The notes under the pieces: model-generated
What the model was told of the DNA's origin: nothing
The model's database searches: none
Seen by the model: only the letters and a program-made list of their open reading frames with translations
NCBI RefSeq assembly: GCF_008801835.1
Contig: NZ_VZOW01000002.1
Location: forward strand, 62,001 to 126,000
Length of the DNA stretch: 64,000 nt
Direction: 5' to 3'
Source of the DNA: Cupriavidus pauculus
Lineage (GTDB): Bacteria; Pseudomonadota; Gammaproteobacteria; Burkholderiales; Burkholderiaceae
Translations under genes and position numbers: made by a program
Shown here: positions 1-64,000 of the stretch, one piece after another
How positions within the stretch are numbered: position 1 is the stretch's first letter
Layout: each line of letters begins with the position of its first letter

Positions 1-43
1 CACGCGTCGCCGCCTTCGCGACGCGCGCCGCCGCCCTTCGCCC

Positions 44-74
44 CGCCTCGTCCCCAGCGCGTGGGAACGAGGCG
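44..74 (-). other. Hairpin just after urtA
   Basis: An 8-bp stem (44-51 with 67-74) continues, after one mismatch, into a 4-bp stem (53-56 with 62-65) around a 5-nt loop. On the minus strand it begins 17 nt after the urtA stop codon. No T-tract follows, so I read it as an intercistronic mRNA hairpin between urtA and the expected urtB, which lies outside the window, rather than as a full terminator. Such structures often stabilise mRNA for abundant periplasmic binding proteins; that role is inferred. Confidence 0.5.
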
Positions 75-90
75 CGCACGAGGTCCGCGC

Positions 91-1356
91 TTAGTTGCCG
101 CCGACCGACACCTTGTCGGCCTTGCCTTCGTTACCCGCGATGAACGGGCTCCAGGGCTGGGCGCGCACGGGCTTCGGCGTCTTCCAGACCACGTTGAACT
201 GGCCGTCGCCCTTCACCTCGCCGATCATCACGGGCTTGTACAGGTGGTGGTTGTCGCCCATCGTCAGCGTGAAGCCGTCCGGCGCCTTGAAGGTCTGGCC
301 GTACATCGCGGCGCGCACCTTGTCCGGATCGGTCGTGCCGGCCTTCTTCACGGCCTGCGCCCACATGTGGATGCCGACGTAGGTGGCTTCCATCGGATCG
401 TTGGTCACGCGCTTGTCGCCGCCCGGCAGATTGTTGGCCTTGACCCAGTCGGCCCATTCCTTGCGGAACGCGTCGTTCTGGCTGTTCTTGACCGACATGA
501 AGTAGTTCCACGCGGCCAGATGGCCCACCAGCGGCTTGGTGTCGATGCCGCGCAGTTCTTCCTCGCCCACGGAGAACGCCACCACCGGCACATCCTTGGC
601 CTTCAGGCCAGCGTTGCCGAGTTCCTTGTAGAACGGCACGTTCGAATCGCCGTTGATGGTCGAGATCACGGCGGTCTTGCCGCCCTGCGAGAACTTCTTG
701 ATGTTGGCGACGATGGTCTGGTAATCGCTATGACCAAACGGCGTGTAGACCTCTTCGATGTCCTTGTCGGCGACGCCCTTGCTCTTCAGGAACGCGCGCA
801 GGATCTTGTTGGTGGTGCGCGGGTAGACGTAGTCGGTGCCCAGCAGGAAGAAACGCTTGGCGCCGCCGCCTTCCTTGCTCATCAGGTATTCCACGGCCGG
901 AATGGCCTGCTGGTTCGGCGCCGCGCCCGTGTAGAACACGTTCTTGGACATCTCCTCGCCTTCGTACTGCACCGGATAGAACAGCAGCGCGTTGAGTTCC
1001 TCATAGACCGGCAGCACCGACTTGCGCGACACCGACGTCCAGCAGCCGAAGGTGACCGCGACCTTGTCCTTGGTGATCAGTTGGCGCGCCTTTTCGGCAA
1101 ACAGCGGCCAGTTCGATGCGGGGTCCACGACCACGGGCTCGAGCTTGCGTCCCAGCACGCCGCCGCTCTTGTTGATCTCGTCGATCGTCATCAACGCGAC
1201 GTCCTTGAGCGAGGTCTCCGAAATGGCCATCGTGCCCGACAGCGAATGCAGGATCCCGATCTTGATCGGTTCCTTGGTCTGGGCCATCAGCGGGCTGGTA
1301 CCAATCAGCGCTGCGGCGGCTACCGCCGACAGCTTCAGCATGTCACGTCGTTTCAT
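91..1356 (-). CDS. urtA: Urea ABC transporter substrate-binding protein UrtA
   Basis: Periplasmic urea-binding component of the UrtABCDE high-affinity transporter, 421 aa. The N-terminus (RRDMLK motif at residues 3-8, a hydrophobic stretch, a likely cut near residue 25) looks like a Tat-type or Sec signal peptide. The mature part has the type I periplasmic-binding fold of the Liv/amide/urea family, with the typical opening IKIGILHSLSGTMAISE and the block FGCWTSVSRKSVLPV near residue 105. I start at 1356: a GGGAG ribosome site lies 5 nt upstream, whereas the first in-frame ATG at 1368 overlaps that site. The permease and ATPase genes should follow beyond position 1. A sigma-54 promoter and NtrC-like sites upstream suggest nitrogen-limitation control. 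Confidence 0.95.
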   Translation of the reverse strand: MKRRDMLKLSAVAAAALIGTSPLMAQTKEPIKIGILHSLSGTMAISETSLKDVALMTIDEINKSGGVLGRKLEPVVVDPASNWPLFAEKARQLITKDKVAVTFGCWTSVSRKSVLPVYEELNALLFYPVQYEGEEMSKNVFYTGAAPNQQAIPAVEYLMSKEGGGAKRFFLLGTDYVYPRTTNKILRAFLKSKGVADKDIEEVYTPFGHSDYQTIVANIKKFSQGGKTAVISTINGDSNVPFYKELGNAGLKAKDVPVVAFSVGEEELRGIDTKPLVGHLAAWNYFMSVKNSQNDAFRKEWADWVKANNLPGGDKRVTNDPMEATYVGIHMWAQAVKKAGTTDPDKVRAAMYGQTFKAPDGFTLTMGDNHHLYKPVMIGEVKGDGQFNVVWKTPKPVRAQPWSPFIAGNEGKADKVSVGGN

Positions 1357-1421
1357 TGCAGCTCCCATTTCTTCCGATTTGTCGTATGTGGTCAGGGACT
1401 ACGCACCCCGGGAGATGCTTC

Positions 1422-1437
1422 TGCAACTAGCGTGCCA
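1422..1437 (-). promoter_or_regulatory. Sigma-54 (-24/-12) promoter of urtA
   Basis: Read on the minus strand the sequence is TGGCACG-CTAG-TTGCA, a full match to the sigma-54 consensus TGGCACG-N4-TTGCW. The -24 GG is at 1435-1436 and the -12 GC at 1423-1424, which puts the transcript start near 1411 and leaves a leader of about 55 nt before the urtA ATG. A sigma-54 promoter fits nitrogen control of urea uptake. Confidence 0.85.
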
Positions 1438-1508
1438 TGCGACGGGGCGCGCGGTTTCGCGCCTCGGGCAGCGCTGGCGCGACAAAGCGGCAAGGGAACG
1501 ATTTCGAC

Positions 1509-1523
1509 GCACCAGGACGGTGC
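1509..1523. promoter_or_regulatory. NtrC-type activator site, proximal
   Basis: GCACC-N5-GGTGC, a perfect dyad matching the NtrC (NRI) binding consensus. Its centre is about 105 bp upstream of the start predicted from the sigma-54 promoter, the usual distance for an enhancer-like activator site. Confidence 0.7.
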
Positions 1524-1553
1524 TGTGGGGACAGGGGTCGATGCGCTCGCCCA

Positions 1554-1570
1554 TGCACCGCCGGCGTGCA
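1554..1570. promoter_or_regulatory. NtrC-type activator site, distal
   Basis: TGCACC-N5-CGTGCA, one base from the NtrC consensus TGCACC-N5-GGTGCA, centred about 151 bp upstream of the predicted urtA start. It sits inside a longer inverted repeat (1548-1559 with 1583-1594). Further half-sites GGTGCA (1583-1588, 1604-1609) and GCACC (1614-1618) are nearby, so the true site architecture may be larger. Confidence 0.6.
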
Positions 1571-1627
1571 TCGGCACGATCCGGTGCATGGGCGGGCAGC
1601 GCGGGTGCATGGCGCACCGCGGGCAAT

Positions 1628-1652
1628 AAAAAACGGGGCCCGAGGGCCCCGT
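1628..1652 (-). terminator. Terminator of the cyo operon
   Basis: The stem ACGGGGCC/GGCCCCGT (about 1633-1652) is followed on the minus strand by TTTTTTATT. It lies 24 nt after the cyoD stop codon, so it should end cyoABCD transcription before the urtA control region. Confidence 0.85.
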
Positions 1653-1675
1653 TCTTCAATCCACCGTAACGAAGG

Positions 1676-2023
1676 TTACTTCATCCACGGCATCATGTTG
1701 GCGTTCATGTTGTGCATGATCCAGAGCGAACCGGCCAGCACGATGAACAGGATCAGCACCGTGAACAACAGCGCGGTGACATTCCAGCGCTGGCCGTCCG
1801 AGCCGTCCAGGTGCAGGAAGTACTTCAGGTGCACGACGATCTGGACGGCCGCCATGCCCAGGATGATCCAGAGCATGGTGCCACGGTCCATCGTACCGTC
1901 CATCACAATCTTGAACGGGATCACCGTCAGGATCACGGCCAGCACGAAGCCGATCACATACGACTTGACGCTGCTGTGGCCGTGCGATGCGCCGTGGGCG
2001 CTCGTAGCGTGTTGCTGTACCAT
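1676..2023 (-). CDS. cyoD: Cytochrome bo3 quinol oxidase subunit IV (CyoD)
   Basis: Small membrane subunit of the proton-pumping ubiquinol oxidase, 115 aa. A polar His- and Ser-rich N-terminus is followed by three membrane helices (about 20-40, 48-67 and 82-105), the layout of the CyoD family. It is thought to help assemble the CuB site rather than carry cofactors. It is last in cyoABCD, and its ATG directly abuts the cyoC stop codon, so the two are probably translationally coupled. Confidence 0.93.
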   Translation of the reverse strand: MVQQHATSAHGASHGHSSVKSYVIGFVLAVILTVIPFKIVMDGTMDRGTMLWIILGMAAVQIVVHLKYFLHLDGSDGQRWNVTALLFTVLILFIVLAGSLWIMHNMNANMMPWMK

Positions 2024-2662
2024 TTACATTGCTCCCATCAGGTAGACGACGGTGAACACACCGATCCAGACCACGTCCAAGAAGTGCCAGAACAGGCTGA
2101 GGCAGTTCAGGCGTTTGGCCACGGCCGGGGTCAGGCCCTTCTTCGACAGTTGCCACATCAGCACCAGCATCCACAGCATGCCGCTGGCCACGTGCAGACC
2201 GTGGGTGCCCACGAGCGTGAAGAACGACGACAGGAACGCGCTGCGGCTCGGGCCGGCGCCTTCGTGGATCAAGTGCGCGAACTCGTTGATTTCCATCGCC
2301 ATGAAGCCTGCGCCAAGCAGGAACGTCACGGCCAGCCAGAACATCACGCGGCCGCGCTGCTGGTTCTGCATCGACACCATGGCGAAGCCGTAGGTGATCG
2401 ACGACACCAGCAGGATGGCGGTTTCCACGAGCACATAGTTGAGCTCGAAGATCTCCTTGGCCGTCGGGCCGCCAGCCACTTCGCCGCGCAACACGGCGAA
2501 CGCGGCGAACAGGCACGCGAACAAGATACAGTCGCTCATCAGGTACAGCCAGAAACCAAAGATGGTGTTCTCGCTGGTGTCGTGATGCGCGTGGTCGTGC
2601 GCCTCGTCGTGCGAGTGCGCGGGGGCTTGCGCCCCAAAGCGGTCAAGAACTTCTGTCGACAT
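2024..2662 (-). CDS. cyoC: Cytochrome bo3 quinol oxidase subunit III (CyoC)
   Basis: Subunit III of the haem-copper quinol oxidase, 212 aa, five predicted membrane helices and no cofactor. The start at 2662 (MSTEVLDRF) is chosen because the cyoB stop lies 5 nt upstream and the length fits the family; the frame is open further upstream only over cyoB sequence. Residues 16-27 are rich in His and acidic residues, as in other CyoC N-termini. The segment [14 protein letters not shown] holds the conserved His pair of the COX3 family. Confidence 0.94.
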
Positions 2663-2667
2663 GGTGA

Positions 2668-4644
2668 TCAGCCCTGGGCAGCAATGCGCTGCTGATAGCG
2701 CGTTTCGATCTGCTCGACCTCGGAGGCCGGCACGTAGTAATCGATGTGGTCGTCGTTGGCGCGGCGGATGAACGCCACCACCATGCCGATCAGACCCACG
2801 GCGGCAAGCCACCAGATGTGCCAGACCAGCGCGAAACCGAGCGCCAGGCTCCAGGCGCCCATGTAGAAGCCGGCAGCCGTGTTCTTCGGCATGTGGATCT
2901 GCTCGAAGCTGTCGGTGCGGATGGTTTCGCCGCGGGCCTTCATGTCGGCGAACGCGTCCAGGTCACGCACCACCGGGGTGTGCGCGAAGTTGTAGAACGC
3001 GGGCGGCGACGACGTGGCCCACTCCAGCGTACGACCACCCCACGGATCGCCCGTGACGTCGGCCAGCTTCTTGCGGTCGCGGATCGACACAACAATCTGC
3101 AGCACCTGGAAGAAGATGCCCAGCGCAACGAACACCACGCCCACCACGGCCAGATGCAGCCACGGCGTCCATTCCGGATTGTTGGTGTGGTTCAGGCGAC
3201 GGGTCATGCCCATCAGGCCCAGCACGTACAGCGGCATGAAGGCGAAGTAGAAACCGACGATCCAGCACCAGAACGCGCACTTGCCCAGGCGCTCGTTCAG
3301 CTTGAAGCCGAACGCCTTGGGCCACCAGTACGTGACGCCGGCCAGGTAGCCGAACAGCACGCCGCCGATGATCACGTTGTGGAAGTGGGCGATCAGGAAC
3401 AGGCTGTTGTGCAGCACGAAGTCGGCTGCCGGCACGGCCATCAGCACGCCGGTCATGCCGCCGATCACGAACGTGATCATGAAGCCGAGCGTCCACAGCA
3501 CGGGCGAGGTGAACTGCACGCGGCCACGGTACATCGTGAACAGCCAGTTGAAGATCTTCACGCCCGTCGGGATCGAGATGATCATCGTCGTGATGCCGAA
3601 GAACGCATTCACGTTGGCGCCGGAGCCCATCGTGAAGAAGTGGTGCAGCCACACGATGAACGACAGCACCATGATCGCGCTCGTCGCGTACACCATCGAC
3701 TTGTAGCCGAACAGCTTCTTGCCCGAGAACGTGGCGATGATTTCCGAGAAGATGCCGAACGCCGGCAGCACCAGGATGTAGACCTCGGGGTGGCCCCAGA
3801 TCCAGATCAGGTTCACGTACATCATGGCGTTACCACCGCCTTCGTTCGTGAAGAAGTGCATGTCGAAGTAACGGTCCAGGCCAAGCAGCGCCAGCGACAC
3901 CGTCAGCACCGGGAAGGCCGCCACGATCAGCACGTTGGTGCACAGCGCGGTCCAGGTGAACACCGGCATGCGCATCAGCGTCATGCCCGGGGCGCGCATC
4001 TTCAGGATCGTCACCAGGAAGTTCACGCCGGTCAGCAACGTCCCCAACCCGGAAATCTGCAGCGCCCACAGGTAGTAGTCGACCCCCACGCCCGGGCTGT
4101 AGTCCAGACCCGACAGCGGCGGATACGCGAGCCAGCCGGTCCGCGCGAATTCGCCAACGCCCAGCGACACGTTCACCAGCATCGCGCTGGCCACGAACAG
4201 CCAGAAGCTCAACGTGTTCAGGAACGGGAAAGCCACGTCGCGCGCGCCGATCTGCAGCGGCACCACCAGGTTCATCAGACCCGTCATCAGCGGCATCGCC
4301 ACGAAGAAGATCATGATCACGCCGTGGGCCGTGAACACCTGGTCATAGTGTTCGGGCGGCAGGAAGCCGGTGGCGCCATTGGTGGCAACCGCCAGTTGGG
4401 TACGCATCATGACCGCGTCGGCAAAGCCGCGCAGCAGCATGATCAGCGCCACCAGCGAGTACATCACGCCGATGCGCTTGTGGTCGACCGAGGTAATCCA
4501 CTCGGTCCACAGGTAGCCCCACTTCTTGAAATACGAGATCGCACCGAGCAGTGCCAGCCCGCCAAGGGCGACGCAGGTCAGTGTGATCATGATGATCGGC
4601 TCATGAAACGGAATCGCCGACAAAGTCAATTTGCCAAACATCAT
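2668..4644 (-). CDS. cyoB: Cytochrome bo3 quinol oxidase subunit I (CyoB)
   Basis: Catalytic subunit, 658 aa, carrying low-spin haem b, high-spin haem o3 and CuB; it reduces oxygen to water and pumps protons. Visible signatures are GHPEVYI near residue 280 (the CuB ligand His and the cross-linked Tyr), the His pair in WLHHFFT near 330, and HFHNVIIGG near 415 with the axial haem ligands. About fifteen membrane helices are expected; the family length is about 660. The start at 4644 has GGAG a few bases upstream and lies 5 nt after the cyoA stop. The open frame beyond it runs over cyoA in another frame and is not coding. Confidence 0.96.
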
Positions 4645-4649
4645 TGCTC

Positions 4650-5618
4650 CTAGATTTGCGCGCCCACGGCCGGCTTGGCCGGCGTGGTCATGGATACACG
4701 CTCTTCGCCAAGCGTGTTGCGCGACGTGCAGACCGGACCGCCTTCGAAACCTTCGCGGGCCATGGCACGGCCGTCGTGCCCCATGTATTGATGCAGGATG
4801 CCGGTGAACAGGCCGTCTTCGACGCGGCCGAAGTACGTCACCGGATCTGCTTCGCTCGGCTTGGCCAGGACCTTGTAGTCCGCCGAAGCGAGCTGTTTGC
4901 TGGACGCGCGCACCTGCTCCACCCACTTGTCGAATTCGAAGTTCGACATCGCGATGGCCTTGAACTTCATGCCCGAGAAGCCGCCGCCGCTGTAGTTGGC
5001 GGACATGCCGTCGAACGTGCCGGCTTCATTGGCAATGAGGTGCAGCTTGGTTTCCATCCCGGCCATGGCGTAGACCTGGCTGCCCAGTTGCGGGATGAAG
5101 AACGAATTCATGATCGAATCCGACGTGATCTTGAAGTTGACCGGCGTACCCACCGGCAGCGCCAGCTGGTTGACCGTCGCGATCTTCAGTTCCGGATAGA
5201 TGAACAGCCACTTCCAGTTCATCGCCACCGCCTCGACCGTGACCGGCTTGACGTTCGACTCGATCGGCTTGTACGGATCGAGATCGTGCGACGACTTCCA
5301 CGTGATGATGCCCAGCGCGATGATGATCAGGCACGGGATCAGCCAGACCACCACTTCGATCTTGGTCGAGTGCGACCAGTCCGGATCATAAGTGGCCGAC
5401 TTGTTGCTGGCGCGATACTTCCACGCGAACACCACGGTCAGGATGATGACGGGCACCACCACCAGCAGCATCAGCCAGGTGGCAATCAGGATGATGCCCT
5501 TGATGTCCACGCCGACTTGCCCCTTCGGGTTCATCAGCGCGAAGTCGCAGCCGGCCAGCAGGAGCAGGCCAAGACAAGGCAGGAACCGCGTCAGGCGCGG
5601 CATTGTTGGTTTCTTCAT
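4650..5618 (-). CDS. cyoA: Cytochrome bo3 quinol oxidase subunit II (CyoA)
   Basis: Subunit II of the quinol oxidase, 322 aa. It has a lipoprotein signal with lipobox LLAGC (Cys at about residue 24), two membrane helices, then a periplasmic cupredoxin domain. The CuA-binding Cys pair of cytochrome c oxidases is absent, as expected for a quinol oxidase. The start at 5618 (MKKPTMPRL) lacks a clear ribosome site, so 5603 (MPRLTRFL) is an alternative; both keep the signal. It is first in cyoABCD. A cyoE (haem O synthase) gene is not present in the window. Confidence 0.94.
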
Positions 5619-6017
5619 GTCACGACGGTCTGGTTGCGCCACGCCTGTGCACAAGCGTGACACCGCCACCTGCTGCACGGGGCAACGGGCTGGCTGGGCT
5701 GGGGAAAACCGGGGACGTGTCCAAATGGCGCGTGCGGATGGGGCGATGCAAACGCCGGCGGACCATGCGGCCGGGCAACGCCATGAGCGCGGCTGGACAG
5801 ATACTGACGACTGCGTGCGCAAAACGCGGGGGGCGCCAAGCGTGCGCTGAGGTGACCGACTGCCTGAACTGCGATCGTTCCCGGTTCGGAGCAGCCACCG
5901 GGACAAGCGTTGTGTCACGATGCTCACGCGATTTCCGCCTGCTTTTGACCACCCCGCCAGCGCAGCGAGAACGGTCTCCGAGCGGATATCGCATTACATA
6001 AAACATCGTTGGGCGCG

Positions 6018-6047
6018 ACTGTACCGCAACGCAACATTGCGGGTAAA
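6018..6047 (-). promoter_or_regulatory. Candidate cyo promoter with a palindrome in its spacer
   Basis: On the minus strand TTTACC (6042-6047) and TACAGT (6018-6023) are 18 bp apart, a weak sigma-70 pair. The inverted repeat CCGCAA-N7-TTGCGG (6024-6029 with 6037-6042) almost fills the spacer, where a repressor could block polymerase. The promoter call is tentative; the palindrome itself is exact. Confidence 0.3.
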
Positions 6048-6160
6048 CCCAAACACAACAGAAACACTGTTCTTTTAATCGGACAATGTTCGCCGGTGTC
6101 GGACGACGGAAACACTCACGACATGATTCATCTTGAAAGCACGAATCTTGTGGACAAAAA

Positions 6161-6184
6161 CAAAGGGCCGCGTTCTAGCGGCCC
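6161..6184 (-). terminator. Terminator downstream of the first MaoC gene
   Basis: The stem GGGCCGC/GCGGCCC (6165-6171 with 6178-6184) has a 6-nt loop and is followed on the minus strand by TTTGTTTTTG. It lies about 115 nt beyond the stop codon of the MaoC gene at 6299. Confidence 0.75.
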
Positions 6185-6298
6185 CGATTTTCACACCCAC
6201 TTTTTACATCCACTTCTACGCCAAGTTTCCGCGCCTGCCGTCCCACCGGCTGACGGCTGGCCGGCGATGGACGATCGACGCGCGGCGACGCGCCGGCG

Positions 6299-6772
6299 CT
6301 ACGAATATCGCCGGCTGATCGATTCCGCCACGCAGACCGGCCGATCGCTGCCCTCGCGCTCGACGGTGACTTCCCAGGTCGACTGCGCACCCACCAGACC
6401 GTTCGGTGCCGGTTCGAGCCGCTCTACCTTCAGCAGCTTGATCCTAGCCCGCAGACGGCTGCCCACCGGTACGGGCGCGGTGAATCGCACCCGGTTCAGT
6501 CCGTAGTTCACGCCCATCTTGACGCCCTCCATGTGGATCGCGTTCTGCATGAACTGCGGCAGCAACGACAGCGTCAGGAAGCCATGCGCCACCGGCGCGC
6601 CAAACGGCGACTCGCGCCTTGCGCGCTCGACATCGACGTGAATCCACTGGTGGTCGCCCGTGGCTTCGGCAAACAGGTTGACCTGCTGCTGGGTGATCTC
6701 GAACCAGTCGCTCAGTGCCACTTCCTGACCCTGGAGCGACTCCAGCTCTTCCAGCGAGGCAATGGTGCGCAT
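6299..6772 (-). CDS. MaoC-family hydratase (hot-dog fold)
   Basis: A probable enoyl-CoA hydratase or (R)-specific hydratase of the MaoC family, 157 aa, single hot-dog domain. The catalytic Asp-His pair appears in FAEATGDHQWIHVD (Asp40, His45), followed by the conserved PVAHGFLTLSLLP. The start at 6772 (MRTIASLEEL) has GGAGA 6 nt upstream. The 49-nt gap to a second MaoC gene upstream and the acyl-CoA dehydrogenases beyond suggest a dedicated acyl-CoA degradation set. The substrate is unknown. Confidence 0.85.
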   Translation of the reverse strand: MRTIASLEELESLQGQEVALSDWFEITQQQVNLFAEATGDHQWIHVDVERARRESPFGAPVAHGFLTLSLLPQFMQNAIHMEGVKMGVNYGLNRVRFTAPVPVGSRLRARIKLLKVERLEPAPNGLVGAQSTWEVTVEREGSDRPVCVAESISRRYS

Positions 6773-6821
6773 TGATTGTCTCCTATTGTCTTGATGTCTT
6801 TTTGTGGTTCGGGCTCGGGTG

Positions 6822-7274
6822 TCAGCCGGGGCGGCGCTGGTACATGCCCATGCCCTTGACGGTGCAGACCGTTTCGCCCTTCTGGTTGGTGGCAACCCAT
6901 TGCGTCAGCACCACGCCGCGGTCCGGTTTTGAACTCGATGGACGCGCCTCCAGGACTCTCAGCACGGCCGTCAGCGTATCGCCGGCATAAACCGGCTTGA
7001 GCCAGCGGACCTCGTCGACGCCGGGCGAGCCCATGCTGGTCGATCGGTCGCCCATCGACTGTACCAGCAGCCGCATGATGATGCCGCAGGTCATCCACCC
7101 ACTGGAAATCAGACCGCCGTAGATACTTTTCTCGGCGGCGGCCTTGTCGATATGGAACGGTTGCGGGTCGTACTGGCGCGCAAACGCGATGATCTCTTCT
7201 TCGGTGACGTGATAGCTGCCCAGGGGCAGTTCGCTGCCAACCACATAGTCTTCGAAGTACATCTTGCTGGACAT
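6822..7274 (-). CDS. MaoC-family dehydratase, second copy
   Basis: Single-domain hot-dog protein of the MaoC family, 150 aa. [13 protein letters not shown] (Asp36, His41) is the hydratase motif, followed by the substrate-loop segment [13 protein letters not shown]. It differs clearly from the downstream copy, so the two may act on different chain types or form a heteromer. The start at 7274 has GGAG 6 nt upstream. An intrinsic terminator lies just before that ribosome site, which bears on how this gene is transcribed. Confidence 0.85.
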
Positions 7275-7287
7275 CGGGGGCTCCAAA

Positions 7288-7321
7288 GCAAAAAACCGCG
7301 CTCGGGGTGTCCGGCGCGGTT
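7288..7321 (-). terminator. Terminator between acyl-CoA dehydrogenase and MaoC genes
   Basis: The stem AACCGCGC/GCGCGGTT (7294-7301 with 7314-7321) with a 12-nt loop is followed on the minus strand by TTTTTTGCTTT. It falls between the dehydrogenase stop (7340) and the MaoC ribosome site (7281-7284), leaving almost no room for a separate promoter. Confidence 0.8.
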
Positions 7322-7339
7322 CAAGGTTTTACCCTGCTA

Positions 7340-8458
7340 TCAGGCAGCTTCCTGGAAACCAGGCTGGCTTGCGAAGCGGGCCAGATGGTGATCGACATCG
7401 CCGAACGTGGTGTTGATCAGCGTGAGCCGCTTGAACATGTGCGCGGCCGGCAGTTCGTCGGTGACGCCCATGCCGCCGTGGATCTGCACGGCTTCCTGGC
7501 CGACCGAGCGCGCTGCCTGACCGACGCGCGCCTTGGCGGCGGACACATAGCGGCGGCGCTCTTCCGGCGTCGACTCCTCGAAACGCGCGGCGGCAAGCAG
7601 TGTGATCGAGCGCGATTGCTCGGCGTGGATGAACATCTCGACCATGCGATGCTGCAGCGCCTGGAAGCGCGCGATCGGCACGCCAAACTGCTGGCGGGTC
7701 TTGGCGTATTCGAGCGTGGCGGCGTTAAGTGTATCCATCACGCCCACCGCTTCGGCGCACAGTAGCACCGCGGCGTAGTCGGCGGTGGCTTCGAGCACGT
7801 CCCAGCCCTTGCCTTCGGCGCCCAGCAGCGTGGCCGACGCATCGGTCAGCGTCACGTCGGCGGCGCGCAGATTATCGATGGTGCGATAGTCCTGGATGCT
7901 GACGCCGGCGCCGTTGGTGTCGACCAGGTACAGCGAAATGCCGTCGCGATCCGACTGAGCGCCGGTGGTGCGGGCCGAAACCACAAGCTTGTCCGCCTGG
8001 GCGCCGTGAATCACGACGACCTTGCGGCCATTGAGCTTGCCGCCCTTGGCGCTGACCGTCACGTTGTTCAGCTCGTAGCGCGCCTGCGGCTCGTTGAACG
8101 CAGTGGCCAGCTTGACTTCGCCGCCCGCAACCTGCTCCAGCAGCGCTTCCTGGCCACCGGCCAGCTTCAGCGCATGCGCGGCCACCACGGTGGCGAGGTA
8201 CGGCTCCACCACCAGGCCACGGCCCAGTTGCTCCTGCACCACCATCATGTCGACCGCGGTGCCCGAGAAACCGCCCTGCTCTTCAGGGACCGGCAGCGCC
8301 GTCAGGCCCAGTTCGACCAGCGCGCCCCACGCCTGGGCGCCGTAGCCGGCGTCGGTCTTGATGTTCTTCTTGCGCGATTCAAAGTCGTAGCTCTTTTCGA
8401 CAAAACGGCGGATCGCGTCGGCCAGTTGCTTCTGTTCGTCGCTGAGATTGAAGTTCAT
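7340..8458 (-). CDS. Acyl-CoA dehydrogenase, small-subunit type
   Basis: FAD-dependent acyl-CoA dehydrogenase, 372 aa, resembling the small subunit of paired dehydrogenases such as pimeloyl-CoA dehydrogenase PimD; that assignment is from memory of the family. It has the N-terminal helical domain (MNFNLSDEQKQLADAIRRF), the central beta domain and the C-terminal QIHGGMGVTDE motif. The usual catalytic-Glu region near the C-terminus reads INTTFGDVDHH with no Glu, typical of a non-catalytic or partner subunit. It lies 13 nt after the larger dehydrogenase, so they probably form a heteromer. Confidence 0.88.
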   Translation of the reverse strand: MNFNLSDEQKQLADAIRRFVEKSYDFESRKKNIKTDAGYGAQAWGALVELGLTALPVPEEQGGFSGTAVDMMVVQEQLGRGLVVEPYLATVVAAHALKLAGGQEALLEQVAGGEVKLATAFNEPQARYELNNVTVSAKGGKLNGRKVVVIHGAQADKLVVSARTTGAQSDRDGISLYLVDTNGAGVSIQDYRTIDNLRAADVTLTDASATLLGAEGKGWDVLEATADYAAVLLCAEAVGVMDTLNAATLEYAKTRQQFGVPIARFQALQHRMVEMFIHAEQSRSITLLAAARFEESTPEERRRYVSAAKARVGQAARSVGQEAVQIHGGMGVTDELPAAHMFKRLTLINTTFGDVDHHLARFASQPGFQEAA

Positions 8459-8471
8459 GTTGCGTGTCTCC

Positions 8472-9674
8472 TCACAGCCCCAGAATCATCTGGCTGATGA
8501 TGTTCTTTTGGATTTCGTTGGAACCACCGTAGATCGACGTCTTGCGGTAGTTGAAGTAGTACGCGGCCAGCGGCGCGGCATCGTCATAGCCGGTCACCGA
8601 ATGCTCGTGCTCGCATTCGAGATACGCGGTGTCGAACGGCTGGGCATACGGTCCAACCGCCTCGACCATCAGCTCCGTCAGCAACTGCTGGATCTCGGTG
8701 CCCTTGATCTTGAGCATCGACGCCTCGGGGCCAGGGCCCTTGCCGGCGGCTTCGCTGGACACCACGCGCAACACGGTGATTTCCAGCGCCATGAGTTCCA
8801 CTTCCAGCGCGGCAACCTTGGCGCCGAACACCGGGTCTTCCAGCAGCGGCTTGCCGTTCTTCTGCTGCTGACGCGCCACGCGCTTCAGGAAGCCCAGCTC
8901 GCGCTTGGAGTTACCCACGCGGGCAATGCCGGTACGCTCGTGGCCGAGCAGGTACTTGGCGTACGTCCAGCCTCGGTTTTCCTCGCCCACGCGGTTCTCG
9001 ACCGGCACCTTGACGTTATCGAAGAAGACTTCGTTCACCTCGTGCTCTTCGTCGAGCATGATGATCGGGCGCACCGTGATGCCCGGCGTCTTCATGTCGA
9101 TCAGCAGGAACGAGATGCCCTCCTGCTTCTTGGCTTCCGGGTCGGTGCGGACCAGGCAGAAGATCATGTCGGCATGTTGGCCCAGCGTGGTCCACGTCTT
9201 CTGGCCATTCACGATGTAGTGCTTGCCGTCCGGCGTCAGTTCGGCGCGCGTCTTCAGCGAGGCAAGATCCGAACCGGAGCCGGGTTCCGAATAACCCTGG
9301 CACCACCAGTCCGTGCAATCGAGGATACGCGGCAGGTAGTACGACTTCTGCTCCGCATTGCCGCACTTCATGATCACCGGCGCAACCATCGCCACGCCGA
9401 ACGGCAGCACGCCGGGCGCGCCGACGCGGGCATTTTCCTCATCCCAGATATGGCGCTGCGTAGCGTTCCAGCCGGTGCCGCCGAATTCGACCGGCCAGTG
9501 CGGGGCCGACCAGCCCTTGCCGGCGAGCGTCTTGTGCCAGCGCACCAGATCGTCGCGGTTGGGGCGGCGATGATTGAGTACCTTTTCGCGGATATCCGCC
9601 GGCAGGTTGGCTTCGAGCCAGCTGCGCACTTCCTGACGGAAGGCGTTGTCGGCCGCCGAGTAGTTGAGATCCAT
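8472..9674 (-). CDS. Acyl-CoA dehydrogenase, large-subunit type
   Basis: FAD-dependent acyl-CoA dehydrogenase, 400 aa, most like the PimC-type large subunit of heteromeric dehydrogenases. Visible landmarks are the flavin-contact segment CQGYSEPGSGSDLASLKT (near 145), NGQKTWTT (near 173), and the C-terminal IYGGSNEIQKNIISQMILGL. The residue before GGSNEI is not the Glu found in medium-chain enzymes, so the catalytic base must lie elsewhere. The start at 9674 (MDLNYSAADN) has GGAGA upstream; the 9686 alternative would overlap that site. First gene of the dehydrogenase pair. Confidence 0.9.
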   Translation of the reverse strand: MDLNYSAADNAFRQEVRSWLEANLPADIREKVLNHRRPNRDDLVRWHKTLAGKGWSAPHWPVEFGGTGWNATQRHIWDEENARVGAPGVLPFGVAMVAPVIMKCGNAEQKSYYLPRILDCTDWWCQGYSEPGSGSDLASLKTRAELTPDGKHYIVNGQKTWTTLGQHADMIFCLVRTDPEAKKQEGISFLLIDMKTPGITVRPIIMLDEEHEVNEVFFDNVKVPVENRVGEENRGWTYAKYLLGHERTGIARVGNSKRELGFLKRVARQQQKNGKPLLEDPVFGAKVAALEVELMALEITVLRVVSSEAAGKGPGPEASMLKIKGTEIQQLLTELMVEAVGPYAQPFDTAYLECEHEHSVTGYDDAAPLAAYYFNYRKTSIYGGSNEIQKNIISQMILGL

Positions 9675-9716
9675 GCCCGTCTCCATTGGTGGTGCCGGCG
9701 CGGGAACCGGCGGTTT

Positions 9717-9748
9717 GTTTTACCTGCGCATCACTGCGCGGGTAAAAC
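9717..9748. repeat. Hairpin between dehydrogenase operon and DUF1178 gene
   Basis: Inverted repeat GTTTTACC/GGTAAAAC (9717-9724 with 9741-9748) enclosing a second stem GCGC/GCGC. Neither strand has a T-tract after it, so it may be an operator or mRNA structure near the promoter of the acyl-CoA dehydrogenase operon rather than a terminator. Confidence 0.4.
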
Positions 9749-9766
9749 CGGGCACAGGATGCTTGT

Positions 9767-10234
9767 TCAGTGGGCCGTCTGCTTCAATGCATCCGGCACG
9801 ATGAGCGGAAAGGCGTCGATACCCTCGTCGGCCAGCGCCTGCACATCTTCGGCAGTTGCCGAACCGCGAATGCCGCGTTCGGGCGCCTCCTGATAATGCA
9901 TACGTCGCGCCTCTTCCACGAAACGCTCGCCAACATCCTCGGTCTGGGCCAGCACCTGGCGCACGGCTTTGAGGTATTGCGCTTGCAGCGCCTGCATCAT
10001 CTGCTGCGCTTGCGCATCGCCCGCATTGCCCGTGCGTGGTTGCGTCGGCGCCTGCCTGGCGGTGGCGCCGGAGAGATTCAGGCGCGGAGCACTGGGCAGG
10101 CGGCTGACCGCATGGTCGCCACAGACCGGACATTGGACGAGGTCACGTGAAATCTGCGTTTGCGCATCTTCTTCCGAGGCAAACCAGCCCTCGAAACGAT
10201 GGTCTTGCGCACAGCACAGGTCGAGCACCTTCAT
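9767..10234 (-). CDS. DUF1178 family protein
   Basis: A conserved proteobacterial protein of unknown function, 155 aa. Cys pairs near the N-terminus (CC at 7-8 and CPVC at 35-38) suggest a small zinc-ribbon-like domain, then a Gln- and Ala-rich helical region and a conserved C-terminal tail with DVQALADEGIDAFPL. The start at 10234 (MKVLDLCC) follows GGAAAG. It lies 196 nt downstream of a Nudix gene on the same strand and could belong to the distal end of the nuo transcription block. Confidence 0.82.
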   Translation of the reverse strand: MKVLDLCCAQDHRFEGWFASEEDAQTQISRDLVQCPVCGDHAVSRLPSAPRLNLSGATARQAPTQPRTGNAGDAQAQQMMQALQAQYLKAVRQVLAQTEDVGERFVEEARRMHYQEAPERGIRGSATAEDVQALADEGIDAFPLIVPDALKQTAH

Positions 10235-10430
10235 GATCTTTCCAGCCCGTCGGGCAATGTTATCCGTGATTCGAAATTTTGTGAACGGTCGTGCTAATTT
10301 TTTTCGTGACCGTTTTCGCCAGGCAGGATGCGTGCAAAACACAATCCTGTCGTCCGCATGCGCCTGGCGTGCCAAACCAAGGGAAAACCCCGTGCCGGCT
10401 GCCCGGCAAGCTTATCAGCAATGCAGCAAA

Positions 10431-11075
10431 TCAGCCGGCCGCGCGACGTGCCGGGAATGGCGGCTCGGCCTGCTCGCCCGGCTGCCAGACCCCCGAGACA
10501 ATTTTCTCCAGCCAGAGCGCGCCGATGATCGTCTTCACGTCGGTGATGCGCCCCTGGCGCACCCAGTCAATGACCTGCCCCACCGGCGTGACAAACGTCT
10601 CCAGGAACTCGCCGTCGTCGAGCTTGGCTTCGCCCGCCGTCAGATCGCGCGCGAGAAAAAGGTCGATGAATTCGGTCGAATAGGAAATCACGGGATGAAT
10701 GCGCGTCAGATAGTCCCAGCGCGTCGCCGTGTAGCCAGTCTCTTCGAGCAGCTCGCGCTGGCCGCAGCGCAACGCACCTTCCTCGGGATCAAGCTTCCCA
10801 GCGGGAAATTCGAGCATGACTTCGCCGACTGGATAGCGGAATTGCCGTTCCATCAGAACGGTGCCATCGTCGAAAAGCGGAATCATCATCACCGCACCGG
10901 GGTGCAATACGTACTCGCGGCCGGTCTGCTTGCCGTCCGGCAGCCGCACGATGTCCTGTTTGAGCGTAAGGAATTTGCCGCGATGAATCGTCGCCGAAGC
11001 GACGGGTACTTCCTTCAGATGATCATCCGATTGATTGGACGATTCGGAAACTGCGGCGGGAGTCTTGTCGGTCAT
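10431..11075 (-). CDS. Nudix hydrolase, ADP-ribose pyrophosphatase type
   Basis: Hydrolyses a nucleoside diphosphate derivative, most likely ADP-ribose to AMP and ribose 5-phosphate, 214 aa. The Nudix box G-x5-E-x7-REL-x-EE-x-G is complete at about residues 93-115 (from GKLDPEE to REL-x-EETG), and upstream residues (VLMERQFRYPVGEVMLEFPAG) match the ADPRase subgroup. The first 25 residues are polar and probably unstructured. It lies 48 nt after DUF2818 and nuoN, a usual beta-proteobacterial arrangement, which may place NAD-linked housekeeping under the nuo promoter. Confidence 0.88.
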   Translation of the reverse strand: MTDKTPAAVSESSNQSDDHLKEVPVASATIHRGKFLTLKQDIVRLPDGKQTGREYVLHPGAVMMIPLFDDGTVLMERQFRYPVGEVMLEFPAGKLDPEEGALRCGQRELLEETGYTATRWDYLTRIHPVISYSTEFIDLFLARDLTAGEAKLDDGEFLETFVTPVGQVIDWVRQGRITDVKTIIGALWLEKIVSGVWQPGEQAEPPFPARRAAG

Positions 11076-11123
11076 GAACGCTCCGGAGTTGCACGAACCC
11101 GGGCGCTGGCAAGGGCCGGCGGA

Positions 11124-11432
11124 TCAGGCCGTGCGATGTTTGACCAGATATTGCCAGGTGAAGCCAGGGAAGGCGAACACCAGCATCATGCACGCGGTGA
11201 TGGCATAGAATTGCCAGCCCTGCGGAAACGTGTTGCCAAGGCTCGCTTCCACTGCAAAGCCGACCATGCCGGCCACCGCGTACCAGACGACGAGTTCAAC
11301 CGCGCGCAGCCACAGCGGCTTGCGGGGCCATTTCAGCCCCACCGCTGCAAACAGGCGCTGGTTGACGAACGGCAGGTTGGCACAGATCAGTGCCAACACG
11401 ATGACAAACCAGCCGCCCGCCGATGAACTCAT
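11124..11432 (-). CDS. DUF2818 membrane protein downstream of nuoN
   Basis: Small integral membrane protein, 102 aa, three predicted helices (about 6-24, 43-66 and 74-95), ending in a basic tail. To my knowledge this DUF2818 family is found just after nuoN in beta-proteobacteria, so it is a candidate accessory or assembly protein of complex I; no function has been assigned that I know of. It starts 23 nt after the nuoN stop in the same direction. Confidence 0.85.
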   Translation of the reverse strand: MSSSAGGWFVIVLALICANLPFVNQRLFAAVGLKWPRKPLWLRAVELVVWYAVAGMVGFAVEASLGNTFPQGWQFYAITACMMLVFAFPGFTWQYLVKHRTA

Positions 11433-11455
11433 GTCGTCGCCTTATCACCTAAGTC

Positions 11456-12931
11456 CTACGAGGCCAGCGTCGCGCGGATGGCCTGGTAGCACAGGTTCAT
11501 CAGCGCCGCGGGGAACAGGCCCAGCAGAATAACGGCCAGGCCGTTCAGGCTCAACACCGAGCGCAAGCCCATCGATGCTTCCAGCGGCTCTTCGCCAGCC
11601 GGTGCGTCGAAGTACATCAGCTTCACGACGCGCAGGTAATAGAACGCACCGATCAGCGAGAACACCACAGCCAGTACGGCAAGCCAGGTCATGCCGGATT
11701 TCACCACTGCCTGCAGCACCGCGAGCTTGGCGTAGAAACCGACGGTCGGCGGGATGCCGGCCATCGAGAACATCATCACCAGCATCAACAGCGCAAACCA
11801 CGGATGGCGGCGCGACATGCCCTTCAGGTCATCGAGCGTTTCGGCTTCGAAGCCCTTGCGCGTACGGATCAGGATCAGCCCGAAGGTGCCGAGCGTGGTC
11901 AGCATGTAGGTGATCGAGTAAAACATCGATGCACTGTATGCGTTGGCCGCGCCGTCAGCCTTGTTGGCCACCACACCGGACAGCATGCCCAGCAGGATGA
12001 AACCCATGTGCGAGATCGTCGAATACGCCAGCATCCGCTTCAGATTGGTCTGAACGATAGCCGTCAGGTTACCGATGATCAGCGATGCAATCGACAGCAC
12101 GACCAGCATCGTCTGCCAGTCCGTGGCCAGCGGCAGCAGGCCCTCGACCAGCAAGCGCATGATCAGCGCGAATGCCGCGACCTTCGGACCGGCGGCGATC
12201 AGCAGCGTCACCGCGGTTGGCGAACCCTGGTAGATATCCGGGATCCACATGTGGAACGGTGCGGCGCCGAGCTTGAACGACACGCCGGCAACAATGAACA
12301 CCACGCCGAACGCCAGCATCGTCGTATTGACGCGGCCGGATTCGACCACACGGAATACCTCGCCGAGATTGAGCGAGCCGGTAGCGCCGTACATCATCGA
12401 CATGCCGTACAGCAGGAAACCCGAAGCGAGTGCGCCGAGTACGAAGTACTTGATCGCCGACTCCGAGGTCACGCGCGAATCGCGGCGCAGTGCAACCAGC
12501 GCGTACGACGACAGCGACAACAGTTCCAGACCGAGGTAGAGCGTCAGGAAGTTGTTGCCAGTGATCATCACGATCTGACCGCCGAGCGTGAACAGCGCGA
12601 GCATGTAGAACTCGCCCGCGAACATGTCGCGCTCACCGAGGTAGGTACGCGTGTAGACCAGCGTGAGCAGCATGCCCAGCGCACAGAATGCCGACAGCAC
12701 GTTGGCCATCGGATCGATTACGACCAGGTTGGCGAACGCATAGTGCGTTTCGCCGCCGGCGGCGTTCATGGCGAACCACACCGCAAGCACCAGCGTGGTC
12801 AGCAGCGAGAGCGGATAAGCCACGCTCGTGCGGGCCTTGCCACGCGCTAGGTCGATCCAGTTGATCGCCGCAATGGCGATCGCCAGGAAGATGATTGGCG
12901 CCACCGGGGCCAGGCTAGAGGACGATTGCAT
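11456..12931 (-). CDS. nuoN: NADH-quinone oxidoreductase subunit N
   Basis: Antiporter-like proton-channel subunit of complex I in the inner membrane, 491 aa, about fourteen helices. Features of the Mrp-antiporter family are visible: a Glu in helix 5 (LGLELLSLSSYALV), a Lys in helix 7 (GVSFKLGAAPFHMWIPDIYQG) and the discontinuous-helix segment SHMGFILLGML. Last of the fourteen nuo genes, 19 nt after nuoM. Confidence 0.96.
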   Translation of the reverse strand: MQSSSSLAPVAPIIFLAIAIAAINWIDLARGKARTSVAYPLSLLTTLVLAVWFAMNAAGGETHYAFANLVVIDPMANVLSAFCALGMLLTLVYTRTYLGERDMFAGEFYMLALFTLGGQIVMITGNNFLTLYLGLELLSLSSYALVALRRDSRVTSESAIKYFVLGALASGFLLYGMSMMYGATGSLNLGEVFRVVESGRVNTTMLAFGVVFIVAGVSFKLGAAPFHMWIPDIYQGSPTAVTLLIAAGPKVAAFALIMRLLVEGLLPLATDWQTMLVVLSIASLIIGNLTAIVQTNLKRMLAYSTISHMGFILLGMLSGVVANKADGAANAYSASMFYSITYMLTTLGTFGLILIRTRKGFEAETLDDLKGMSRRHPWFALLMLVMMFSMAGIPPTVGFYAKLAVLQAVVKSGMTWLAVLAVVFSLIGAFYYLRVVKLMYFDAPAGEEPLEASMGLRSVLSLNGLAVILLGLFPAALMNLCYQAIRATLAS

Positions 12932-12950
12932 GTTGATTTCTCTCCCCCGC

Positions 12951-14417
12951 TTACAGCTTGGACTGTGCCACGTGGGACAGCAGGTTCACCACCGACGCGT
13001 GCATCACATCGGTGAAGGGTTTCGGGTACAAGCCCATGTACAGCGTCAGGATCGCCAGAAGGCCGAGCATGAGGAACTCACGCTTGTTCAGGTCCAGCAA
13101 TTCGCGCACGTGCTGGTGCACGATATCGCCAAAGATCACGCGCTTGACCATCCACAGCGAATATGCAGCGCCGAAGATCAGGGCCGTCGCGGCCAGCAGG
13201 CCGATCCAGAAATTGAACTTGACCGCACCCAGGATCACCATGAATTCGCCCACGAAGCCCGACGTCGCCGGCAGGCCGCAGTTGGCCATGGCGAAAAACA
13301 CCGAGAACGCCGCGAACTTCGGCATCACATTGACCACGCCGCCGTAATCGGCGATCTGGCGCGAGTGCACGCGGTCGTACAGCACGCCGATGCACAGGAA
13401 CATCGCACCCGACACGAAACCGTGCGAGATCATCTGCACGATACCGCCTTCGACGCCGATCTCATTGAAGATGAAGAAGCCCAGCGTCACGAAACCCATG
13501 TGGGCAATCGACGAGTACGCCACGAGCTTTTTCATGTCGGCCTGGACCAGCGCCACGAGGCCGATGTAGATCACCGCGATCAGCGACAGCGTGATGATGA
13601 ACGGCGCCATGTAGTGGCTGGCGTCCGGCGCGATCGGCAGCGAGAACCGCAGGAAACCATACGCACCCAGCTTCAGCATGATTGCCGCCAGCACGACGGA
13701 ACCACCGGTCGGTGCTTCCACGTGAGCATCGGGCAGCCAGGTATGTACCGGCCACATCGGCACCTTCACGGCAAACGCCATGAAGAATGCCACGAAGATC
13801 GCGATCTGCTCCTCGAGCGACAGCTTGGCCTGGTGCCAGGTCAGGATATCGAACGAGCCGGTCTTGTTGTACAGGTACAGCAGCGCAACCAGCGTCAGCA
13901 GCGAGCCGAGCAGCGTGTAGAGGAAGAACTTGAACGCGGCGTAGACGCGGTTCGGACCACCCCAGACACCGATGATGATGTACATCGGGATCAGCGTGGC
14001 TTCGAAGAACACGTAGAACAGCATGCCGTCCAGCGCCGAGAACACGCCGACCATCAGGCCCGACAGGATCAGGAACGCCGCCATGTACTCGGCCACGCGC
14101 TCGGTGATCACTTCCCAGGCCGAGATCACGACGATCACGGTGATGAACGCGGTCAGTACCACAAACCACATCGAGATGCCGTCCACGCCGAGGTGGTAGG
14201 CAATATTGAAGCGTTCGATCCAGTTTGCGTGTTCCACGAACTGCATTGCGGCAGTCGAGGTGTCGAAGTGGAGAACCAGCGGCAGCGTCACGACGAAGCT
14301 CGCGACGGCGCCGAACAGCGACATCCAGCGCACGAAGCATTTGCTGCGGTCGGAACCGAACATCAATACCAGCAGGCCGAAGAAGATAGGCAGCCAGATT
14401 GCGAGAGACAGAACCAT
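12951..14417 (-). CDS. nuoM: NADH-quinone oxidoreductase subunit M
   Basis: Antiporter-like proton-pumping membrane subunit of complex I, 488 aa, about fourteen helices. The channel Glu is in FFEATLIPMYIIIG, the Lys in AVKVPMWPVHTWLPDAHVE, and the second half-channel segment is YSSIAHMGFVTLGFF. Length matches the family. It lies between nuoL and nuoN with gaps of 27 and 19 nt. Confidence 0.96.
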   Translation of the reverse strand: MVLSLAIWLPIFFGLLVLMFGSDRSKCFVRWMSLFGAVASFVVTLPLVLHFDTSTAAMQFVEHANWIERFNIAYHLGVDGISMWFVVLTAFITVIVVISAWEVITERVAEYMAAFLILSGLMVGVFSALDGMLFYVFFEATLIPMYIIIGVWGGPNRVYAAFKFFLYTLLGSLLTLVALLYLYNKTGSFDILTWHQAKLSLEEQIAIFVAFFMAFAVKVPMWPVHTWLPDAHVEAPTGGSVVLAAIMLKLGAYGFLRFSLPIAPDASHYMAPFIITLSLIAVIYIGLVALVQADMKKLVAYSSIAHMGFVTLGFFIFNEIGVEGGIVQMISHGFVSGAMFLCIGVLYDRVHSRQIADYGGVVNVMPKFAAFSVFFAMANCGLPATSGFVGEFMVILGAVKFNFWIGLLAATALIFGAAYSLWMVKRVIFGDIVHQHVRELLDLNKREFLMLGLLAILTLYMGLYPKPFTDVMHASVVNLLSHVAQSKL

Positions 14418-14444
14418 TTCTTTGTTTTCCTTACTTGGTGCCTA

Positions 14445-16529
14445 TCACTTGGTGCCTATCACGCCAGTGATCGTCAGCGTCAGGAGCACCAGCATGCCGA
14501 TGATCATCGCGAAAGCGTAATGGTAGATATAGCCGGACTGCAGATAACGGCTGGCCGAGGCAAACGATGCCACCACGCGGGCCGATCCGTTGACGAAGAG
14601 ACCGTCAATGAAGCTCTGGTCGCCGCCCTTCCACAAGCCCGTGCCTAGCAGCCGCGCACCGCGCGCAAACACTGCCTGGTTGAACGCATCCATGTAGTAC
14701 TTGTTGTCGAGCAACTTGTACAGGCTAGAGAAACGCTGCTTGATGGCCTCGGGGATGTCCGGACGCTTCATGTAGAAGAACCAGGACAGCACCACGCCAG
14801 CAATGGCCAGCCACAGCACCGGCGTCGTCAGCGAGTGAATCGCCATCGGCACCCAGCCGTGGAACGCTTCCTTGAGCTCTTCCATTGCGTGGTGGTTCTC
14901 GCCGACGAAAATCACGTCCTTGAACGCCACGCCGTGCTTGAAGAATTCACCAAACAGCATCGGTTCGATAGCGATGGCGCCAATGATCACCGACGGGATG
15001 GCCAGCAGCACCAGCGGCAGCGTCACCACCCACGGCGACTCGTGCGGCTTCTGGCCCGGGGCCAGACCATGATGATGGTCGTCGCCGTGCGCTTCCTCTT
15101 CTTCCTCGTGATGGTCATGGTGCGCGTGGACCTTGCCGAAACGCTCCTCACCGTGGAACACCAGGAAGTACATGCGGAACGAGTAGAACGCCGTGACGAA
15201 CACACCGGCCAGCACGGCGAAGTAGGCAAAGCCCGAACCCGCCAGGTGCGACTCGGCCACCGCTTCGATGATCGAATCCTTCGAGTAGAAGCCCGAGAAG
15301 AACGGCGTGCCGATCAGGGCAAGCGAACCGACCAGCGACGTGATCCACGTGATGGGCATGTACTTGCGCAGGCCGCCCATGTTGCGGATGTCCTGGTCGT
15401 GGTGCATGCCGATGATCACCGAGCCCGCGGCCAGGAACAGCAGCGCCTTGAAGAATGCGTGCGTCATCAGGTGGAACACTGCCACCGAGTAGGCCGACGC
15501 GCCCAGCGCCACGGTCATGTAGCCAAGCTGCGACAGCGTGGAATACGCCACCACGCGCTTGATGTCGTTCTGGATGATGCCCAGGAAACCCATGAACAGC
15601 GCAGTGATTGCACCGATGACCAGCACGAACGACAGCGCGGTGTCCGACAGTTCGAACAGCGGCGACATGCGCGAGACCATGAAAATGCCGGCGGTCACCA
15701 TGGTGGCCGCGTGGATCAGCGCGGAAATCGGCGTCGGGCCTTCCATCGAATCAGGCAGCCACACGTGCAGCGGGAACTGAGCCGACTTGCCCATCGCGCC
15801 GATGAACAGGCAGATGCAGGCCACGGTAATCATCAGCCAGTCCGTGCCCGGGAAGATCACCGTCGCCAGTTGCTCGCGCTGGGCGAACACGTCCGTGTAG
15901 TTCATGCTGCCGCTGTAGGCCAGCAGCAGGCCGATGCCCAGGATGAAACCGAAGTCGCCCACGCGGTTGACCAGGAACGCCTTCATGTTGGCGAAGATCG
16001 CGGTCGGTCGCGTGTACCAGAAGCCGATCAGCAGGTACGACACCAGACCCACCGCTTCCCAGCCGAAGAACAGCTGCAGGAAGTTGTTGCTCATCACGAG
16101 CATCAACATCGAGAAGGTGAACAGCGAGATGTAGGCGAAGAAGCGGTTGTAGCCAGGATCCCCTTCCATGTAGCCGACGGTGTAGATGTGCACCATCAGC
16201 GAGACGAAGGTTACGACCACCATCATCATCGCGGTCAGCGAATCGACCAGGAAGCCGACCTCGAGCTTCAGCGCACCGATCGTCATCCATTCGTACACGG
16301 TGGCGTTGTAGCCGGCGCCGTTCATCACGTCCAGCAGAACCATCACCGACAGGACGAAGGCGATGGCGACGCCGAGAATCGTCGCCGAATGGGCCGCCAC
16401 CCGGCCGCCGCGCGACTCCGAGGAAAACAGGCCGAAGAACTTGGTACCAAACAGACCGGCTATCGCGGCGCCGGCGAGCGGCGCCAGCGGGATCGCCAGC
16501 AGCAGGTTGGGGTTGAGCGTGGTTGCCAT
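14445..16529 (-). CDS. nuoL: NADH-quinone oxidoreductase subunit L
   Basis: Distal antiporter-like subunit of complex I, 694 aa, longer than M and N because of the C-terminal amphipathic lateral helix and anchor helix. Hallmarks include FFGWEAVGLVSYLLIGFWYTR, KSAQFPLHVWLPDSMEGPTP and YSTLSQLGYM. A His- and Glu-rich cytoplasmic loop (around residue 475: HHDHHEEEEEAHGDDHHH) is striking but falls in a variable region between helices of the family. It follows nuoK by 59 nt. Confidence 0.95.
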   Translation of the reverse strand: MATTLNPNLLLAIPLAPLAGAAIAGLFGTKFFGLFSSESRGGRVAAHSATILGVAIAFVLSVMVLLDVMNGAGYNATVYEWMTIGALKLEVGFLVDSLTAMMMVVVTFVSLMVHIYTVGYMEGDPGYNRFFAYISLFTFSMLMLVMSNNFLQLFFGWEAVGLVSYLLIGFWYTRPTAIFANMKAFLVNRVGDFGFILGIGLLLAYSGSMNYTDVFAQREQLATVIFPGTDWLMITVACICLFIGAMGKSAQFPLHVWLPDSMEGPTPISALIHAATMVTAGIFMVSRMSPLFELSDTALSFVLVIGAITALFMGFLGIIQNDIKRVVAYSTLSQLGYMTVALGASAYSVAVFHLMTHAFFKALLFLAAGSVIIGMHHDQDIRNMGGLRKYMPITWITSLVGSLALIGTPFFSGFYSKDSIIEAVAESHLAGSGFAYFAVLAGVFVTAFYSFRMYFLVFHGEERFGKVHAHHDHHEEEEEAHGDDHHHGLAPGQKPHESPWVVTLPLVLLAIPSVIIGAIAIEPMLFGEFFKHGVAFKDVIFVGENHHAMEELKEAFHGWVPMAIHSLTTPVLWLAIAGVVLSWFFYMKRPDIPEAIKQRFSSLYKLLDNKYYMDAFNQAVFARGARLLGTGLWKGGDQSFIDGLFVNGSARVVASFASASRYLQSGYIYHYAFAMIIGMLVLLTLTITGVIGTK

Positions 16530-16588
16530 AGGACGCTTATTGGTGTGCGGTCAGGGAACAGTCGTGGTTCTGGACGAGGATGGTCATG

Positions 16589-16894
16589 TCAGCCCTTGAG
16601 GGTATCCATGTCATCAACGTTGATCGTGTCCAGGTTACGGAACAGCACGACCAGAATTGCCAGACCGATTGCCGACTCGGCGGCGGCCACCGTGAGGATG
16701 AAGAAAACGAAAACCTGTCCGGCCAGGTCGCCCATGTAGTGCGAGAAGGCGACGAAGTTCATGTTGACCGCAAGCAGCATCAGTTCGAGCGCCATCAGCA
16801 GCACGATGACGTTCTTGCGGTTCAGGAAGATGCCAACGATGCTGATCGCAAAAAGGATGGCACCGAGCACGAGAAAGTGAGCGAGAGACAGCAC
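16589..16894 (-). CDS. nuoK: NADH-quinone oxidoreductase subunit K
   Basis: Small proton-path subunit of complex I, 101 aa, three helices; the conserved membrane Glu residues lie in [12 protein letters not shown] and [11 protein letters not shown] start at a GTG (16894), because GGAGA lies 7 nt upstream and the length then equals the family's. An ATG frame reaching 16939 would overlap the nuoJ coding end and adds non-conserved residues. Confidence 0.93.
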
Positions 16895-16910
16895 AGCGGG
16901 TTCTCCGGGC

Positions 16911-17552
16911 TTAGTTCTTGTTGGCGGTTGCCGCGGCATCCGCTTCGGCCCGGCCCTCGGCCGGCAGTTTCACCAGGCGCACGCGCTCGTCGCGGCGCAC
17001 GCGCAGCTGCGCGCCCACGTCCTGCGCCTTGACGTCCTTGCGGCGGCGCAGGGTCAGCGCCACGGCCGCGATGATCGCCACCAGGAGGATCACGCCCGCC
17101 ACTTCGAAGGCGTAGATGTAGTCCGTGTAGATCAGCTTGCCCAGCGCGGCGGTGTTCGAGTAGGTCGGATCCTGCGCACCGGGTGGCAGCACGGCGTTGG
17201 TGGTGCCGACGAAGTTACGCACCAGCACGATCGCCATTTCCGCGATGATCAGCGCGCCCACTACCGAGGCCATCGGCACGTAAGTCCAGAAGTCGCGCCG
17301 CAGGTGCTCGATGTCGATATCGATCATCATCACGACGAACAGGAACAGCACCATCACGGCGCCGACGTAGACCAGCACAAGCAAGATGGCGAGGAACTCG
17401 GCCTTCAGGATCATCCAGATCGCTGCGGCCGTGAAAAACGCCAGGACGAGGAACAGTGCGGAATGCACCGGATTCTTCGCGGTGATGACTTTCAGTGCAG
17501 ACAGCACCAGCACCAACGCAAAGACATAGAAGATGGTGGTCGTGAGTTCCAT
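16911..17552 (-). CDS. nuoJ: NADH-quinone oxidoreductase subunit J
   Basis: Membrane subunit of complex I lining the central proton path, 213 aa, five helices with the conserved Tyr-containing helix 3 ([20 protein letters not shown]). The cytoplasmic C-terminal tail is longer and richer in charged residues and Ala than in E. coli. The start at 17552 ([11 protein letters not shown]) fits the family; the open frame upstream crosses the long nuoI-nuoJ gap and is not coding. Confidence 0.94.
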
Positions 17553-17707
17553 GGTCCGTATCGGATCCTCTTTGAGCCGGCCGGCGAGGCGCCCTGCTGG
17601 GCGACCCGCTTGCGGCGCGGCATCCTTCCGTGGCCCCTGCGGGGCCGATTCAATTTCGTTTGCCGGGCCGGGACACTGCGTGCCCTGCCCGACCCTGCCT
17701 GGATCGC
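17553..17707 (-). other. 155-bp nuoI-nuoJ intercistronic region with hairpins
   Basis: An unusually long gap inside the nuo operon. It is very G+C-rich and holds a tight hairpin GGCCCC-TGC-GGGGCC around 17634-17648. No T-tract follows, so it looks like an mRNA-processing or stability element rather than a terminator. I see no gene in it. Confidence 0.4.
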
Positions 17708-18199
17708 TTAGCGATACTTGGCGTCCGCGGCCTTGGCTGCGGCGATCTGCGGCTCGTAGCGGTCGCCCACTGCGAGCAGCATGTCCTTCGTGAAGTACAG
17801 GTCGCCGCGCTTTTCGCCGTGGTATTCGAGAATATGCGTCTCGACGATGGCGTCGACCGGGCAGGCTTCCTCGCAGAAACCGCAGAAAATGCACTTGGTC
17901 AGATCGATGTCGTAGCGCGTGGTGCGGCGCGTGCCGTCATTGCGTACATCCGATTCGATCGTGATGGCCAGCGCCGGGCACACCGCTTCGCACAGCTTGC
18001 ATGCGATGCAACGCTCTTCCCCATTGGGATAGCGGCGCAGTGCGTGCAGGCCGCGGAAGCGCGGCGACATCGGCGTTTTCTCTTCCGGGAACTGGACAGT
18101 GATCTTCCGGGCAAAGAGATAGCGGCCAGTCAGAGCCATGCCCTTGAAGAGTTCCTTCAGGAGCAGGCTGTTGAAAAAGTCCTTGATGGCGAGCAGCAT
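17708..18199 (-). CDS. nuoI: NADH-quinone oxidoreductase subunit I
   Basis: Peripheral-arm ferredoxin-like subunit, 163 aa, carrying two [4Fe-4S] clusters (N6a and N6b). Cysteines are at 64, 67, 70, 74 ([11 protein letters not shown]) and 103, 106, 109, 113 ([11 protein letters not shown]), each run followed by Pro as usual. An amphipathic N-terminus docks it to the membrane arm. It follows nuoH by 71 nt. Confidence 0.96.
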
Positions 18200-18270
18200 G
18201 ACGATTGCTTCCTAAGTATTTCCGCGCGGTGCGCACGGGCCCATCGGGCGGCGCACCGTCGCCTGGCCTC

Positions 18271-19335
18271 TTAGTGCCAGATATTCCACGGCGACTTGAT
18301 CCAGATCGCCACAATGATCAGCCACGCCACGGTCAGCGGAATGAAGATCTTCCAACCCAGACGCATGATCTGGTCATAGCGGTAACGCGGGAACGAAGCA
18401 CGGATCCAGATAAACACCGACAGCAGCAGGAAAACCTTGGCAATCAGCCAGAAGAAGCCGGGGATCGCATTGGTGATCGCGCTGGAGAACGGCGGTGCCC
18501 ATCCACCCAGGAACATCAACGCAGTCATCGTCGAGATGACGATCATGTTGATGTACTCGGCCAGGAAGAACAGCGCGAACGTCATGCCGGAGTACTCGAT
18601 CATGTGACCGGCGACGATTTCCGATTCGCCTTCCACCACGTCGAACGGGTGACGGTTGGTTTCGGCCACGCCCGAAATGAAGTACACGCCGAACATCGGC
18701 AGCAGCGGCAGCCAGTTCCACGACAGGATGTTCAGGCCCATGTTGGCGAAGTACCCGGTGTTCTGGCCATTCACGATGGCGGACAGGTTCAGGCTGCCCG
18801 ACACCATCAGCACCGTTACCAGTGCAAAACCCATGGCGATTTCATACGACACCATCTGGGCAGCGGCGCGCATCGCGCCAATGAACGCGTACTTCGAGTT
18901 CGAAGCCCAGCCAGCCAGGATCACGCCGTAGACGCCCACCGAGCTGATGGCCATCACATACAGCAGCCCGGCATTCACGTCGGCCATTACCGCTTCGGCC
19001 TGGAACGGAATCACCGCCCACACCGCCACGGCCGGCATCAGCACCATCAGCGGCGCCACCAGATACATGCCCCGGTTGATCTGCGACGGGAACATGACTT
19101 CCTTGAGCAGCAGCTTCAGCACGTCGGCGATCGGCTGCAGCAAGCCCAGCGGACCGACGCGGTTCGGCCCGATACGGACGTGCATCCAGCCGATCAGCTT
19201 GCGCTCCCAGAGAATCAGGTAGGCCACGCACAGCAGCAGCGGCACCACAATGACCACGGCACGGATCAGGATCCACAGCGGCGTCCAGACGCTGCCGAAG
19301 ATGGCCTGGCCTTGCGAGGTAATGAAGTCGATCAT
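18271..19335 (-). CDS. nuoH: NADH-quinone oxidoreductase subunit H
   Basis: Membrane subunit joining the hydrophilic arm and forming much of the quinone chamber, 354 aa, eight helices. Conserved loops are visible: [26 protein letters not shown] type charged segment near residue 55 (abridged), EMAxG-like [10 protein letters not shown], and [16 protein letters not shown] with the acidic quinone-site residues. Starts 18 nt after nuoG. Confidence 0.95.
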
Positions 19336-19353
19336 GTTGCTATCCCGCTCTTC

Positions 19354-21723
19354 TTATACAGTTGCCGTTGCGGCTGGCTGCCCGGCCGAAAGGTCGATGG
19401 CCTTTTCGACAGTGACATTGCCGAACAGGGCGCCCAGCGTGGCGGCTGCCACCGTGGCGGCCGGCACACGAACGGTGTTGGCCGGCAGCGTCTTTTCGAG
19501 CGCCGCGGGCAACACCACGCTGGCGCCGTCCTGCGTCACACGCACCGGGTCGCCCGCTTGCACGCCCAGCTTGGCGAACAGGTCGGCAGACAGTGCAACC
19601 TGCATGGCGCGGCGAGCGGCGGCGGTCAGTTGCAGCGAATCGGCGCGACGCACGATCGGATCGGCGTGATAGATCGGCACATCGGCGATGCGTTCGATAC
19701 CATTTGCGGCAGCGGCCGTCACCTGGATCGCGGCCTCGGTCGCATTGTTCAGTTGCTCCGCCACCGGCTTGGCCAGCACGGCGTCGCGCACGGCTTCAGC
19801 GGTTTCGAAGTCGAAGCCCGGCACATCGAGCAGGTTGCCCAGCACGCGCAGCACCTTCCAGCCCGGACGCGATTCGCCCAGTGCGCGGACGACACCATTG
19901 AAGCTCTGGGCCTTGCCCTCGGCATTCACGAACGTACCGGCAGTTTCGGTGAACGGCGTGATCGGCAGGATCACATCGGCGTATTGCAGCGCGGCTTCCG
20001 AGCGGAACGGCGACAACACCACGACCGTACCAGCCTGCTGCAGCGCGGCCAGCGCGCGGCGCGCGTCGGCCGTATCGAATTCCGGTTCAGCGTTCAGCAC
20101 GATGTAGGCCTTGCGTGGCGCATCGAACATTGCCTGCGCGTGGGCGCCGCCTTGCTGCGGCAGCGCGCCGGCGATGTAGCCACCCACGGTATTCGCCGCT
20201 TCGGTCAGGAAGCCCAGCGTGGCGCCGGTTTGCGTTGCGATCCACTGCGCCAGCGCGTGCAGCGCCGAGAACTGCGGATGACGCACGGCTTCGTTGCCGA
20301 TGAAAACGGCGCGGCGTTCGCCCGAGAGCAACGCCTGGGCCACGGCCTTGGCGGCGTCGCCGCCGTCAAATCCGTCAGTGGCCGCGGGCGCGGTCACTTC
20401 CTTGGCCACTGCCACGGCGCGCGCCACGCCAGCCAGCGCAGCCAGCCAGCCCGACGGCGCAGCATCGACGCGCGCAGCAACCGGCATCAGCAGGTCTTCG
20501 CCGCCGGCGCCGAGCACCGCGACGCGGGCACCCTTCTTCACAGCCTGGCGCAGACGAGAAGCGAGCAGCGGATGATCCTTGCGCAGCGACGAGCCGATCA
20601 CCAGCGCGCCTTGCAGCGTGCTCACATCGGCGATCGGCAGACCGAGCCACGGCGCACCCTTCAGCGCTGCCGAGAAATCGGTCTGGCGCAGACGGAAGTC
20701 GATGTTGTCGCTACCCAGGCCACGCACCAGCTTGCCAAGCAGGAACAGCTCTTCGAGCGTGCTGTGCGGGCTGGCCACGGCAGCGATCTGGTCGGCGCCG
20801 TGATCGCGCTTGATGCTGGCCAGGCCATTTGCCACGTATTCGAGCGCAGTCTGCCAGTCGGTTTCCATCCACTGGCCGCCCTGCTTGAGCAGCGGGCGCG
20901 TCAGACGGTCCGCGCTGTTCACGCCTTCGTAGGCGAAGCGGTCCTTGTCGGACAGCCAGCATTCGTTGATGTCTTCGTTTTCCAGCGGCACCACACGCAT
21001 CACGCGCTGGTTCTTGGTCTGGACGACGAGATTGGCGCCGAGTCCGTCGTGCGGCGACACCGACTTGCGACGGCCCAGTTCCCAGGTACGGGCCGAATAG
21101 CGGAACGGCTTGCTGGTCAGCGCGCCAACCGGGCACAGGTCGATCATGTTGCCCGACAGTTCCGAGTCGACAGTCTGGCCCACGAACGTGGTGATTTCCG
21201 AATGCTCGCCACGATTGAGCATGCCCAGTTCCATCACGCCGGCCACTTCCTGACCGAAACGCACGCAACGGGTGCAGTGAATGCAGCGCGTCATCTCCTC
21301 CATGGAGATCAGCGGACCGACATTCTTGTGGAACACCACGCGCTTTTCTTCCTTGTAGCGCGACTCCGAAGCACCGTAACCAACCGCCAGATCCTGCAGC
21401 TGGCATTCGCCGCCCTGATCGCAGATCGGGCAGTCGAGCGGGTGATTGATCAGCAGGAATTCCATCACGGACTTCTGGGCCTTGACAGCCTTTTCGGAGT
21501 TCGTGAAGACCTTCATGCCGGGCGTCACCGGAGTGGCGCATGCGGGGAGCGCCTTGGGCGCCTTTTCCACTTCGACCAGACACATGCGGCAGTTCGCCGC
21601 GATGGACAGTTTGCGGTGGTAGCAGAAGTGCGGGATGTAGGTGCCCAGCTTGCGGGCCGCTTCCATCACGAGGCTGCCTTCAGCAACCTCGACCTTCTTG
21701 CCGTCGATCTCGAGTTCAACCAT
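19354..21723 (-). CDS. nuoG: NADH-quinone oxidoreductase subunit G
   Basis: Largest peripheral subunit of complex I, 789 aa. The N-terminal ferredoxin domain has the [2Fe-2S] ligands Cys34, 45, 48 and 62 (the N1b cluster), followed by a His-ligated [4Fe-4S] motif (HPLDCPICDQGGECQLQD) and another four-Cys motif (CIHCTRCVRFG). The rest is a degenerate molybdopterin-oxidoreductase-like domain. The start at 21723 (MVELEIDGKK) is 13 nt after the nuoF stop; a longer frame upstream lies over nuoF. Confidence 0.95.
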   Translation of the reverse strand: MVELEIDGKKVEVAEGSLVMEAARKLGTYIPHFCYHRKLSIAANCRMCLVEVEKAPKALPACATPVTPGMKVFTNSEKAVKAQKSVMEFLLINHPLDCPICDQGGECQLQDLAVGYGASESRYKEEKRVVFHKNVGPLISMEEMTRCIHCTRCVRFGQEVAGVMELGMLNRGEHSEITTFVGQTVDSELSGNMIDLCPVGALTSKPFRYSARTWELGRRKSVSPHDGLGANLVVQTKNQRVMRVVPLENEDINECWLSDKDRFAYEGVNSADRLTRPLLKQGGQWMETDWQTALEYVANGLASIKRDHGADQIAAVASPHSTLEELFLLGKLVRGLGSDNIDFRLRQTDFSAALKGAPWLGLPIADVSTLQGALVIGSSLRKDHPLLASRLRQAVKKGARVAVLGAGGEDLLMPVAARVDAAPSGWLAALAGVARAVAVAKEVTAPAATDGFDGGDAAKAVAQALLSGERRAVFIGNEAVRHPQFSALHALAQWIATQTGATLGFLTEAANTVGGYIAGALPQQGGAHAQAMFDAPRKAYIVLNAEPEFDTADARRALAALQQAGTVVVLSPFRSEAALQYADVILPITPFTETAGTFVNAEGKAQSFNGVVRALGESRPGWKVLRVLGNLLDVPGFDFETAEAVRDAVLAKPVAEQLNNATEAAIQVTAAAANGIERIADVPIYHADPIVRRADSLQLTAAARRAMQVALSADLFAKLGVQAGDPVRVTQDGASVVLPAALEKTLPANTVRVPAATVAAATLGALFGNVTVEKAIDLSAGQPAATATV

Positions 21724-21736
21724 GTTCTGCCACGCT

Positions 21737-23032
21737 TCAGGAATGGGCCGGGACCATGCACTGCTTGTGTTCGACGTGATACTCGAACTCTTTCCAGTAG
21801 TGCTTGAGCATGCCGCGTACCGGCATCGCCGCGGCATCGCCGAGTGCGCAAATCGTGCGACCCATGATGTTTTCCGCGACGTTATTGAGCAGGTCCAGAT
21901 CTTCCTGGCGGCCTTCTCCGTGTTCAATACGATTCACCATGCGATACAGCCAGCCGGTGCCTTCACGGCACGGCGTGCACTGGCCGCATGACTCTTCAAA
22001 GTAGAAATACGACAGACGCAACAGCGAGCGCACCATGCAGCGCGTCTCGTCCATGACGATCACGGCGCCGGAGCCCAGCATCGAGCCGGCCTTGGCGATC
22101 GAGTCGTAGTCCATGGTCGACGCCATCATCAGATCGCCCGGCACCACCGGCGCCGAAGAGCCGCCGGGGATCACCGCCTTGAGCTTCTTGCCGCCGCGCA
22201 TGCCGCCCGCCAGTTCCAGCAACGTGGAAAACGGCGTGCCCAGCGGGATTTCGTAGTTGCCCGGCCGCTCGATGTCACCCGAAATCGAGAAGATCTTGGT
22301 GCCGCCGTTGTTGGGCTTGCCGATCTTCAGGTATTCCTCGGGACCGACTTCCAGCAGGAACGGAACAGCCGCGAACGTTTCAGTGTTGTTGATCGTCGTC
22401 GGCTTGCCGTACAGGCCAAAGCTTGCCGGGAAAGGCGGCTTGAAGCGCGGCTGTCCCTTCTTGCCTTCCAGCGATTCCAGCAACGCGGTTTCCTCGCCGC
22501 AGATGTACGCACCATAGCCATGGTGCGCGTGCAGCTGGAAATTGAAACCGGAGCCCAGAATGTTGTCGCCAAGATAGCCGGCGGCGCGCGCCTCTTCGAG
22601 GGCTTCCTCGAAGATCTTGTATTCGTTCCAGATCTCGCCGTGGATGTAGTTGTAACCCACGGTGATACCCATCGCGTACGCCCCGATGGCCATGCCTTCG
22701 ATCAGCGAATGGGGGTTGTAGCGGATGATGTCGCGGTCCTTGAACGTGCCCGGCTCGCCCTCATCGGTATTGCAGACGAGGTACTTCTGACCGGGGAACG
22801 TACGCGGCATGAAGCTCCACTTCAGGCCGGTGGGGAAGCCCGCACCGCCGCGGCCGCGCAGACCCGATGCCTTGACGTCGGCAATCACCTGCTCGGGCGG
22901 TACCTTCTGCTCGAGGATGCGGCGCAGCTGCTTGTACCCGCCGCGCTTGACGTAGTCCTCAAGGTGCCAGTTCTTGCCGTCCAGCCCAGCCAGGATCAGC
23001 GGCTTGATGTGACGGTCATGCAGAGAGGTCAT
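21737..23032 (-). CDS. nuoF: NADH-quinone oxidoreductase subunit F
   Basis: NADH-oxidising flavoprotein of complex I, 431 aa. The NADH/FMN glycine-rich segment [10 protein letters not shown] lies near residues 60-69, a second FMN contact [14 protein letters not shown] near 180, and the [4Fe-4S] N3 ligands in [11 protein letters not shown] near 350 plus a later Cys ([12 protein letters not shown]). The start is 1 nt after the nuoE stop, indicating coupling. Confidence 0.96.
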
Positions 23033-23033
23033 G

Positions 23034-23540
23034 TTACTTGTCCCCCTTGGCGGCGGCTTCAGCCTTCAGTTCGTCGACGAGTGCGTCGAGCTTCTGGTCG
23101 CTCATGAAGCTGCACATGCGGGTGTTGTTGACGATCATTACCGGTGCGTCGCCACAAGCGCCCATGCACTCGCCTTCCTTCAGCGTGAAGCAGCCGTCAG
23201 CGGTAGTTTCGTTGTAATCGATCCCGAGCTTGCGCTTCAGGTATTCGCCAGCCCGTTCGCCACCGGACAGCGCGCACGGCAGGTTGGTGCAGACGGTGAG
23301 TTTGTACTTGCCCACCGGCTTGGTGTCATACATGTTGTAGAACGTGGCCACCTCTTCCACCCACACGGGCGGCATTTCCAGGTAGCTGGCGACGAACTGC
23401 ATGACTTCGGGGGAAACCCAACCCACTTCGCCCTGGGCCACGGCGAGTGCCGCCATCACGGCCGACTGCTTCTGGTCGGCCGGATACTTCGCGATCGCGC
23501 GATCGATTTCCTTGAGAGCTTCTGCTGATAGCATGGTCAT
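23034..23540 (-). CDS. nuoE: NADH-quinone oxidoreductase subunit E
   Basis: Thioredoxin-fold [2Fe-2S] subunit of the NADH-oxidising module, 168 aa. Cluster ligands are Cys84, Cys89, Cys125 and Cys129 (CTNLPC and CMGAC). Two start codons six bases apart (23540 and 23534) are possible; neither has a strong ribosome site. A 212-nt gap separates it from nuoD. Confidence 0.95.
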
Positions 23541-23752
23541 TGCAGTAATACGGCGAAGCCCCGCGCATTGCGCGGCTTCACTGGTTTGCAGCCGTCGCTG
23601 CCATGTTCTGCCGGCCGGGAGCGCACTTCGCTCCTTACCGGTCCGTCGCAGGCGTTGCCTGCAGCCACCGTTGCAGCCGGGGCCGGCCGAACACGTCCGA
23701 ATCGTCGTCCGGACAACGGCCTCTGACGGGGCGCCTGAGTTGCTGGCGTCCC
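23541..23752 (-). other. 212-bp nuoD-nuoE intercistronic region
   Basis: Long spacer within the nuo operon, without a plausible gene. It contains a hairpin just before nuoE (GAAGCC...GCGC with GCGCGGCTTC, about 23552-23576) and several shorter G+C-rich inverted repeats. There is no T-tract, so it is not a clear terminator. An internal promoter or RNA-processing site is possible; I cannot distinguish them. Confidence 0.4.
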
Positions 23753-25006
23753 TTAACGGTCGATCTCGCCGAACACGATATCCTGCGTGCCGATGATCGT
23801 GACCGCGTCCGCAATCATGTGTCCCTTGGCCATTTCGTCAAGCGCGGCCAGGTGGGCATAGCCCGGGGCACGAATCTTCAGGCGGTACGGCTTGTTCGCA
23901 CCGTCGGAAATCGCATAAATACCGAACTCGCCCTTCGGGTGTTCGACGGCGGCATATGCCTCGCCCGGCGGCACGTGCATGCCTTCGGTGAAGAGCTTGA
24001 AATGGTGAATCAGCTCTTCCATGTTCGACTTCATGTCGACGCGCGACGGCGGTGCAACCTTGTGGTTCTCGGTGATGACCGGACCCGGATTGCGACGCAG
24101 CCAGTCCACGCACTGCTTGATGATCCGCGTCGACTGGCGCATTTCTTCCACACGCACCAGATAACGCGAATAGCAGTCGCCAGCGGTACCGACGGGAATA
24201 TCGAAATCGAGCTGGTCGTACACCTCGTAAGGCTGCTTCTTGCGCAGATCCCACTCGATGCCCGAGCCACGCAGCATCGGTCCGGTGAAACCCAATTGCA
24301 GCGCGCGTTCGGGGCTCACCACACCGATATCCACCAGACGTTGCTTCCAGATACGGTTATCGGTCAGCAGCGTCTCATATTCATCCACGTACGTCGGAAA
24401 ACGATTCGTGAAGTCCTCGATGAAGTCCAGCAACGAGCCCGAACGGGCTTCGTTCATGACCTTGATGGCTTTCTCGTTGTGGATCTTCGACGCCCGGTAT
24501 TGCGGCATCGTATCGGGCAGATCGCGGTAGACGCCGCCCGGACGGTAGTAGGCCGCGTGCATGCGCGCGCCCGACACCGCCTCGTACATGTCGAACATGT
24601 CCTCGCGCTCACGGAACGCGTAGAGGAACACTGCCATCGCGCCGACGTCGAGCGCGTGCGAGCCGATCCACATCAGGTGGTTCAGCAGGCGGGTGATCTC
24701 GTCGAACATCACGCGGATGTACTGCGCGCGCACCGGCACCTCGAGGCCCAGCAGGCGCTCGATGGCCATCACATAAGCGTGTTCGTTGACCATCATCGAC
24801 ACGTAGTCGAGACGGTCCATATAGGGGACGCTCTGGATCCAGGTCTTCTGCTCGGCCAGCTTCTCGGTGGCGCGGTGCAGCAGGCCGATATGAGGATCGG
24901 CGCGCTGGATGACTTCACCGTCCAGCTCAAGCACCAGCCGCAGCACGCCGTGTGCTGCAGGGTGTTGGGGACCGAAGTTGAGGGTGTAATTCTTGATATC
25001 TGCCAT
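23753..25006 (-). CDS. nuoD: NADH-quinone oxidoreductase subunit D
   Basis: The 49-kDa-type subunit of complex I, 417 aa, related to the NiFe-hydrogenase large subunit but without nickel ligands; with subunit B it forms the quinone-reduction site. The N-terminal [15 protein letters not shown] loop holds the quinone-site His, and DRLDYVSMM is a typical signature. The start at 25006 (MADIKNYTL) follows GAGAA; upstream in-frame ATGs overlap nuoC. C and D are separate genes here, unlike the fused E. coli nuoCD. Confidence 0.96.
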
Positions 25007-25016
25007 GGCGCGGTTC

Positions 25017-25616
25017 TCAGTGCTGCGTGCCGCCGTAGTTTTCCTCACGAATCACGCGCGGCGTAATTTCGCGCGGTTCGATCGTCACCGGCTGGTAGAT
25101 GACCCGCTTCTGTTCCGGGTCGTAACGCATTTCCACGTAGCCCGAAACCGGGAAGTCCTTGCGGAAGGGGTGTCCGACAAAACCGTAGTCGGTCAGGATG
25201 CGGCGCAGGTCGGGGTGACCTTCGAACACGATGCCATAAAAATCGAAGGCCTCACGCTCGAACCAGTTCACCGAATTCCAGACGTCGATCAGCGACGGCA
25301 GCACAGGCATGTCGTCGTCCGGCGCGAATACGCGGACGCGCAAGCGCCAGTTGTGCGTGATCGACAGCAGGTGGGTGACCGCGGCAAACCGGGGGCCATC
25401 CCACGTGCCGTCCGCATAGTCGGAATAATCGACGCCGCAGAGGTCAACGGCCTGTTCGAAACGCAGCGACGGATCGTCGCGCAGCAACCGCGCGGCTTCG
25501 AGATAATCGCCAGGCTTGACGACCAGCGTAAGTTCGCCGGTGGCCTCGGTCAGGCTCTGCACGCGCTTGCCCAGAACTTTTTCGAGGGCGGCCTTGAGGG
25601 TGTCGAGGTTCGCCAT
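25017..25616 (-). CDS. nuoC: NADH-quinone oxidoreductase subunit C
   Basis: The 30-kDa-type subunit of complex I, 199 aa, structural partner of subunit D. The family signature [20 protein letters not shown] is present near residue 125. The start at 25616 ([11 protein letters not shown]) is chosen because the nuoB stop codon ends just upstream (1-nt gap), which implies coupling; the longer frame would overlap nuoB. Confidence 0.95.
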
Positions 25617-25617
25617 A

Positions 25618-26100
25618 TCAGCCCTTGCGCGCAATGGTGTTGGTACGCTTGATCTTGTTCTGCAGCTGAATCACGCCGTAGATCAGCGCTTCCGCCGTCG
25701 GCGGGCAGCCCGGAACATAGATGTCCACCGGCACGATGCGGTCGCAGCCACGCACCACCGAATACGAATAGTGGTAATAGCCGCCGCCATTGGCGCACGA
25801 GCCCATCGAGATCACCCAGCGCGGCTCCGCCATCTGGTCGTAGACCTTGCGCAGCGCGGGCGCCATCTTGTTGCACAGCGTGCCAGCCACGATCATCACG
25901 TCGGACTGACGCGGCGACGGACGGAAGATCACGCCGAAACGGTCCATGTCGTAACGCGCGGCGCCAGCGTGCATCATTTCCACTGCACAGCAGGCCAGAC
26001 CGAACGTCATGGGCCACAGGGAACCCGTACGGGTCCAGTTGATCAGCTTGTCAGCAGTAGTCGTGACAAAGCCTTCGTTGAGAACGCCTTCGATTGCCAT
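25618..26100 (-). CDS. nuoB: NADH-quinone oxidoreductase subunit B
   Basis: Subunit carrying the terminal [4Fe-4S] cluster N2 that reduces quinone, 160 aa. The ligands are the tandem Cys37-Cys38 (ACCAVEM), Cys102 ([10 protein letters not shown]) and Cys132 (VPGCPP). Length and pattern match the family throughout. It follows nuoA by 6 nt. Confidence 0.96.
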
Positions 26101-26106
26101 TTCACA

Positions 26107-26466
26107 TCACTCCCAATCGAGCGCGCCCTTTTTCCAGATGTAGACGAAGCCCACGATGAATTCCAGCAGAAACACGCCCATGGCGATGAATCCTGGCCAA
26201 CCGATATCCTTGAGGGCTACGCCCCAGGGAAAAAGGAAGGCAGTTTCGAGATCGAACAGGATAAAGAGGATGGCAATGAGGTAGTAGCGCACATCGAATT
26301 TCATGCGCGCATCCTCGAACGCTTCGAAGCCGCACTCGTACGGCGACAGCTTCGCTGCGTCAGGCTTGTAGGGACCGAGAATCCGACCAATGGACATCAG
26401 CGCCACACCGAGCACGATGCCAAAGAGGATGAAGATGAGGACGGGGAAGTAGGCTTCGAGTGTCAA
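26107..26466 (-). CDS. nuoA: NADH-quinone oxidoreductase subunit A
   Basis: Small membrane subunit of complex I, 119 aa, three helices, with the conserved loop [20 protein letters not shown] between helices 1 and 2 (the Cys reports on quinone-site state in relatives). I place the start at a TTG (26466), because the protein then begins with [10 protein letters not shown] and has the family's usual length. The ATG at 26541 would add 25 residues with no family resemblance but cannot be excluded. Confidence 0.9.
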
Positions 26467-26638
26467 GGTACGGCCAGCCTTATCTGGAATGTTGTCAACA
26501 GCACCAGCTAGCGGCGTCCTGTTGCCCACCCCAGGCGCCATCCCGTCTTAGCTACGGCGCCGCCTTGCGGACTGCCGGTCAGTCATGCTGAGACCCATCT
26601 ATGACATGGGTGCGACATGACTTCCCGATCAAGTTGTT

Positions 26639-26723
26639 TGGTGCCGACGGCGAGACTCGAACTCGCACAGCTTTCGCCACTACCCCCTCAAGATAGCGTG
26701 TCTACCAATTTCACCACGTCGGC
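26639..26723 (-). tRNA. tRNA-Leu (anticodon GAG)
   Basis: 85 nt including an encoded CCA end. The acceptor stem GCCGACG pairs with CGTCGGC, and the T-arm GTTCGAGTC is intact. The anticodon loop TTGAGGG gives GAG, decoding CUC and CUU leucine codons. A long variable arm (GTAGTGGCGAAAGCTGTGC region) marks it as a class II tRNA. It lies between secG and nuoA on the same strand and is probably processed from a shared transcript or has its own promoter. Confidence 0.95.
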
Positions 26724-26851
26724 TGGGGGAGAAACAATATTGCCTTGCGCCGGGTTTTTACACCCTACGAAGCTCGACCAAAAGGAGTTTGTCCTTCGGT
26801 TTTTGCCCCGCGCTGGGGAATCGTTTCAAGCCTTGCATTCTAACCTATGAA

Positions 26852-26891
26852 TCCTGATTTGTTCAATGCACAACTTCAAATTAAATCAGGA
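26852..26891. repeat. AT-rich inverted repeat downstream of secG
   Basis: TCCTGATTT (26852-26860) and AAATCAGGA (26883-26891) are a perfect 9-bp inverted repeat with a 22-nt loop, lying about 30 nt after the secG stop on the minus strand. Unlike the other terminators here it is not followed by a T-run. It could be a weak terminator or processing site between secG and the tRNA. Confidence 0.4.
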
Positions 26892-26922
26892 ATCCGTGAA
26901 CACACTGTTCAATTATTGCGCT

Positions 26923-27288
26923 TTACTTCGGCACTGCCGGGGCTGCGGATGCCGACGACGCGCCAGCCGGCACCGAAGCGGCCGCAGCCGAGGCCGAGGC
27001 CGACTGCGATTGCTGCGCCGCACCCATTACTCCCAACGACGCCTGGGGCTTGTAGTTGCCCAGCAACGTCAGGCCCAGCGTGCACGCAAAGAACAGTCCA
27101 GCAAGCACGGCCGTGGTGCGAGAGAGAAAATTTGCCGAGCCGGAGGCCCCGAACAAACTGCCCGATGCGCCGGACCCGAAAGCCGCACCCACATCGGCGC
27201 CCTTGCCGTGCTGCAGCAGGACGAGGCCAATCACGCCAAGCGCGGACAGTACCTGCACGATGACCAACAAAGTCTTGAAGATTGCCAT
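26923..27288 (-). CDS. secG: Preprotein translocase subunit SecG
   Basis: Inner-membrane component of the SecYEG protein-export channel, 121 aa. Two helices (about 1-22 and 52-75) flank the conserved loop LLQHGKGADVGAAFG, the SecG signature. The C-terminal 40 residues are low-complexity Ala, Ser, Pro and Gln, common in beta-proteobacterial SecG. It starts about 50 nt after tpiA and is followed by tRNA-Leu, an order I associate with Ralstonia and Cupriavidus. Confidence 0.95.
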   Translation of the reverse strand: MAIFKTLLVIVQVLSALGVIGLVLLQHGKGADVGAAFGSGASGSLFGASGSANFLSRTTAVLAGLFFACTLGLTLLGNYKPQASLGVMGAAQQSQSASASAAAASVPAGASSASAAPAVPK

Positions 27289-27338
27289 TTGGTTAAATTC
27301 GTTTCGTACTTGCCTGATCAGACAGTCGCATCCGGCAT

Positions 27339-28076
27339 TCAGGCGTTGCCGATAGCGAGGAAATCATCCGCCTTCAGCGAAGCGCCACCAATCAGCCCCC
27401 CGTCGATGTCGGACATGGAAAACAGTTCTGCTGCGTTATCGGGCTTGACGCTGCCGCCATACAAGATGGCCATGCGCGACGCCACACCCGCATCCTTGGC
27501 CGCCACCTGGGCGCGCAGCGCCGCATGGACCGCCTGCGCCTGAGCGCTCGACGCGGTCTTGCCCGTACCGATCGCCCACACAGGCTCATAGGCAAGAACA
27601 ATGCGATCAAGCTGCTCGATAGACAGCGCCTCGAGCACCGCGCCAAGCTGACGCGCCACTACAGCCTCGGTTTGCCCCGCTTCGCGTTCGGCCAGCGTCT
27701 CGCCTACGCAAACCACCGGAACAATGCCGGCCTCCAAGGCGCGCAGCGCTTTGGCAGCCACTACCGCGTCGGTTTCGCCGTGATAGGTGCGACGCTCGGA
27801 ATGGCCGACCAGCACGTATGCGCAACCGAACTCAGCCAGCATAGGCGCAGCAACCTCTCCGGTGAAAGCACCACGCACCTCCGCCGAGACATCCTGCGCT
27901 CCCCAGGTCACCTGAGATCCGGCGAGCAACGACTGGCATTGGGCAAGATAGGGAAACGGCACGCAAACGGCCAGCTTGGCGTTGGCCGGCGTCGCCTTGA
28001 TGGCATCCAGCAACGCCGCATTTGCGGCAAGGCTGCCGTGCATTTTCCAGTTGCCGATGACCAGCTTTTGTCTCAC
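27339..28076 (-). CDS. tpiA: Triose-phosphate isomerase
   Basis: Interconverts dihydroxyacetone phosphate and glyceraldehyde 3-phosphate in glycolysis and gluconeogenesis, 245 aa. Catalytic residues are in place: Lys11 (GNWKMHG), His92 (VGHSERR) and Glu164 ([11 protein letters not shown]). I start at a GTG (28076), which has AGAGGGG about 8 nt upstream and gives the family N-terminus [12 protein letters not shown]; the longer open frame upstream is not conserved. Confidence 0.95.
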
Positions 28077-28104
28077 AACGGTCCCCTCTGAAATCAAACC
28101 CGCT

Positions 28105-28110
28105 ATTGTA
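28105..28110 (-). promoter_or_regulatory. Candidate -10 element for tpiA-secG
   Basis: TACAAT on the minus strand, five of six matches to the sigma-70 -10 hexamer, placing transcription start about 22 nt before the tpiA GTG. I cannot see a good -35 hexamer, so the call is weak. Confidence 0.35.
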
Positions 28111-28212
28111 GCGTGCAGAGGGCGTGCGCGGCCAGCAACAGCGACCAATTGCAAACGCAGGGGTCGCCGACCGCCACCGGCGACACAACTGACTCGTCCG
28201 ATTTCGGCGGCC

Positions 28213-29217
28213 TTACCAGGTCAGCACGATTTTCCCGATGTGCTCGCTGGATTCCATCAGGCGATGCGCGTCGGCGGCCTGCGCGGCAGGAAACACCTTG
28301 TGAATCACCGGCTTGATCTTGCCTGCCGCAAGCAGTGGCCACACATGCTGGTGCAGTGCCTGCGCGATGGCGCCCTTGAACGATGACGGACGCGGCCGCA
28401 GGGTCGATCCGGTGACCGTGATCCGACGCCGCAGGATATCGCCGAGAGGAATTTCGGCCTTGGCGCCCCCAAGCAGCGCAATGATGACGATGCGGCCATC
28501 GTCGGCAACGCACGACAGCTCGCGCGCCAGATAAGAACCGCCCACCATGTCGAGGATCACGTCGACGCCCTTGCCCTCGGTCAGCGCCTTGATCTCGGCA
28601 ACGAAGTCCTGGGTCTTGTAGTTGATCGCGCGATCCGCGCCGAGATCCTCGCAAGCCTTGCACTTGTCGTCGCTGCCGGCGGTTGCGAATACCTTGAATC
28701 CCATCGCCTTTGCGATCTGGATGGCCGTGGTGCCGATGCCACTAGATCCGCCCTGAATCAACAGCGTTTCGGCTGCGCCGCGCGGACCCTTCCCCAGTTG
28801 CCCGCGATCGAACACGTTGCTCCACACCGTGAAGAACGTCTCCGGCAACGCTGCGGCCTCGATGTCGGTGAGACCTTCGGGCACCGGCAGACACTGCTCG
28901 ATCGGCGCGGTACAGAGTTCCGCATAGCCACCGCCCTGCACCAGCGCACAGACGCGATCGCCGGCCTTCAGGCCGAAACGATTTGCCGCATTGGAGAGAT
29001 CGCCGCCCACCACCACGCCGGCCACTTCCAGCCCAGGCAGATCGGACGCGCCCGGCGGCACCGGATAGTTGCCCGTGCGCTGAAACACATCGGGACGATT
29101 GATGCCAGCTGCCGCAACGCGAATCAGAATCTCCCCGGCCTTAGGCTCCGGATCAGGACGCTGGGTCTCTTGAAGGACTTCCGGGCCGCCGTATTCGCGG
29201 ATCTCGATGGCTTTCAT
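28213..29217 (-). CDS. NAD(P)H:quinone oxidoreductase, zinc-free MDR type
   Basis: Medium-chain dehydrogenase/reductase of the quinone oxidoreductase (PIG3/QOR-like) group, 334 aa. It has the N-terminal GroES-like domain ([14 protein letters not shown]) and a Rossmann domain with the nucleotide motif [12 protein letters not shown] near 150. The Cys/His zinc ligands of alcohol dehydrogenases are absent, which fits a quinone or enone reductase. The start at 29217 has AGGAG 5 nt upstream; a GTG two codons earlier overlaps it. The natural substrate cannot be told from sequence. Confidence 0.88.
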
Positions 29218-29302
29218 GATCACTCCTTATCAATGTCGTATGTCGCACCACGCGGCGCCTGGCTGCGAAACCGCGGATAGAAGACTGACCGGCAGTGTAA
29301 AC

Positions 29303-29333
29303 AAAAAAGCGGCTGGACATCGCCAGCCGCTTT
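29303..29333 (-). terminator. Terminator of pnp
   Basis: A perfect 11-bp stem AAAGCGGCTGG/CCAGCCGCTTT (29306-29316 with 29323-29333) is followed on the minus strand by a T-run (TTTTTTGTTT), about 20 nt after the pnp stop codon. A clear intrinsic terminator. Confidence 0.93.
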
Positions 29334-29354
29334 CGTCACGACAACTACCTCAGC

Positions 29355-31523
29355 TTACTGCTGTTGCTCCGGCGAGGCAGGCGCGGCAGGCGCATCGCCC
29401 TGCGGCGCGATCGGGCTGATGCTGCCACCCTCTTCGGCCAGCGCAGCCTTCAGCGACAGACGCAGACGACCCTTCTCGTCGGCCTGGATCAGCTTGACGC
29501 GAACTTGCTGGCCTTCCTTCAGCCAGTCCTTGATGTCCTTCACGCGCTCGTTGACAATCTCGGAGATATGCAGCAGGCCGTCCTTGCCCGGCAGGATGTT
29601 GACGATGGCGCCAAAGTCCAGCAGCTTGAGCACGGTGCCAGCATAGATCTTGCCCACTTCGGCTTCAGCGGTGATGCCCTCGATGCGGCGCTTGGCTTCG
29701 GCCATACCTTCATTCGAGATCGACGCGATCGTGATCGTGCCGTCTTCCTGAATGTCGATGGTCGTGCCCGTTTCCTTGGTGAGCGCCTGGATGGTCGAGC
29801 CGCCCTTGCCGATCACTTCACGAATCTTGTCCGGATGGATCTTCATCGTGATCATGCGCGGTGCATGCGCCGACAGTTCGGTGCGTGCATGACCCATCGC
29901 GCCTTGCATTGCGCCCAGGATATGCATGCGGCCTTCGCGCGCCTGCGCGAGTGCAACCTGCATGATTTCCTTGGTGATGCCCTGCACCTTGATGTCCATC
30001 TGCAGCGCGGTGATACCCGAATCGGTACCGGCCACCTTGAAGTCCATGTCGCCGAGGTGATCCTCGTCGCCGAGGATGTCAGTCAGCACGGCAAACTTGT
30101 TGCCTTCCAGGATCAGGCCCATGGCCACGCCAGCAACGTGCGCCTTGACCGGGACGCCGGCGTCCATCAGCGCCAGGCAGCCGCCGCAGACCGAAGCCAT
30201 CGACGACGAGCCATTCGACTCGGTGATTTCCGACACCAGACGAATCGTGTATGCGAATTCGTCGTCCTTCGGCAGCACCGGAATCAGCGCGCGCTTGGCC
30301 AGGCGGCCGTGACCGATTTCACGACGCTTCGGGCTGCCCACGCGACCAGTTTCGCCAGTGGCGAACGGAGGCATGTTGTAGTGGAGCATGAAGCGGTCGC
30401 GATATTCGCCGGCCAGTGCGTCGATGATCTGCTCATCGCTCTTGGTGCCCAGCGTGGCGACGACCAGCGCCTGCGTTTCGCCGCGCGTGAAGAGCGCCGA
30501 ACCGTGAGCGCGCGGCAGCACCGACGAGCGGATCTCGATCGGGCGGACCGTACGCGTGTCGCGACCGTCAATGCGCGGCTCGCCGGCCAGGATCTGGCCA
30601 CGGACGATCTTTGCCTCGAGGTCGAAGAGGATGTTGCCGACCTCGACCTTGTCGGCTTCCACGCCGGCTTCGACCAGCTTCGCCTGCACGGTCGCGTAGA
30701 CTTCCTTCAGCTTGGCGCTGCGGGCCGATTTCTGGCGCAGTTGGTAGGTTTCCTGCAGCAGCGGCAGGCCGATTTCACCAACCTTGGCGATCAGCGCTTC
30801 ATTCTTGGCGGCAGGCGCCCAGTCCCATTCCGGCTTGCCGCCTTCACGGACCAGATCGTGAATCGCGTTGATGGCGATCTGCATCTGCTCGTGACCGTAC
30901 ACCACGGCGCCGAGCATGACCTCTTCCGACAGCTGGTTCGCTTCGGATTCCACCATCAGCACAGCGCGCTCGGTACCGGCAACCACGAGGTCCAGTTCCG
31001 ACGTCGCGATCTGCGAGCGCGTCGGGTTCAGCAGATACTGGCCGTCCTTGTAGCCGACGCGCGCGGCGCCGACCGGGCCGTTGAACGGAATGCCCGACAC
31101 AGCCAGCGCAGCCGACGAGGCAATCAGTGCCGGGATATCGGCCGGCACTTCGGGATTGATCGACAGCACGTGCACCACGACCTGCACGTCGTTGTAGAAA
31201 CCTTCCGGGAAAAGCGGACGCAGCGGGCGATCGATCAGGCGCGAGGTCAGCGTTTCATTTTCCGACGGACGGCCTTCACGCTTGAAGAAACCGCCAGGGA
31301 TCTTGCCGGCGGCATAGGTCTTTTCGATGTAGTCGACGGTCAACGGGAAGAAGTCCTGGCCAGCCTTGGGGCTCTTGGCCGCAACCACGGTGGCCAGCAC
31401 CACGGTGTCTTCCACATCGACGATCACGGCGCCAGATGCCTGGCGTGCGATTTCGCCTGTTTCCATGCGGACCGTGTGCTGGCCCCATTGGAATTCCTTC
31501 ACGATCTTGTTGAACATAGTCAT
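29355..31523 (-). CDS. pnp: Polyribonucleotide nucleotidyltransferase (PNPase)
   Basis: Phosphorolytic 3'-5' exoribonuclease of the RNA degradosome, 722 aa. Two RNase PH-like domains, the second with the [20 protein letters not shown] catalytic region, are followed by a KH domain ([11 protein letters not shown] near 565) and an S1 RNA-binding domain ([22 protein letters not shown] type, about 620-690). The last 25 residues are a low-complexity Ala/Pro/Gln tail. The start at 31523 has AGGAA 5 nt upstream; the ATG two codons later is possible. Its leader holds a large hairpin of the kind used for autoregulation. Confidence 0.96.
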
Positions 31524-31639
31524 GAGCGTTCCTTGATTGATGCGTGTCCGCCGTAACGGTACGACGGACAACGCCTGCGCTCACAGCGGCAGGCGGACTG
31601 CCGGGAATACCCATCCTCAGTCTCAGGGAAGTGCTATGC

Positions 31640-31686
31640 CATTCCATCGCGCCACCGGCAATGCCGATGTCGTACGCGATGGAATG
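31640..31686 (-). promoter_or_regulatory. pnp leader hairpin, probable RNase III autoregulation site
   Basis: A perfect 12-bp stem CATTCCATCGCG/CGCGATGGAATG (31640-31651 with 31675-31686) encloses a second hairpin CGGCA-A-TGCCG (31656-31666). It lies about 120 nt upstream of the pnp start on the same strand, between rpsO and pnp, where E. coli carries the RNase III-cleaved stem through which PNPase represses its own synthesis. Position and fold are seen; the mechanism here is inferred by analogy. Confidence 0.65.
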
Positions 31687-31849
31687 ACACAAAACCCCAT
31701 TTCCTTGGCCGGCCCGGTGTCAGAAAGAGCGAGGTAACTTACTCCGTCGCACGGCTTGGCGCAACGACGTCCGGACAAAGCACCCGGTAGATTTGTGAAA
31801 CAAACACCACTTTTAAATCAACTCTGGCAAAAACCAGCCCGCCAGAAAA

Positions 31850-31886
31850 GCAAAATGCCTGCCTCAGCGATGCTGACGCAGGCATT
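31850..31886 (-). terminator. Terminator of rpsO
   Basis: The stem AATGCCTGC/GCAGGCATT (31854-31862 with 31878-31886) continues as TCAGC/GCTGA around a 3-nt loop and is followed on the minus strand by TTGCTTTTC. It lies about 65 nt after the rpsO stop, so part of rpsO transcription should end here while read-through reaches pnp. Confidence 0.8.
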
Positions 31887-31950
31887 GCGGCCTCACGAGA
31901 AATCGTGCTCGAACAACTCTTGCAGGATTCGTGCTGCCATCCGCAGAGCC

Positions 31951-32220
31951 TTACTTGCGCAGGCCCAGGGCTTCGATCAGGGCGCGGTAACGGTCGGCAT
32001 CGCTGGCCTTGAGGTAGTCCAGCAGACGACGACGACGGCTCACCATGCGCAGCAGACCGCGGCGGCTGTGGTGATCCTTCATGTTGGCCTTGAAGTGGGG
32101 GGTCAGTTCGTTGATGCGGGTGGTCAGCAGAGCGACCTGAACTTCAGGGCTGCCCGTGTCGTTGGCGCCGCGGGCGAACTTCTGGATGATTTCAGACTTG
32201 TTGATATCGGCAACTGCCAT
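31951..32220 (-). CDS. rpsO: 30S ribosomal protein S15
   Basis: Primary 16S rRNA-binding protein of the small subunit central domain, 89 aa, all-helical. The family signature [20 protein letters not shown] (residues 50-69) with the rRNA-contacting His/Asp/Ser and Arg residues is intact, and length is standard. The rpsO-pnp order is the common proteobacterial arrangement. Confidence 0.97.
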
Positions 32221-32323
32221 GATGATTTCCTTTCACTTGCGAACGCTGCAGCGCGGGATGCGCCACCGGCGTCGTGCTTTGACTATCGTCAGCCAGCACG
32301 AGGCGTGCGGACGACAGCCGCGC

Positions 32324-32353
32324 ATTATATCCGAATCCAGAGGACTGTGACAC
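32324..32353 (-). promoter_or_regulatory. Sigma-70 promoter of rpsO
   Basis: On the minus strand a perfect -10 hexamer TATAAT (32324-32329) lies 18 bp after GTGTCA (32348-32353, four of six matches to -35). Predicted start is near 32317, giving a leader of about 95 nt, long enough for S15 autoregulatory structure. Confidence 0.7.
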
Positions 32354-32370
32354 GCCTCGGAGCCCTGGCC

Positions 32371-33654
32371 TCAATTTCGGGGCGGGCGCTCCATGCGGCA
32401 CGTGGTGGGCAGTGTCGTTTGCGCCGCCTTCAGGCGCTTGACCGTCCGGAAGCCGTATCCGGAGCCTTCGTTATCGAATCGGACGTCCCCGCCCTGCCGG
32501 GCCATCGCCGACACGTAGAGCGGCTGTAAAACCTGATGATCGTCGGCGCGCACCGTGGCCTCGTGGAATCCGTTCGTGAAGCGCATGTTCTCGAGCGCAT
32601 ACGCCACGGCCACCACATCGGCGGAGCCGGCCTGTTCGATGGCACGGGCCAGCATTTCCACCATCATCTGCATGCGCAGGTGCACGTAGTCGTCGCGCGG
32701 GTCGGGATACCGTTTCTGGAAAGCCTGATAGAACGCGTCCGACGCAGCCCCGCCCACGTTCGGATGCCACTCGGCCACCGCCAGCACTCGGCCGACACCG
32801 GCGTCGCCCATCGCCGCCGGCGCACCAAGCCCGTTGCCATAGAAGGTGTAGAAGCGCGCGTTCAGCCCGCCTTCGCGCGCGGCCTTGACCATCAGCGTCA
32901 GGTCGTTGCCCCAGTTTCCGGTGATCACGGCATCGGCGCCGCTGGCCTTGATCTTGGCAATGTACGGGGCGAAATCCTTGATCTTTCCGATCGGGTGGAA
33001 TTCGTCGCCCACGATCTGGATGTCTGGGCGCTTTGCCGCCAGCATTTCTCGCGCCGACCGCGAAACCTGATGCCCGAAGCTGTAATCCTGATCGATCAGG
33101 TAGATCTTGCGCACGCCGCGCTCGCTGCGAATCGCCTCGGTCAGCGCCTGCATGCGCATGTCCGAACTGGCATCGAAGCGAAAATGCCAGAAGCTGCAAT
33201 TCTCGTTGGTCAGCGCCGGATCGACAGCGGAGTAGTTCAGGAACAGCACGCGTGCGTCCGGTTGGCGCTGGTTCTGCCGGTTGATGGCGGCGACCAGCGC
33301 GCTGGCCACAGCGGAACTGTTGCCCTGAAGGACAAACGAGATGCGCTTGTCCACGACGCTGCGAAACTGGATCAGGCTCTCGTCGACGTTGCCCTTGCTG
33401 TCAAAGGTCACGAGTTCGAACGGGTGGGTGCCGTCCGGCAGCCGCACCCCGCCATGCGCGTTGATGCGTTCGACGGCAATGCGCAGGTTGCGGACAACGG
33501 CTTCTCCGGCATTGGCAAACGGCCCGGAAAGCCCGTCGATCATGGCGAGCCGGATCGGCACACCGCCTGGCGCCTGCGCGAACGCCGACGCCGCGACGAA
33601 AGCCAGCGCCGCCAACAGCCATTTTCGCAGCCCGCGTTTCGGGATTTCCGCCAT
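32371..33654 (-). CDS. Branched-chain amino acid-type ABC substrate-binding protein
   Basis: Periplasmic binding protein of the Liv/amide family (type I fold, Peripla_BP_6), 427 aa. A cleavable signal peptide ends near AFA-QA (about residue 30), followed by IRLAMIDGLSGPFANAGEA, a typical first strand and ligand loop. The start at 33654 (MAEIPKRGL) has AGGAG 5 nt upstream. No permease or ATPase gene is adjacent: rpsO follows and a divergent lipoprotein gene precedes. The ligand is unknown; a sensory or scavenging role with a remote transporter is possible. Confidence 0.85.
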   Translation of the reverse strand: MAEIPKRGLRKWLLAALAFVAASAFAQAPGGVPIRLAMIDGLSGPFANAGEAVVRNLRIAVERINAHGGVRLPDGTHPFELVTFDSKGNVDESLIQFRSVVDKRISFVLQGNSSAVASALVAAINRQNQRQPDARVLFLNYSAVDPALTNENCSFWHFRFDASSDMRMQALTEAIRSERGVRKIYLIDQDYSFGHQVSRSAREMLAAKRPDIQIVGDEFHPIGKIKDFAPYIAKIKASGADAVITGNWGNDLTLMVKAAREGGLNARFYTFYGNGLGAPAAMGDAGVGRVLAVAEWHPNVGGAASDAFYQAFQKRYPDPRDDYVHLRMQMMVEMLARAIEQAGSADVVAVAYALENMRFTNGFHEATVRADDHQVLQPLYVSAMARQGGDVRFDNEGSGYGFRTVKRLKAAQTTLPTTCRMERPPRN

Positions 33655-33797
33655 TACCACTCCTGTTGCCACGCAAAACCGGGGATGGTAAGGCAGTTGC
33701 CGCATCGCCCGCAATCACTGCCAACTCGCCGGAATCGCTATTACACCAACCGCGTCGCGAACGGGAAATGAGACGAATCCGAAAATCGGCGCTGCCG

Positions 33798-33827
33798 TTC
33801 ACACGGAGCGAGGTGCGCGGCTACACT
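33798..33827 (+). promoter_or_regulatory. Sigma-70 promoter of the BamE-like lipoprotein gene
   Basis: TTCACA (33798-33803, five of six) and TACACT (33822-33827, four of six) are 18 bp apart, about 40 bp upstream of the lipoprotein ATG. Confidence 0.55.
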
Positions 33828-33868
33828 CTTGGCTATCGCAGGATCTGCTTGGAAAAAGGCTCACGAAC

Positions 33869-34408
33869 ATGACCCACCCCACTCGGCGCGCGCGTCGCTG
33901 GACTGCCGCCACTGCGCTGGCCGGCGCCATGCTTGCAGGTTGCAGCGCGCTCGGCCCCGCGCTCTTGCCGGTCGACACGGGCATGAAGCTCGTTGGGCAA
34001 CCCCAGAGCGCCGTCGCCGCAACGTTCGGCCAACCTACGGATGTCTACAAGCTCGACGACGGCACCACGCGCTGGTTCTACTCGAAACAACCGCTAGGCG
34101 AATACTCGTACGCGGCCGATTTCGATCGCGACGGCAAGCTGACGAACTTCCGCCAGATGTTGACCACGGCCGAGCTATACAAGGCCCAGATCAACGTGTG
34201 GACCAAGAAGGATGTGCTGGAACATTTCGGTGCACCGCGCGAACCCATCGAATATTACTCGCGCCTGAAGCGGGAAGCGTGGAGCTATCGCTTCCTGCAT
34301 GAAGATCAGTGGTATTCGATGTTCAACTTCATGTTCGACGATGCCGGCGTGTTGCGTCAGACGCTCGTCACGCCGGACCCGTTACGCGATCGCCCGGACC
34401 CGCGCTGA
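33869..34408 (+). CDS. BamE/SmpA-like outer-membrane lipoprotein
   Basis: Secreted lipoprotein, 179 aa. A basic N-region and hydrophobic core end in lipobox MLAGC (Cys25). After it a SmpA/OmlA-like fold is suggested by VGQPQSAVAATFGQPTDVYKL and a second, similar unit KKDVLEHFGAPREPIEYY, the repeated 'GxP' turns of this domain. It is larger than canonical BamE (about 110 aa), so I read it as a BamE-domain protein rather than BamE itself. It is monocistronic between a divergent gene and convergent leuA. Confidence 0.8.
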   Translation: MTHPTRRARRWTAATALAGAMLAGCSALGPALLPVDTGMKLVGQPQSAVAATFGQPTDVYKLDDGTTRWFYSKQPLGEYSYAADFDRDGKLTNFRQMLTTAELYKAQINVWTKKDVLEHFGAPREPIEYYSRLKREAWSYRFLHEDQWYSMFNFMFDDAGVLRQTLVTPDPLRDRPDPR

Positions 34409-34455
34409 CGCGGGCTGAACCGGCACGGTGCCATCGCAGGATTCGCGCAAACGGA

Positions 34456-34497
34456 CAAACCGCCCAGCCCTGCGGGATGCGCAACGGGATGGGCGGT
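34456..34497 (-). terminator. Terminator of leuA
   Basis: The stem ACCGCCCA/TGGGCGGT (34459-34466 with 34490-34497) is followed on the minus strand by TTTGTCC, about 50 nt after the leuA stop. The T-run is short and the loop long, so strength is uncertain. It may also serve the convergent lipoprotein gene. Confidence 0.55.
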
Positions 34498-34549
34498 CCA
34501 TGACGGTCGGAGCCTCGTGAGCTCCGCCATCGCATCGCAGGGATCGGGA

Positions 34550-36091
34550 TCAGATCTGCGGGTTGATCTTCTGCACGGCCTTGTCGTGCAGCTTGTTTAG
34601 TGCGGCGAGGTAAGCCTTGGCCGAGGCGGCCACGATATCGGGATCGGTGCCCACGCCATTGACGATGCGGCCAGCCTTCGACAGACGCACGGTCACCTCA
34701 CCCTGCGCCTGAGTGCCTGCTGTAATGGCATTGACCGAATACAGCACCAATTCGGCGCCACTGCTTACGCGGCCCTCGATCGCATGCAGTGTTGCATCGA
34801 CCGGGCCATTGCCTTCGGCTTCGCCCGTTTGCTCGATGCCATCGACATTGAACACGATGCGCGCATGCGGGCGCTCACCAGTTTCGGAGCGCTGCGAGAG
34901 CGAAACAAAACGATAGTGTTCGTTGGCGTTTTCCTGCTCCTCGTCGGAGACGATCGCCATGATGTCTTCGTCGAAGATTTCCGCCTTCTGGTCCGCCAAT
35001 TCCTTGAAACGTGCGAATGCGGCGTTGATTTCCGCTTCGCTTTCGAGCTCGATGCCAAGCTCCTGCAGCCGTTGCTTGAAAGCATTGCGACCAGAAAGCT
35101 TGCCCAGCACGATCTTGTTGGCCGACCAGCCTACATCCTCGGCGCGCATGATTTCGTAGGTGTCGCGCGCCTTGAGCACGCCATCCTGGTGGATGCCCGA
35201 AGCATGCGCAAAAGCGTTCGCGCCTACCACCGCCTTGTTCGGCTGCACCACGAAGCCGGTGATCTGCGATACCAGCTTCGAAGCCGGGACGATTTGCGTG
35301 GTATCGATGCCAACGTCCATGTCGAAGTAGTCGCGACGCGTTTTCACGGCCATGACAACTTCTTCCAGGCTCGTATTGCCAGCACGCTCGCCCAGGCCGT
35401 TGATCGTGCATTCGATCTGACGGGCGCCGCCAAGCTTCACCGCGGCGAGCGAATTCGCCACAGCCATGCCGAGATCGTTATGGCAGTGCACGGACCACAC
35501 GGCCTTGTCGGAATTGGGAATGCGTTCGCGCACCGAGCGAATCAGTGCCGCATAGCCTTCCGGCACGGCATAGCCCACGGTATCGGGGAGATTGATGGTG
35601 GTCGCGCCTTCAGCGATCACACCTTCGAGCACCCGGCAAAGGAAGTCCATGTCCGAGCGGCTGCCGTCCTCAGGCGAAAACTCGATGTCGTCAGTGAACT
35701 GGCGCGCGAAACGCACGGCGAGACGCGCCTGCTCGTACACCTGATCCGGCGTCATGCGGAGCTTTTTCTCCATGTGCAACGCCGACGTCGCGATAAACGT
35801 GTGGATGCGGAACGAGTTGGCGGGCTTCAGCGCCTCGGCGGCGCGGGCAATATCCTTGTCGTTGGCGCGAGCCAGCGAGCAGATCGTGGAGTCTTTCACC
35901 ACCTGGGCGATCGAGCGGATCGCCTCGAAATCGCCGTTGGAGCTTGCCGCAAAGCCGGCTTCGATCACATCGACCTTCAGGCGCTCCAGTTGACGCGCAA
36001 TGCGGATCTTTTCCTCGCGGGTCATGGAGGCGCCCGGCGATTGTTCGCCGTCACGCAAGGTGGTATCGAAAATGATCAGTTTGTCAGACAT
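34550..36091 (-). CDS. leuA: 2-Isopropylmalate synthase
   Basis: First committed enzyme of leucine synthesis: condenses acetyl-CoA with 2-oxoisovalerate, 513 aa. The N-terminal TIM barrel has [12 protein letters not shown] (metal Asp near residue 9) and the metal-binding [13 protein letters not shown] near 203; the C-terminal domain (about 390-513) is the leucine-feedback LeuA dimer domain. Length matches the family. It is preceded by a leader peptide and attenuator, so expression should fall when leucine is plentiful. Confidence 0.96.
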
Positions 36092-36166
36092 TTGTGAAGC
36101 TCCTGGGCTGTGCCTTTATGCTTGTGTACCGCGCTGTCCCGCCGCGGGGCATTCGATTCAGAATGC

Positions 36167-36204
36167 AAAACGCCCCGGCGTGCATGGATGCAGGCCGGGG
36201 CGTT
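36167..36204 (-). terminator. leuA attenuator terminator
   Basis: A perfect 11-bp stem AACGCCCCGGC/GCCGGGGCGTT (36169-36179 with 36194-36204) continues into TGCAT/ATGCA and is followed on the minus strand by TTTTGC. It stands between the Leu-rich leader peptide and leuA. A downstream GCCCCG stretch (about 36142-36150) can pair with the same arm, offering an alternative fold. Confidence 0.8.
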
Positions 36205-36248
36205 GAAAAATCCTGGTGATTTCCGCGCTAGGGCGTTATGGCATTCCC

Positions 36249-36329
36249 TCAGCGCGCGCGCGTCCCGACCTGATGGCCTAGTAGGCCACCTAGGGTGGTG
36301 CGGGCGAGTAGGGTCTGGCGCGAAATCAT
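36249..36329 (-). CDS. leuL: leuA leader peptide, attenuation control
   Basis: Short frame of 26 codons in the transcript ahead of leuA, MISRQTLLARTTLGGLLGHQ then VGTRAR. Five residues are leucine in two LL pairs and a single (positions 7, 8, 13, 16, 17), four of them the CTA codon, which is rare in G+C-rich genomes of this kind. Ribosome stalling at these codons in leucine shortage would prevent the terminator at 36167-36204. The region can also fold as CCACC-CTA-GGTGG and GGCCTA-C-TAGGCC. The predicted transcript start is 0-2 nt before its ATG, so translation would be leaderless. Confidence 0.8.
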   Translation of the reverse strand: MISRQTLLARTTLGGLLGHQVGTRAR

Positions 36330-36336
36330 GTCGGCG

Positions 36337-36365
36337 ACTATAGCCGGTTTGCGGCAAGCGTGCAA
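36337..36365 (-). promoter_or_regulatory. Sigma-70 promoter of leuL-leuA
   Basis: On the minus strand TTGCAC (36360-36365) and TATAGT (36337-36342) are 17 bp apart, each with four or five matches to consensus. Seven bases past the -10 is 36330-36331, immediately before the leader-peptide ATG at 36329. Confidence 0.75.
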
Positions 36366-36394
36366 CCGACTTGTTTTGGAATCCAGTGGGCGCA

Positions 36395-36898
36395 TTATTT
36401 TGGCGGGATCCGCAATTTCTGGCCGGGATAGATCTTGTCGGGGTGAGTCAGCATTGGCTTGTTGGCCTCGAAAATCTTGTTGTATTCGGCGCCATTGCCG
36501 TATGCGACCTGGGCGATCGCCCAGAGCGTATCGCCCTTCACCACCGTGTGCCATTGCGATTCTGCCGTCTCGACATTGACGGACATCTTGTCTTCCACCG
36601 ACTCGACGCCTTCGACGTTGCCGCAACACAGGATGATCTTCTCCCGCGTCGCCTGATCGGGCGCCACACCAAACACGGTTACCTTGCCTTGCGCCCCGTC
36701 CACGGTCACCGTCAAGCCCGTTGCGGTCAATCCCATCTTTGCAATATAGGCCTCGATAGCGTAGCCGGCGGCGCGGTTCGCAGCCTCGCTTTTGTCATTG
36801 GCGGTCGGCTCGGCCACGGCCGCATCCTGCGCCGCCTTGGCTTCGCCCTTGCCGAACAGCTTCTCTCCCGCTTCCTTGATGAAGTCGAACATGCCCAT
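36395..36898 (-). CDS. BON-LysM protein, Kbp/YgaU-like
   Basis: Homologue of E. coli Kbp (YgaU), a small potassium-binding protein with a BON and a LysM domain, 167 aa. No signal peptide is visible. The order is an Ala-rich helix (1-40), a BON domain (about 45-108, KVTVFGVAPDQATREKI) and a LysM domain (about 115-165, HTVVKGDTLWAIAQVAYGN and YPGQKLRIP). The start at 36898 has AAGGAG 6 nt upstream. It lies between pssA, whose terminator precedes it, and the leuA promoter, so it is probably a single-gene unit. Confidence 0.88.
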   Translation of the reverse strand: MGMFDFIKEAGEKLFGKGEAKAAQDAAVAEPTANDKSEAANRAAGYAIEAYIAKMGLTATGLTVTVDGAQGKVTVFGVAPDQATREKIILCCGNVEGVESVEDKMSVNVETAESQWHTVVKGDTLWAIAQVAYGNGAEYNKIFEANKPMLTHPDKIYPGQKLRIPPK

Positions 36899-36931
36899 GA
36901 CATTCTCCTTAGGGTGGGTAACACGACAAAA

Positions 36932-36954
36932 ACAAAGGGCGCCACACGGCGCCC
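36932..36954 (-). terminator. Terminator after pssA
   Basis: The stem GGGCGCC-ACAC-GGCGCCC (36937-36943 with 36948-36954), flanked by AAA/TTT, is followed on the minus strand by TTTGTTTTTG within 15 nt of the pssA stop. Confidence 0.88.
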
Positions 36955-36967
36955 CTTTCTCGACAAA

Positions 36968-37870
36968 TCAATTTCCGCTACCTGAACCGTTCCCGGCGCC
37001 GCCCGAGCGAGGCTTGCTGACGCCGCCCGGCTGACCGTGAATCGCACGCCAGCCCCACAACACGTACCCGGAAATCGCGTAGGCCACGAACAGGCCGAAC
37101 AATGCCACCGGCGGGTCGGAAGACACGACGACGAACAGCACGAGCACCAGCACCATCATGCCGAATGGCACGCGGTATCGCACATCGAGCGCCTTGCCGC
37201 TATAGAACGGCGCGTTCGACACCATCGAAAGGCCGGCATAGAGCGTGATCGCGAACGCCACCCAGGGCATCCACAATTCCTTTACCGGCAGCTTGTTGTC
37301 GATGGCCAGCCATACAAAGCCAGCCACCAGCGCCGCCGCAGCGGGGCTCGGCAAACCCTGGAAAAAGCGCTTGTCGACCACTCCGATGTTGGCGTTGAAG
37401 CGCGCCAGGCGCAACGCGGCGCAGGTGCAGTAGACAAAGGCGGCAATCCAGCCCCATTTGCCAAGGTCATGGAGAATCCATTCATACATCACCAGGGCGG
37501 GCGCAACGCCGAACGACGTCATGTCGGACAGCGAATCGTACTGCTCCCCAAACGCGCTCTGCGTGTTGGTGATGCGCGCCACTCGGCCATCCATGCCGTC
37601 CAGCACCATCGCGGCGAAAATGGCGATTGCCGCCACGTCGAACCGCATGTTCATCGCCTGCACGATCGCGAAGAAACCGGCGAAAAGCGCGGCCGTTGTG
37701 AATGCATTAGGAAGCAGGTAAATGCCCCGGCGGCGCGGGCGCACATACTCGATGTCATGCTCGTCCGCGTCGTACGCGGGATCATTGCGCAGCTGATTGT
37801 GGCGAAACGGACGCAGATGCGTCACGTTGCCGTTGCTGACCCGCTTGTTGCGTCGATTGAAGGCACCCAT
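36968..37870 (-). CDS. pssA: CDP-diacylglycerol-serine O-phosphatidyltransferase
   Basis: Integral membrane phosphatidylserine synthase, 300 aa, feeding phosphatidylethanolamine synthesis. The CDP-alcohol phosphotransferase motif D-G-x2-A-R-x8-G-x3-D-x3-D is complete at about residues 94-116 (DGRVAR, Gly108, Asp112, Asp116). About eight hydrophobic segments follow an initial polar tail of 45 residues. This is the Gram-positive-like type II enzyme, not the E. coli type. It starts 34 nt after psd, which performs the next step. Confidence 0.94.
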   Translation of the reverse strand: MGAFNRRNKRVSNGNVTHLRPFRHNQLRNDPAYDADEHDIEYVRPRRRGIYLLPNAFTTAALFAGFFAIVQAMNMRFDVAAIAIFAAMVLDGMDGRVARITNTQSAFGEQYDSLSDMTSFGVAPALVMYEWILHDLGKWGWIAAFVYCTCAALRLARFNANIGVVDKRFFQGLPSPAAAALVAGFVWLAIDNKLPVKELWMPWVAFAITLYAGLSMVSNAPFYSGKALDVRYRVPFGMMVLVLVLFVVVSSDPPVALFGLFVAYAISGYVLWGWRAIHGQPGGVSKPRSGGAGNGSGSGN

Positions 37871-37904
37871 GCCGGTCTCCTGTCGCTATCCGATCCAGGG
37901 CCGC

Positions 37905-38558
37905 TCAGGCCTGGACGTCAAGCTCGGCGAGCACTGTCGACGATGCCGACACTTTTTCGCCAATCGTCACACGCGGACGTGCATCCACGGGCAAATACAC
38001 ATCCACGCGCGAACCAAAACGGATGAAACCATAGCGTTGACCGCGCGATAGCGTGTCGCCCACCTTGGTGTAGCACAGGATGCGGCGGGCCACCAGGCCA
38101 GCCACCTGCACTAGCGTCACCAGTTGACCGTCCGCGGCGCGGCGGATCACCACGGCGTTGCGCTCGTTTTCGAGCGACGCCTTGTCCAGATCCGCATTGA
38201 CGAACTTGCCCGGAAAATACTCGAGCTTTTCGACCTTGCCATCGAGCGACGCGCGATTTGAATGCACGTTGAAGACATTCATGAATACGCTGATTTTCAG
38301 CGCTTCACGCCCGGCATAGGGATCCTGGGTCTTCTCGACAACGACGATGCGGCCGTCGGCGGGAGCCAGAATCGCATTCGGCGCCGACGGAATCGGCCGG
38401 GGCGGATCGCGGAAGAATTGCAGCACGAAAATCGTGATAATCCACAGCGGCAACGCCCACCAGAAACCCGCGCTCGCATGGACGAGCAACGAGATGATGA
38501 ATGCGCCGGCCAGGAACGGCCAGCCTTCACGGGCGATCAGCGGATGAGGATAGTTCAT
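37905..38558 (-). CDS. psd: Phosphatidylserine decarboxylase proenzyme
   Basis: Converts phosphatidylserine to phosphatidylethanolamine using a self-made pyruvoyl group, 217 aa, the short (archaeal-type) form. Self-cleavage is expected within FGSRVD between Gly182 and Ser183. Two membrane helices lie near the N-terminus (about 15-50). The start at 38558 ([13 protein letters not shown]) gives the family N-terminus, although no good ribosome site precedes it. In operon with pssA. Confidence 0.94.
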
Positions 38559-38644
38559 GCAAGCGTTGTTCTGTTGTTCGCGTAAATTCGACAATCCGGG
38601 TGTGCACAACCGCGCGCACATCAAATAAAGGGCCGTCGAGGCGC

Positions 38645-38668
38645 AATATAGGAAAAATCAGGCCTGCG
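38645..38668 (-). promoter_or_regulatory. Candidate psd-pssA promoter
   Basis: TATATT on the minus strand (38645-38650), five of six matches to the -10 hexamer, with a weak -35 (TTCAGG) 18 bp upstream. The -35 region overlaps the terminator hairpin at 38658-38673, so termination of ilvC and initiation of psd share the same DNA. Confidence 0.4.
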
Positions 38669-38673
38669 CCTGA
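38653..38673 (-). terminator. Second terminator between ilvC and psd
   Basis: The stem TCAGGC-CTGC-GCCTGA (38658-38663 with 38668-38673) is followed on the minus strand by TTTTTCC. It lies 25 nt downstream of a larger terminator hairpin, giving two in tandem. Confidence 0.7.
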
Positions 38674-38692
38674 AAAAGTCCGACAAGGATAA

Positions 38693-38762
38693 CAAAAAGC
38701 CGCCCAATCTCCGCCGAAATGTCTCCTCAAACGCAGGAGACCGGGGGGCGGACTGGGCGGCT
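38693..38762 (-). terminator. Three-tier hairpin terminator of the ilv operon
   Basis: Three perfect stems are stacked: AGCCGCCCA/TGGGCGGCT (38698-38706 with 38754-38762), TCCGCC/GGCGGA (38710-38715 with 38747-38752) and GTCTCCT/AGGAGAC (38721-38727 with 38735-38741). On the minus strand it is followed by TTTTTGTTATCC. It begins about 60 nt after the ilvC stop. Confidence 0.85.
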
Positions 38763-38820
38763 GCGGCGGGTTGGCGCGGCGCCTCGCCAGAGGCAAGGGG
38801 CCGCGCGCGGCCCGTAGTGC

Positions 38821-39855
<1,035 letters not shown>

Positions 39856-39968
39856 TCAAATCTTCGTATAGGGGTGGCGGCAGGACGTTCAAGCCTGATG
39901 GCTCGGGGGCGTCATGCCGCATCGGGATACTGCGTGTCGGCTTGTGGCCGTGCTGCCGGGGGCGCCCG

Positions 39969-40460
39969 TCAGACCTTCAGGATGCGTTCGCCGCGGCCGA
40001 TACCGGATCCGCCCGTTCGGACGGTTTCCAGGATCGCGGTGCGGTCGATGGCATCGAGGAACGCATCCAGCTTGCCGCCGTTGCCGGTCAGCTCGATGGT
40101 GTACGTCTTTTCGGTCACGTCGATGATGCGGCCACGGAAGATGTCTGCGGTGCGCTTCATTTCCTCGCGCTCCTTGCCGACGGCGCGCACCTTGACGAGC
40201 ATCAGCTCGCGCTCGATGTGTGCGCCTTCGGTCAGATCGACCACCTTGACCACTTCCACCAGACGGTTCAGATGCTTGGTGATCTGTTCGATCACGTCAT
40301 CCGAGCCGGTCGTGACGATGGTCATCCGCGACAGCGACGCGTCTTCGGTGGGAGCCACCGTCAGCGTTTCGATGTTGTAGCCACGCGCCGAAAACAGTCC
40401 CACCACGCGCGAGAGCGCGCCGGGTTCGTTTTCCAGCAGGACCGAGATGATGTGTCGCAT
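39969..40460 (-). CDS. ilvH: Acetolactate synthase small (regulatory) subunit
   Basis: Regulatory subunit that activates acetolactate synthase and confers valine feedback, 163 aa. The N-terminal ACT domain begins RHIISVLLENEPGALSRVVG, with the Asn and Gly residues of the valine site, followed by the C-terminal ACT-like domain. Its ATG directly abuts the ilvI stop codon, indicating coupled, stoichiometric translation. Confidence 0.96.
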   Translation of the reverse strand: MRHIISVLLENEPGALSRVVGLFSARGYNIETLTVAPTEDASLSRMTIVTTGSDDVIEQITKHLNRLVEVVKVVDLTEGAHIERELMLVKVRAVGKEREEMKRTADIFRGRIIDVTEKTYTIELTGNGGKLDAFLDAIDRTAILETVRTGGSGIGRGERILKV

Positions 40461-42224
40461 TTACAGGTCCTCCGCGCCGAGCAGCATTTCGGAGATACCC
40501 TTGCCGGCCTGAACCATCGGCCACACGTTTTCCGTGGGGTCGGTCTGGAAGTCCAGGAACACGGTGCGGTCCTTGAGTCGGAAGGCTTCGCGCAGCGCAG
40601 GCTCGACATCGGAAGTCTTTTCGATGCGCATGCCCACGTGGCCATACGCTTCGGCCAGTTTGACGAAGTCAGGCAGCGCGGTCATGTAGGAATGCGAGTA
40701 ACGGTTGTCGTACTCGATTTCCTGCCACTGACGCACCATCCCGAGGTAGCCGTTGTTGAGCGAACAGATCTTGACCGGCGTATCGTACTGCAGGCAGGTA
40801 GACAATTCCTGAATGCACATCTGGATCGAGCCTTCACCGGTAATGGTGACGACTTCCTTGTCCGGGAATGCCTTCTTGATGCCCATTGCGTACGGCAGAC
40901 CAACGCCCATCGTGCCCAGGCCGCCGGAGTTGATCCAGCGACGCGGCTCGTTGAACTTGTAGAACTGCGCGGCCCACATCTGGTGCTGACCAACGTCGGA
41001 GCAGATGAAGGCATCGCCCTTGGTCAGTTCCCAGATCTTTTCGACCACGTACTGCGGCTTGATGATTTCGGAGTTGCGGTCGTACTTCAGGCAATCCACC
41101 GAACGCCATTGCTCGATCTGGTCCCACCACTTGGCCAACGCCTCGCGCTTGGGCTTGACGTCGCTGGCTTTGATCTGGGCGATCAGTTCCTGCAACACGT
41201 CCTTGACATTGCCGACGATGGGAATATCCACCTTGACGCGCTTCGAGATCGACGACGGGTCGATGTCGATGTGGATGATCTTGCGCGCCTGCGACGTGAA
41301 ATGCGCGGGGTTGCCGATCACGCGGTCGTCGAAACGTGCACCGATGGCGATCAGCACGTCGCAGTTCTGCATGGCCATATTGGCTTCATACGTGCCGTGC
41401 ATGCCGAGCATGCCCAGGAACTGCTTGTGCGTACCCGGGAATGCACCCAGGCCCATCAGCGTATTGGTGACGGGATGCCCGGTCAGTGCGGCAAGTTCGC
41501 GCAGCTCGTCGCTCGCGTTGGCCAGCACCACGCCGCCGCCGGTGTAGATATACGGACGCTCCGCAGCCTGCAGCAGTGCCACGGCCTTGCGGATCTGGCC
41601 CGAGTGACCCTTGTTCACCGGGCTGTACGAACGCATGTCGACGGTTTTCGGGTACTCGAACTTGCAGGCGTTGCGCGACACGTCCTTCGGGATGTCCACC
41701 ACCACGGGGCCGGGGCGGCCGGTCGCGGCAATGAAGAACGCCTTCTTGATCGTCGCGGCCAGGTCGCGCACGTCCTTCACGAGGAAGTTGTGCTTGACGA
41801 TCGGACGCGTGATGCCGACGGTGTCGCATTCCTGGAATGCATCCTGGCCAATGGCGTGGGTCGGCACATTGCCGGTGATCACCACCATCGGAATCGAATC
41901 CAGATAGGCCGTGGCAATGCCGGTGACGGCATTGGTCACACCCGGACCGGAAGTCACCAGGGCGACGCCCACCTTGCCAGTCGCGCGTGCATAGCCGTCA
42001 GCGGCATGCACGGCGGCCTGCTCGTGGCGCACCAGGATGTGTTCGAATTTCTTTTGCTTGTGGAGCTCGTCGTAGATATAAAGCACTGCGCCGCCGGGAT
42101 AACCCCAGACGTATTCGACGCCTTCTTCGGCAAGTGCGTTGACGAGGATTTCCGCTCCGATCATTTCGCGAGCGGAGGATGAATTGCTGTCTGCGTGGGA
42201 GAATTCCGCGCTGGGCATGTTCAT
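40461..42224 (-). CDS. ilvI: Acetolactate synthase large (catalytic) subunit
   Basis: Thiamine diphosphate-dependent enzyme condensing two pyruvates, or pyruvate with 2-oxobutyrate, 587 aa. The catalytic Glu lies in ILVRHEQAAVHAADGYAR near residue 60, the FAD-binding middle domain follows, and the thiamine-binding segment is GEGSIQMCIQEL near 450. The start at 42224 (MNMPSAEF) has AAGGA 5 nt upstream; an earlier in-frame ATG at 42239 overlaps the site. First gene of ilvI-ilvH-ilvC. Confidence 0.96.
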   Translation of the reverse strand: MNMPSAEFSHADSNSSSAREMIGAEILVNALAEEGVEYVWGYPGGAVLYIYDELHKQKKFEHILVRHEQAAVHAADGYARATGKVGVALVTSGPGVTNAVTGIATAYLDSIPMVVITGNVPTHAIGQDAFQECDTVGITRPIVKHNFLVKDVRDLAATIKKAFFIAATGRPGPVVVDIPKDVSRNACKFEYPKTVDMRSYSPVNKGHSGQIRKAVALLQAAERPYIYTGGGVVLANASDELRELAALTGHPVTNTLMGLGAFPGTHKQFLGMLGMHGTYEANMAMQNCDVLIAIGARFDDRVIGNPAHFTSQARKIIHIDIDPSSISKRVKVDIPIVGNVKDVLQELIAQIKASDVKPKREALAKWWDQIEQWRSVDCLKYDRNSEIIKPQYVVEKIWELTKGDAFICSDVGQHQMWAAQFYKFNEPRRWINSGGLGTMGVGLPYAMGIKKAFPDKEVVTITGEGSIQMCIQELSTCLQYDTPVKICSLNNGYLGMVRQWQEIEYDNRYSHSYMTALPDFVKLAEAYGHVGMRIEKTSDVEPALREAFRLKDRTVFLDFQTDPTENVWPMVQAGKGISEMLLGAEDL

Positions 42225-42600
42225 TTCAGTCCTTTGCAATTTTCGGCAAAAAATTGTTTGGATGCTCTCTGCCGGGCTTGTGGCTCGGGTTCAAGCGGTG
42301 CGCGTCTGCATGAGAAGACCGCCTCATAAGCGGTCCGATGAGACAACCACTGATGTCGTGAACCGACGATGATACTGCAACGCACCAGCGCGGTAAATGA
42401 ACTTTTTGCTTTGGCGCCCCACCGCGGCGCGCTGACACGACACATTTGCCGTTCCGGCTCTTCGCCCCATGTCTGCAATTGAATACAGCAGTGGCCCAAG
42501 TCACCTATTTTTTGCTAGCATCGCAGACACTTCCCGAACGCCGCAGGCCTTACGCGGCACATTCGGCCCGGCTTTGCGCCCAACCGCTGTTTCTGCCTGC
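42225..42600. other. Divergent control region between ilvI and the sigma-factor gene
   Basis: About 376 bp with no convincing gene. The minus strand holds the ilvI promoter and leader. The plus-strand half is comparatively A+T-rich around 42505-42520 and probably drives the sigma factor, but I cannot pick a confident promoter there. Confidence 0.5.
42317..42397 (-). promoter_or_regulatory. ilvI promoter and structured leader
   Basis: On the minus strand TTTACC (42392-42397) and TATCAT (42369-42374) are 17 bp apart, with a start near 42362 and a leader of about 140 nt. Early in the leader is the hairpin GACCGC-TTATGAG-GCGGTC (42317-42335). A GTG-initiated mini-frame of 8 codons (42324-42350: M-V-V-S-S-D-R-L) ends inside it. 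Attenuation is possible but the T-run after the hairpin is poor. Confidence 0.4.
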
Positions 42601-43167
42601 ATGGCCACCGACAAGGAACTCTCCGACTTTCTCGCCAGTGTCGAGCGCCGCGCCTTCAAACAGGCGGTTTTCGCCGTTCGTGACGACGAGGCCGCACTCG
42701 ACATCGTGCAGGACGCCATGATCAAGCTGGCGGAAAAGTACGGCGACAAGAGCGCCGCCGAGTTGCCGCCGCTGTTCCAGCGCATTCTGCAGAACACGAT
42801 CCACGACTGGTTCCGACGCCAGAAGGTCCGCAACACCTGGGTCACGCTGTTTTCGAACCTGCGCGACGAACGCGACGGCGACGACAATGACCTGCTCGAC
42901 ACGCTGGAGGCGCAGGCCGGGTCGCAATCGGCCGAAAGCAGCGCCGACAAGGTCGAGCGGTCCCAGGTGATGAACATCATCGAGCAGGAAATTCAACGTC
43001 TGCCGACACGTCAACGCGAGGCTTTCCTGATGCGTTACTGGGAGGATATGGACGTGGCCGAAACCGCAGCGGTGATGGGTTGCTCGGAAGGCAGCGTCAA
43101 GACGCACTGTTCCCGTGCAACGCACACTCTGGCACAGGCCTTGCGCGCGCGGGGAGTCCGACTATGA
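42601..43167 (+). CDS. RNA polymerase sigma factor, ECF-like
   Basis: Sigma-70 family factor of the two-domain (ECF) type, 188 aa. Sigma region 2 lies at about 18-85 (DEAALDIVQDAMIKLAEKYG, then DWFRRQKVRNTW) and region 4 at about 130-185 (LPTRQREAFLMRYWEDMDVAETAAVMGCSEGSVKTH), with a helix-turn-helix. A charged linker of about 45 residues joins them. The start at 42601 gives the conserved MATDKELSDFLA; no clear ribosome site precedes it. Its stop overlaps the next ATG (ATGA), tying it to the DUF3619 membrane protein. Confidence 0.92.
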   Translation: MATDKELSDFLASVERRAFKQAVFAVRDDEAALDIVQDAMIKLAEKYGDKSAAELPPLFQRILQNTIHDWFRRQKVRNTWVTLFSNLRDERDGDDNDLLDTLEAQAGSQSAESSADKVERSQVMNIIEQEIQRLPTRQREAFLMRYWEDMDVAETAAVMGCSEGSVKTHCSRATHTLAQALRARGVRL

Positions 43168-43610
43168 GCAGAAACGAACGAGATATCCAGGAACGGCGCA
43201 TCGCCCACGAGATCCGCTTGGCACTTGATGCCTCGGCGGAGGCGGTGCCGCAAGACATTGCCGCGCGCCTGGCGGCGGCGCGGCGCATGGCCTTGGCCGC
43301 CAAGAAGGCCGAGGCGCGCGCGCACGTGCCGCAGCTCGCGCTGCCGGGCGTCTCGCACAGCCTGTCCTTCGACGACGACGACGACGATTCGCCGCTGCAC
43401 CGGGCCGGTGCATGGATGCGCAAGCTGGCGCTGGTGTGGACGCTGGTGGCGCTGGGCGCCGGCCTGCTGGGCATCTACCACTGGCAGCAGCAGCAGCGCG
43501 TCGAGGAACTGGCCGACGTCGATGCGGCGATGCTGCTCGACGATCTGCCGCCGACTGCCTACGCCGATCAGGGCTTCCACGTTTTCCTGAAACGCGATCG
43601 CGATCAATAA
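43164..43610 (+). CDS. DUF3619 single-pass membrane protein, possible anti-sigma factor
   Basis: Uncharacterised beta-proteobacterial family, 148 aa. The N-terminal 80 residues are charged and helical (RNERDIQERRIAHEIRLALD) and likely cytoplasmic; an Asp run (six Asp near 70-75) precedes one membrane helix at about 87-105; a short C-terminal periplasmic tail follows. Translational overlap with a sigma factor plus this topology is what an anti-sigma factor would look like, so I propose that role; no known anti-sigma motif is visible. Confidence 0.75.
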   Translation: MSRNERDIQERRIAHEIRLALDASAEAVPQDIAARLAAARRMALAAKKAEARAHVPQLALPGVSHSLSFDDDDDDSPLHRAGAWMRKLALVWTLVALGAGLLGIYHWQQQQRVEELADVDAAMLLDDLPPTAYADQGFHVFLKRDRDQ

Positions 43611-43611
43611 G

Positions 43612-44385
43612 ATGGCACGCGCACCTTCCCGTACCGACGCCTTCCGTCGCCGGCTCGCCAGTCTTTGCGCAGCCGGGCTGACGGTCGCTGCACTGGGCGC
43701 CGATGTTGTGATCAGTGTGGCCCAAGCGCAGGGCAATGCCGCCAGCCAGCCCGCAGCGCGTCCGGTGCTCAATGCGCATCCGACATGGTCCGAGCTGTCG
43801 ACCACGCATCAACAGGTGCTCGCGCCGCTGCGGCCGCTCTGGGACACCATCCCCGAACTCAATCGACGCAAGTGGCAGCGCATTGCGGATCTGTATCCGA
43901 AACTGAAGCCCGAGGAACAGAAGCGCCTGCAGGAACGCATGGCCGACTGGGTCAAGATGACACCCCAGCAGCGCCGTCTGGCCCGCGAGAACTATCAGAT
44001 CACGCGCACGCTGCCGCCCGAGAAGAAGGCCGAGGCATGGGATCGATACCAGCAGTTGCCTGAAGAGCAGAAGAAGAAGCTGGCCGCGGCGGAAAAAGTG
44101 CCGCGACGCCCCGGAGCCGTCAGCGCCTTGCCGTCCGGCAAGCGCCCGCCGGCCGACACCGCCCGGCAAATTCGTCGACCGGAAACGAAATCGGCCAGCG
44201 AGCCGGAGGCGATTTCCGCATCGGCACCGGTCGTGCAGACCGTCAGTGGCGCGGCCGCTGCCAGCCCTGCGCCCGTCGCTGCGCCCCCCGCCGCCCCGGC
44301 TCCTGCGCCGACACCGGCGCTGTCGCCGCCGGTCAACGGCGAGGCCGCGACCGATTTCAACCAGACCGATTCCCAGCGTCAGTAA
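43612..44385 (+). CDS. DUF3106 exported protein
   Basis: Secreted protein of unknown function, 257 aa. A basic N-terminus and a hydrophobic stretch (about 18-38) form a signal peptide or anchor. The central part (about 55-150) is helical with repeated motifs LPxEKKxxxWxRYQQLPEEQ and MTPQQRRLARENYQ, reminiscent of Spy/CpxP-like periplasmic helical proteins. The C-terminal 100 residues are Pro/Ala-rich and disordered. It starts one base after the DUF3619 stop, so it belongs to the sigma-factor operon and could sense or buffer envelope stress; that role is inferred. Confidence 0.78.
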   Translation: MARAPSRTDAFRRRLASLCAAGLTVAALGADVVISVAQAQGNAASQPAARPVLNAHPTWSELSTTHQQVLAPLRPLWDTIPELNRRKWQRIADLYPKLKPEEQKRLQERMADWVKMTPQQRRLARENYQITRTLPPEKKAEAWDRYQQLPEEQKKKLAAAEKVPRRPGAVSALPSGKRPPADTARQIRRPETKSASEPEAISASAPVVQTVSGAAAASPAPVAAPPAAPAPAPTPALSPPVNGEAATDFNQTDSQRQ

Positions 44386-44488
44386 GCGCCCGGTGTTTCG
44401 CGGCGTCGCACCGGTGACGTCGGCGCCGAAAGCATCCACCCACATCGGCGCACCCTCCGAAGCGGCCATCCTGCCGTCGCCGCTTTGG

Positions 44489-44494
44489 CATAAT
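44489..44494 (+). promoter_or_regulatory. Extended -10 promoter of the RDD gene
   Basis: CATAAT (five of six) preceded by TGG, an extended -10 arrangement, placing a transcript start near 44501, about 20 nt before the RDD ATG. No good -35 is visible. Confidence 0.45.
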
Positions 44495-44521
44495 GGCCGC
44501 TTCACCTGACCGCCTTGCGCC

Positions 44522-45061
44522 ATGCCCGCCGCGACTCCTGCCGCCGACTCCCGATCCACCACAATGCCGCTGCGCACGCCACCGCTGCGCCGTCGGCTGC
44601 TATGCATGCTCTACGAAGGCGTCCTGCTGTTTGGCGTGCTGATGGCGGCCAGTGCGGTCTATGTCGCGGTCCGGCCGCTGCTGCAGCGCGCGGGAATCGA
44701 CCGTCCCTATATCGACCAGGCGTGGATGTTCATCGTGATGGGCTTCTATTTCGCCTGGTTCTGGCAGCGAAACGGCCAGACGCTGGCCATGCAGACCTGG
44801 CGCATCCGTCTGGAGAATGCGCACGGCAGGCCGCCGCGTTGGTCGCAGGCGGTTTTACGCTTCGTGCTGGCGTGGCTGTGGTTGCCACCGGCAGCCGCGG
44901 TGGGCCATGCGCTGGGACTGACCAAGGGACCGTTCATCGGTGCCCTGGCCGCCGGATTGGCGATCTGGATTTCGCTGGCCTGGCTGGACCCGCGACGGCA
45001 GTTTCTCCATGATCGCCTGGCCGGTACCCGCCTGACGGATCTGCGCCAGCCGCAGCCATGA
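44522..45061 (+). CDS. RDD family membrane protein
   Basis: Integral membrane protein of the RDD family, 179 aa, named for conserved Arg and Asp residues. Visible are an Arg near the start of helix 1 (LRRRLLCMLYEGVLLFGVL), the segment QTLAMQTWRIRLEN after helix 2, and the terminal RRQFLHDRLAGTRL with the Asp. Three to four helices. Some relatives are Na+/H+ antiporters, but most have no proven function. Its stop codon overlaps the next gene's ATG. Confidence 0.87.
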   Translation: MPAATPAADSRSTTMPLRTPPLRRRLLCMLYEGVLLFGVLMAASAVYVAVRPLLQRAGIDRPYIDQAWMFIVMGFYFAWFWQRNGQTLAMQTWRIRLENAHGRPPRWSQAVLRFVLAWLWLPPAAAVGHALGLTKGPFIGALAAGLAIWISLAWLDPRRQFLHDRLAGTRLTDLRQPQP

Positions 45062-46101
45062 ACCTCACGGCCGCCGCGCTGCGCCGGGCCGCCGTGTTGG
45101 TGCAGGCTGCGAGCGCATGCGCGGTGGCCGCCTGCCTGAGCAGCGTGACAGGTTGGCCGTGGCCGCTGGCGCTGGGCGGCGGCATCGTGGTGGTTCTGCT
45201 GATTTTCGGCGCCAGCGTAGCGCTCGCGTTCGCCGTCACGCTCGGCGGCTTCGGCATCCCCATGGCGCAGCGCCCGCCCGCCGACATGCGAGCCGACGGC
45301 CCGGCCCCAATGCAGCCCCACATGCCGGGCGATATCGCGCGCCGGTCATCGCTTGATCTGCGATCCGCGGTGGTGTGCTTTCTCGCCGAATACCGCGCGG
45401 TTTTTCGCATGTTCAATTGGCTGCAGCCTTTCCACTCGCGACTTTCGTTCGCCCCGCCGACGCACCCGTTGCCCGATGCGCCGCCGGTGCTGCTGGTGCA
45501 TGGCTACGGCTGCAACCATGCGATCTGGCTCGACATGGCGCCCGCACTGGCCGAGGCCGGTTACTGCTGCGAAGGTATCGACCTGACGCCGGTGCTCGGC
45601 AATATCGACCAGTACGCAGTGCAGTTGCAGCAACGCATGCGCGCGATCAAGGCGCGCAGCGGCCGCGCTCCGCTGCTGGTCTGCCACAGCATGGGCGGGC
45701 TGGCCGCGCGCGCCGCGCAGGTGCTGGCCGCCCGTTCGGGCGATCTCGACGCCTGCGCAGGCATCGTCACGCTGGGCAGCCCACACCACGGCTGCGCGCT
45801 GGCGCGCTTCGGCAGCGGTCACAACGCGCGGCAAATGCGCTGGCAGAGCCCCTGGCTGGTGGCGCTGGCAGCCGCCGAAACACCGGCGATGCGCTCGCGC
45901 ATCGTGTCGGTCTTCAGTTGGCACGATTCCATTGCCGGCCCGCCCGGCACCTCCTGGCTCGACGGCGCCCACCATCTCGCGCTGGATGGCATCGGCCATG
46001 TGTCCCTGCTGCGCCACCGCCGCGCGATCGATGCAACGTTGGCCGCGCTGACGATATTGCGTCGCGAAGCGGCGCTGCGCGACGCAGTGGCGCCGCCCTG
46101 A
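45058..46101 (+). CDS. Membrane-anchored alpha/beta-hydrolase (lipase-like)
   Basis: Probable serine esterase or lipase, 347 aa. Two hydrophobic segments (about 8-30 and 40-65) anchor it, and the hydrolase domain starts near residue 140. The oxyanion-hole loop is LLVHGYGCNHAIW and the nucleophile elbow CHSMGGLAARAA (Ser211), with GSPHHG as in triacylglycerol lipases; the catalytic His is probably in LDGIGHVSLL near 318. A 4-nt overlap with the RDD gene means coupled translation. The substrate is unknown. Confidence 0.85.
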   Translation: MNLTAAALRRAAVLVQAASACAVAACLSSVTGWPWPLALGGGIVVVLLIFGASVALAFAVTLGGFGIPMAQRPPADMRADGPAPMQPHMPGDIARRSSLDLRSAVVCFLAEYRAVFRMFNWLQPFHSRLSFAPPTHPLPDAPPVLLVHGYGCNHAIWLDMAPALAEAGYCCEGIDLTPVLGNIDQYAVQLQQRMRAIKARSGRAPLLVCHSMGGLAARAAQVLAARSGDLDACAGIVTLGSPHHGCALARFGSGHNARQMRWQSPWLVALAAAETPAMRSRIVSVFSWHDSIAGPPGTSWLDGAHHLALDGIGHVSLLRHRRAIDATLAALTILRREAALRDAVAPP

Positions 46102-46117
46102 TTCACCGGGAGTTCAG

Positions 46118-46157
46118 CATTCATGTGACATTCATGTTTCCGTCACGGCTTCGTCAT
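46118..46157 (+). promoter_or_regulatory. Tandem Pho-box-like half-sites upstream of plcP
   Basis: Four 7-mers at exact 11-bp spacing start at 46118, 46129, 46140 and 46151: CATTCAT, CATTCAT, CCGTCAC, TCGTCAT. This is the PhoB half-site period (CTGTCAT-N4 repeated); each unit has about five of seven consensus bases. Two full Pho boxes in tandem would be formed. I cannot identify a strong -10 after them. Confidence 0.6.
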
Positions 46158-46200
46158 GACGCGCTGGCCCAATGCTGCCATCGCCGATACCGGGGCCGTC

Positions 46201-47187
46201 ATGGTTCAAGCCATCCGATCTGCTCGCATAAGTTTGACCAGGGTTACGCAACGTCTGCGTGGAAGGCCCGACCCAACGCTCTCGATGTCCGCGGCACTGG
46301 CCGCATTCATGCCGCCCCCGACGGAAAGGTCCGCCGCGCCTCCATCGCTGCGCGAGCCCGCCGACCCCGCCACGCTCCCTGCCTCGCCTGAACCGCCCAC
46401 GCACCGCTATCGCGCCATCTGGCTGTCCGACATCCATCTCGGCACGCCCGGTTGCCAGGCCACGTATCTGCTCGACTTTCTCAAGCACAACGAATCCGAC
46501 GTGCTTTATCTGGTTGGCGACATCATCGATGGCTGGCAACTGCGCCGTGGCTGGTACTGGCCGCAAAGCCACAACGACGTGGTGCAGAAACTGCTGCGCA
46601 AGGCGCGCAAGGGCACCGAGGTGATCTACGTGCCCGGCAATCACGACGAGGCGGCGCGCCAGTTCGATGGCATGGCGTTCGGCGACATCACCGTGCGTGA
46701 GGACGCGGTCCATGTCACCGCCACGGGCAAGCGGCTCTGGGTGGTGCACGGCGACCTGTTCGACGGCGTGGTGCAGCACGCCAAATGGTTGGCCTACCTC
46801 GGCGACTCGCTGTACACGATGATCCTGGCCGTGAACCGGCATTTCAATCGCGTGCGGGCGCGGCTTGGATTCGACTACTGGTCGCTGTCGCAATACCTGA
46901 AGCATCAGGTCAAGAACGCCGTCAGCTACATCAACTCGTTCGAGCACGCGATGGTGGACGAAGCGCGCCGCCGCGGCTGCGACGGCGTGGTCTGCGGCCA
47001 CATCCACAAGGCCGAAATCCGCGACGTGAACGGACAGCTCTACTGCAACGACGGCGACTGGGTGGAAAGCCTGTCCGCCCTGGTCGAGACCATGGAAGGC
47101 GAACTGAAGATCGTCTACTGGACCACGCTGCTCGATCCGCCCGCTCCCGCCGGCCGCCGCCGTCGCGCCGCCAACGTCGCCGCCTGA
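46201..47187 (+). CDS. PlcP-type phospholipase C (metallophosphoesterase)
   Basis: Calcineurin-like metallophosphoesterase of the LpxH superfamily, 328 aa. Metal-binding motifs are complete: SDIHLG (Asp77, His79), GDIIDGW (Asp107), GNHDE (146-150), VVHGDLFDG and GHIHKAE. The overall pattern, including YWPQSHNDVVQKLLRKARKG and AYLGDSLYT, matches PlcP-type phospholipases that release diacylglycerol from phospholipids in phosphate-starved bacteria. LpxH itself is shorter. The in-frame ATG at 46156 falls inside the fourth Pho-like half-site, so I start at 46201 (GGGG 6 nt upstream). Residues 1-65 are Pro/Ala-rich and variable. Confidence 0.85.
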   Translation: MVQAIRSARISLTRVTQRLRGRPDPTLSMSAALAAFMPPPTERSAAPPSLREPADPATLPASPEPPTHRYRAIWLSDIHLGTPGCQATYLLDFLKHNESDVLYLVGDIIDGWQLRRGWYWPQSHNDVVQKLLRKARKGTEVIYVPGNHDEAARQFDGMAFGDITVREDAVHVTATGKRLWVVHGDLFDGVVQHAKWLAYLGDSLYTMILAVNRHFNRVRARLGFDYWSLSQYLKHQVKNAVSYINSFEHAMVDEARRRGCDGVVCGHIHKAEIRDVNGQLYCNDGDWVESLSALVETMEGELKIVYWTTLLDPPAPAGRRRRAANVAA

Positions 47188-47278
47188 CCGCCATTCCCAC
47201 CCCGCATCGCGCGCCCGCCATGCAGGCGCGCGATGCGGCGCCTCACCACATACGGCACAGCCGCCGCAAGGAGTTCCG

Positions 47279-48397
47279 ATGAGAGTCCTGATCGTCACCG
47301 ACGCGTGGGAACCGCAGGTCAATGGCGTAGTGCGCACGCTGAAATCCACGCGCCGAGAGCTCGAAGCCATGGGCCACGAAGTAAATCTGCTCACCCCGCT
47401 GGAATTCCGCACGATCCCCTGCCCCACCTATCCCGAGATCCGCCTGTCGATCCTGCCTTCGGCAAAGGTTCGTCGGCGCATCGACGCGTTCCAGCCCGAT
47501 GCCTTGCATATTGCTACGGAGGGTCCGCTCGGGCTGGCCGCGCGCGCTTATGCGCTGCGTCACAAGCTGCCTTTCACCACGGCCTATCACACGCGCTTTC
47601 CGGAATATGTACAGGCGCGCTTCGGCATTCCGCTGGCCTGGACCTATCGATTCTTGCGCTGGTTTCATGGCGCGGCGCGCGCGGTCATGGCGCCGACCCC
47701 GGTGGTACTGGACGACCTGCAGCGCTTTGGCATTACCAACGGCGTACTGTGGACGCGCGGCGTTGACCTGGACGTGTTCACGGCGCAGCGAGCGAACGTT
47801 TTAAACACCGCGCATCCGATCTTCCTGTACGTGGGACGTGTGGCGGTGGAAAAGAACGTCGAGGCGTTTCTCCAGCTCGATCTGCCCGGATCGAAATGGG
47901 TGGTGGGCGATGGCCCGGCGCTGGCGGCGCTGAAGGCCCGTTACCCATCTGCCAACTATCTCGGCGTGCTGAAGCAACCGGAATTGGCCAGGGTGTATGC
48001 TTCCGCAGATGTCTTCGTGTTTCCAAGCCGGACTGACACCTTCGGGCTGGTATTGCTGGAAGCGCTGGCCAGCGGCCTGCCTGTGGCGGCATACCCGGTA
48101 ACGGGGCCGATCGATGTGCTGGGTGACAGTCCGGCCGGCGTCATGCATGAGGACCTGAGAGAGGCATGTCTGGAGGCGTTGCGCATCGACCGCGCGACGG
48201 CACGCGCCCACGCGGAGAAGTTTTCGTGGCGCGCGGCCTCCGAGCAGTTCCTCAAACATCTGCGTCCGCTGTCGGCGACAGTGGGCGGATCCGACAATCC
48301 GGCATCTCCCGTCGCACCCGATCATGGCCAAGCCCCATCCCACGCTACCGCCCGATCCGTCGCTGCACCGGCCGACCACCACGCAGGTGGCCGCTGA
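47279..48397 (+). CDS. Family-4 glycosyltransferase, probable diacylglycerol glycosyltransferase
   Basis: GT-B fold glycosyltransferase (GT4/GT1 superfamily), 372 aa. The N-terminus MRVLIVTDAWEPQVNGVVRT has the acceptor-side Gly loop, and the C-terminal donor domain has LYVGRVAVEKNV and the E-x7-E-like region DTFGLVLLEALASG. It resembles the Agt-type lipid glycosyltransferase found next to plcP in other bacteria, which glycosylates diacylglycerol. It starts 91 nt after plcP. The last 35 residues are Ala/Pro/His-rich, unlike the family, and overlap dgkA in another frame. Confidence 0.83.
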   Translation: MRVLIVTDAWEPQVNGVVRTLKSTRRELEAMGHEVNLLTPLEFRTIPCPTYPEIRLSILPSAKVRRRIDAFQPDALHIATEGPLGLAARAYALRHKLPFTTAYHTRFPEYVQARFGIPLAWTYRFLRWFHGAARAVMAPTPVVLDDLQRFGITNGVLWTRGVDLDVFTAQRANVLNTAHPIFLYVGRVAVEKNVEAFLQLDLPGSKWVVGDGPALAALKARYPSANYLGVLKQPELARVYASADVFVFPSRTDTFGLVLLEALASGLPVAAYPVTGPIDVLGDSPAGVMHEDLREACLEALRIDRATARAHAEKFSWRAASEQFLKHLRPLSATVGGSDNPASPVAPDHGQAPSHATARSVAAPADHHAGGR

Positions 48398-48821
48398 AGT
48401 GGAATCGGAATATTCGATCGCCAACAATCCCCACAAAGGCAACCGCGGCCTGACGCGGGCATGGCATGCCGCCATCAACTCGATGTCGGGCCTGCGCTAT
48501 GCCGTGCTGGAAGAAAGCGCTTTCCGGCAGGAACTGACGCTGGTGATCATCCTCACGCCGTGCGCATTCATCCTGCCGGTGTCGGTGGTCGAGCGCGTGT
48601 TGCTGCTGGGCACGCTGCTGCTGGTCCTGATCGTGGAGCTGCTCAATTCGAGTGTCGAAGCGGCCATCGACCGGATCTCGCTGGAACGCCACAGCCTGTC
48701 GAAGCGTGCGAAGGATTTTGGCAGTGCGGCGGTCATGCTGGCGCTGATCCTGTGCGGCGGCACATGGATCGCCATCGGCGGACCGCACGTGGTGCGCTGG
48801 ATCGGGATGCTGGCGAGCTAG
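48324..48821 (+). CDS. dgkA: Diacylglycerol kinase
   Basis: Small integral-membrane kinase converting diacylglycerol to phosphatidic acid, 165 aa against about 122 in E. coli because of a 40-residue polar N-terminal extension. The core signatures EESAFRQE, IVELLNSSVEAAIDRIS with the catalytic Glu, and LSKRAKDFGSAAV are all present, with three helices. The only upstream ATG (48324) overlaps the glycosyltransferase end by 74 nt; a later GTG is possible. It would recycle diacylglycerol freed by the neighbouring phospholipase. Confidence 0.92.
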   Translation: MAKPHPTLPPDPSLHRPTTTQVAAEVESEYSIANNPHKGNRGLTRAWHAAINSMSGLRYAVLEESAFRQELTLVIILTPCAFILPVSVVERVLLLGTLLLVLIVELLNSSVEAAIDRISLERHSLSKRAKDFGSAAVMLALILCGGTWIAIGGPHVVRWIGMLAS

Positions 48822-48826
48822 CCCGC

Positions 48827-48867
48827 AAAACAAACACCCCAAGCGCTGGCGTGCAGCCTTGGGGTGT
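48827..48867 (-). terminator. Terminator of the LOG gene
   Basis: The stem ACACCCCAAG/CTTGGGGTGT (48834-48843 with 48858-48867) with an inner GCTG/CAGC is followed on the minus strand by TTTGTTTTGC. It lies between the convergent dgkA and LOG genes and may work in both directions, although the plus side is weak in T. Confidence 0.8.
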
Positions 48868-48938
48868 GTTCTGGTCTGGCGACGGCTCCGCAGCGCAACG
48901 GCGTGAAACCGTCCCGCCGGTCGTGGGTCTTCGGCGAT

Positions 48939-49523
48939 TCAGGTCTTTTCGCGCGCCGCCTGCCACTTGTCGACGCGCACGCGCGGCGCGGCCGCCAGTT
49001 TGCCGAGCAAACCCGACGGCGAACTCGAAACATGCAGCATATCGGCATGGACCTGCTTCAGGAAACCTTCGCTGACGGCATGGCTCAGGAAAGCCAGCAT
49101 GCCGTCGTAGAAGCCGGCCACGTTGAGCAATCCGACAGGCTTGTCGTGATAGCCGAGCTGCGCCCAGGTGAAAGTCTCGAACAGTTCCTCGAAGGTGCCC
49201 ACCCCACCGGGCATGGCGATGAATGCATCGGCGCGGTCGGCCATCATCTGCTTGCGCTCATGCATATTGCGCACCACGTGCAGTTCGGTCAGGCCGCGAT
49301 GTCCCACCTCCTTCTGCATCAACGCATCGGGAATGATGCCGATGGCCATGCCGCCGTGGGCCAGAACGCTGTCCGCCACGATGCCCATCAGGCCGACCTT
49401 GCCGCCGCCATAGACCAGCGCGAGGCCCTGTTCCGCCATGGTCTTGCCGAGCACCTTGGCCACCTCGGCATACTCGGGCCGAACACCGGGGCTCGACCCG
49501 CAATACACGCAAACCGCTTTCAT
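48939..49523 (-). CDS. LOG family phosphoribohydrolase (TIGR00730)
   Basis: Rossmann-fold protein of the LOG/YvdD family, 194 aa, which cleaves nucleoside 5'-monophosphates, in plants and some bacteria releasing cytokinins. The signature PGGVGTFEELFE (near residue 103) is the phosphate-binding and catalytic region; the N-terminus VCVYCGSSPG is also conserved. Its ATG overlaps the TetR stop by 4 nt. The true bacterial substrate (AMP or cytokinin ribotides) cannot be told. Confidence 0.92.
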   Translation of the reverse strand: MKAVCVYCGSSPGVRPEYAEVAKVLGKTMAEQGLALVYGGGKVGLMGIVADSVLAHGGMAIGIIPDALMQKEVGHRGLTELHVVRNMHERKQMMADRADAFIAMPGGVGTFEELFETFTWAQLGYHDKPVGLLNVAGFYDGMLAFLSHAVSEGFLKQVHADMLHVSSSPSGLLGKLAAAPRVRVDKWQAAREKT

Positions 49524-50230
49524 CTCTTGTCCTTTTCGGCCCTGGCGGCCTCGGCTTCGGCCTTTTGCGTCGCATATTCGCGCGCGAGCTGGTCGAATGC
49601 CTCGCGTGCCTTGCCGCGCAGATACGGCGCCAGGATCGAGAAAATGTGATAGCTCGACCCATGCAGATAACCGCGGATCTGCTCGGGATCGTTATATTGC
49701 CGCGGATGTTGCACGAACTGGAACGACAGCCAGTAGGTGGCAATCACCACGATGTTGGTGCAGACGGCGTCGACCTGCTCCGGCGTGGCTTCCATGTCGC
49801 CGTCTTCCTGGAACTGCCGGCAGATTTCCAGCGCAAAGCGCTTCTTCTGTTCGACGATGCGCTTGAAGTTGGTTTCGAGCATCCGGTTGCGCGCCAACAG
49901 ATCGTTGATGTCGCGATAAAGGAAGCGGTAGTTCCAAAGAAACTCCGACATGTACTGCAGATAGCCCCAGCTTTCTCCCAGCGTGGCCTTATGGTCCTCC
50001 GGCATCTTGAGCCGGCGCTCCATTTCCTGCTCGAAGCGCACGAAGATGGAGTTGATGATGTCGTCCTTGTTGCGGAAGTGGTAGTACAGATTGCCAGGGC
50101 TGATCTCCATGGCTTCCGCAATCGTCGTGGTCGTGACATTGGGCTCGCCAAGTTCGTTGAACAGACGTAGCGAAACATCCAGGATGCGGTCTCTGGTGCG
50201 GCGCGGACCGGCTTGCGGTTTGGCTTCCAT
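49520..50230 (-). CDS. TetR family transcriptional regulator
   Basis: DNA-binding regulator, 236 aa. The helix-turn-helix covers about 15-60 (RTRDRILDVSLRLFNELGEPN, shown in part; then IAEAMEISPGNLYYHFRNKDD). The C-terminal ligand domain has the block RFLYRDINDLLARN, a pattern also seen in a beta/gamma-proteobacterial TetR subgroup of unknown ligand. The charged tail (QKAEAEAARAEKDKR) is helical. It is co-translated with the LOG gene and may control it or the divergent secreted-protein gene. Confidence 0.9.
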   Translation of the reverse strand: MEAKPQAGPRRTRDRILDVSLRLFNELGEPNVTTTTIAEAMEISPGNLYYHFRNKDDIINSIFVRFEQEMERRLKMPEDHKATLGESWGYLQYMSEFLWNYRFLYRDINDLLARNRMLETNFKRIVEQKKRFALEICRQFQEDGDMEATPEQVDAVCTNIVVIATYWLSFQFVQHPRQYNDPEQIRGYLHGSSYHIFSILAPYLRGKAREAFDQLAREYATQKAEAEAARAEKDKR

Positions 50231-50391
50231 GGGTATCGGACGGACTTTGTATCTGCAGGATTCGGATTATAAGCACAGTGGGCGGGCCGGCCGACGGCAT
50301 GTGACGTGTGCGCTGCGGACCTTCCAAGCATTCTACGATTCAGACAATTCAGCCAAGACACCACAATCGAGTGTTCGTGAAGCACACTTGC

Positions 50392-51105
50392 ATGCTCGTC
50401 TTCCCTTCCACGCTGGAGCCACTCTTGAAGCGTCTTCCGTTTTCTCTTGTCCTTGGTGCGCTCGTCACCGCGTCCGTTTTAGCGATGCAAAGCGCGCCAG
50501 CCGCCACCACGTCGGATTTTCGCTTGCGCGCCGATATGCTGCCCGCGTCCTGCGACCTGACGATCTCGAACAACGGCATCGTCGACTTCGGCGTCATCAT
50601 GGCGGCCAGCCTCAGCGATACCGGCTTCACCCGGGTCGGCAAGCGGGACATCACCCTGAATATCACCTGCGATGCCGCGGCCAAGGTAGCGATTTCCGCC
50701 TCGGACGGGCGACCGGGGACCATTCCCGCCGGCATCGGCAAGTTCCTGTATGCGAATCAGGATGACGCCTCGGTGTTCGGCGCAGGCAATGTCGACGGCC
50801 ACAATATCGGCGGCTATCTCGTATATCACAACGCCGATGGCACCGCGGACGGGGTGCCAGCCTACGTGATCAGTTCGGAGGACAACGGCATCTCGTGGGT
50901 GGAGTCGCATGGCAGAACCAATTCGATCACGCCGACGCGGATCCACGGCTGGTCAAGAACCGTTGGCGGCACGCCGGACAGCTTTACGGTGACCTCGCAG
51001 CCCTACGTGGTGGAACTGGCGCTCAATCGCAAACAGGACCTGCCCGCGCTAACGGGTCAGATTCCGATCGACGGGCTGGTGACGTTCACCATCCAGTACC
51101 TCTGA
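50392..51105 (+). CDS. DUF1120 secreted protein, fimbria-associated type
   Basis: Exported protein of about 237 aa resembling the DUF1120 family, members of which sit in pilus operons of beta-proteobacteria. A signal peptide (about 1-38) ends near SAPAA. The mature part opens with SCDLTISNNGIVDFGVIMAAS, a typical Cys-containing beta-strand motif paired with a second Cys (NITCDAAAKVAI). The start at 50392 is uncertain; a GTG at 50371 is possible. No chaperone or usher gene lies nearby, so it is isolated. Its stop abuts the convergent DUF924 stop. Confidence 0.72.
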   Translation: MLVFPSTLEPLLKRLPFSLVLGALVTASVLAMQSAPAATTSDFRLRADMLPASCDLTISNNGIVDFGVIMAASLSDTGFTRVGKRDITLNITCDAAAKVAISASDGRPGTIPAGIGKFLYANQDDASVFGAGNVDGHNIGGYLVYHNADGTADGVPAYVISSEDNGISWVESHGRTNSITPTRIHGWSRTVGGTPDSFTVTSQPYVVELALNRKQDLPALTGQIPIDGLVTFTIQYL

Positions 51106-51708
51106 TCAGAACGACGACCCCGGCTGGCTCAGGAAGTGCAGCTCTTCGGTGCTGCTCTGTCTTCCCAGTACCGCGTTGCGATGCGGAAAGCGGCCGAAGC
51201 GCGCAATGATCTCGCGGTGCCTTACGGCCCATTCGACGACATCCACCTTGCCGCCGGTCTCGTCGCGCAGCGCTTGCGTCTCGCGCACGGAAATCTCCTG
51301 CGCCTCGAGCGATTCGGCATGTTCGAATGGCAGATAGCAGAACACGCGATGCCATGGCGTCGGCAGCTGATGATCGAGCCCTTGCAAAATCATGCGCTGC
51401 GCCAGCTCCAGGGCCAACCCATCGGTAGCAAAGCTGCGCGCGTCGCTGCGAAACATGTTGCGCGGGAACTGATCGAGCAGCACGATGCGCGCGCAGGCGC
51501 CTTCCGCCGTCACGGACCACTCATCGGCCGCGCCATCGCAGGCGGCCTGCCAGAGCGAAAGAAACCGCGCGCGGATGTTTTCGTCGAATGCGTCGGAATT
51601 GGCAAACCATTCCCGGCGCGACACATTCCATGCGGGCGATTCGGGCGTCCCAAACCAGAAGTCGAGCACCGCGCGCGCGGCTTCGGGCGTGCTCTTAGCG
51701 CTGGACAT
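51106..51708 (-). CDS. DUF924 family protein
   Basis: Conserved all-helical protein of about 200 aa with a TPR-like fold in solved relatives; function unknown. Family signatures seen are VLDFWFG, RREWF, IVLLDQFPRNMFR and FCYLPFEHAES with its His and Glu. It overlaps the truncated-globin gene by 14 nt and ends tail to tail with the DUF1120 gene with no bases between the stops. Confidence 0.88.
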   Translation of the reverse strand: MSSAKSTPEAARAVLDFWFGTPESPAWNVSRREWFANSDAFDENIRARFLSLWQAACDGAADEWSVTAEGACARIVLLDQFPRNMFRSDARSFATDGLALELAQRMILQGLDHQLPTPWHRVFCYLPFEHAESLEAQEISVRETQALRDETGGKVDVVEWAVRHREIIARFGRFPHRNAVLGRQSSTEELHFLSQPGSSF

Positions 51709-52120
51709 TGCGCATCCAGTCCGCGGTTTGGAACAACGCCTGCATCAGCCGCATTTGCAGGTCTTCGGACAACCCGACGTCCTGCATCGCCAGCGCCATG
51801 CAACGCATCCACTGGTCGCGCTCGCTGGTGCCGATCTCAAATGGCAGATGACGCGCGCGCAGGCGCGGATGACCGAAACGCTCGATAAAGTAATTCGGGC
51901 CGCCCAGCCAGCCGCATAGAAACCAGAACAGCTTGTCGCGCGATCCGTCGAGCGACGGCGGGTGCAGCGCGCGCAATCCGGCGAACTCGGCTTCCAGATC
52001 CATCAGGTCGTAGAAGCGGTCCACCAGTTCGCGCACCCGCTTCTCGCCGCCGATCAATTCATACGCGGTGATCTCTTCCCGCTGGTCGTTTTGCGGGGTA
52101 TCCGCAGATTCATGGCTCAT
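51695..52120 (-). CDS. Group II truncated haemoglobin
   Basis: Small haem protein of the trHbO class, 141 aa, thought to bind oxygen or detoxify nitric oxide and peroxides. Visible are the B10 Tyr in VDRFYDLMD, the proximal His region GHPRLRARHLPFEIG, and the G8 Trp in RDQWMRCM that typifies groups II and III. The start at 52120 (MSHESADTP) lacks a clear ribosome site. It lies 11 nt after the permease gene and overlaps the DUF924 gene, so the three are probably one transcript. Confidence 0.9.
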   Translation of the reverse strand: MSHESADTPQNDQREEITAYELIGGEKRVRELVDRFYDLMDLEAEFAGLRALHPPSLDGSRDKLFWFLCGWLGGPNYFIERFGHPRLRARHLPFEIGTSERDQWMRCMALAMQDVGLSEDLQMRLMQALFQTADWMRNVQR

Positions 52121-52131
52121 GGCACTGTCAC

Positions 52132-54705
52132 TCAATTCACATCGCGCAGCGTGGCCAGGGCCGGTTGTCGCAACACTTCGCGCAATCCCAGCCAGCCGCC
52201 CGCAAAAGCGCACAGCATGCCAGAAACCACACCCACCGGCACGATCCACGGGTTGAAGCGGTATGGGAAATCGAACACGAACTGCGACAGCCCCCAGCCG
52301 ATCGCGATGGCGCCCAGGCTTGCCAGGAAGCCGGCAAGCCCACCCACCACCAGGAACTCCGCGTACTGGGTCTGCCGCACCAGCGCAGCAGGCGCTCCTA
52401 ACGCCTTCAACAGCCCGGCATCGCGCTTGCGCTCGTCGCGCGCGCCCGACAACGCCGCGTAGAGCACCGTGACGCCAGCCAGCAACGTGAAGATGAACAG
52501 GAATTCAACCGCCGCAATCACCTGGTCGAGAATTTGCTGGATCTGCCGCAGGATCAGGTCCGTATTGACGACGGTGATATTGGGAAATGCCGCGGTCAGC
52601 TGATTACCGAGGGCGGCCTTGGCGGGCGGCAGATGAAACGAGGTGATGTAAGTCTCCGGAAGTCCCTGCATCTTCGATGTCGGCAGGATGACGAAGAAAT
52701 TCACGCGCATCGATCCCCACTCGAGCTTGCGCAGCGAGGTGACCGGAGCTTCGACGATCTGCCCGGCGACATCAAACCGCAAGGTGTCGCCGAGGCTGAT
52801 ATGCAGCGTCTTGGCAATACCCTCCTCCACCGATGCGCCAGCCAGTCCGGCGCCCGCGCCATCCCAGCGGCCAGCCACCACCTCGTTGCCATCCGGCAGC
52901 TTGTCCATGTAGGAAAGATTGAACTCGCGCTCGACCAGATTGCGCGCCCGCCCGTCCGGGTAGCTGTCGGCCCGCACCGGCCGCTCGCCGATCTGGATCA
53001 GGCGCCCGCGCACCATGGGAAAAAGCAGGTCGTCGACACCGTTCTTTTCCAGCATCGCGCGCAGCGGCTCGCGCTGGTCGGGCTGGATATTGATGATGAA
53101 GCGATTGGGCGCGTCGGCCGGCGTGGCGTTGCGCCACGAATCGATCAGATCGTTGCGCGTCATGCCAAGCAACAGCAGCGCCATCAGCCCCACCGCAAGC
53201 GCCACGGTCTGCAGCACCGTCACGCCGCGCCGCCGTTCCAGCACGGCCAGCGCAAAACGCCAGCCCACGCTGCCGCGCGCCCGACCGCGCATGCCGCGCG
53301 ACAACGCCATCAGCAGGCCCAACGCCAGCAGCGCAAACACGATGCCGGCGGCCACAAATCCGCCGGCCGTCGTCACGCCCAGTTTGAGGTCGCGTGCGGC
53401 GGCCATCAACAGGGCCACGAAGGCGCCCAGGCCCAGCGCATAGGCGATCCACGCCGAGATTGGCGGCAGGCCGATATCGCGCCGCAGCACGCGCAGCGGC
53501 GCCACGCGCGTCAACGCCAGCAACGGCGGCAAGGCGAAGCCGCCGAGCAGCAGCATGCCCGCCGCCACGCCGATCAGCGCCGGCACGATCGACGGATGCG
53601 GGAGCGAGACCTGCAGCAGCCCGCCCAGCGACATCAGCAAGCCATAGTGCGCCGCATAACCGAGCGCCACGCCAACCACCGCGCCGCCCAGCCCGAGCAT
53701 CAGGAATTCAATGGCGAACGCCGCCAGAATCTGCCCGCGCGACAGGCCGAGGCACTTGTACACCGCGCACGCATCGGTATGGCGCTGCATGTAGCGGCGC
53801 GCCGACATCGCGATCGCCACCGCCGCGATCATCGACGACAGCACCGCCACGAGCGACAGGAAGCGCTCGGCACGGTCCAGCGTGGCGCGCATCTGCGGCT
53901 GGCCCGATTCGAGCGATTCCACGCGTGTATTGCGCAGGTGGCGCCGCGCGATCTCGTCGGCCGCCCACTGGCGATAGTTGGCGGTGGCGGCGTCGGGCCC
54001 GGCCACCAGCAGCCGGTACGTCACCCGGCTGCCCCAGCCGATCAGCCGGGTGGCCTCGAGGTCCGACATTGGCAACATCACGCGCGGCGCGAAATTCATG
54101 AACCCGGCGCCGCGATCCAGCTCCTGCGTCACGATCCGGTCGATGCGGAACGTCTTGCTGCCGAGTTGCAGTCCATCGCCGATGCGCAGATGCAATGCGA
54201 TCAACAGCGCTTCGTCCACCCACACTGTGCCGGGCGCGGGAATCGTCCGTGCTTCGGATTCCGCCCCGCCGGGAGATTCGGCCACCTTGGTGCGCCCGCG
54301 CAGCGGATAGCCGTCGGTCACCGCCTTCAGCGCGGCCAGCTGGCTCGGCGCTTCGGCCTGCGCGGCAGCGCCCGGCGCGCGCGCGGTGGCCATGCTGGGA
54401 AAGGTCACGGTCTGCGCCACCTGCAGCCCATCGCGCCGGGCCCGCTCGGCGAACGCCGGATCGAACGGCTGATCGGCGACCAGCAGCACGTCGGCGGCGA
54501 TCATCTGGCGCGCGTCGCGCTCGAGGCCCAGGCGCATGCGATCGGCCAGGAAGCCGACGCTTGTCAGCGCCGCCACCGCCAGCACGAGTGCAAACAGCAA
54601 CAGCGTCAGTTCTCCCGCCAGCCAGTCGCGCCGCGCCATGCGCAGCGCCTGTCTGAATGCGGAAAATTTCACGTTACGTACCACGGGAGAGGAGGCAGTC
54701 GACAT
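52132..54705 (-). CDS. Large FtsX-type ABC transporter permease, YbbP-like
   Basis: Inner-membrane permease of 857 aa with two FtsX domains and about ten helices, most like YbbP, the permease of the YbbAP system. Helix 1 (about 30-50) is followed by a long periplasmic domain, then clusters of helices (around 280-500) and a second periplasmic domain with a final FtsX block (YAALSGARDERKRDAGLLKALGA). The partner ATPase (YbbA-like) and the thioesterase often linked to it are not in this window. The substrate is unknown, with lipids suggested for relatives. Confidence 0.88.
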   Translation of the reverse strand: MSTASSPVVRNVKFSAFRQALRMARRDWLAGELTLLLFALVLAVAALTSVGFLADRMRLGLERDARQMIAADVLLVADQPFDPAFAERARRDGLQVAQTVTFPSMATARAPGAAAQAEAPSQLAALKAVTDGYPLRGRTKVAESPGGAESEARTIPAPGTVWVDEALLIALHLRIGDGLQLGSKTFRIDRIVTQELDRGAGFMNFAPRVMLPMSDLEATRLIGWGSRVTYRLLVAGPDAATANYRQWAADEIARRHLRNTRVESLESGQPQMRATLDRAERFLSLVAVLSSMIAAVAIAMSARRYMQRHTDACAVYKCLGLSRGQILAAFAIEFLMLGLGGAVVGVALGYAAHYGLLMSLGGLLQVSLPHPSIVPALIGVAAGMLLLGGFALPPLLALTRVAPLRVLRRDIGLPPISAWIAYALGLGAFVALLMAAARDLKLGVTTAGGFVAAGIVFALLALGLLMALSRGMRGRARGSVGWRFALAVLERRRGVTVLQTVALAVGLMALLLLGMTRNDLIDSWRNATPADAPNRFIINIQPDQREPLRAMLEKNGVDDLLFPMVRGRLIQIGERPVRADSYPDGRARNLVEREFNLSYMDKLPDGNEVVAGRWDGAGAGLAGASVEEGIAKTLHISLGDTLRFDVAGQIVEAPVTSLRKLEWGSMRVNFFVILPTSKMQGLPETYITSFHLPPAKAALGNQLTAAFPNITVVNTDLILRQIQQILDQVIAAVEFLFIFTLLAGVTVLYAALSGARDERKRDAGLLKALGAPAALVRQTQYAEFLVVGGLAGFLASLGAIAIGWGLSQFVFDFPYRFNPWIVPVGVVSGMLCAFAGGWLGLREVLRQPALATLRDVN

Positions 54706-54743
54706 CGGAGCAGAGGTAGCGGTCGGGCGTCAGGCTGACGGAT

Positions 54744-55343
54744 TCATGGACGGCTGGGCGGCTGGGCCTTGCCACGCAGGCTGGCATGCAGGCGCCGGAC
54801 GCCGCGCCAGAGCTTGGGCACCAGCCAGATGGCAATCGCCAGGAACAGGGCGAGCATGACGAAGAACACCACGGGCAGGAAAAATGCCAGCAACAGCCCG
54901 CCCATCGTGCCGACGTCCTCGGTGAATGAGGCCGCCCAGTTCGAAAATGGTTCAGGCGATACATTGATCAGCGCGCGTGTGCCCGCCTTGGCGGCGTGCG
55001 CCGTTCCGGCCAGCGTGCCACCGATCAGCCCGGCGGCCACGGTCCACTGGGCGTCCATATGCCCGAAAGCCGCGGCAGCCAGGATCGCGCCGGCGGGAAT
55101 CCGGATGAAGGTCTGGATGCTGTCCCAGGCCGTGTCGAATCCGGGCACCTTGTCGGCCACGAATTCGGCCGCCGCCAACGCCCCGGCCACGCCAATCACC
55201 CACCACGACGACAGCACATGCAGGCCCGCCGGCAAGTCCAGCCAGCCCAGTCGCGCCAGCACGCCGGCGGTCAGCACGGCCAGATACAAGCGCAGACCGC
55301 TGGCCCAGGACATGCCGGCGGCCAGCGCGGCGGTTTCCAGCAT
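54744..55343 (-). CDS. DUF4126 membrane protein
   Basis: Conserved integral membrane protein of 199 aa with about five helices. The family opening (SWASGLRLYLAVLTAGVLAR) and the Gly-rich segment GGTLAGTAHAAKAGTRALIN are recognisable; members have no known function, and a transporter or channel is possible. It precedes the permease by 38 nt on the same strand. A 12-bp palindrome lies just upstream of its ATG. Confidence 0.83.
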   Translation of the reverse strand: MLETAALAAGMSWASGLRLYLAVLTAGVLARLGWLDLPAGLHVLSSWWVIGVAGALAAAEFVADKVPGFDTAWDSIQTFIRIPAGAILAAAAFGHMDAQWTVAAGLIGGTLAGTAHAAKAGTRALINVSPEPFSNWAASFTEDVGTMGGLLLAFFLPVVFFVMLALFLAIAIWLVPKLWRGVRRLHASLRGKAQPPSRP

Positions 55344-55366
55344 GACACCCTCGCATGGTTTTCACT

Positions 55367-55378
55367 TCGAACGTTCGA
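55367..55378. promoter_or_regulatory. Perfect 12-bp palindrome upstream of DUF4126
   Basis: TCGAACGTTCGA reads identically on both strands and lies 24 bp before the DUF4126 start codon, a typical operator position. The regulator is unknown. Confidence 0.35.
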
Positions 55379-55471
55379 GGAGTGTAACGCCAGCTGGCGA
55401 GTCGGCGCGCCGGACGCCGTGCCCGCGCCGGGGTGTGGCTTGCAGATTGCGCGCCGCCTCGCGCGGCCGCC

Positions 55472-56419
55472 CTACCCGGTCGCCGATTCGAGACGCGGCA
55501 ACTGCGGCAGATCGGAAGCCACCTCGGCGATCATGCGGCGCAGCCACGTGACATCGGGCGCCGCATGGCAGCGCTCATGCCATAACTGGTAAAAACGCAT
55601 GCGCGGAAACGCCACGGGCGACGGCACCATGCGGATCGGCAGGTATTGCGCATAGTGGGCGGCAAACTGGCGGCCCGTGGTGAAGACCATGTCGGTCTTC
55701 ATCAGGACATAGGGCACCAGCCCGAAGTACGGCAGCGTGACCTGGATGTTGCGCTTGTAGCCCTGCTCGGCCAGCGCCTGGTCGATCATGCTGCGCTGCA
55801 TCGACGCATACGGGGCCGGCGCCAGGTGCGGCATCTCCAGGTAGTGCCGCAGCGTGAGCCCATGGCGCGCCAGCGGATGCTGGGCGCCCAGCATGCATAC
55901 GACCTCGTCGTCGAACAGCGGCGAGATGTGCAGATGCTCGGGCGGCGACAGCCAGTTGCCGACCACGATGTCGAGATGCCCCTGTTCGAGCGCATCGAGA
56001 AAATCGGTGGACTGCGTCATCGGATGGACGAACAGCTTGGCGCCAGGCGCCAGACGCCGCACGCGCTCGACGATGTTGGGCAGGAAGAACGCGTCGAGGT
56101 AATCGGGCGCGCCGACATGGAACGTCCGTGTGGTGGTGGCCGGGTCGAACTGTTGCGGCGGGCGCGCGATGCGGTCCATCGCCGCCAGACTTTGTTCGGC
56201 CAGCAGCAGCAGTTCGCGCCCGCGCTCGGTCGGCACCATGCCGCTTTTGCCGCGCACCAGAATGGCGTCGCCGGTAATTTCGCGCAGCCGTTTCAGCGTA
56301 TTGCTGATAGCCGGCTGCGACTGCCCCAGGCGGACAGCGGTGCGCGTCACGCTCTGCTCGGTCAGCAGGGTGTGAAGCACGCGCAGCAAATAAGTATCGA
56401 GATGATCGCGTCCGTGCAT
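55472..56419 (-). CDS. LysR-type regulator, probably of the xdh operon
   Basis: LysR family transcription factor, 315 aa. The winged helix-turn-helix (about 10-70) has LLTEQSVTRTAVRLGQSQPA and ISNTLKRLREITGD, followed by the two-lobed effector domain (from about 95: TFHVGAPDYLDAFFLP). The start at 56419 gives the normal N-terminus, though the ribosome site is poor. It is divergent from xdhA across 287 bp, the usual arrangement for a LysR gene and its target, so it may sense a purine and activate xdhABC. The effector is inferred. Confidence 0.87.
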   Translation of the reverse strand: MHGRDHLDTYLLRVLHTLLTEQSVTRTAVRLGQSQPAISNTLKRLREITGDAILVRGKSGMVPTERGRELLLLAEQSLAAMDRIARPPQQFDPATTTRTFHVGAPDYLDAFFLPNIVERVRRLAPGAKLFVHPMTQSTDFLDALEQGHLDIVVGNWLSPPEHLHISPLFDDEVVCMLGAQHPLARHGLTLRHYLEMPHLAPAPYASMQRSMIDQALAEQGYKRNIQVTLPYFGLVPYVLMKTDMVFTTGRQFAAHYAQYLPIRMVPSPVAFPRMRFYQLWHERCHAAPDVTWLRRMIAEVASDLPQLPRLESATG

Positions 56420-56706
56420 GGCAGGAATTGCCCCGCGCCTGGTCGGCGGCGTAGGTGGCGTGGGGGAAGGGAACGGCGCATAGTGTAAGACAGGCACGCG
56501 CAATTCGGTCAAATTCGGCGCCGCGGCCGCCCATCTGCAGGCGGCGTAAGGGAAGACCCGTAGATCGCCGCCAGACCGCCCCTGGCATGGGGTGGCCGCC
56601 GCCCGGCAAGACCCGCGGCGCGCCTTGATGGGGCATATCACATGGGCCGAATATTGCATGAAAAGGCCAATGCTATGTTTGGCGCATCCCCGAAAGAGAG
56701 AAGATC
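56420..56706. promoter_or_regulatory. Divergent regulatory region between LysR gene and xdhA
   Basis: 287 bp without a gene. It should contain the LysR binding site and both promoters. The repeat AATTCGGTCAAATT (about 56500-56513) resembles a T-N11-A LysR box, but many sequences match this loose pattern. The xdhA ribosome site GAGAGAAG lies just before its ATG. Confidence 0.35.
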
Positions 56707-58203
56707 ATGGAGACGCAAACCATCCGCTTTTACCATCGCGGCCAGGTTCAGGAAGTGTCCGACGCCCCTGTCACCCGCACCGTACTGCAATACCTGCGCG
56801 AAGACGTACGCTGCACCGGCACCAAGGAAGGCTGCGCCGAGGGCGATTGCGGCGCCTGCACCGTCGTGATTGGCGACTTGCAGGCCGACGGCAAGCTCGA
56901 ATTCAAGGCCGTCAACGCCTGCATCCAGTTCCTGCCCACGCTCGATGGAAAGGCCCTGATCACCGTGGAGGACCTGCGGCAGGCCGACGGCACCCTGCAT
57001 CCGGTGCAGGAAGCGATGGTCGAATGCCATGGCTCGCAATGCGGCTTCTGCACGCCGGGCTTCGTGATGTCGCTGTGGGCGCTGTACCAGCAGCACACGC
57101 CCGGCGGCGAGCCGCCGGCGCGCGAGCAGATCTGCGATGCGCTGACCGGCAACCTGTGCCGCTGCACCGGCTATCGCCCCATCGTCGACGCGGGGCAGCG
57201 CATGATGGCCCTGCCCGCGCCCACCGCCAGCCGCATGAACCCGAAGGAAATTGCCGACACGCTGCGCAACCTCAAGCGCGGCGAAACGTTCCACTACAAC
57301 GTGCGCGGCCAGCATTTCTACGCCCCGCGCACGACCGCCGAATTCGCCGCCATCAAGGCTGCCGAGCCGGAAATCCGCATCCTGGCCGGCAGCACCGACA
57401 TCGGCCTGTGGGTCACCAAGCAGTTCCGCGAGCTCGGCAACCTGCTGTATGTCGGCCAGGTCGAGGCACTCAACACGATCGCCACGCGCGACGGCTTCAT
57501 CGAGATCGGCGCCGCTGTCACACTCGAAAACGCCTACGCGGCGCTGGCCGCCTCGCATCCGGAACTGACCGAGCTGTGGAAGCGCTTTGCCTCGCTGCCG
57601 ATCCGCAATGCCGGCACGCTGGGCGGCAACGTGGCCAACGGTTCGCCGATCGGCGACTCGATGCCGGCCCTGATCGCGCTGGGCGCCGAGGTGGTGCTGC
57701 GACACGCGGACACGCGCCGCACGATGCCGCTGGAAGATCTCTACTTGGCCTACCAGAAGACCGCGATGGCGCCGGGCGAATTCGTCGCCGCGCTGCGTGT
57801 GCCCGTGCAAGGGCCGCGATTCTTCCGCACCTACAAGCTGTCGAAACGCTTCGACGAGGACATTTCCGCCGTGTGCGCTGCGTTCGGCATCACCGTCGAA
57901 GACGGCATCGTGACGTCGGCGCGCATCGCGTTCGGCGGCATGGCGGCCACGCCGAAGCGCGCCGCGCTGGCCGAGGCCGCGCTGACCGGACAACCGTGGA
58001 ACGAAGCCACCGCGCGCGCCGGCATGGCCGCGCTGGGCCAGGACTACACGCCGCTGAGCGACATGCGCGCCACGTCGAGTTATCGCGCGCGCGGCGCCGC
58101 CAACCTGCTGTATCGCTTCTGGTTGGAAACCCGCGACAACGCGCTGCCGGCCGCCATGGTCAACGTCCGCGCCATCGGCGCCGGTGAAACCGTGAGCGCC
58201 TGA
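56707..58203 (+). CDS. xdhA: Xanthine dehydrogenase small subunit (Fe-S/FAD)
   Basis: Electron-transfer subunit of xanthine dehydrogenase, 498 aa. The first [2Fe-2S] domain has Cys43, Cys48, Cys51 and Cys72 (GCAEGDCGAC and NACIQF); the second has CHGSQCGFC and CRCTGYRPI (about 110-150). The FAD domain from about 190 has ILAGSTDIGL and RNAGTLGGNVANGSPIGD. Together with XdhB it oxidises hypoxanthine and xanthine to urate with NAD. First gene of xdhABC, opposite a LysR regulator. Confidence 0.95.
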   Translation: METQTIRFYHRGQVQEVSDAPVTRTVLQYLREDVRCTGTKEGCAEGDCGACTVVIGDLQADGKLEFKAVNACIQFLPTLDGKALITVEDLRQADGTLHPVQEAMVECHGSQCGFCTPGFVMSLWALYQQHTPGGEPPAREQICDALTGNLCRCTGYRPIVDAGQRMMALPAPTASRMNPKEIADTLRNLKRGETFHYNVRGQHFYAPRTTAEFAAIKAAEPEIRILAGSTDIGLWVTKQFRELGNLLYVGQVEALNTIATRDGFIEIGAAVTLENAYAALAASHPELTELWKRFASLPIRNAGTLGGNVANGSPIGDSMPALIALGAEVVLRHADTRRTMPLEDLYLAYQKTAMAPGEFVAALRVPVQGPRFFRTYKLSKRFDEDISAVCAAFGITVEDGIVTSARIAFGGMAATPKRAALAEAALTGQPWNEATARAGMAALGQDYTPLSDMRATSSYRARGAANLLYRFWLETRDNALPAAMVNVRAIGAGETVSA

Positions 58204-58214
58204 GGAGAGCCCGC

Positions 58215-60590
58215 ATGAACAAGCAAACCGAACCCTTCCTGCTCGACGCCAGCGTGGCGGCGGAAGCATCGCCGCAGGTCGGCATCTCGCGTCCGCACGA
58301 ATCCGCGCACCTGCATGTGGCCGGCACCGCCACCTATACGGACGATATCCCCGAACTGGCCGGCACGCTGCACGCGGCGCTCGGCATGAGCGCCCGGGCC
58401 CATGCGCGCCTGAAATCGATCGACCTGGCGCGCGTGCGCAAGGCGCCCGGCGTGGTGTCCGTGCTGACCGCCGCCGACATTCCCGGCGTCAACGACTGCG
58501 GTCCGATCATCCACGACGACCCGATCCTGGCCCGCGACACGGTCCAGTTCATCGGCCAGCCGATCTTCATCGTGGTGGCTTCTTCGCACGACGCCGCGCG
58601 CCGCGCCGCGCGTCTGGCCGATATCGAATACGAAGACCTGCCGCCCGTGCTGACGCCCGAGGCCGCGCACGCAGCCGGCAGCTACGTGCTGCCGCCGATG
58701 CACCTGACGCGCGGCGAACCCGAGCGCCATTTGCACGCCGCCGCGCATCGTCACAGCGGCAAGATCCAGCTTGGCGGACAGGAACAGTTCTACCTCGAAG
58801 GCCAGATCGCCTACGCGGCGCCGCGCGAGAACGACGGCATGCACGTCTGGTGCTCGACCCAGCATCCCACCGAAATGCAGCACGCCGTGGCCCATATGCT
58901 GGGCTGGCAGGCGCATCAGGTGCTGGTGGAATGCCGGCGCATGGGCGGCGGCTTTGGCGGCAAGGAATCGCAGTCGGCAATGTTTGCGTGCTGCGCGTCG
59001 CTGGCCGCCTGGAAGCTGCTGTGCCCAGTGAAGCTGCGGCCGGACCGCGACGACGACATGATGATCACCGGCAAGCGCCACGACTTCGTGTTCGATTTCG
59101 ACGTGGGTCACGACGACGCAGGCCACATCGAAGGCGTGCGCGTGGAGATGGTGTCGCGCGCCGGCTTTTCGGCTGACCTGTCCGGCCCGGTGATGACGCG
59201 CGCGATCTGCCACTTCGACAACGCGTACTGGCTGCCGAATGTGCAGATCGACGGCTACTGCGGCAAGACAAATACGCAAAGCAATACGGCCTTCCGCGGC
59301 TTTGGCGGTCCGCAGGGCGCGTTCGCGATCGAGTACATACTCGACAACGTGGCGCGCAACGTCGGCAAGGATTCGCTCGAAGTGCGCCGCGCCAACTTCT
59401 ATGGCAAGAACGAGCGCAACGTCACGCCGTACGGCCAAACCGTGGAAGACAACGTGATCCACGAGTTGATCGACGAACTGGCGGCATCGTCCGAGTACAA
59501 GGCGCGCCGCGACGCCACGCGCGCATTCAACGAGACAAGCCCGATCCTCAAGAAGGGCATCGCCATCACGCCGGTCAAGTTCGGCATCTCGTTCAACGTC
59601 GCGCATTACAACCAGGCAGGCGCGCTGGTGCACGTCTACAACGACGGCTCGGTACTGGTGAACCACGGCGGCACCGAAATGGGCCAGGGCCTTAACACCA
59701 AGGTGGCGATGGTGGTGGCGCACGAGCTCGGCATCCGCATGGAGCGCGTGCGCGTGACCGCCACCGACACCAGCAAGGTGGCCAATACCTCGGCCACGGC
59801 GGCCTCGACCGGCGCCGATTTGAACGGCAAGGCCGCGCAGGACGCAGCGCGCCAGATCCGCGAACGCCTGGCCGCCTTTGCCGCGCGCAAGGCCGGCGTG
59901 GAACCAGACGCGGTGCGATTTGGCGATGACCTCGTCGTGGCGGGCGAGTTGCGCCTGTCGTTCGGCGACCTGGCGCGCGAGGCCTACGTGGCCCGCGTGC
60001 AATTGTGGTCCGACGGTTTCTACACCACGCCCAAGCTGCACTGGGACCAGAAGGCGCTGCAGGGACGTCCGTTCTATTACTTCGCTTACGGCGCGGCCTG
60101 CTCGGAAGTGATCGTCGATACGCTGACTGGCGAATGGAAACTGCTGCGCGCCGATGCGCTGCACGATGCGGGCAAGTCGCTCAATCCAGCCATCGATATC
60201 GGCCAGGTGGAAGGCGCGTTCATCCAGGGCATGGGCTGGCTGACCACCGAGGAACTGTGGTGGAACCAGCAAGGCAAGCTGATGACGCACGCGCCGTCGA
60301 CTTACAAGATCCCGACCATCAACGACTGCCCGGAAGCATTCAACGTGCGGCTTTTCCAGAATCGCAACGTCGAGGACAGCATCCATCGCTCGAAGGCCGT
60401 CGGCGAGCCGCCGCTGCTGCTGCCGTTCTCGGTGTTCTTTGCCATCCGCGATGCAATCGCCGCCGTGGCCGACTACGAGATCAACCCGCCACTGCGCGCG
60501 CCGGCCACATGCGAGGCCATCCTCGATGCGGTGCAGGCCGTGCAGGACGCGCGGGCTGACAGCGCGGCGGCCGAAGCCGCCATCGTTTGA
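58215..60590 (+). CDS. xdhB: Xanthine dehydrogenase large subunit (molybdenum)
   Basis: Molybdopterin-binding catalytic subunit, 791 aa. Signatures are RRMGGGFGGKESQ near residue 245, the substrate-loop residues in AFRGFGGPQGAF, and the catalytic Glu in VGEPPLLLPFS near 735. It starts 11 nt after xdhA. Length and order match the R. capsulatus-type XdhAB enzyme, with subunits split as usual for bacteria. Confidence 0.95.
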   Translation: MNKQTEPFLLDASVAAEASPQVGISRPHESAHLHVAGTATYTDDIPELAGTLHAALGMSARAHARLKSIDLARVRKAPGVVSVLTAADIPGVNDCGPIIHDDPILARDTVQFIGQPIFIVVASSHDAARRAARLADIEYEDLPPVLTPEAAHAAGSYVLPPMHLTRGEPERHLHAAAHRHSGKIQLGGQEQFYLEGQIAYAAPRENDGMHVWCSTQHPTEMQHAVAHMLGWQAHQVLVECRRMGGGFGGKESQSAMFACCASLAAWKLLCPVKLRPDRDDDMMITGKRHDFVFDFDVGHDDAGHIEGVRVEMVSRAGFSADLSGPVMTRAICHFDNAYWLPNVQIDGYCGKTNTQSNTAFRGFGGPQGAFAIEYILDNVARNVGKDSLEVRRANFYGKNERNVTPYGQTVEDNVIHELIDELAASSEYKARRDATRAFNETSPILKKGIAITPVKFGISFNVAHYNQAGALVHVYNDGSVLVNHGGTEMGQGLNTKVAMVVAHELGIRMERVRVTATDTSKVANTSATAASTGADLNGKAAQDAARQIRERLAAFAARKAGVEPDAVRFGDDLVVAGELRLSFGDLAREAYVARVQLWSDGFYTTPKLHWDQKALQGRPFYYFAYGAACSEVIVDTLTGEWKLLRADALHDAGKSLNPAIDIGQVEGAFIQGMGWLTTEELWWNQQGKLMTHAPSTYKIPTINDCPEAFNVRLFQNRNVEDSIHRSKAVGEPPLLLPFSVFFAIRDAIAAVADYEINPPLRAPATCEAILDAVQAVQDARADSAAAEAAIV

Positions 60591-60607
60591 CGCCAGAGAG
60601 AACCACC

Positions 60608-61612
60608 ATGCAGGACGCCCCGCTCAAGCCGTTCCGTTTCGAGGATGCCACGCGCTGGATACGTGCCGGCGTGCCCATTGCGATGGTCACCATCGTCGAG
60701 GTCAAGGGCTCCGCGCCGCGCGAGCCGGGCATCCGCATGCTGGTCACCGCAAGCGACCTGGTCGGCACGATCGGCGGCGGCCACCTCGAATGGCGCGGCA
60801 TGGACATCGCACGGGCGATGCTGGCCAATCGCGACGTGCGGGGCAACCCCCGGCGGCGTATCGAGCGCATTGCCCTGGGCCCGACGCTGGGCCAGTGCTG
60901 CGGCGGCGTGGTGAAGCTGGCGTTCGAAGTGCTCAGCGAGGACGACCTGGCTTGGCTGGATGCAGTAATTGCCGCGTTTGCGGCCGGCCGGCCCCTGCAG
61001 CGCGCGGTGCCGCGCAGCGCAAGCGTCACGTTCGGACCCAGCGCCGCGCTGCTGCCCGCGGTGGCGCTGCAGGCCGACGACACATGGATCGATACGCTCG
61101 TACCCGACCGGATGCACGTCGTGCTGTTCGGCGCCGGGCACGTCGGCCACGCGCTGGTCAAGGTGCTGGCGACGCTGCCATGCCGCGTGCACTGGGTCGA
61201 CGAGCGCGACACGCTGTTCCCGGGCAACCTGCCCGACAACGTGGAGGCCGAGGCGACCGACACGCCCGAGGCGGTGGTCGATCAGGCGCCAGCGGGCGCT
61301 TACTTTATTGTCATGACGCACAGCCACGCGCTTGATCAGCAGCTGTGCGAGCGCATCTTGCGGCGCACCGATTTTGCATACTTCGGTCTGATCGGCTCGA
61401 AAACCAAGCGCGCCAAATTCGAGCACCGGATGGTCGAGCACGGCATCGACCCGGCACGGTTGCCCGAAATGACCTGCCCGATGGGTGTCTCGGGCATCAC
61501 GGACAAGGCTCCGGCTATGATTGCGGTAGCCATCGTCGCCCAGTTGCTTCAGGTTCGCGAACAGCGCATTGCCGCGCTGAACGCAGGCCGGCTGGAGACG
61601 GTGCATCCGTAA
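60608..61612 (+). CDS. xdhC: Xanthine dehydrogenase accessory protein XdhC
   Basis: Chaperone that binds molybdenum cofactor, promotes its sulfuration and inserts it into XdhB, 334 aa. The N-terminal XdhC/CoxI domain has GSAPREPGIRMLV and GTIGGGHLEWRG; the C-terminal Rossmann domain has VVLFGAGHVGHAL and YFGLIGSKTKRAKF. The start at 60608 (MQDAPLKPF) follows GAGAGAA; a TTG at 60587 overlaps xdhB and is less likely. Confidence 0.94.
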   Translation: MQDAPLKPFRFEDATRWIRAGVPIAMVTIVEVKGSAPREPGIRMLVTASDLVGTIGGGHLEWRGMDIARAMLANRDVRGNPRRRIERIALGPTLGQCCGGVVKLAFEVLSEDDLAWLDAVIAAFAAGRPLQRAVPRSASVTFGPSAALLPAVALQADDTWIDTLVPDRMHVVLFGAGHVGHALVKVLATLPCRVHWVDERDTLFPGNLPDNVEAEATDTPEAVVDQAPAGAYFIVMTHSHALDQQLCERILRRTDFAYFGLIGSKTKRAKFEHRMVEHGIDPARLPEMTCPMGVSGITDKAPAMIAVAIVAQLLQVREQRIAALNAGRLETVHP

Positions 61613-61655
61613 CAGAACAGCCGTGATCCGGCTGTCGCCATAGAAAAGAGGCCCC

Positions 61656-62720
61656 ATGACCATCGATGCCGCGCTGGCGGACAAGATCCGCCGTACTCCC
61701 AAGGCCGAATTGCACGTGCATATCGAAGGCACGCTCGAACCCGAGCGCATCTTCCGGCTGGCCCAGCGCAACAACGTCAAGCTGGCCTACCCCGACGTCG
61801 AGGCGCTGCGCGCCGCCTATGCCTTCACCGACCTGCAGTCGTTCCTGGACATCTATTACGCTGGCGCCAGCGTGCTGCTGACCGAAGAAGATTTCTTCGA
61901 CATGACGATGGACTACGTCAAGCGCGCCGCCGCCGATAACGTCCGCCACGCCGAGATCTTCTTCGATCCGCAAACCCACACCGCGCGCGGCGTGCCGATC
62001 GGCACGGTGATCGACGGCATTGCCGATGCGCTGGCCCAGGCGCGCACAGAATACGATTTCAGCAGCAGCATGATTCTCTGCTTCCTGCGTCATTTGTCCG
62101 AAGAAGATGCCTTCGCCACGCTGGAAGCGGCGTTGCCGTATCGCGACCGCTTCGTCGGCGTCGGTCTCGATTCGTCCGAGCGCGGTAACCCGCCCGAGAA
62201 ATTCGCGCGCGTGTTTGCCCGGGCCCGCGAACTGGGATTGCATCTCGTCGCGCATGCCGGTGAGGAAGGACCGCCGCAATACATCGCCGATGCGCTCGAT
62301 ATCCTGCAGGTCGAACGCATCGACCATGGCGTGCGTGCGATCGACGACGAGGCGCTGGTGCAGCGCCTGGCGCGCGAGCGGATCGCACTGACCGTGTGCC
62401 CGCTTTCCAACCAGAAGCTGATGGTGCATCCGGACCTGCGCGATCACCCGATGAAGCGGCTGCTCGACGCCGGCGTCGCGGTGACGCTCCATTCGGACGA
62501 TCCCGCGTATTTCGGCGGCTATATGAACGCCAACTGGGAGGCATCGTTCGAAGCGCTGCCGCTCGATGCGGCCGACGCGCACAAACTGGCCCGCAACAGT
62601 TTCGAGGCGGCCTTTTTGCCCGATGTGCAGAAGGCCGAATTCCTGGCCGAAGTCGACCATTTCTGGTCGGCCACGCCCTCATCACCGCCCGCGACGGCCA
62701 ACGTGACCGCCACGACCTGA
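61656..62720 (+). CDS. Adenine deaminase of the adenosine deaminase family
   Basis: Zinc-dependent purine deaminase, 354 aa. Metal ligands are in KAELHVHIEGTLEP (His19, His21), VAHAGEEGPPQYI and LHSDDPAYFGGY. The HAGEEGP motif with a second Glu, rather than HAGEAAGP, points to adenine deaminase (hypoxanthine formation) rather than adenosine deaminase. Its place between xdhC and guaD fits supply of hypoxanthine to xanthine dehydrogenase. Spacing to xdhC is 43 nt. Confidence 0.87.
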   Translation: MTIDAALADKIRRTPKAELHVHIEGTLEPERIFRLAQRNNVKLAYPDVEALRAAYAFTDLQSFLDIYYAGASVLLTEEDFFDMTMDYVKRAAADNVRHAEIFFDPQTHTARGVPIGTVIDGIADALAQARTEYDFSSSMILCFLRHLSEEDAFATLEAALPYRDRFVGVGLDSSERGNPPEKFARVFARARELGLHLVAHAGEEGPPQYIADALDILQVERIDHGVRAIDDEALVQRLARERIALTVCPLSNQKLMVHPDLRDHPMKRLLDAGVAVTLHSDDPAYFGGYMNANWEASFEALPLDAADAHKLARNSFEAAFLPDVQKAEFLAEVDHFWSATPSSPPATANVTATT

Positions 62721-62803
62721 CCGGGTACAAACCAAGAACGCCGGTTGCCACGGCCGCTGCCACATCGGCGCGGTCGAGGCGCCGGCCGTCCCGAGACAAG
62801 ACG

Positions 62804-64000
62804 ATGACGACTTCCCCCGCAACTGGCACGAAAGGTGCCGTGACCCGTGCCATCCGTGGCCGCATCCTCCACTTCCTGCGCGATCCGCAGTTTCACGAGG
62901 ACGCCTATCAGTATTGGGAAGACGGGCTCATGATCGTCACGGCTGGCCGTATCGCCGCGGTCGGCCCGTATGAAGACCTGTCGCGTGACATCCCCGTCGG
63001 CGCCGAGGTGGTCGATCATCGCGGCAAGCTGATCGTGCCCGGCTTTATCGACACGCACATCCACTATCCGCAGACCGATATCATTGCGTCGCCTTCGCCG
63101 GGCCTGTTGCACTGGCTGGACACCTACACGTTCCCAGAAGAACGCCGTTTCAGCGACGCACACTACGCGCGTGGCGTTGCCGATTTCTTTACCGATGAAC
63201 TGCTGCGCAACGGCACCACGACCGCCATGGTCTGGAGCACCGTGCACGCGGCCTCTGCCGATGCGCTCTTTGCGGCCAGCCAGGCGCGCAACATGCGGAT
63301 GATTACCGGCAAGGTGCTGATGGACCGCAACTGCCCGGACTTCCTGCGCGATACGCCGGAGTCCGGCGCCCGCGATTCGGCCGACCTGATCTCGAAATGG
63401 CACGGCAAGGATCGCCTCGCCTATGCCATCACCCCGCGTTTTGCACCGACTTCGACCGAAGCGCAACTGGCCGCCTGCGGCGAATTGGCGCGCGCGCACA
63501 CGGACGTCTTCGTGCAGACGCACGTGGCCGAAAATCGCGACGAAGTGAAATGGGTGGCCGAACTGTTCCCCGATGCGCGCAGCTATCTCGATGTCTATGA
63601 TCGCTACGGGCTGCTGCGTCCAGGCGCGTTCTATGGGCACGCGATCTATCTGGACGATGGCGACCGCCGGCGTCTGGCCGATAGCGGCGCGGCGGTGGCG
63701 CACTGCCCCACGTCGAACCTGTTCCTCGGCAGCGGTTTTTACGATTTCCACCAGTCCGATGCGAATCGGCTGAACGTGACGCTGGCCACCGACGTCGGCG
63801 GCGGCACCTCGTTCTCGATGTTCCGCACCATGAACGCGGCGCACAAGGTGGCACGCATGGGCGGCTATCACCTGACCGCGCTGCGCATGTTTTACCTGGC
63901 GACGCGCGCGGCCGCCGAGGCGCTTGGCTGGCAGGACCGCATCGGCAGCTTCGAAGTGGGTCGCGAGGCCGATTTCATCGTGCTCGATCCGCAGGCAACG
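62804..64000 (+). CDS. guaD: Guanine deaminase (cut by window end)
   Basis: Amidohydrolase converting guanine to xanthine, the substrate of XdhAB; 399 codons are visible and the stop lies beyond 64000. The zinc motif PGFIDTHIHYPQTD (near 78), the GuaD-specific block WLDTYTFPEERRF, THVAENRDEVKWV, GHAIYLDDGD and the Asp in ATDVGGGTSFSM are present. The start at 62804 gives the expected family length; a GTG at 62842 is an alternative. It follows the adenine deaminase by 83 nt. Confidence 0.92.
   Translation, partial: MTTSPATGTKGAVTRAIRGRILHFLRDPQFHEDAYQYWEDGLMIVTAGRIAAVGPYEDLSRDIPVGAEVVDHRGKLIVPGFIDTHIHYPQTDIIASPSPGLLHWLDTYTFPEERRFSDAHYARGVADFFTDELLRNGTTTAMVWSTVHAASADALFAASQARNMRMITGKVLMDRNCPDFLRDTPESGARDSADLISKWHGKDRLAYAITPRFAPTSTEAQLAACGELARAHTDVFVQTHVAENRDEVKWVAELFPDARSYLDVYDRYGLLRPGAFYGHAIYLDDGDRRRLADSGAAVAHCPTSNLFLGSGFYDFHQSDANRLNVTLATDVGGGTSFSMFRTMNAAHKVARMGGYHLTALRMFYLATRAAAEALGWQDRIGSFEVGREADFIVLDPQAT

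Follow-up and report, generated by a model that had tools for sequence, protein, structure and literature searches.

A probable Pho-regulon lipid-remodelling operon joining a diacylglycerol kinase gene to plcP and agt in Cupriavidus pauculus

The window analysed here, 64,000 nucleotides of Cupriavidus pauculus DNA, carries on its forward strand three consecutive genes, plcP, a GT4 glycosyltransferase gene (agt) and dgkA, directly after a series of PhoB-type half-sites. We consider it probable that they constitute a lipid-remodelling operon of the Pho regulon, in which DgkA has been joined to the PlcP-Agt pair. This reading is based on the identities of the genes, their similarity to a system of Pseudomonas aeruginosa, their compact order, a conserved Pho-box array and a single DgkA in the genome. 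Under phosphate limitation, PhoB would occupy the half-site array and transcription would start just upstream of the ATG at 46201. PlcP would then split phospholipids into diacylglycerol and a phosphorylated head group, whose phosphate the cell could recover, and Agt would glycosylate the diacylglycerol, with glucose from UDP-glucose as the likeliest sugar, to yield a membrane lipid free of phosphate. DgkA, translated from the shared transcript, would convert the unglycosylated diacylglycerol to phosphatidate, so that diacylglycerol would not build up and phospholipid synthesis could resume. The last step is the least secure one, because re-phosphorylating diacylglycerol costs phosphate, the opposite of the purpose of PlcP and Agt.

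The first gene, plcP (46201..47187, forward strand), encodes a calcineurin-like metallophosphoesterase of 328 aa, a predicted phospholipase C, which shares 54% identity over 236 aa with PlcP of P. aeruginosa (L106). The residues of the D-x-H, GD, GNHD, HGD and GHIH motifs, which we take to bind metal, are common to all 15 aligned PlcP sequences. The open frame extends from 46156 to 47187, its first ATG falling within the fourth half-site. We rejected this start, since ATG is found there in 11 of 30 relatives, against 29 of 30 at 46201, which is most likely the true initiation codon. P. aeruginosa PlcP starts about 55 residues later than the PlcP of the window. Between 46156 and 46200 an excess of change at third positions is not clear. 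The stretch from the Pho boxes to the start of the gene (46167..46200, forward strand) is conserved (columns averaging 0.86-0.97 in steps of ten bases) and probably corresponds to a -10 region and a short leader. An amphipathic membrane-binding helix at the N-terminus of PlcP was also considered and dropped, shuffled sequences matching the helical moment in 4-21% of cases for the five sequences tried (13% for that of the window).

The second gene, agt (47279..48397, forward strand), encodes a predicted diacylglycerol glycosyltransferase of the Agt1 type, with 53% identity over 326 aa to P. aeruginosa Agt1 (L106). It is the single match to Agt1 in the genome at 1e-10, and in the tree it groups with Agt1 within a 34-row group (support 99/99). 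This supports the earlier note's description of a diacylglycerol-glycosyltransferase-like enzyme. The third gene, dgkA (48324..48821, forward strand), encodes DgkA, a protein predicted to have prokaryotic diacylglycerol kinase activity and to be integral to the membrane: PF01219 (DAGK_prokar) matches over its whole length with 108.2 bits (cut-off 22.3), and phmmer aligns it with the solved DgkA structure 3ze4_A at 1.6e-25. The kinase and the consecutive order of the three genes are therefore as that note had proposed.

The genes are closely packed. The 3′ end of agt overlaps dgkA by 74 bp; agt is not conserved beyond about 48270, and in the overlap wobble falls in the dgkA frame. The gap between plcP and agt holds a 12-bp perfect inverted repeat (47204..47236, forward strand, arms 47204-47215 and 47225-47236), and its predicted fold differs between relatives, as judged by fold energies of 40 loci without shuffle control. 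This gap shrinks to 5 bp at two loci of Polynucleobacter; packing is tight at the f42 and f38 loci as well. Downstream of dgkA, a 10-bp inverted repeat between convergent genes (48834..48867, forward strand) is a possible end of the unit; it is absent from the output of the terminator scan. An Rfam scan of 44000-50500 gave no family at gathering score. A simple promoter scan of 45900-49000 gave no forward-strand site, none before plcP either, which makes it a weak negative. The lipase-like gene at 45058-46101, which the earlier note placed before the unit, is indeed its neighbour and adjoins it in the genus. We do not count it as a member, as the Pho-box array lies downstream of it, and among the best 80 of at least 588 loci, some of which hold little upstream DNA, it is matched only in L110, L111 and L112 (Cupriavidus, Ralstonia).

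The sequence supports a Pho-box array in front of plcP (46118..46157, forward strand). Its four half-sites start at 46118, 46129, 46140 and 46151, with the exact 11-bp period claimed for them, and each has five of the seven bases of CTGTCAT. The weight-matrix scan proposed in the earlier note was carried out with a half-site matrix built from pstS promoters of the same genus, in which half-sites had been picked by a TGTCA-like motif. Scored as four sites, the array ranks first of the 127,922 positions that the two strands of the window offer (score 6.2, runner-up 4.5), and plain consensus matching of four sites also places it first in the window; as three sites it ranks third of 127,944, and as two sites only 12th of 127,966. 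The highest two-site score of the window belongs to position 11407 of the minus strand, inside the apparent start of a coding stretch, and the strong two-site scores elsewhere in the window were set aside. The genome encodes PhoB and PstS, both above their cut-offs.

Within the genus, half-sites 2 to 4 are well conserved and half-site 1 is weak: at least five of the seven consensus bases are present in 9, 30, 23 and 28 of 30 sequences for half-sites 1 to 4 in fixed columns, and in 8, 30, 24 and 28 when the register of each row is set by the best sum (L002, a duplicate of L001, was left out of these 30-row alignments). Half-site 1, reaching this level in so few sequences against 23-30 for the others, is therefore in doubt. 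The lowest half-site sum observed was attained by 0.3% of 600 shuffled sequences. At the level of the order, 40 regions were chosen mainly for an adjacent glycosyltransferase, and 38 were retained after removal of two without the PlcP anchor motif (L103, L104). Three-site arrays at 11-bp spacing occur upstream of plcP in 27 of these 38, compared with 2-7 at neighbouring spacings, and are not significant in the other 11. Nor are they significant in 37 of 77 loci, including that of Ralstonia L112, these being the best 80 of at least 588 minus three whose upstream stretch was unusable (L135, L179, L187).

Several other readings have to be weighed. That the array is a chance match or a site for another regulator seems very unlikely to us: its modest rank as a half-site pair would fit this, as would pairs of half-sites at a spacing of 13 in 13 of the 38 order-level loci; against it stand the first rank of the four-site array, its retention in the genus and the enrichment of three-site arrays at 11 bp. 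Most annotated plasmid relatives of PlcP bear the label UDP-2,3-diacylglucosamine diphosphatase, which would make the first gene a lipid A enzyme. We rejected this label and regard it as hardly credible, since the genome has a separate LpxH gene above cut-off (250 bits), and the resemblance of the PlcP protein to this family is marginal (31.7 bits for the LpxH model, cut-off 190.35; 37.6 for PRK05340, cut-off 134) compared with its identity to PlcP. It is also unlikely, though less so, that the glycosyltransferase uses another acceptor, such as phosphatidylglycerol, or a sugar other than glucose. Among NCBIfam models it comes nearest to N-acetylglucosaminyl phosphatidylglycerol synthase (85 bits, well short of the cut-off of 480), followed by monoglucosyldiacylglycerol synthase (66 bits, cut-off 400), and the sequence does not reveal which sugar is transferred. 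Against this, the enzyme is close to Agt1, whose deletion abolishes MGDG according to the available text of PMC8528852, and PlcP, the supplier of diacylglycerol, adjoins.

A more serious contender, possible although on balance doubtful, concerns the third gene: plcP and agt would form the remodelling pair, while DgkA would be a housekeeping kinase recycling diacylglycerol from envelope sugar-phosphate transfers, its gene being there by descent and expressed by read-through or from its own promoter. Since the genome has no other DgkA match and none to DAGK_cat, this kinase would indeed have to cover any housekeeping need. Moreover, at least 11 of the 47 order-level genomes with adjacent plcP and glycosyltransferase genes carry dgkA there too, a lower bound, as weak dgkA neighbours may be missed. 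Two further counts speak against the operon reading itself: with the criteria of this analysis the triple occurs in at least 11 of 200 order-level genomes, and a glycosyltransferase match beside plcP is missing in 21 of the 64 genomes that have a close PlcP. That the linkage arose once, which would suit descent, is not rejected. A first DgkA tree, built without L003, L210, L211, L217 and L218, where the motif recovered no DgkA, had hinted at more than one origin, but the AU test gave p values of 0.195 for one clade of Burkholderiaceae and f42 and 0.441 for these with f23 (set without L081, L099, L142, L143, L173, L176, L206, L219, L220, L222, L223 and L225); repeated independent recruitment of dgkA was therefore dropped and is not claimed. 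On the other hand, the sole dgkA follows closely on plcP in 35 of 36 genomes of the genus, and the linkage is retained in all 35 that have plcP. Among the best 80 of at least 588 loci, the triple occurs in six named genera: Cupriavidus, Ralstonia, Burkholderia, Paraburkholderia, Caballeronia and Polynucleobacter. These 80 contain 54 same-strand glycosyltransferase matches, two of them distant (L165 and L189, 33-34%). Frames overlap or nearly touch at several loci, and PlcP and DagK rise together in phosphate-depleted Pseudomonas putida, as described in the available text of PMC5082522. We thus retain the operon that includes DgkA as our reading.

The closest known system is PlcP-Agt1 of P. aeruginosa (PA3219-PA3218), where plcP likewise precedes a GT4 gene. 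The available text of PMC8528852 reports a Pho box upstream of it, as predicted in the window, and shows that at low phosphate MGDG disappears when agt1 or plcP is missing, while GADG disappears in the absence of agt2 and declines in that of plcP. In contrast to the window, the P. aeruginosa record has no adjoining dgkA, and this bacterium has a second enzyme, Agt2; our search of the C. pauculus genome used Agt1 as its only query. The plcP-agt pair is also known at low phosphate from Methylosinus trichosporium OB3b and from marine heterotrophs (roseobacters, SAR11), as far as the consulted parts of PMC9239053 and PMC4796936 go, organisms that belong to other classes or families than C. pauculus; the term 'diacylglycerol kinase' is absent from the text of PMC4796936. 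The occurrence in alpha- and marine proteobacteria given in the earlier note has to be widened to Pseudomonas, and therefore only the dgkA linkage looks new. In P. putida BIRD-1 the rise of PlcP and DagK is Pho-dependent; the available text of PMC5082522 does not state whether their genes adjoin. A different arrangement is found in 12 other Burkholderiales genomes, where dgkA stands beside a GT4 gene but precedes it, and the glycosyltransferase belongs to a different group. On that strand they lack a plcP within 3 kb (G146 has one about 3 kb off), and in all three genomes scanned a PAP2-family gene comes next.

While the stripping and glycosylation steps are known from other bacteria, the placement of dgkA beside plcP-agt appears to be undescribed. 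Our literature search found no paper on plcP-agt-dgkA in Burkholderiaceae, a weak negative given its partial coverage, with subscription papers mostly outside. We suggest tentatively, with rather less confidence than we have in the operon itself, that the Burkholderiaceae DgkA, the only recognisable diacylglycerol kinase of the window genome, has come under phosphate control in a remodelling operon. The Pho response would then set a fork, glycolipid versus phosphatidate, for all diacylglycerol of the cell, and a kinase induced when phosphate is scarce could act as a safety valve or allow head groups to be exchanged (e.g. PE to PG) with no need to make glycerol lipids anew. If the operon is confirmed, the replacement of phospholipids by glycolipids, known from marine, methanotrophic and Pseudomonas bacteria, would reach Burkholderiaceae at large, including Cupriavidus, which biotechnology cultivates under limiting nutrients, and the soil and plant relatives of Burkholderia. 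It would also pose a testable puzzle, a phosphate-spending kinase retained within a phosphate-saving operon, for which the single DgkA copy of the genus would allow a clean test.

The three genes of the unit run consecutively on the plus strand, as the earlier note had read them, in the order metallophosphoesterase (plcP, 46201-47187), GT4 glycosyltransferase (agt, 47279-48397) and dgkA (48324-48821), in a genome of 6.4 Mb (window at G000:C2:62001-126000). They are flanked 5′ by genes for an RDD protein and an alpha/beta-hydrolase, the latter being the lipase-like gene noted ahead of the unit, and 3′ by convergent genes for a LOG-family protein and a TetR regulator. Further consecutive upstream genes, at 42469-44385, encode a sigma-70-type factor, DUF3619 and DUF3106, a set that resembles a sigma factor accompanied by its partner proteins. 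An alternative plcP ATG at 46156 falls within the fourth PhoB-type half-site; among 30 relatives, 11 have an ATG at this position and 29 have one at 46201, and third-position excess of change is not clear in 46156-46200 and modest beyond 46201. From ATG conservation and this codon-position pattern, PlcP most likely has 328 residues and starts at 46201, which extends it N-terminally by about 55 residues relative to P. aeruginosa PlcP. The glycosyltransferase tail beyond 48270 displays no conservation, and wobble in the 74-bp agt-dgkA overlap follows the dgkA frame. The plcP-agt gap carries a perfect 12-bp inverted repeat (47204-47236), and its predicted fold is strong in some genus members and weak in others; the repeat may set the PlcP/Agt protein ratio or be a chance element.

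In P. aeruginosa NZ_CP137508.1, plcP is followed by a family-1 glycosyltransferase gene, with an adenylate/guanylate cyclase gene on the opposite strand; PA3217 is a cyclase. We equate this segment with PA3219-PA3218 from its gene order, this cyclase neighbour and PMC8528852, which places a glycosyltransferase gene directly downstream of PA3219, rather than by an accession match. The window PlcP shares 54% identity with its P. aeruginosa counterpart over 236 residues, and the glycosyltransferase 53% with Agt1 over 326 residues; queried at 1e-10 against the whole genome, Agt1 matched this protein only. In a 53-row glycosyltransferase tree (midpoint root for drawing), it groups with Agt1, the neighbour of a Sphingomonas plcP and 31 of the 33 rows labelled plcP-linked (one of these 31 being an Agt1 copy) in a set of 34 rows supported at 99/99. 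Outside this set fall the glycosyltransferases of loci L100 and L101, both with a more distant PlcP, those preceded by dgkA, and the plcP-adjacent ones of L197 and L202; distant PlcPs therefore partner with other glycosyltransferases. The possibility that PlcP is LpxH was rejected, since it scores 31.7 bits against a 190-bit cut-off and the true LpxH (250 bits) lies on a separate contig.

Both PhoB and PstS are encoded in the genome, exceeding their family cut-offs. The four half-sites (46118, 46129, 46140 and 46151) described at exact 11-bp spacing stand for the last three, which keep at least five of the seven consensus bases in fixed columns in 30, 23 and 28 of 30 genus sequences, but not equally for half-site 1, poorly kept (9 of 30). 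Conservation averaged in ten-base steps is 0.37-0.66 in the stretch 46047-46116, compared with 0.75-0.96 in 46117-46156. The weight-matrix scan proposed as a check used a matrix of 82 half-sites taken from the pstS promoters of 21 loci in the genus, with no plcP sequence included. Of 127,922 four-site positions, 46118 scores highest (6.2 vs 4.5 for the runner-up); the array comes third of 127,944 as three sites and 12th of 127,966 as two. Other strong Pho-type half-site pairs lie at 26618 (minus), 36081 (plus) and 35341 (plus), one beside a tRNA-Leu gene.

Across the order, three half-sites at 11-bp spacing rise above shuffles (p ≤0.05) in 27 of 38 loci; spacings of 8, 9, 10, 12, 13 and 14 give 5, 3, 2, 2, 3 and 7 loci, and 22, a multiple of 11, gives 16. 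With two half-sites, the counts are 21 at spacing 11, 19 at 22, 13 at 13 and 2-5 elsewhere, the enrichment at 13 going beyond what a plain 11-bp PhoB repeat explains. Forty permuted consensus words gave a mean of 4.6 of 38 loci (top counts 22, 18, 15, 15, 12); by our reading, the highest-scoring ones, where listed, are mostly the motif in shifted register. Of the 80 best-matching named loci from a longer match list, 77 had usable upstream DNA, and 40 of these pass the three-site test and 37 fail.

PlcP matches (1e-15) were found in 93 of 200 order-level genomes, own included, with at least 59% identity in 64; a glycosyltransferase match is adjacent on the same strand in 43 of these 64 and in 47 overall, and the full triple occurs in at least 11 of the 200. 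Within the genus, plcP is present in the window's genome and 34 of 35 others, the exception (G012) being 54% complete, and lipase, plcP, glycosyltransferase and dgkA all have matches in the 29 other loci examined. At locus L026 (G024:C9), where plcP and dgkA have open frames, the glycosyltransferase is split across two, reflecting either gene disruption or an error in the sequence. Of the best 80 named matches, the closest PlcP relatives are Cupriavidus (81 and 80% identity), which makes Cupriavidus the probable source, and 26 loci carry the full triple: 2 Cupriavidus, 1 Ralstonia, 7 Burkholderia, 8 Paraburkholderia, 2 Caballeronia, 2 Polynucleobacter, 3 loosely named bacteria and 1 labelled SAR116. 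The last, L176, on a contig labelled as a SAR116 alphaproteobacterium, has the triple at 57-66% identity to the window's unit, likely through a binning error or transfer, and its label is possibly wrong.

Of 36 genus genomes, 35 gave exactly one DgkA match (1e-6), always 1.07-1.21 kb behind the PlcP match and on its strand. As DAGK_cat (PF00781) had no match at 0.001 in the window's genome, DgkA is its sole recognisable diacylglycerol kinase. This status is limited to that genome, since PF00781 exceeds the family cut-off in 16 of 21 other genus genomes searched (13 partial matches of 27-33 bits, 3 strong of 82-87 bits). The plcP-agt gap is 5 bp in Polynucleobacter L133 and L141; genes are 5-13 bp apart in three f42 loci and overlap by 4 bp in the f38 locus; in Burkholderia L113 and L121 a candidate dgkA start codon lies 4 bp ahead of the agt stop, and a wider gap precedes the dgkA core in Paraburkholderia L117 and L126. 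Such tight packing supports a predicted shared message for plcP, agt and dgkA.

In at least 12 order genomes, dgkA precedes a different GT4 glycosyltransferase, plcP being absent within 3 kb on the strand (L190-L201, in G070, G115, G195, G198, G068, G097, G113, G146, G224, G080, G081 and G180). A PAP2-family gene follows in 3 of 3 loci scanned (L194, L196, L198), and judging by gene content dgkA-GT4-PAP2 looks like a diacylglycerol/phosphatidate cycle cluster. In L197, L202 and L203, plcP and such a dgkA-glycosyltransferase pair lie no more than a few kb apart; at 2074-5666 of L202 (G102), plcP, glycosyltransferase, dgkA and glycosyltransferase are consecutive, joining both arrangements. By gene proximity, a diacylglycerol kinase therefore sits beside such a glycosyltransferase in those genomes.

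Under low phosphate, PhoB would switch the operon on, PlcP would free diacylglycerol, Agt would convert it to glycolipid and DgkA would presumably send the surplus back to phosphatidate. The PlcP and Agt steps most likely hold here by analogy with P. aeruginosa knock-outs reported in PMC8528852 and with the M. trichosporium pathway, a likeness drawn from the description in PMC9239053 rather than from protein comparison. A parallel to the DgkA step comes from P. putida BIRD-1, where PlcP and a DagK both rise under phosphate depletion (PMC5082522); the authors' discussion calls this rise PHO-dependent, and the passage listing proteins lost in their phoBR mutant names PlcP and not DagK. That DgkA is a housekeeping kinase rather than a remodelling partner is rather unlikely in our view; this reading keeps some weight because the kinase spends ATP phosphate, a difficulty in a phosphate-saving unit.

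The plcP-agt-dgkA unit is real and its first reading was correct. We found no description of it for Burkholderiaceae in the literature searched; it is mostly a known system, in which the new element is DgkA within the unit.
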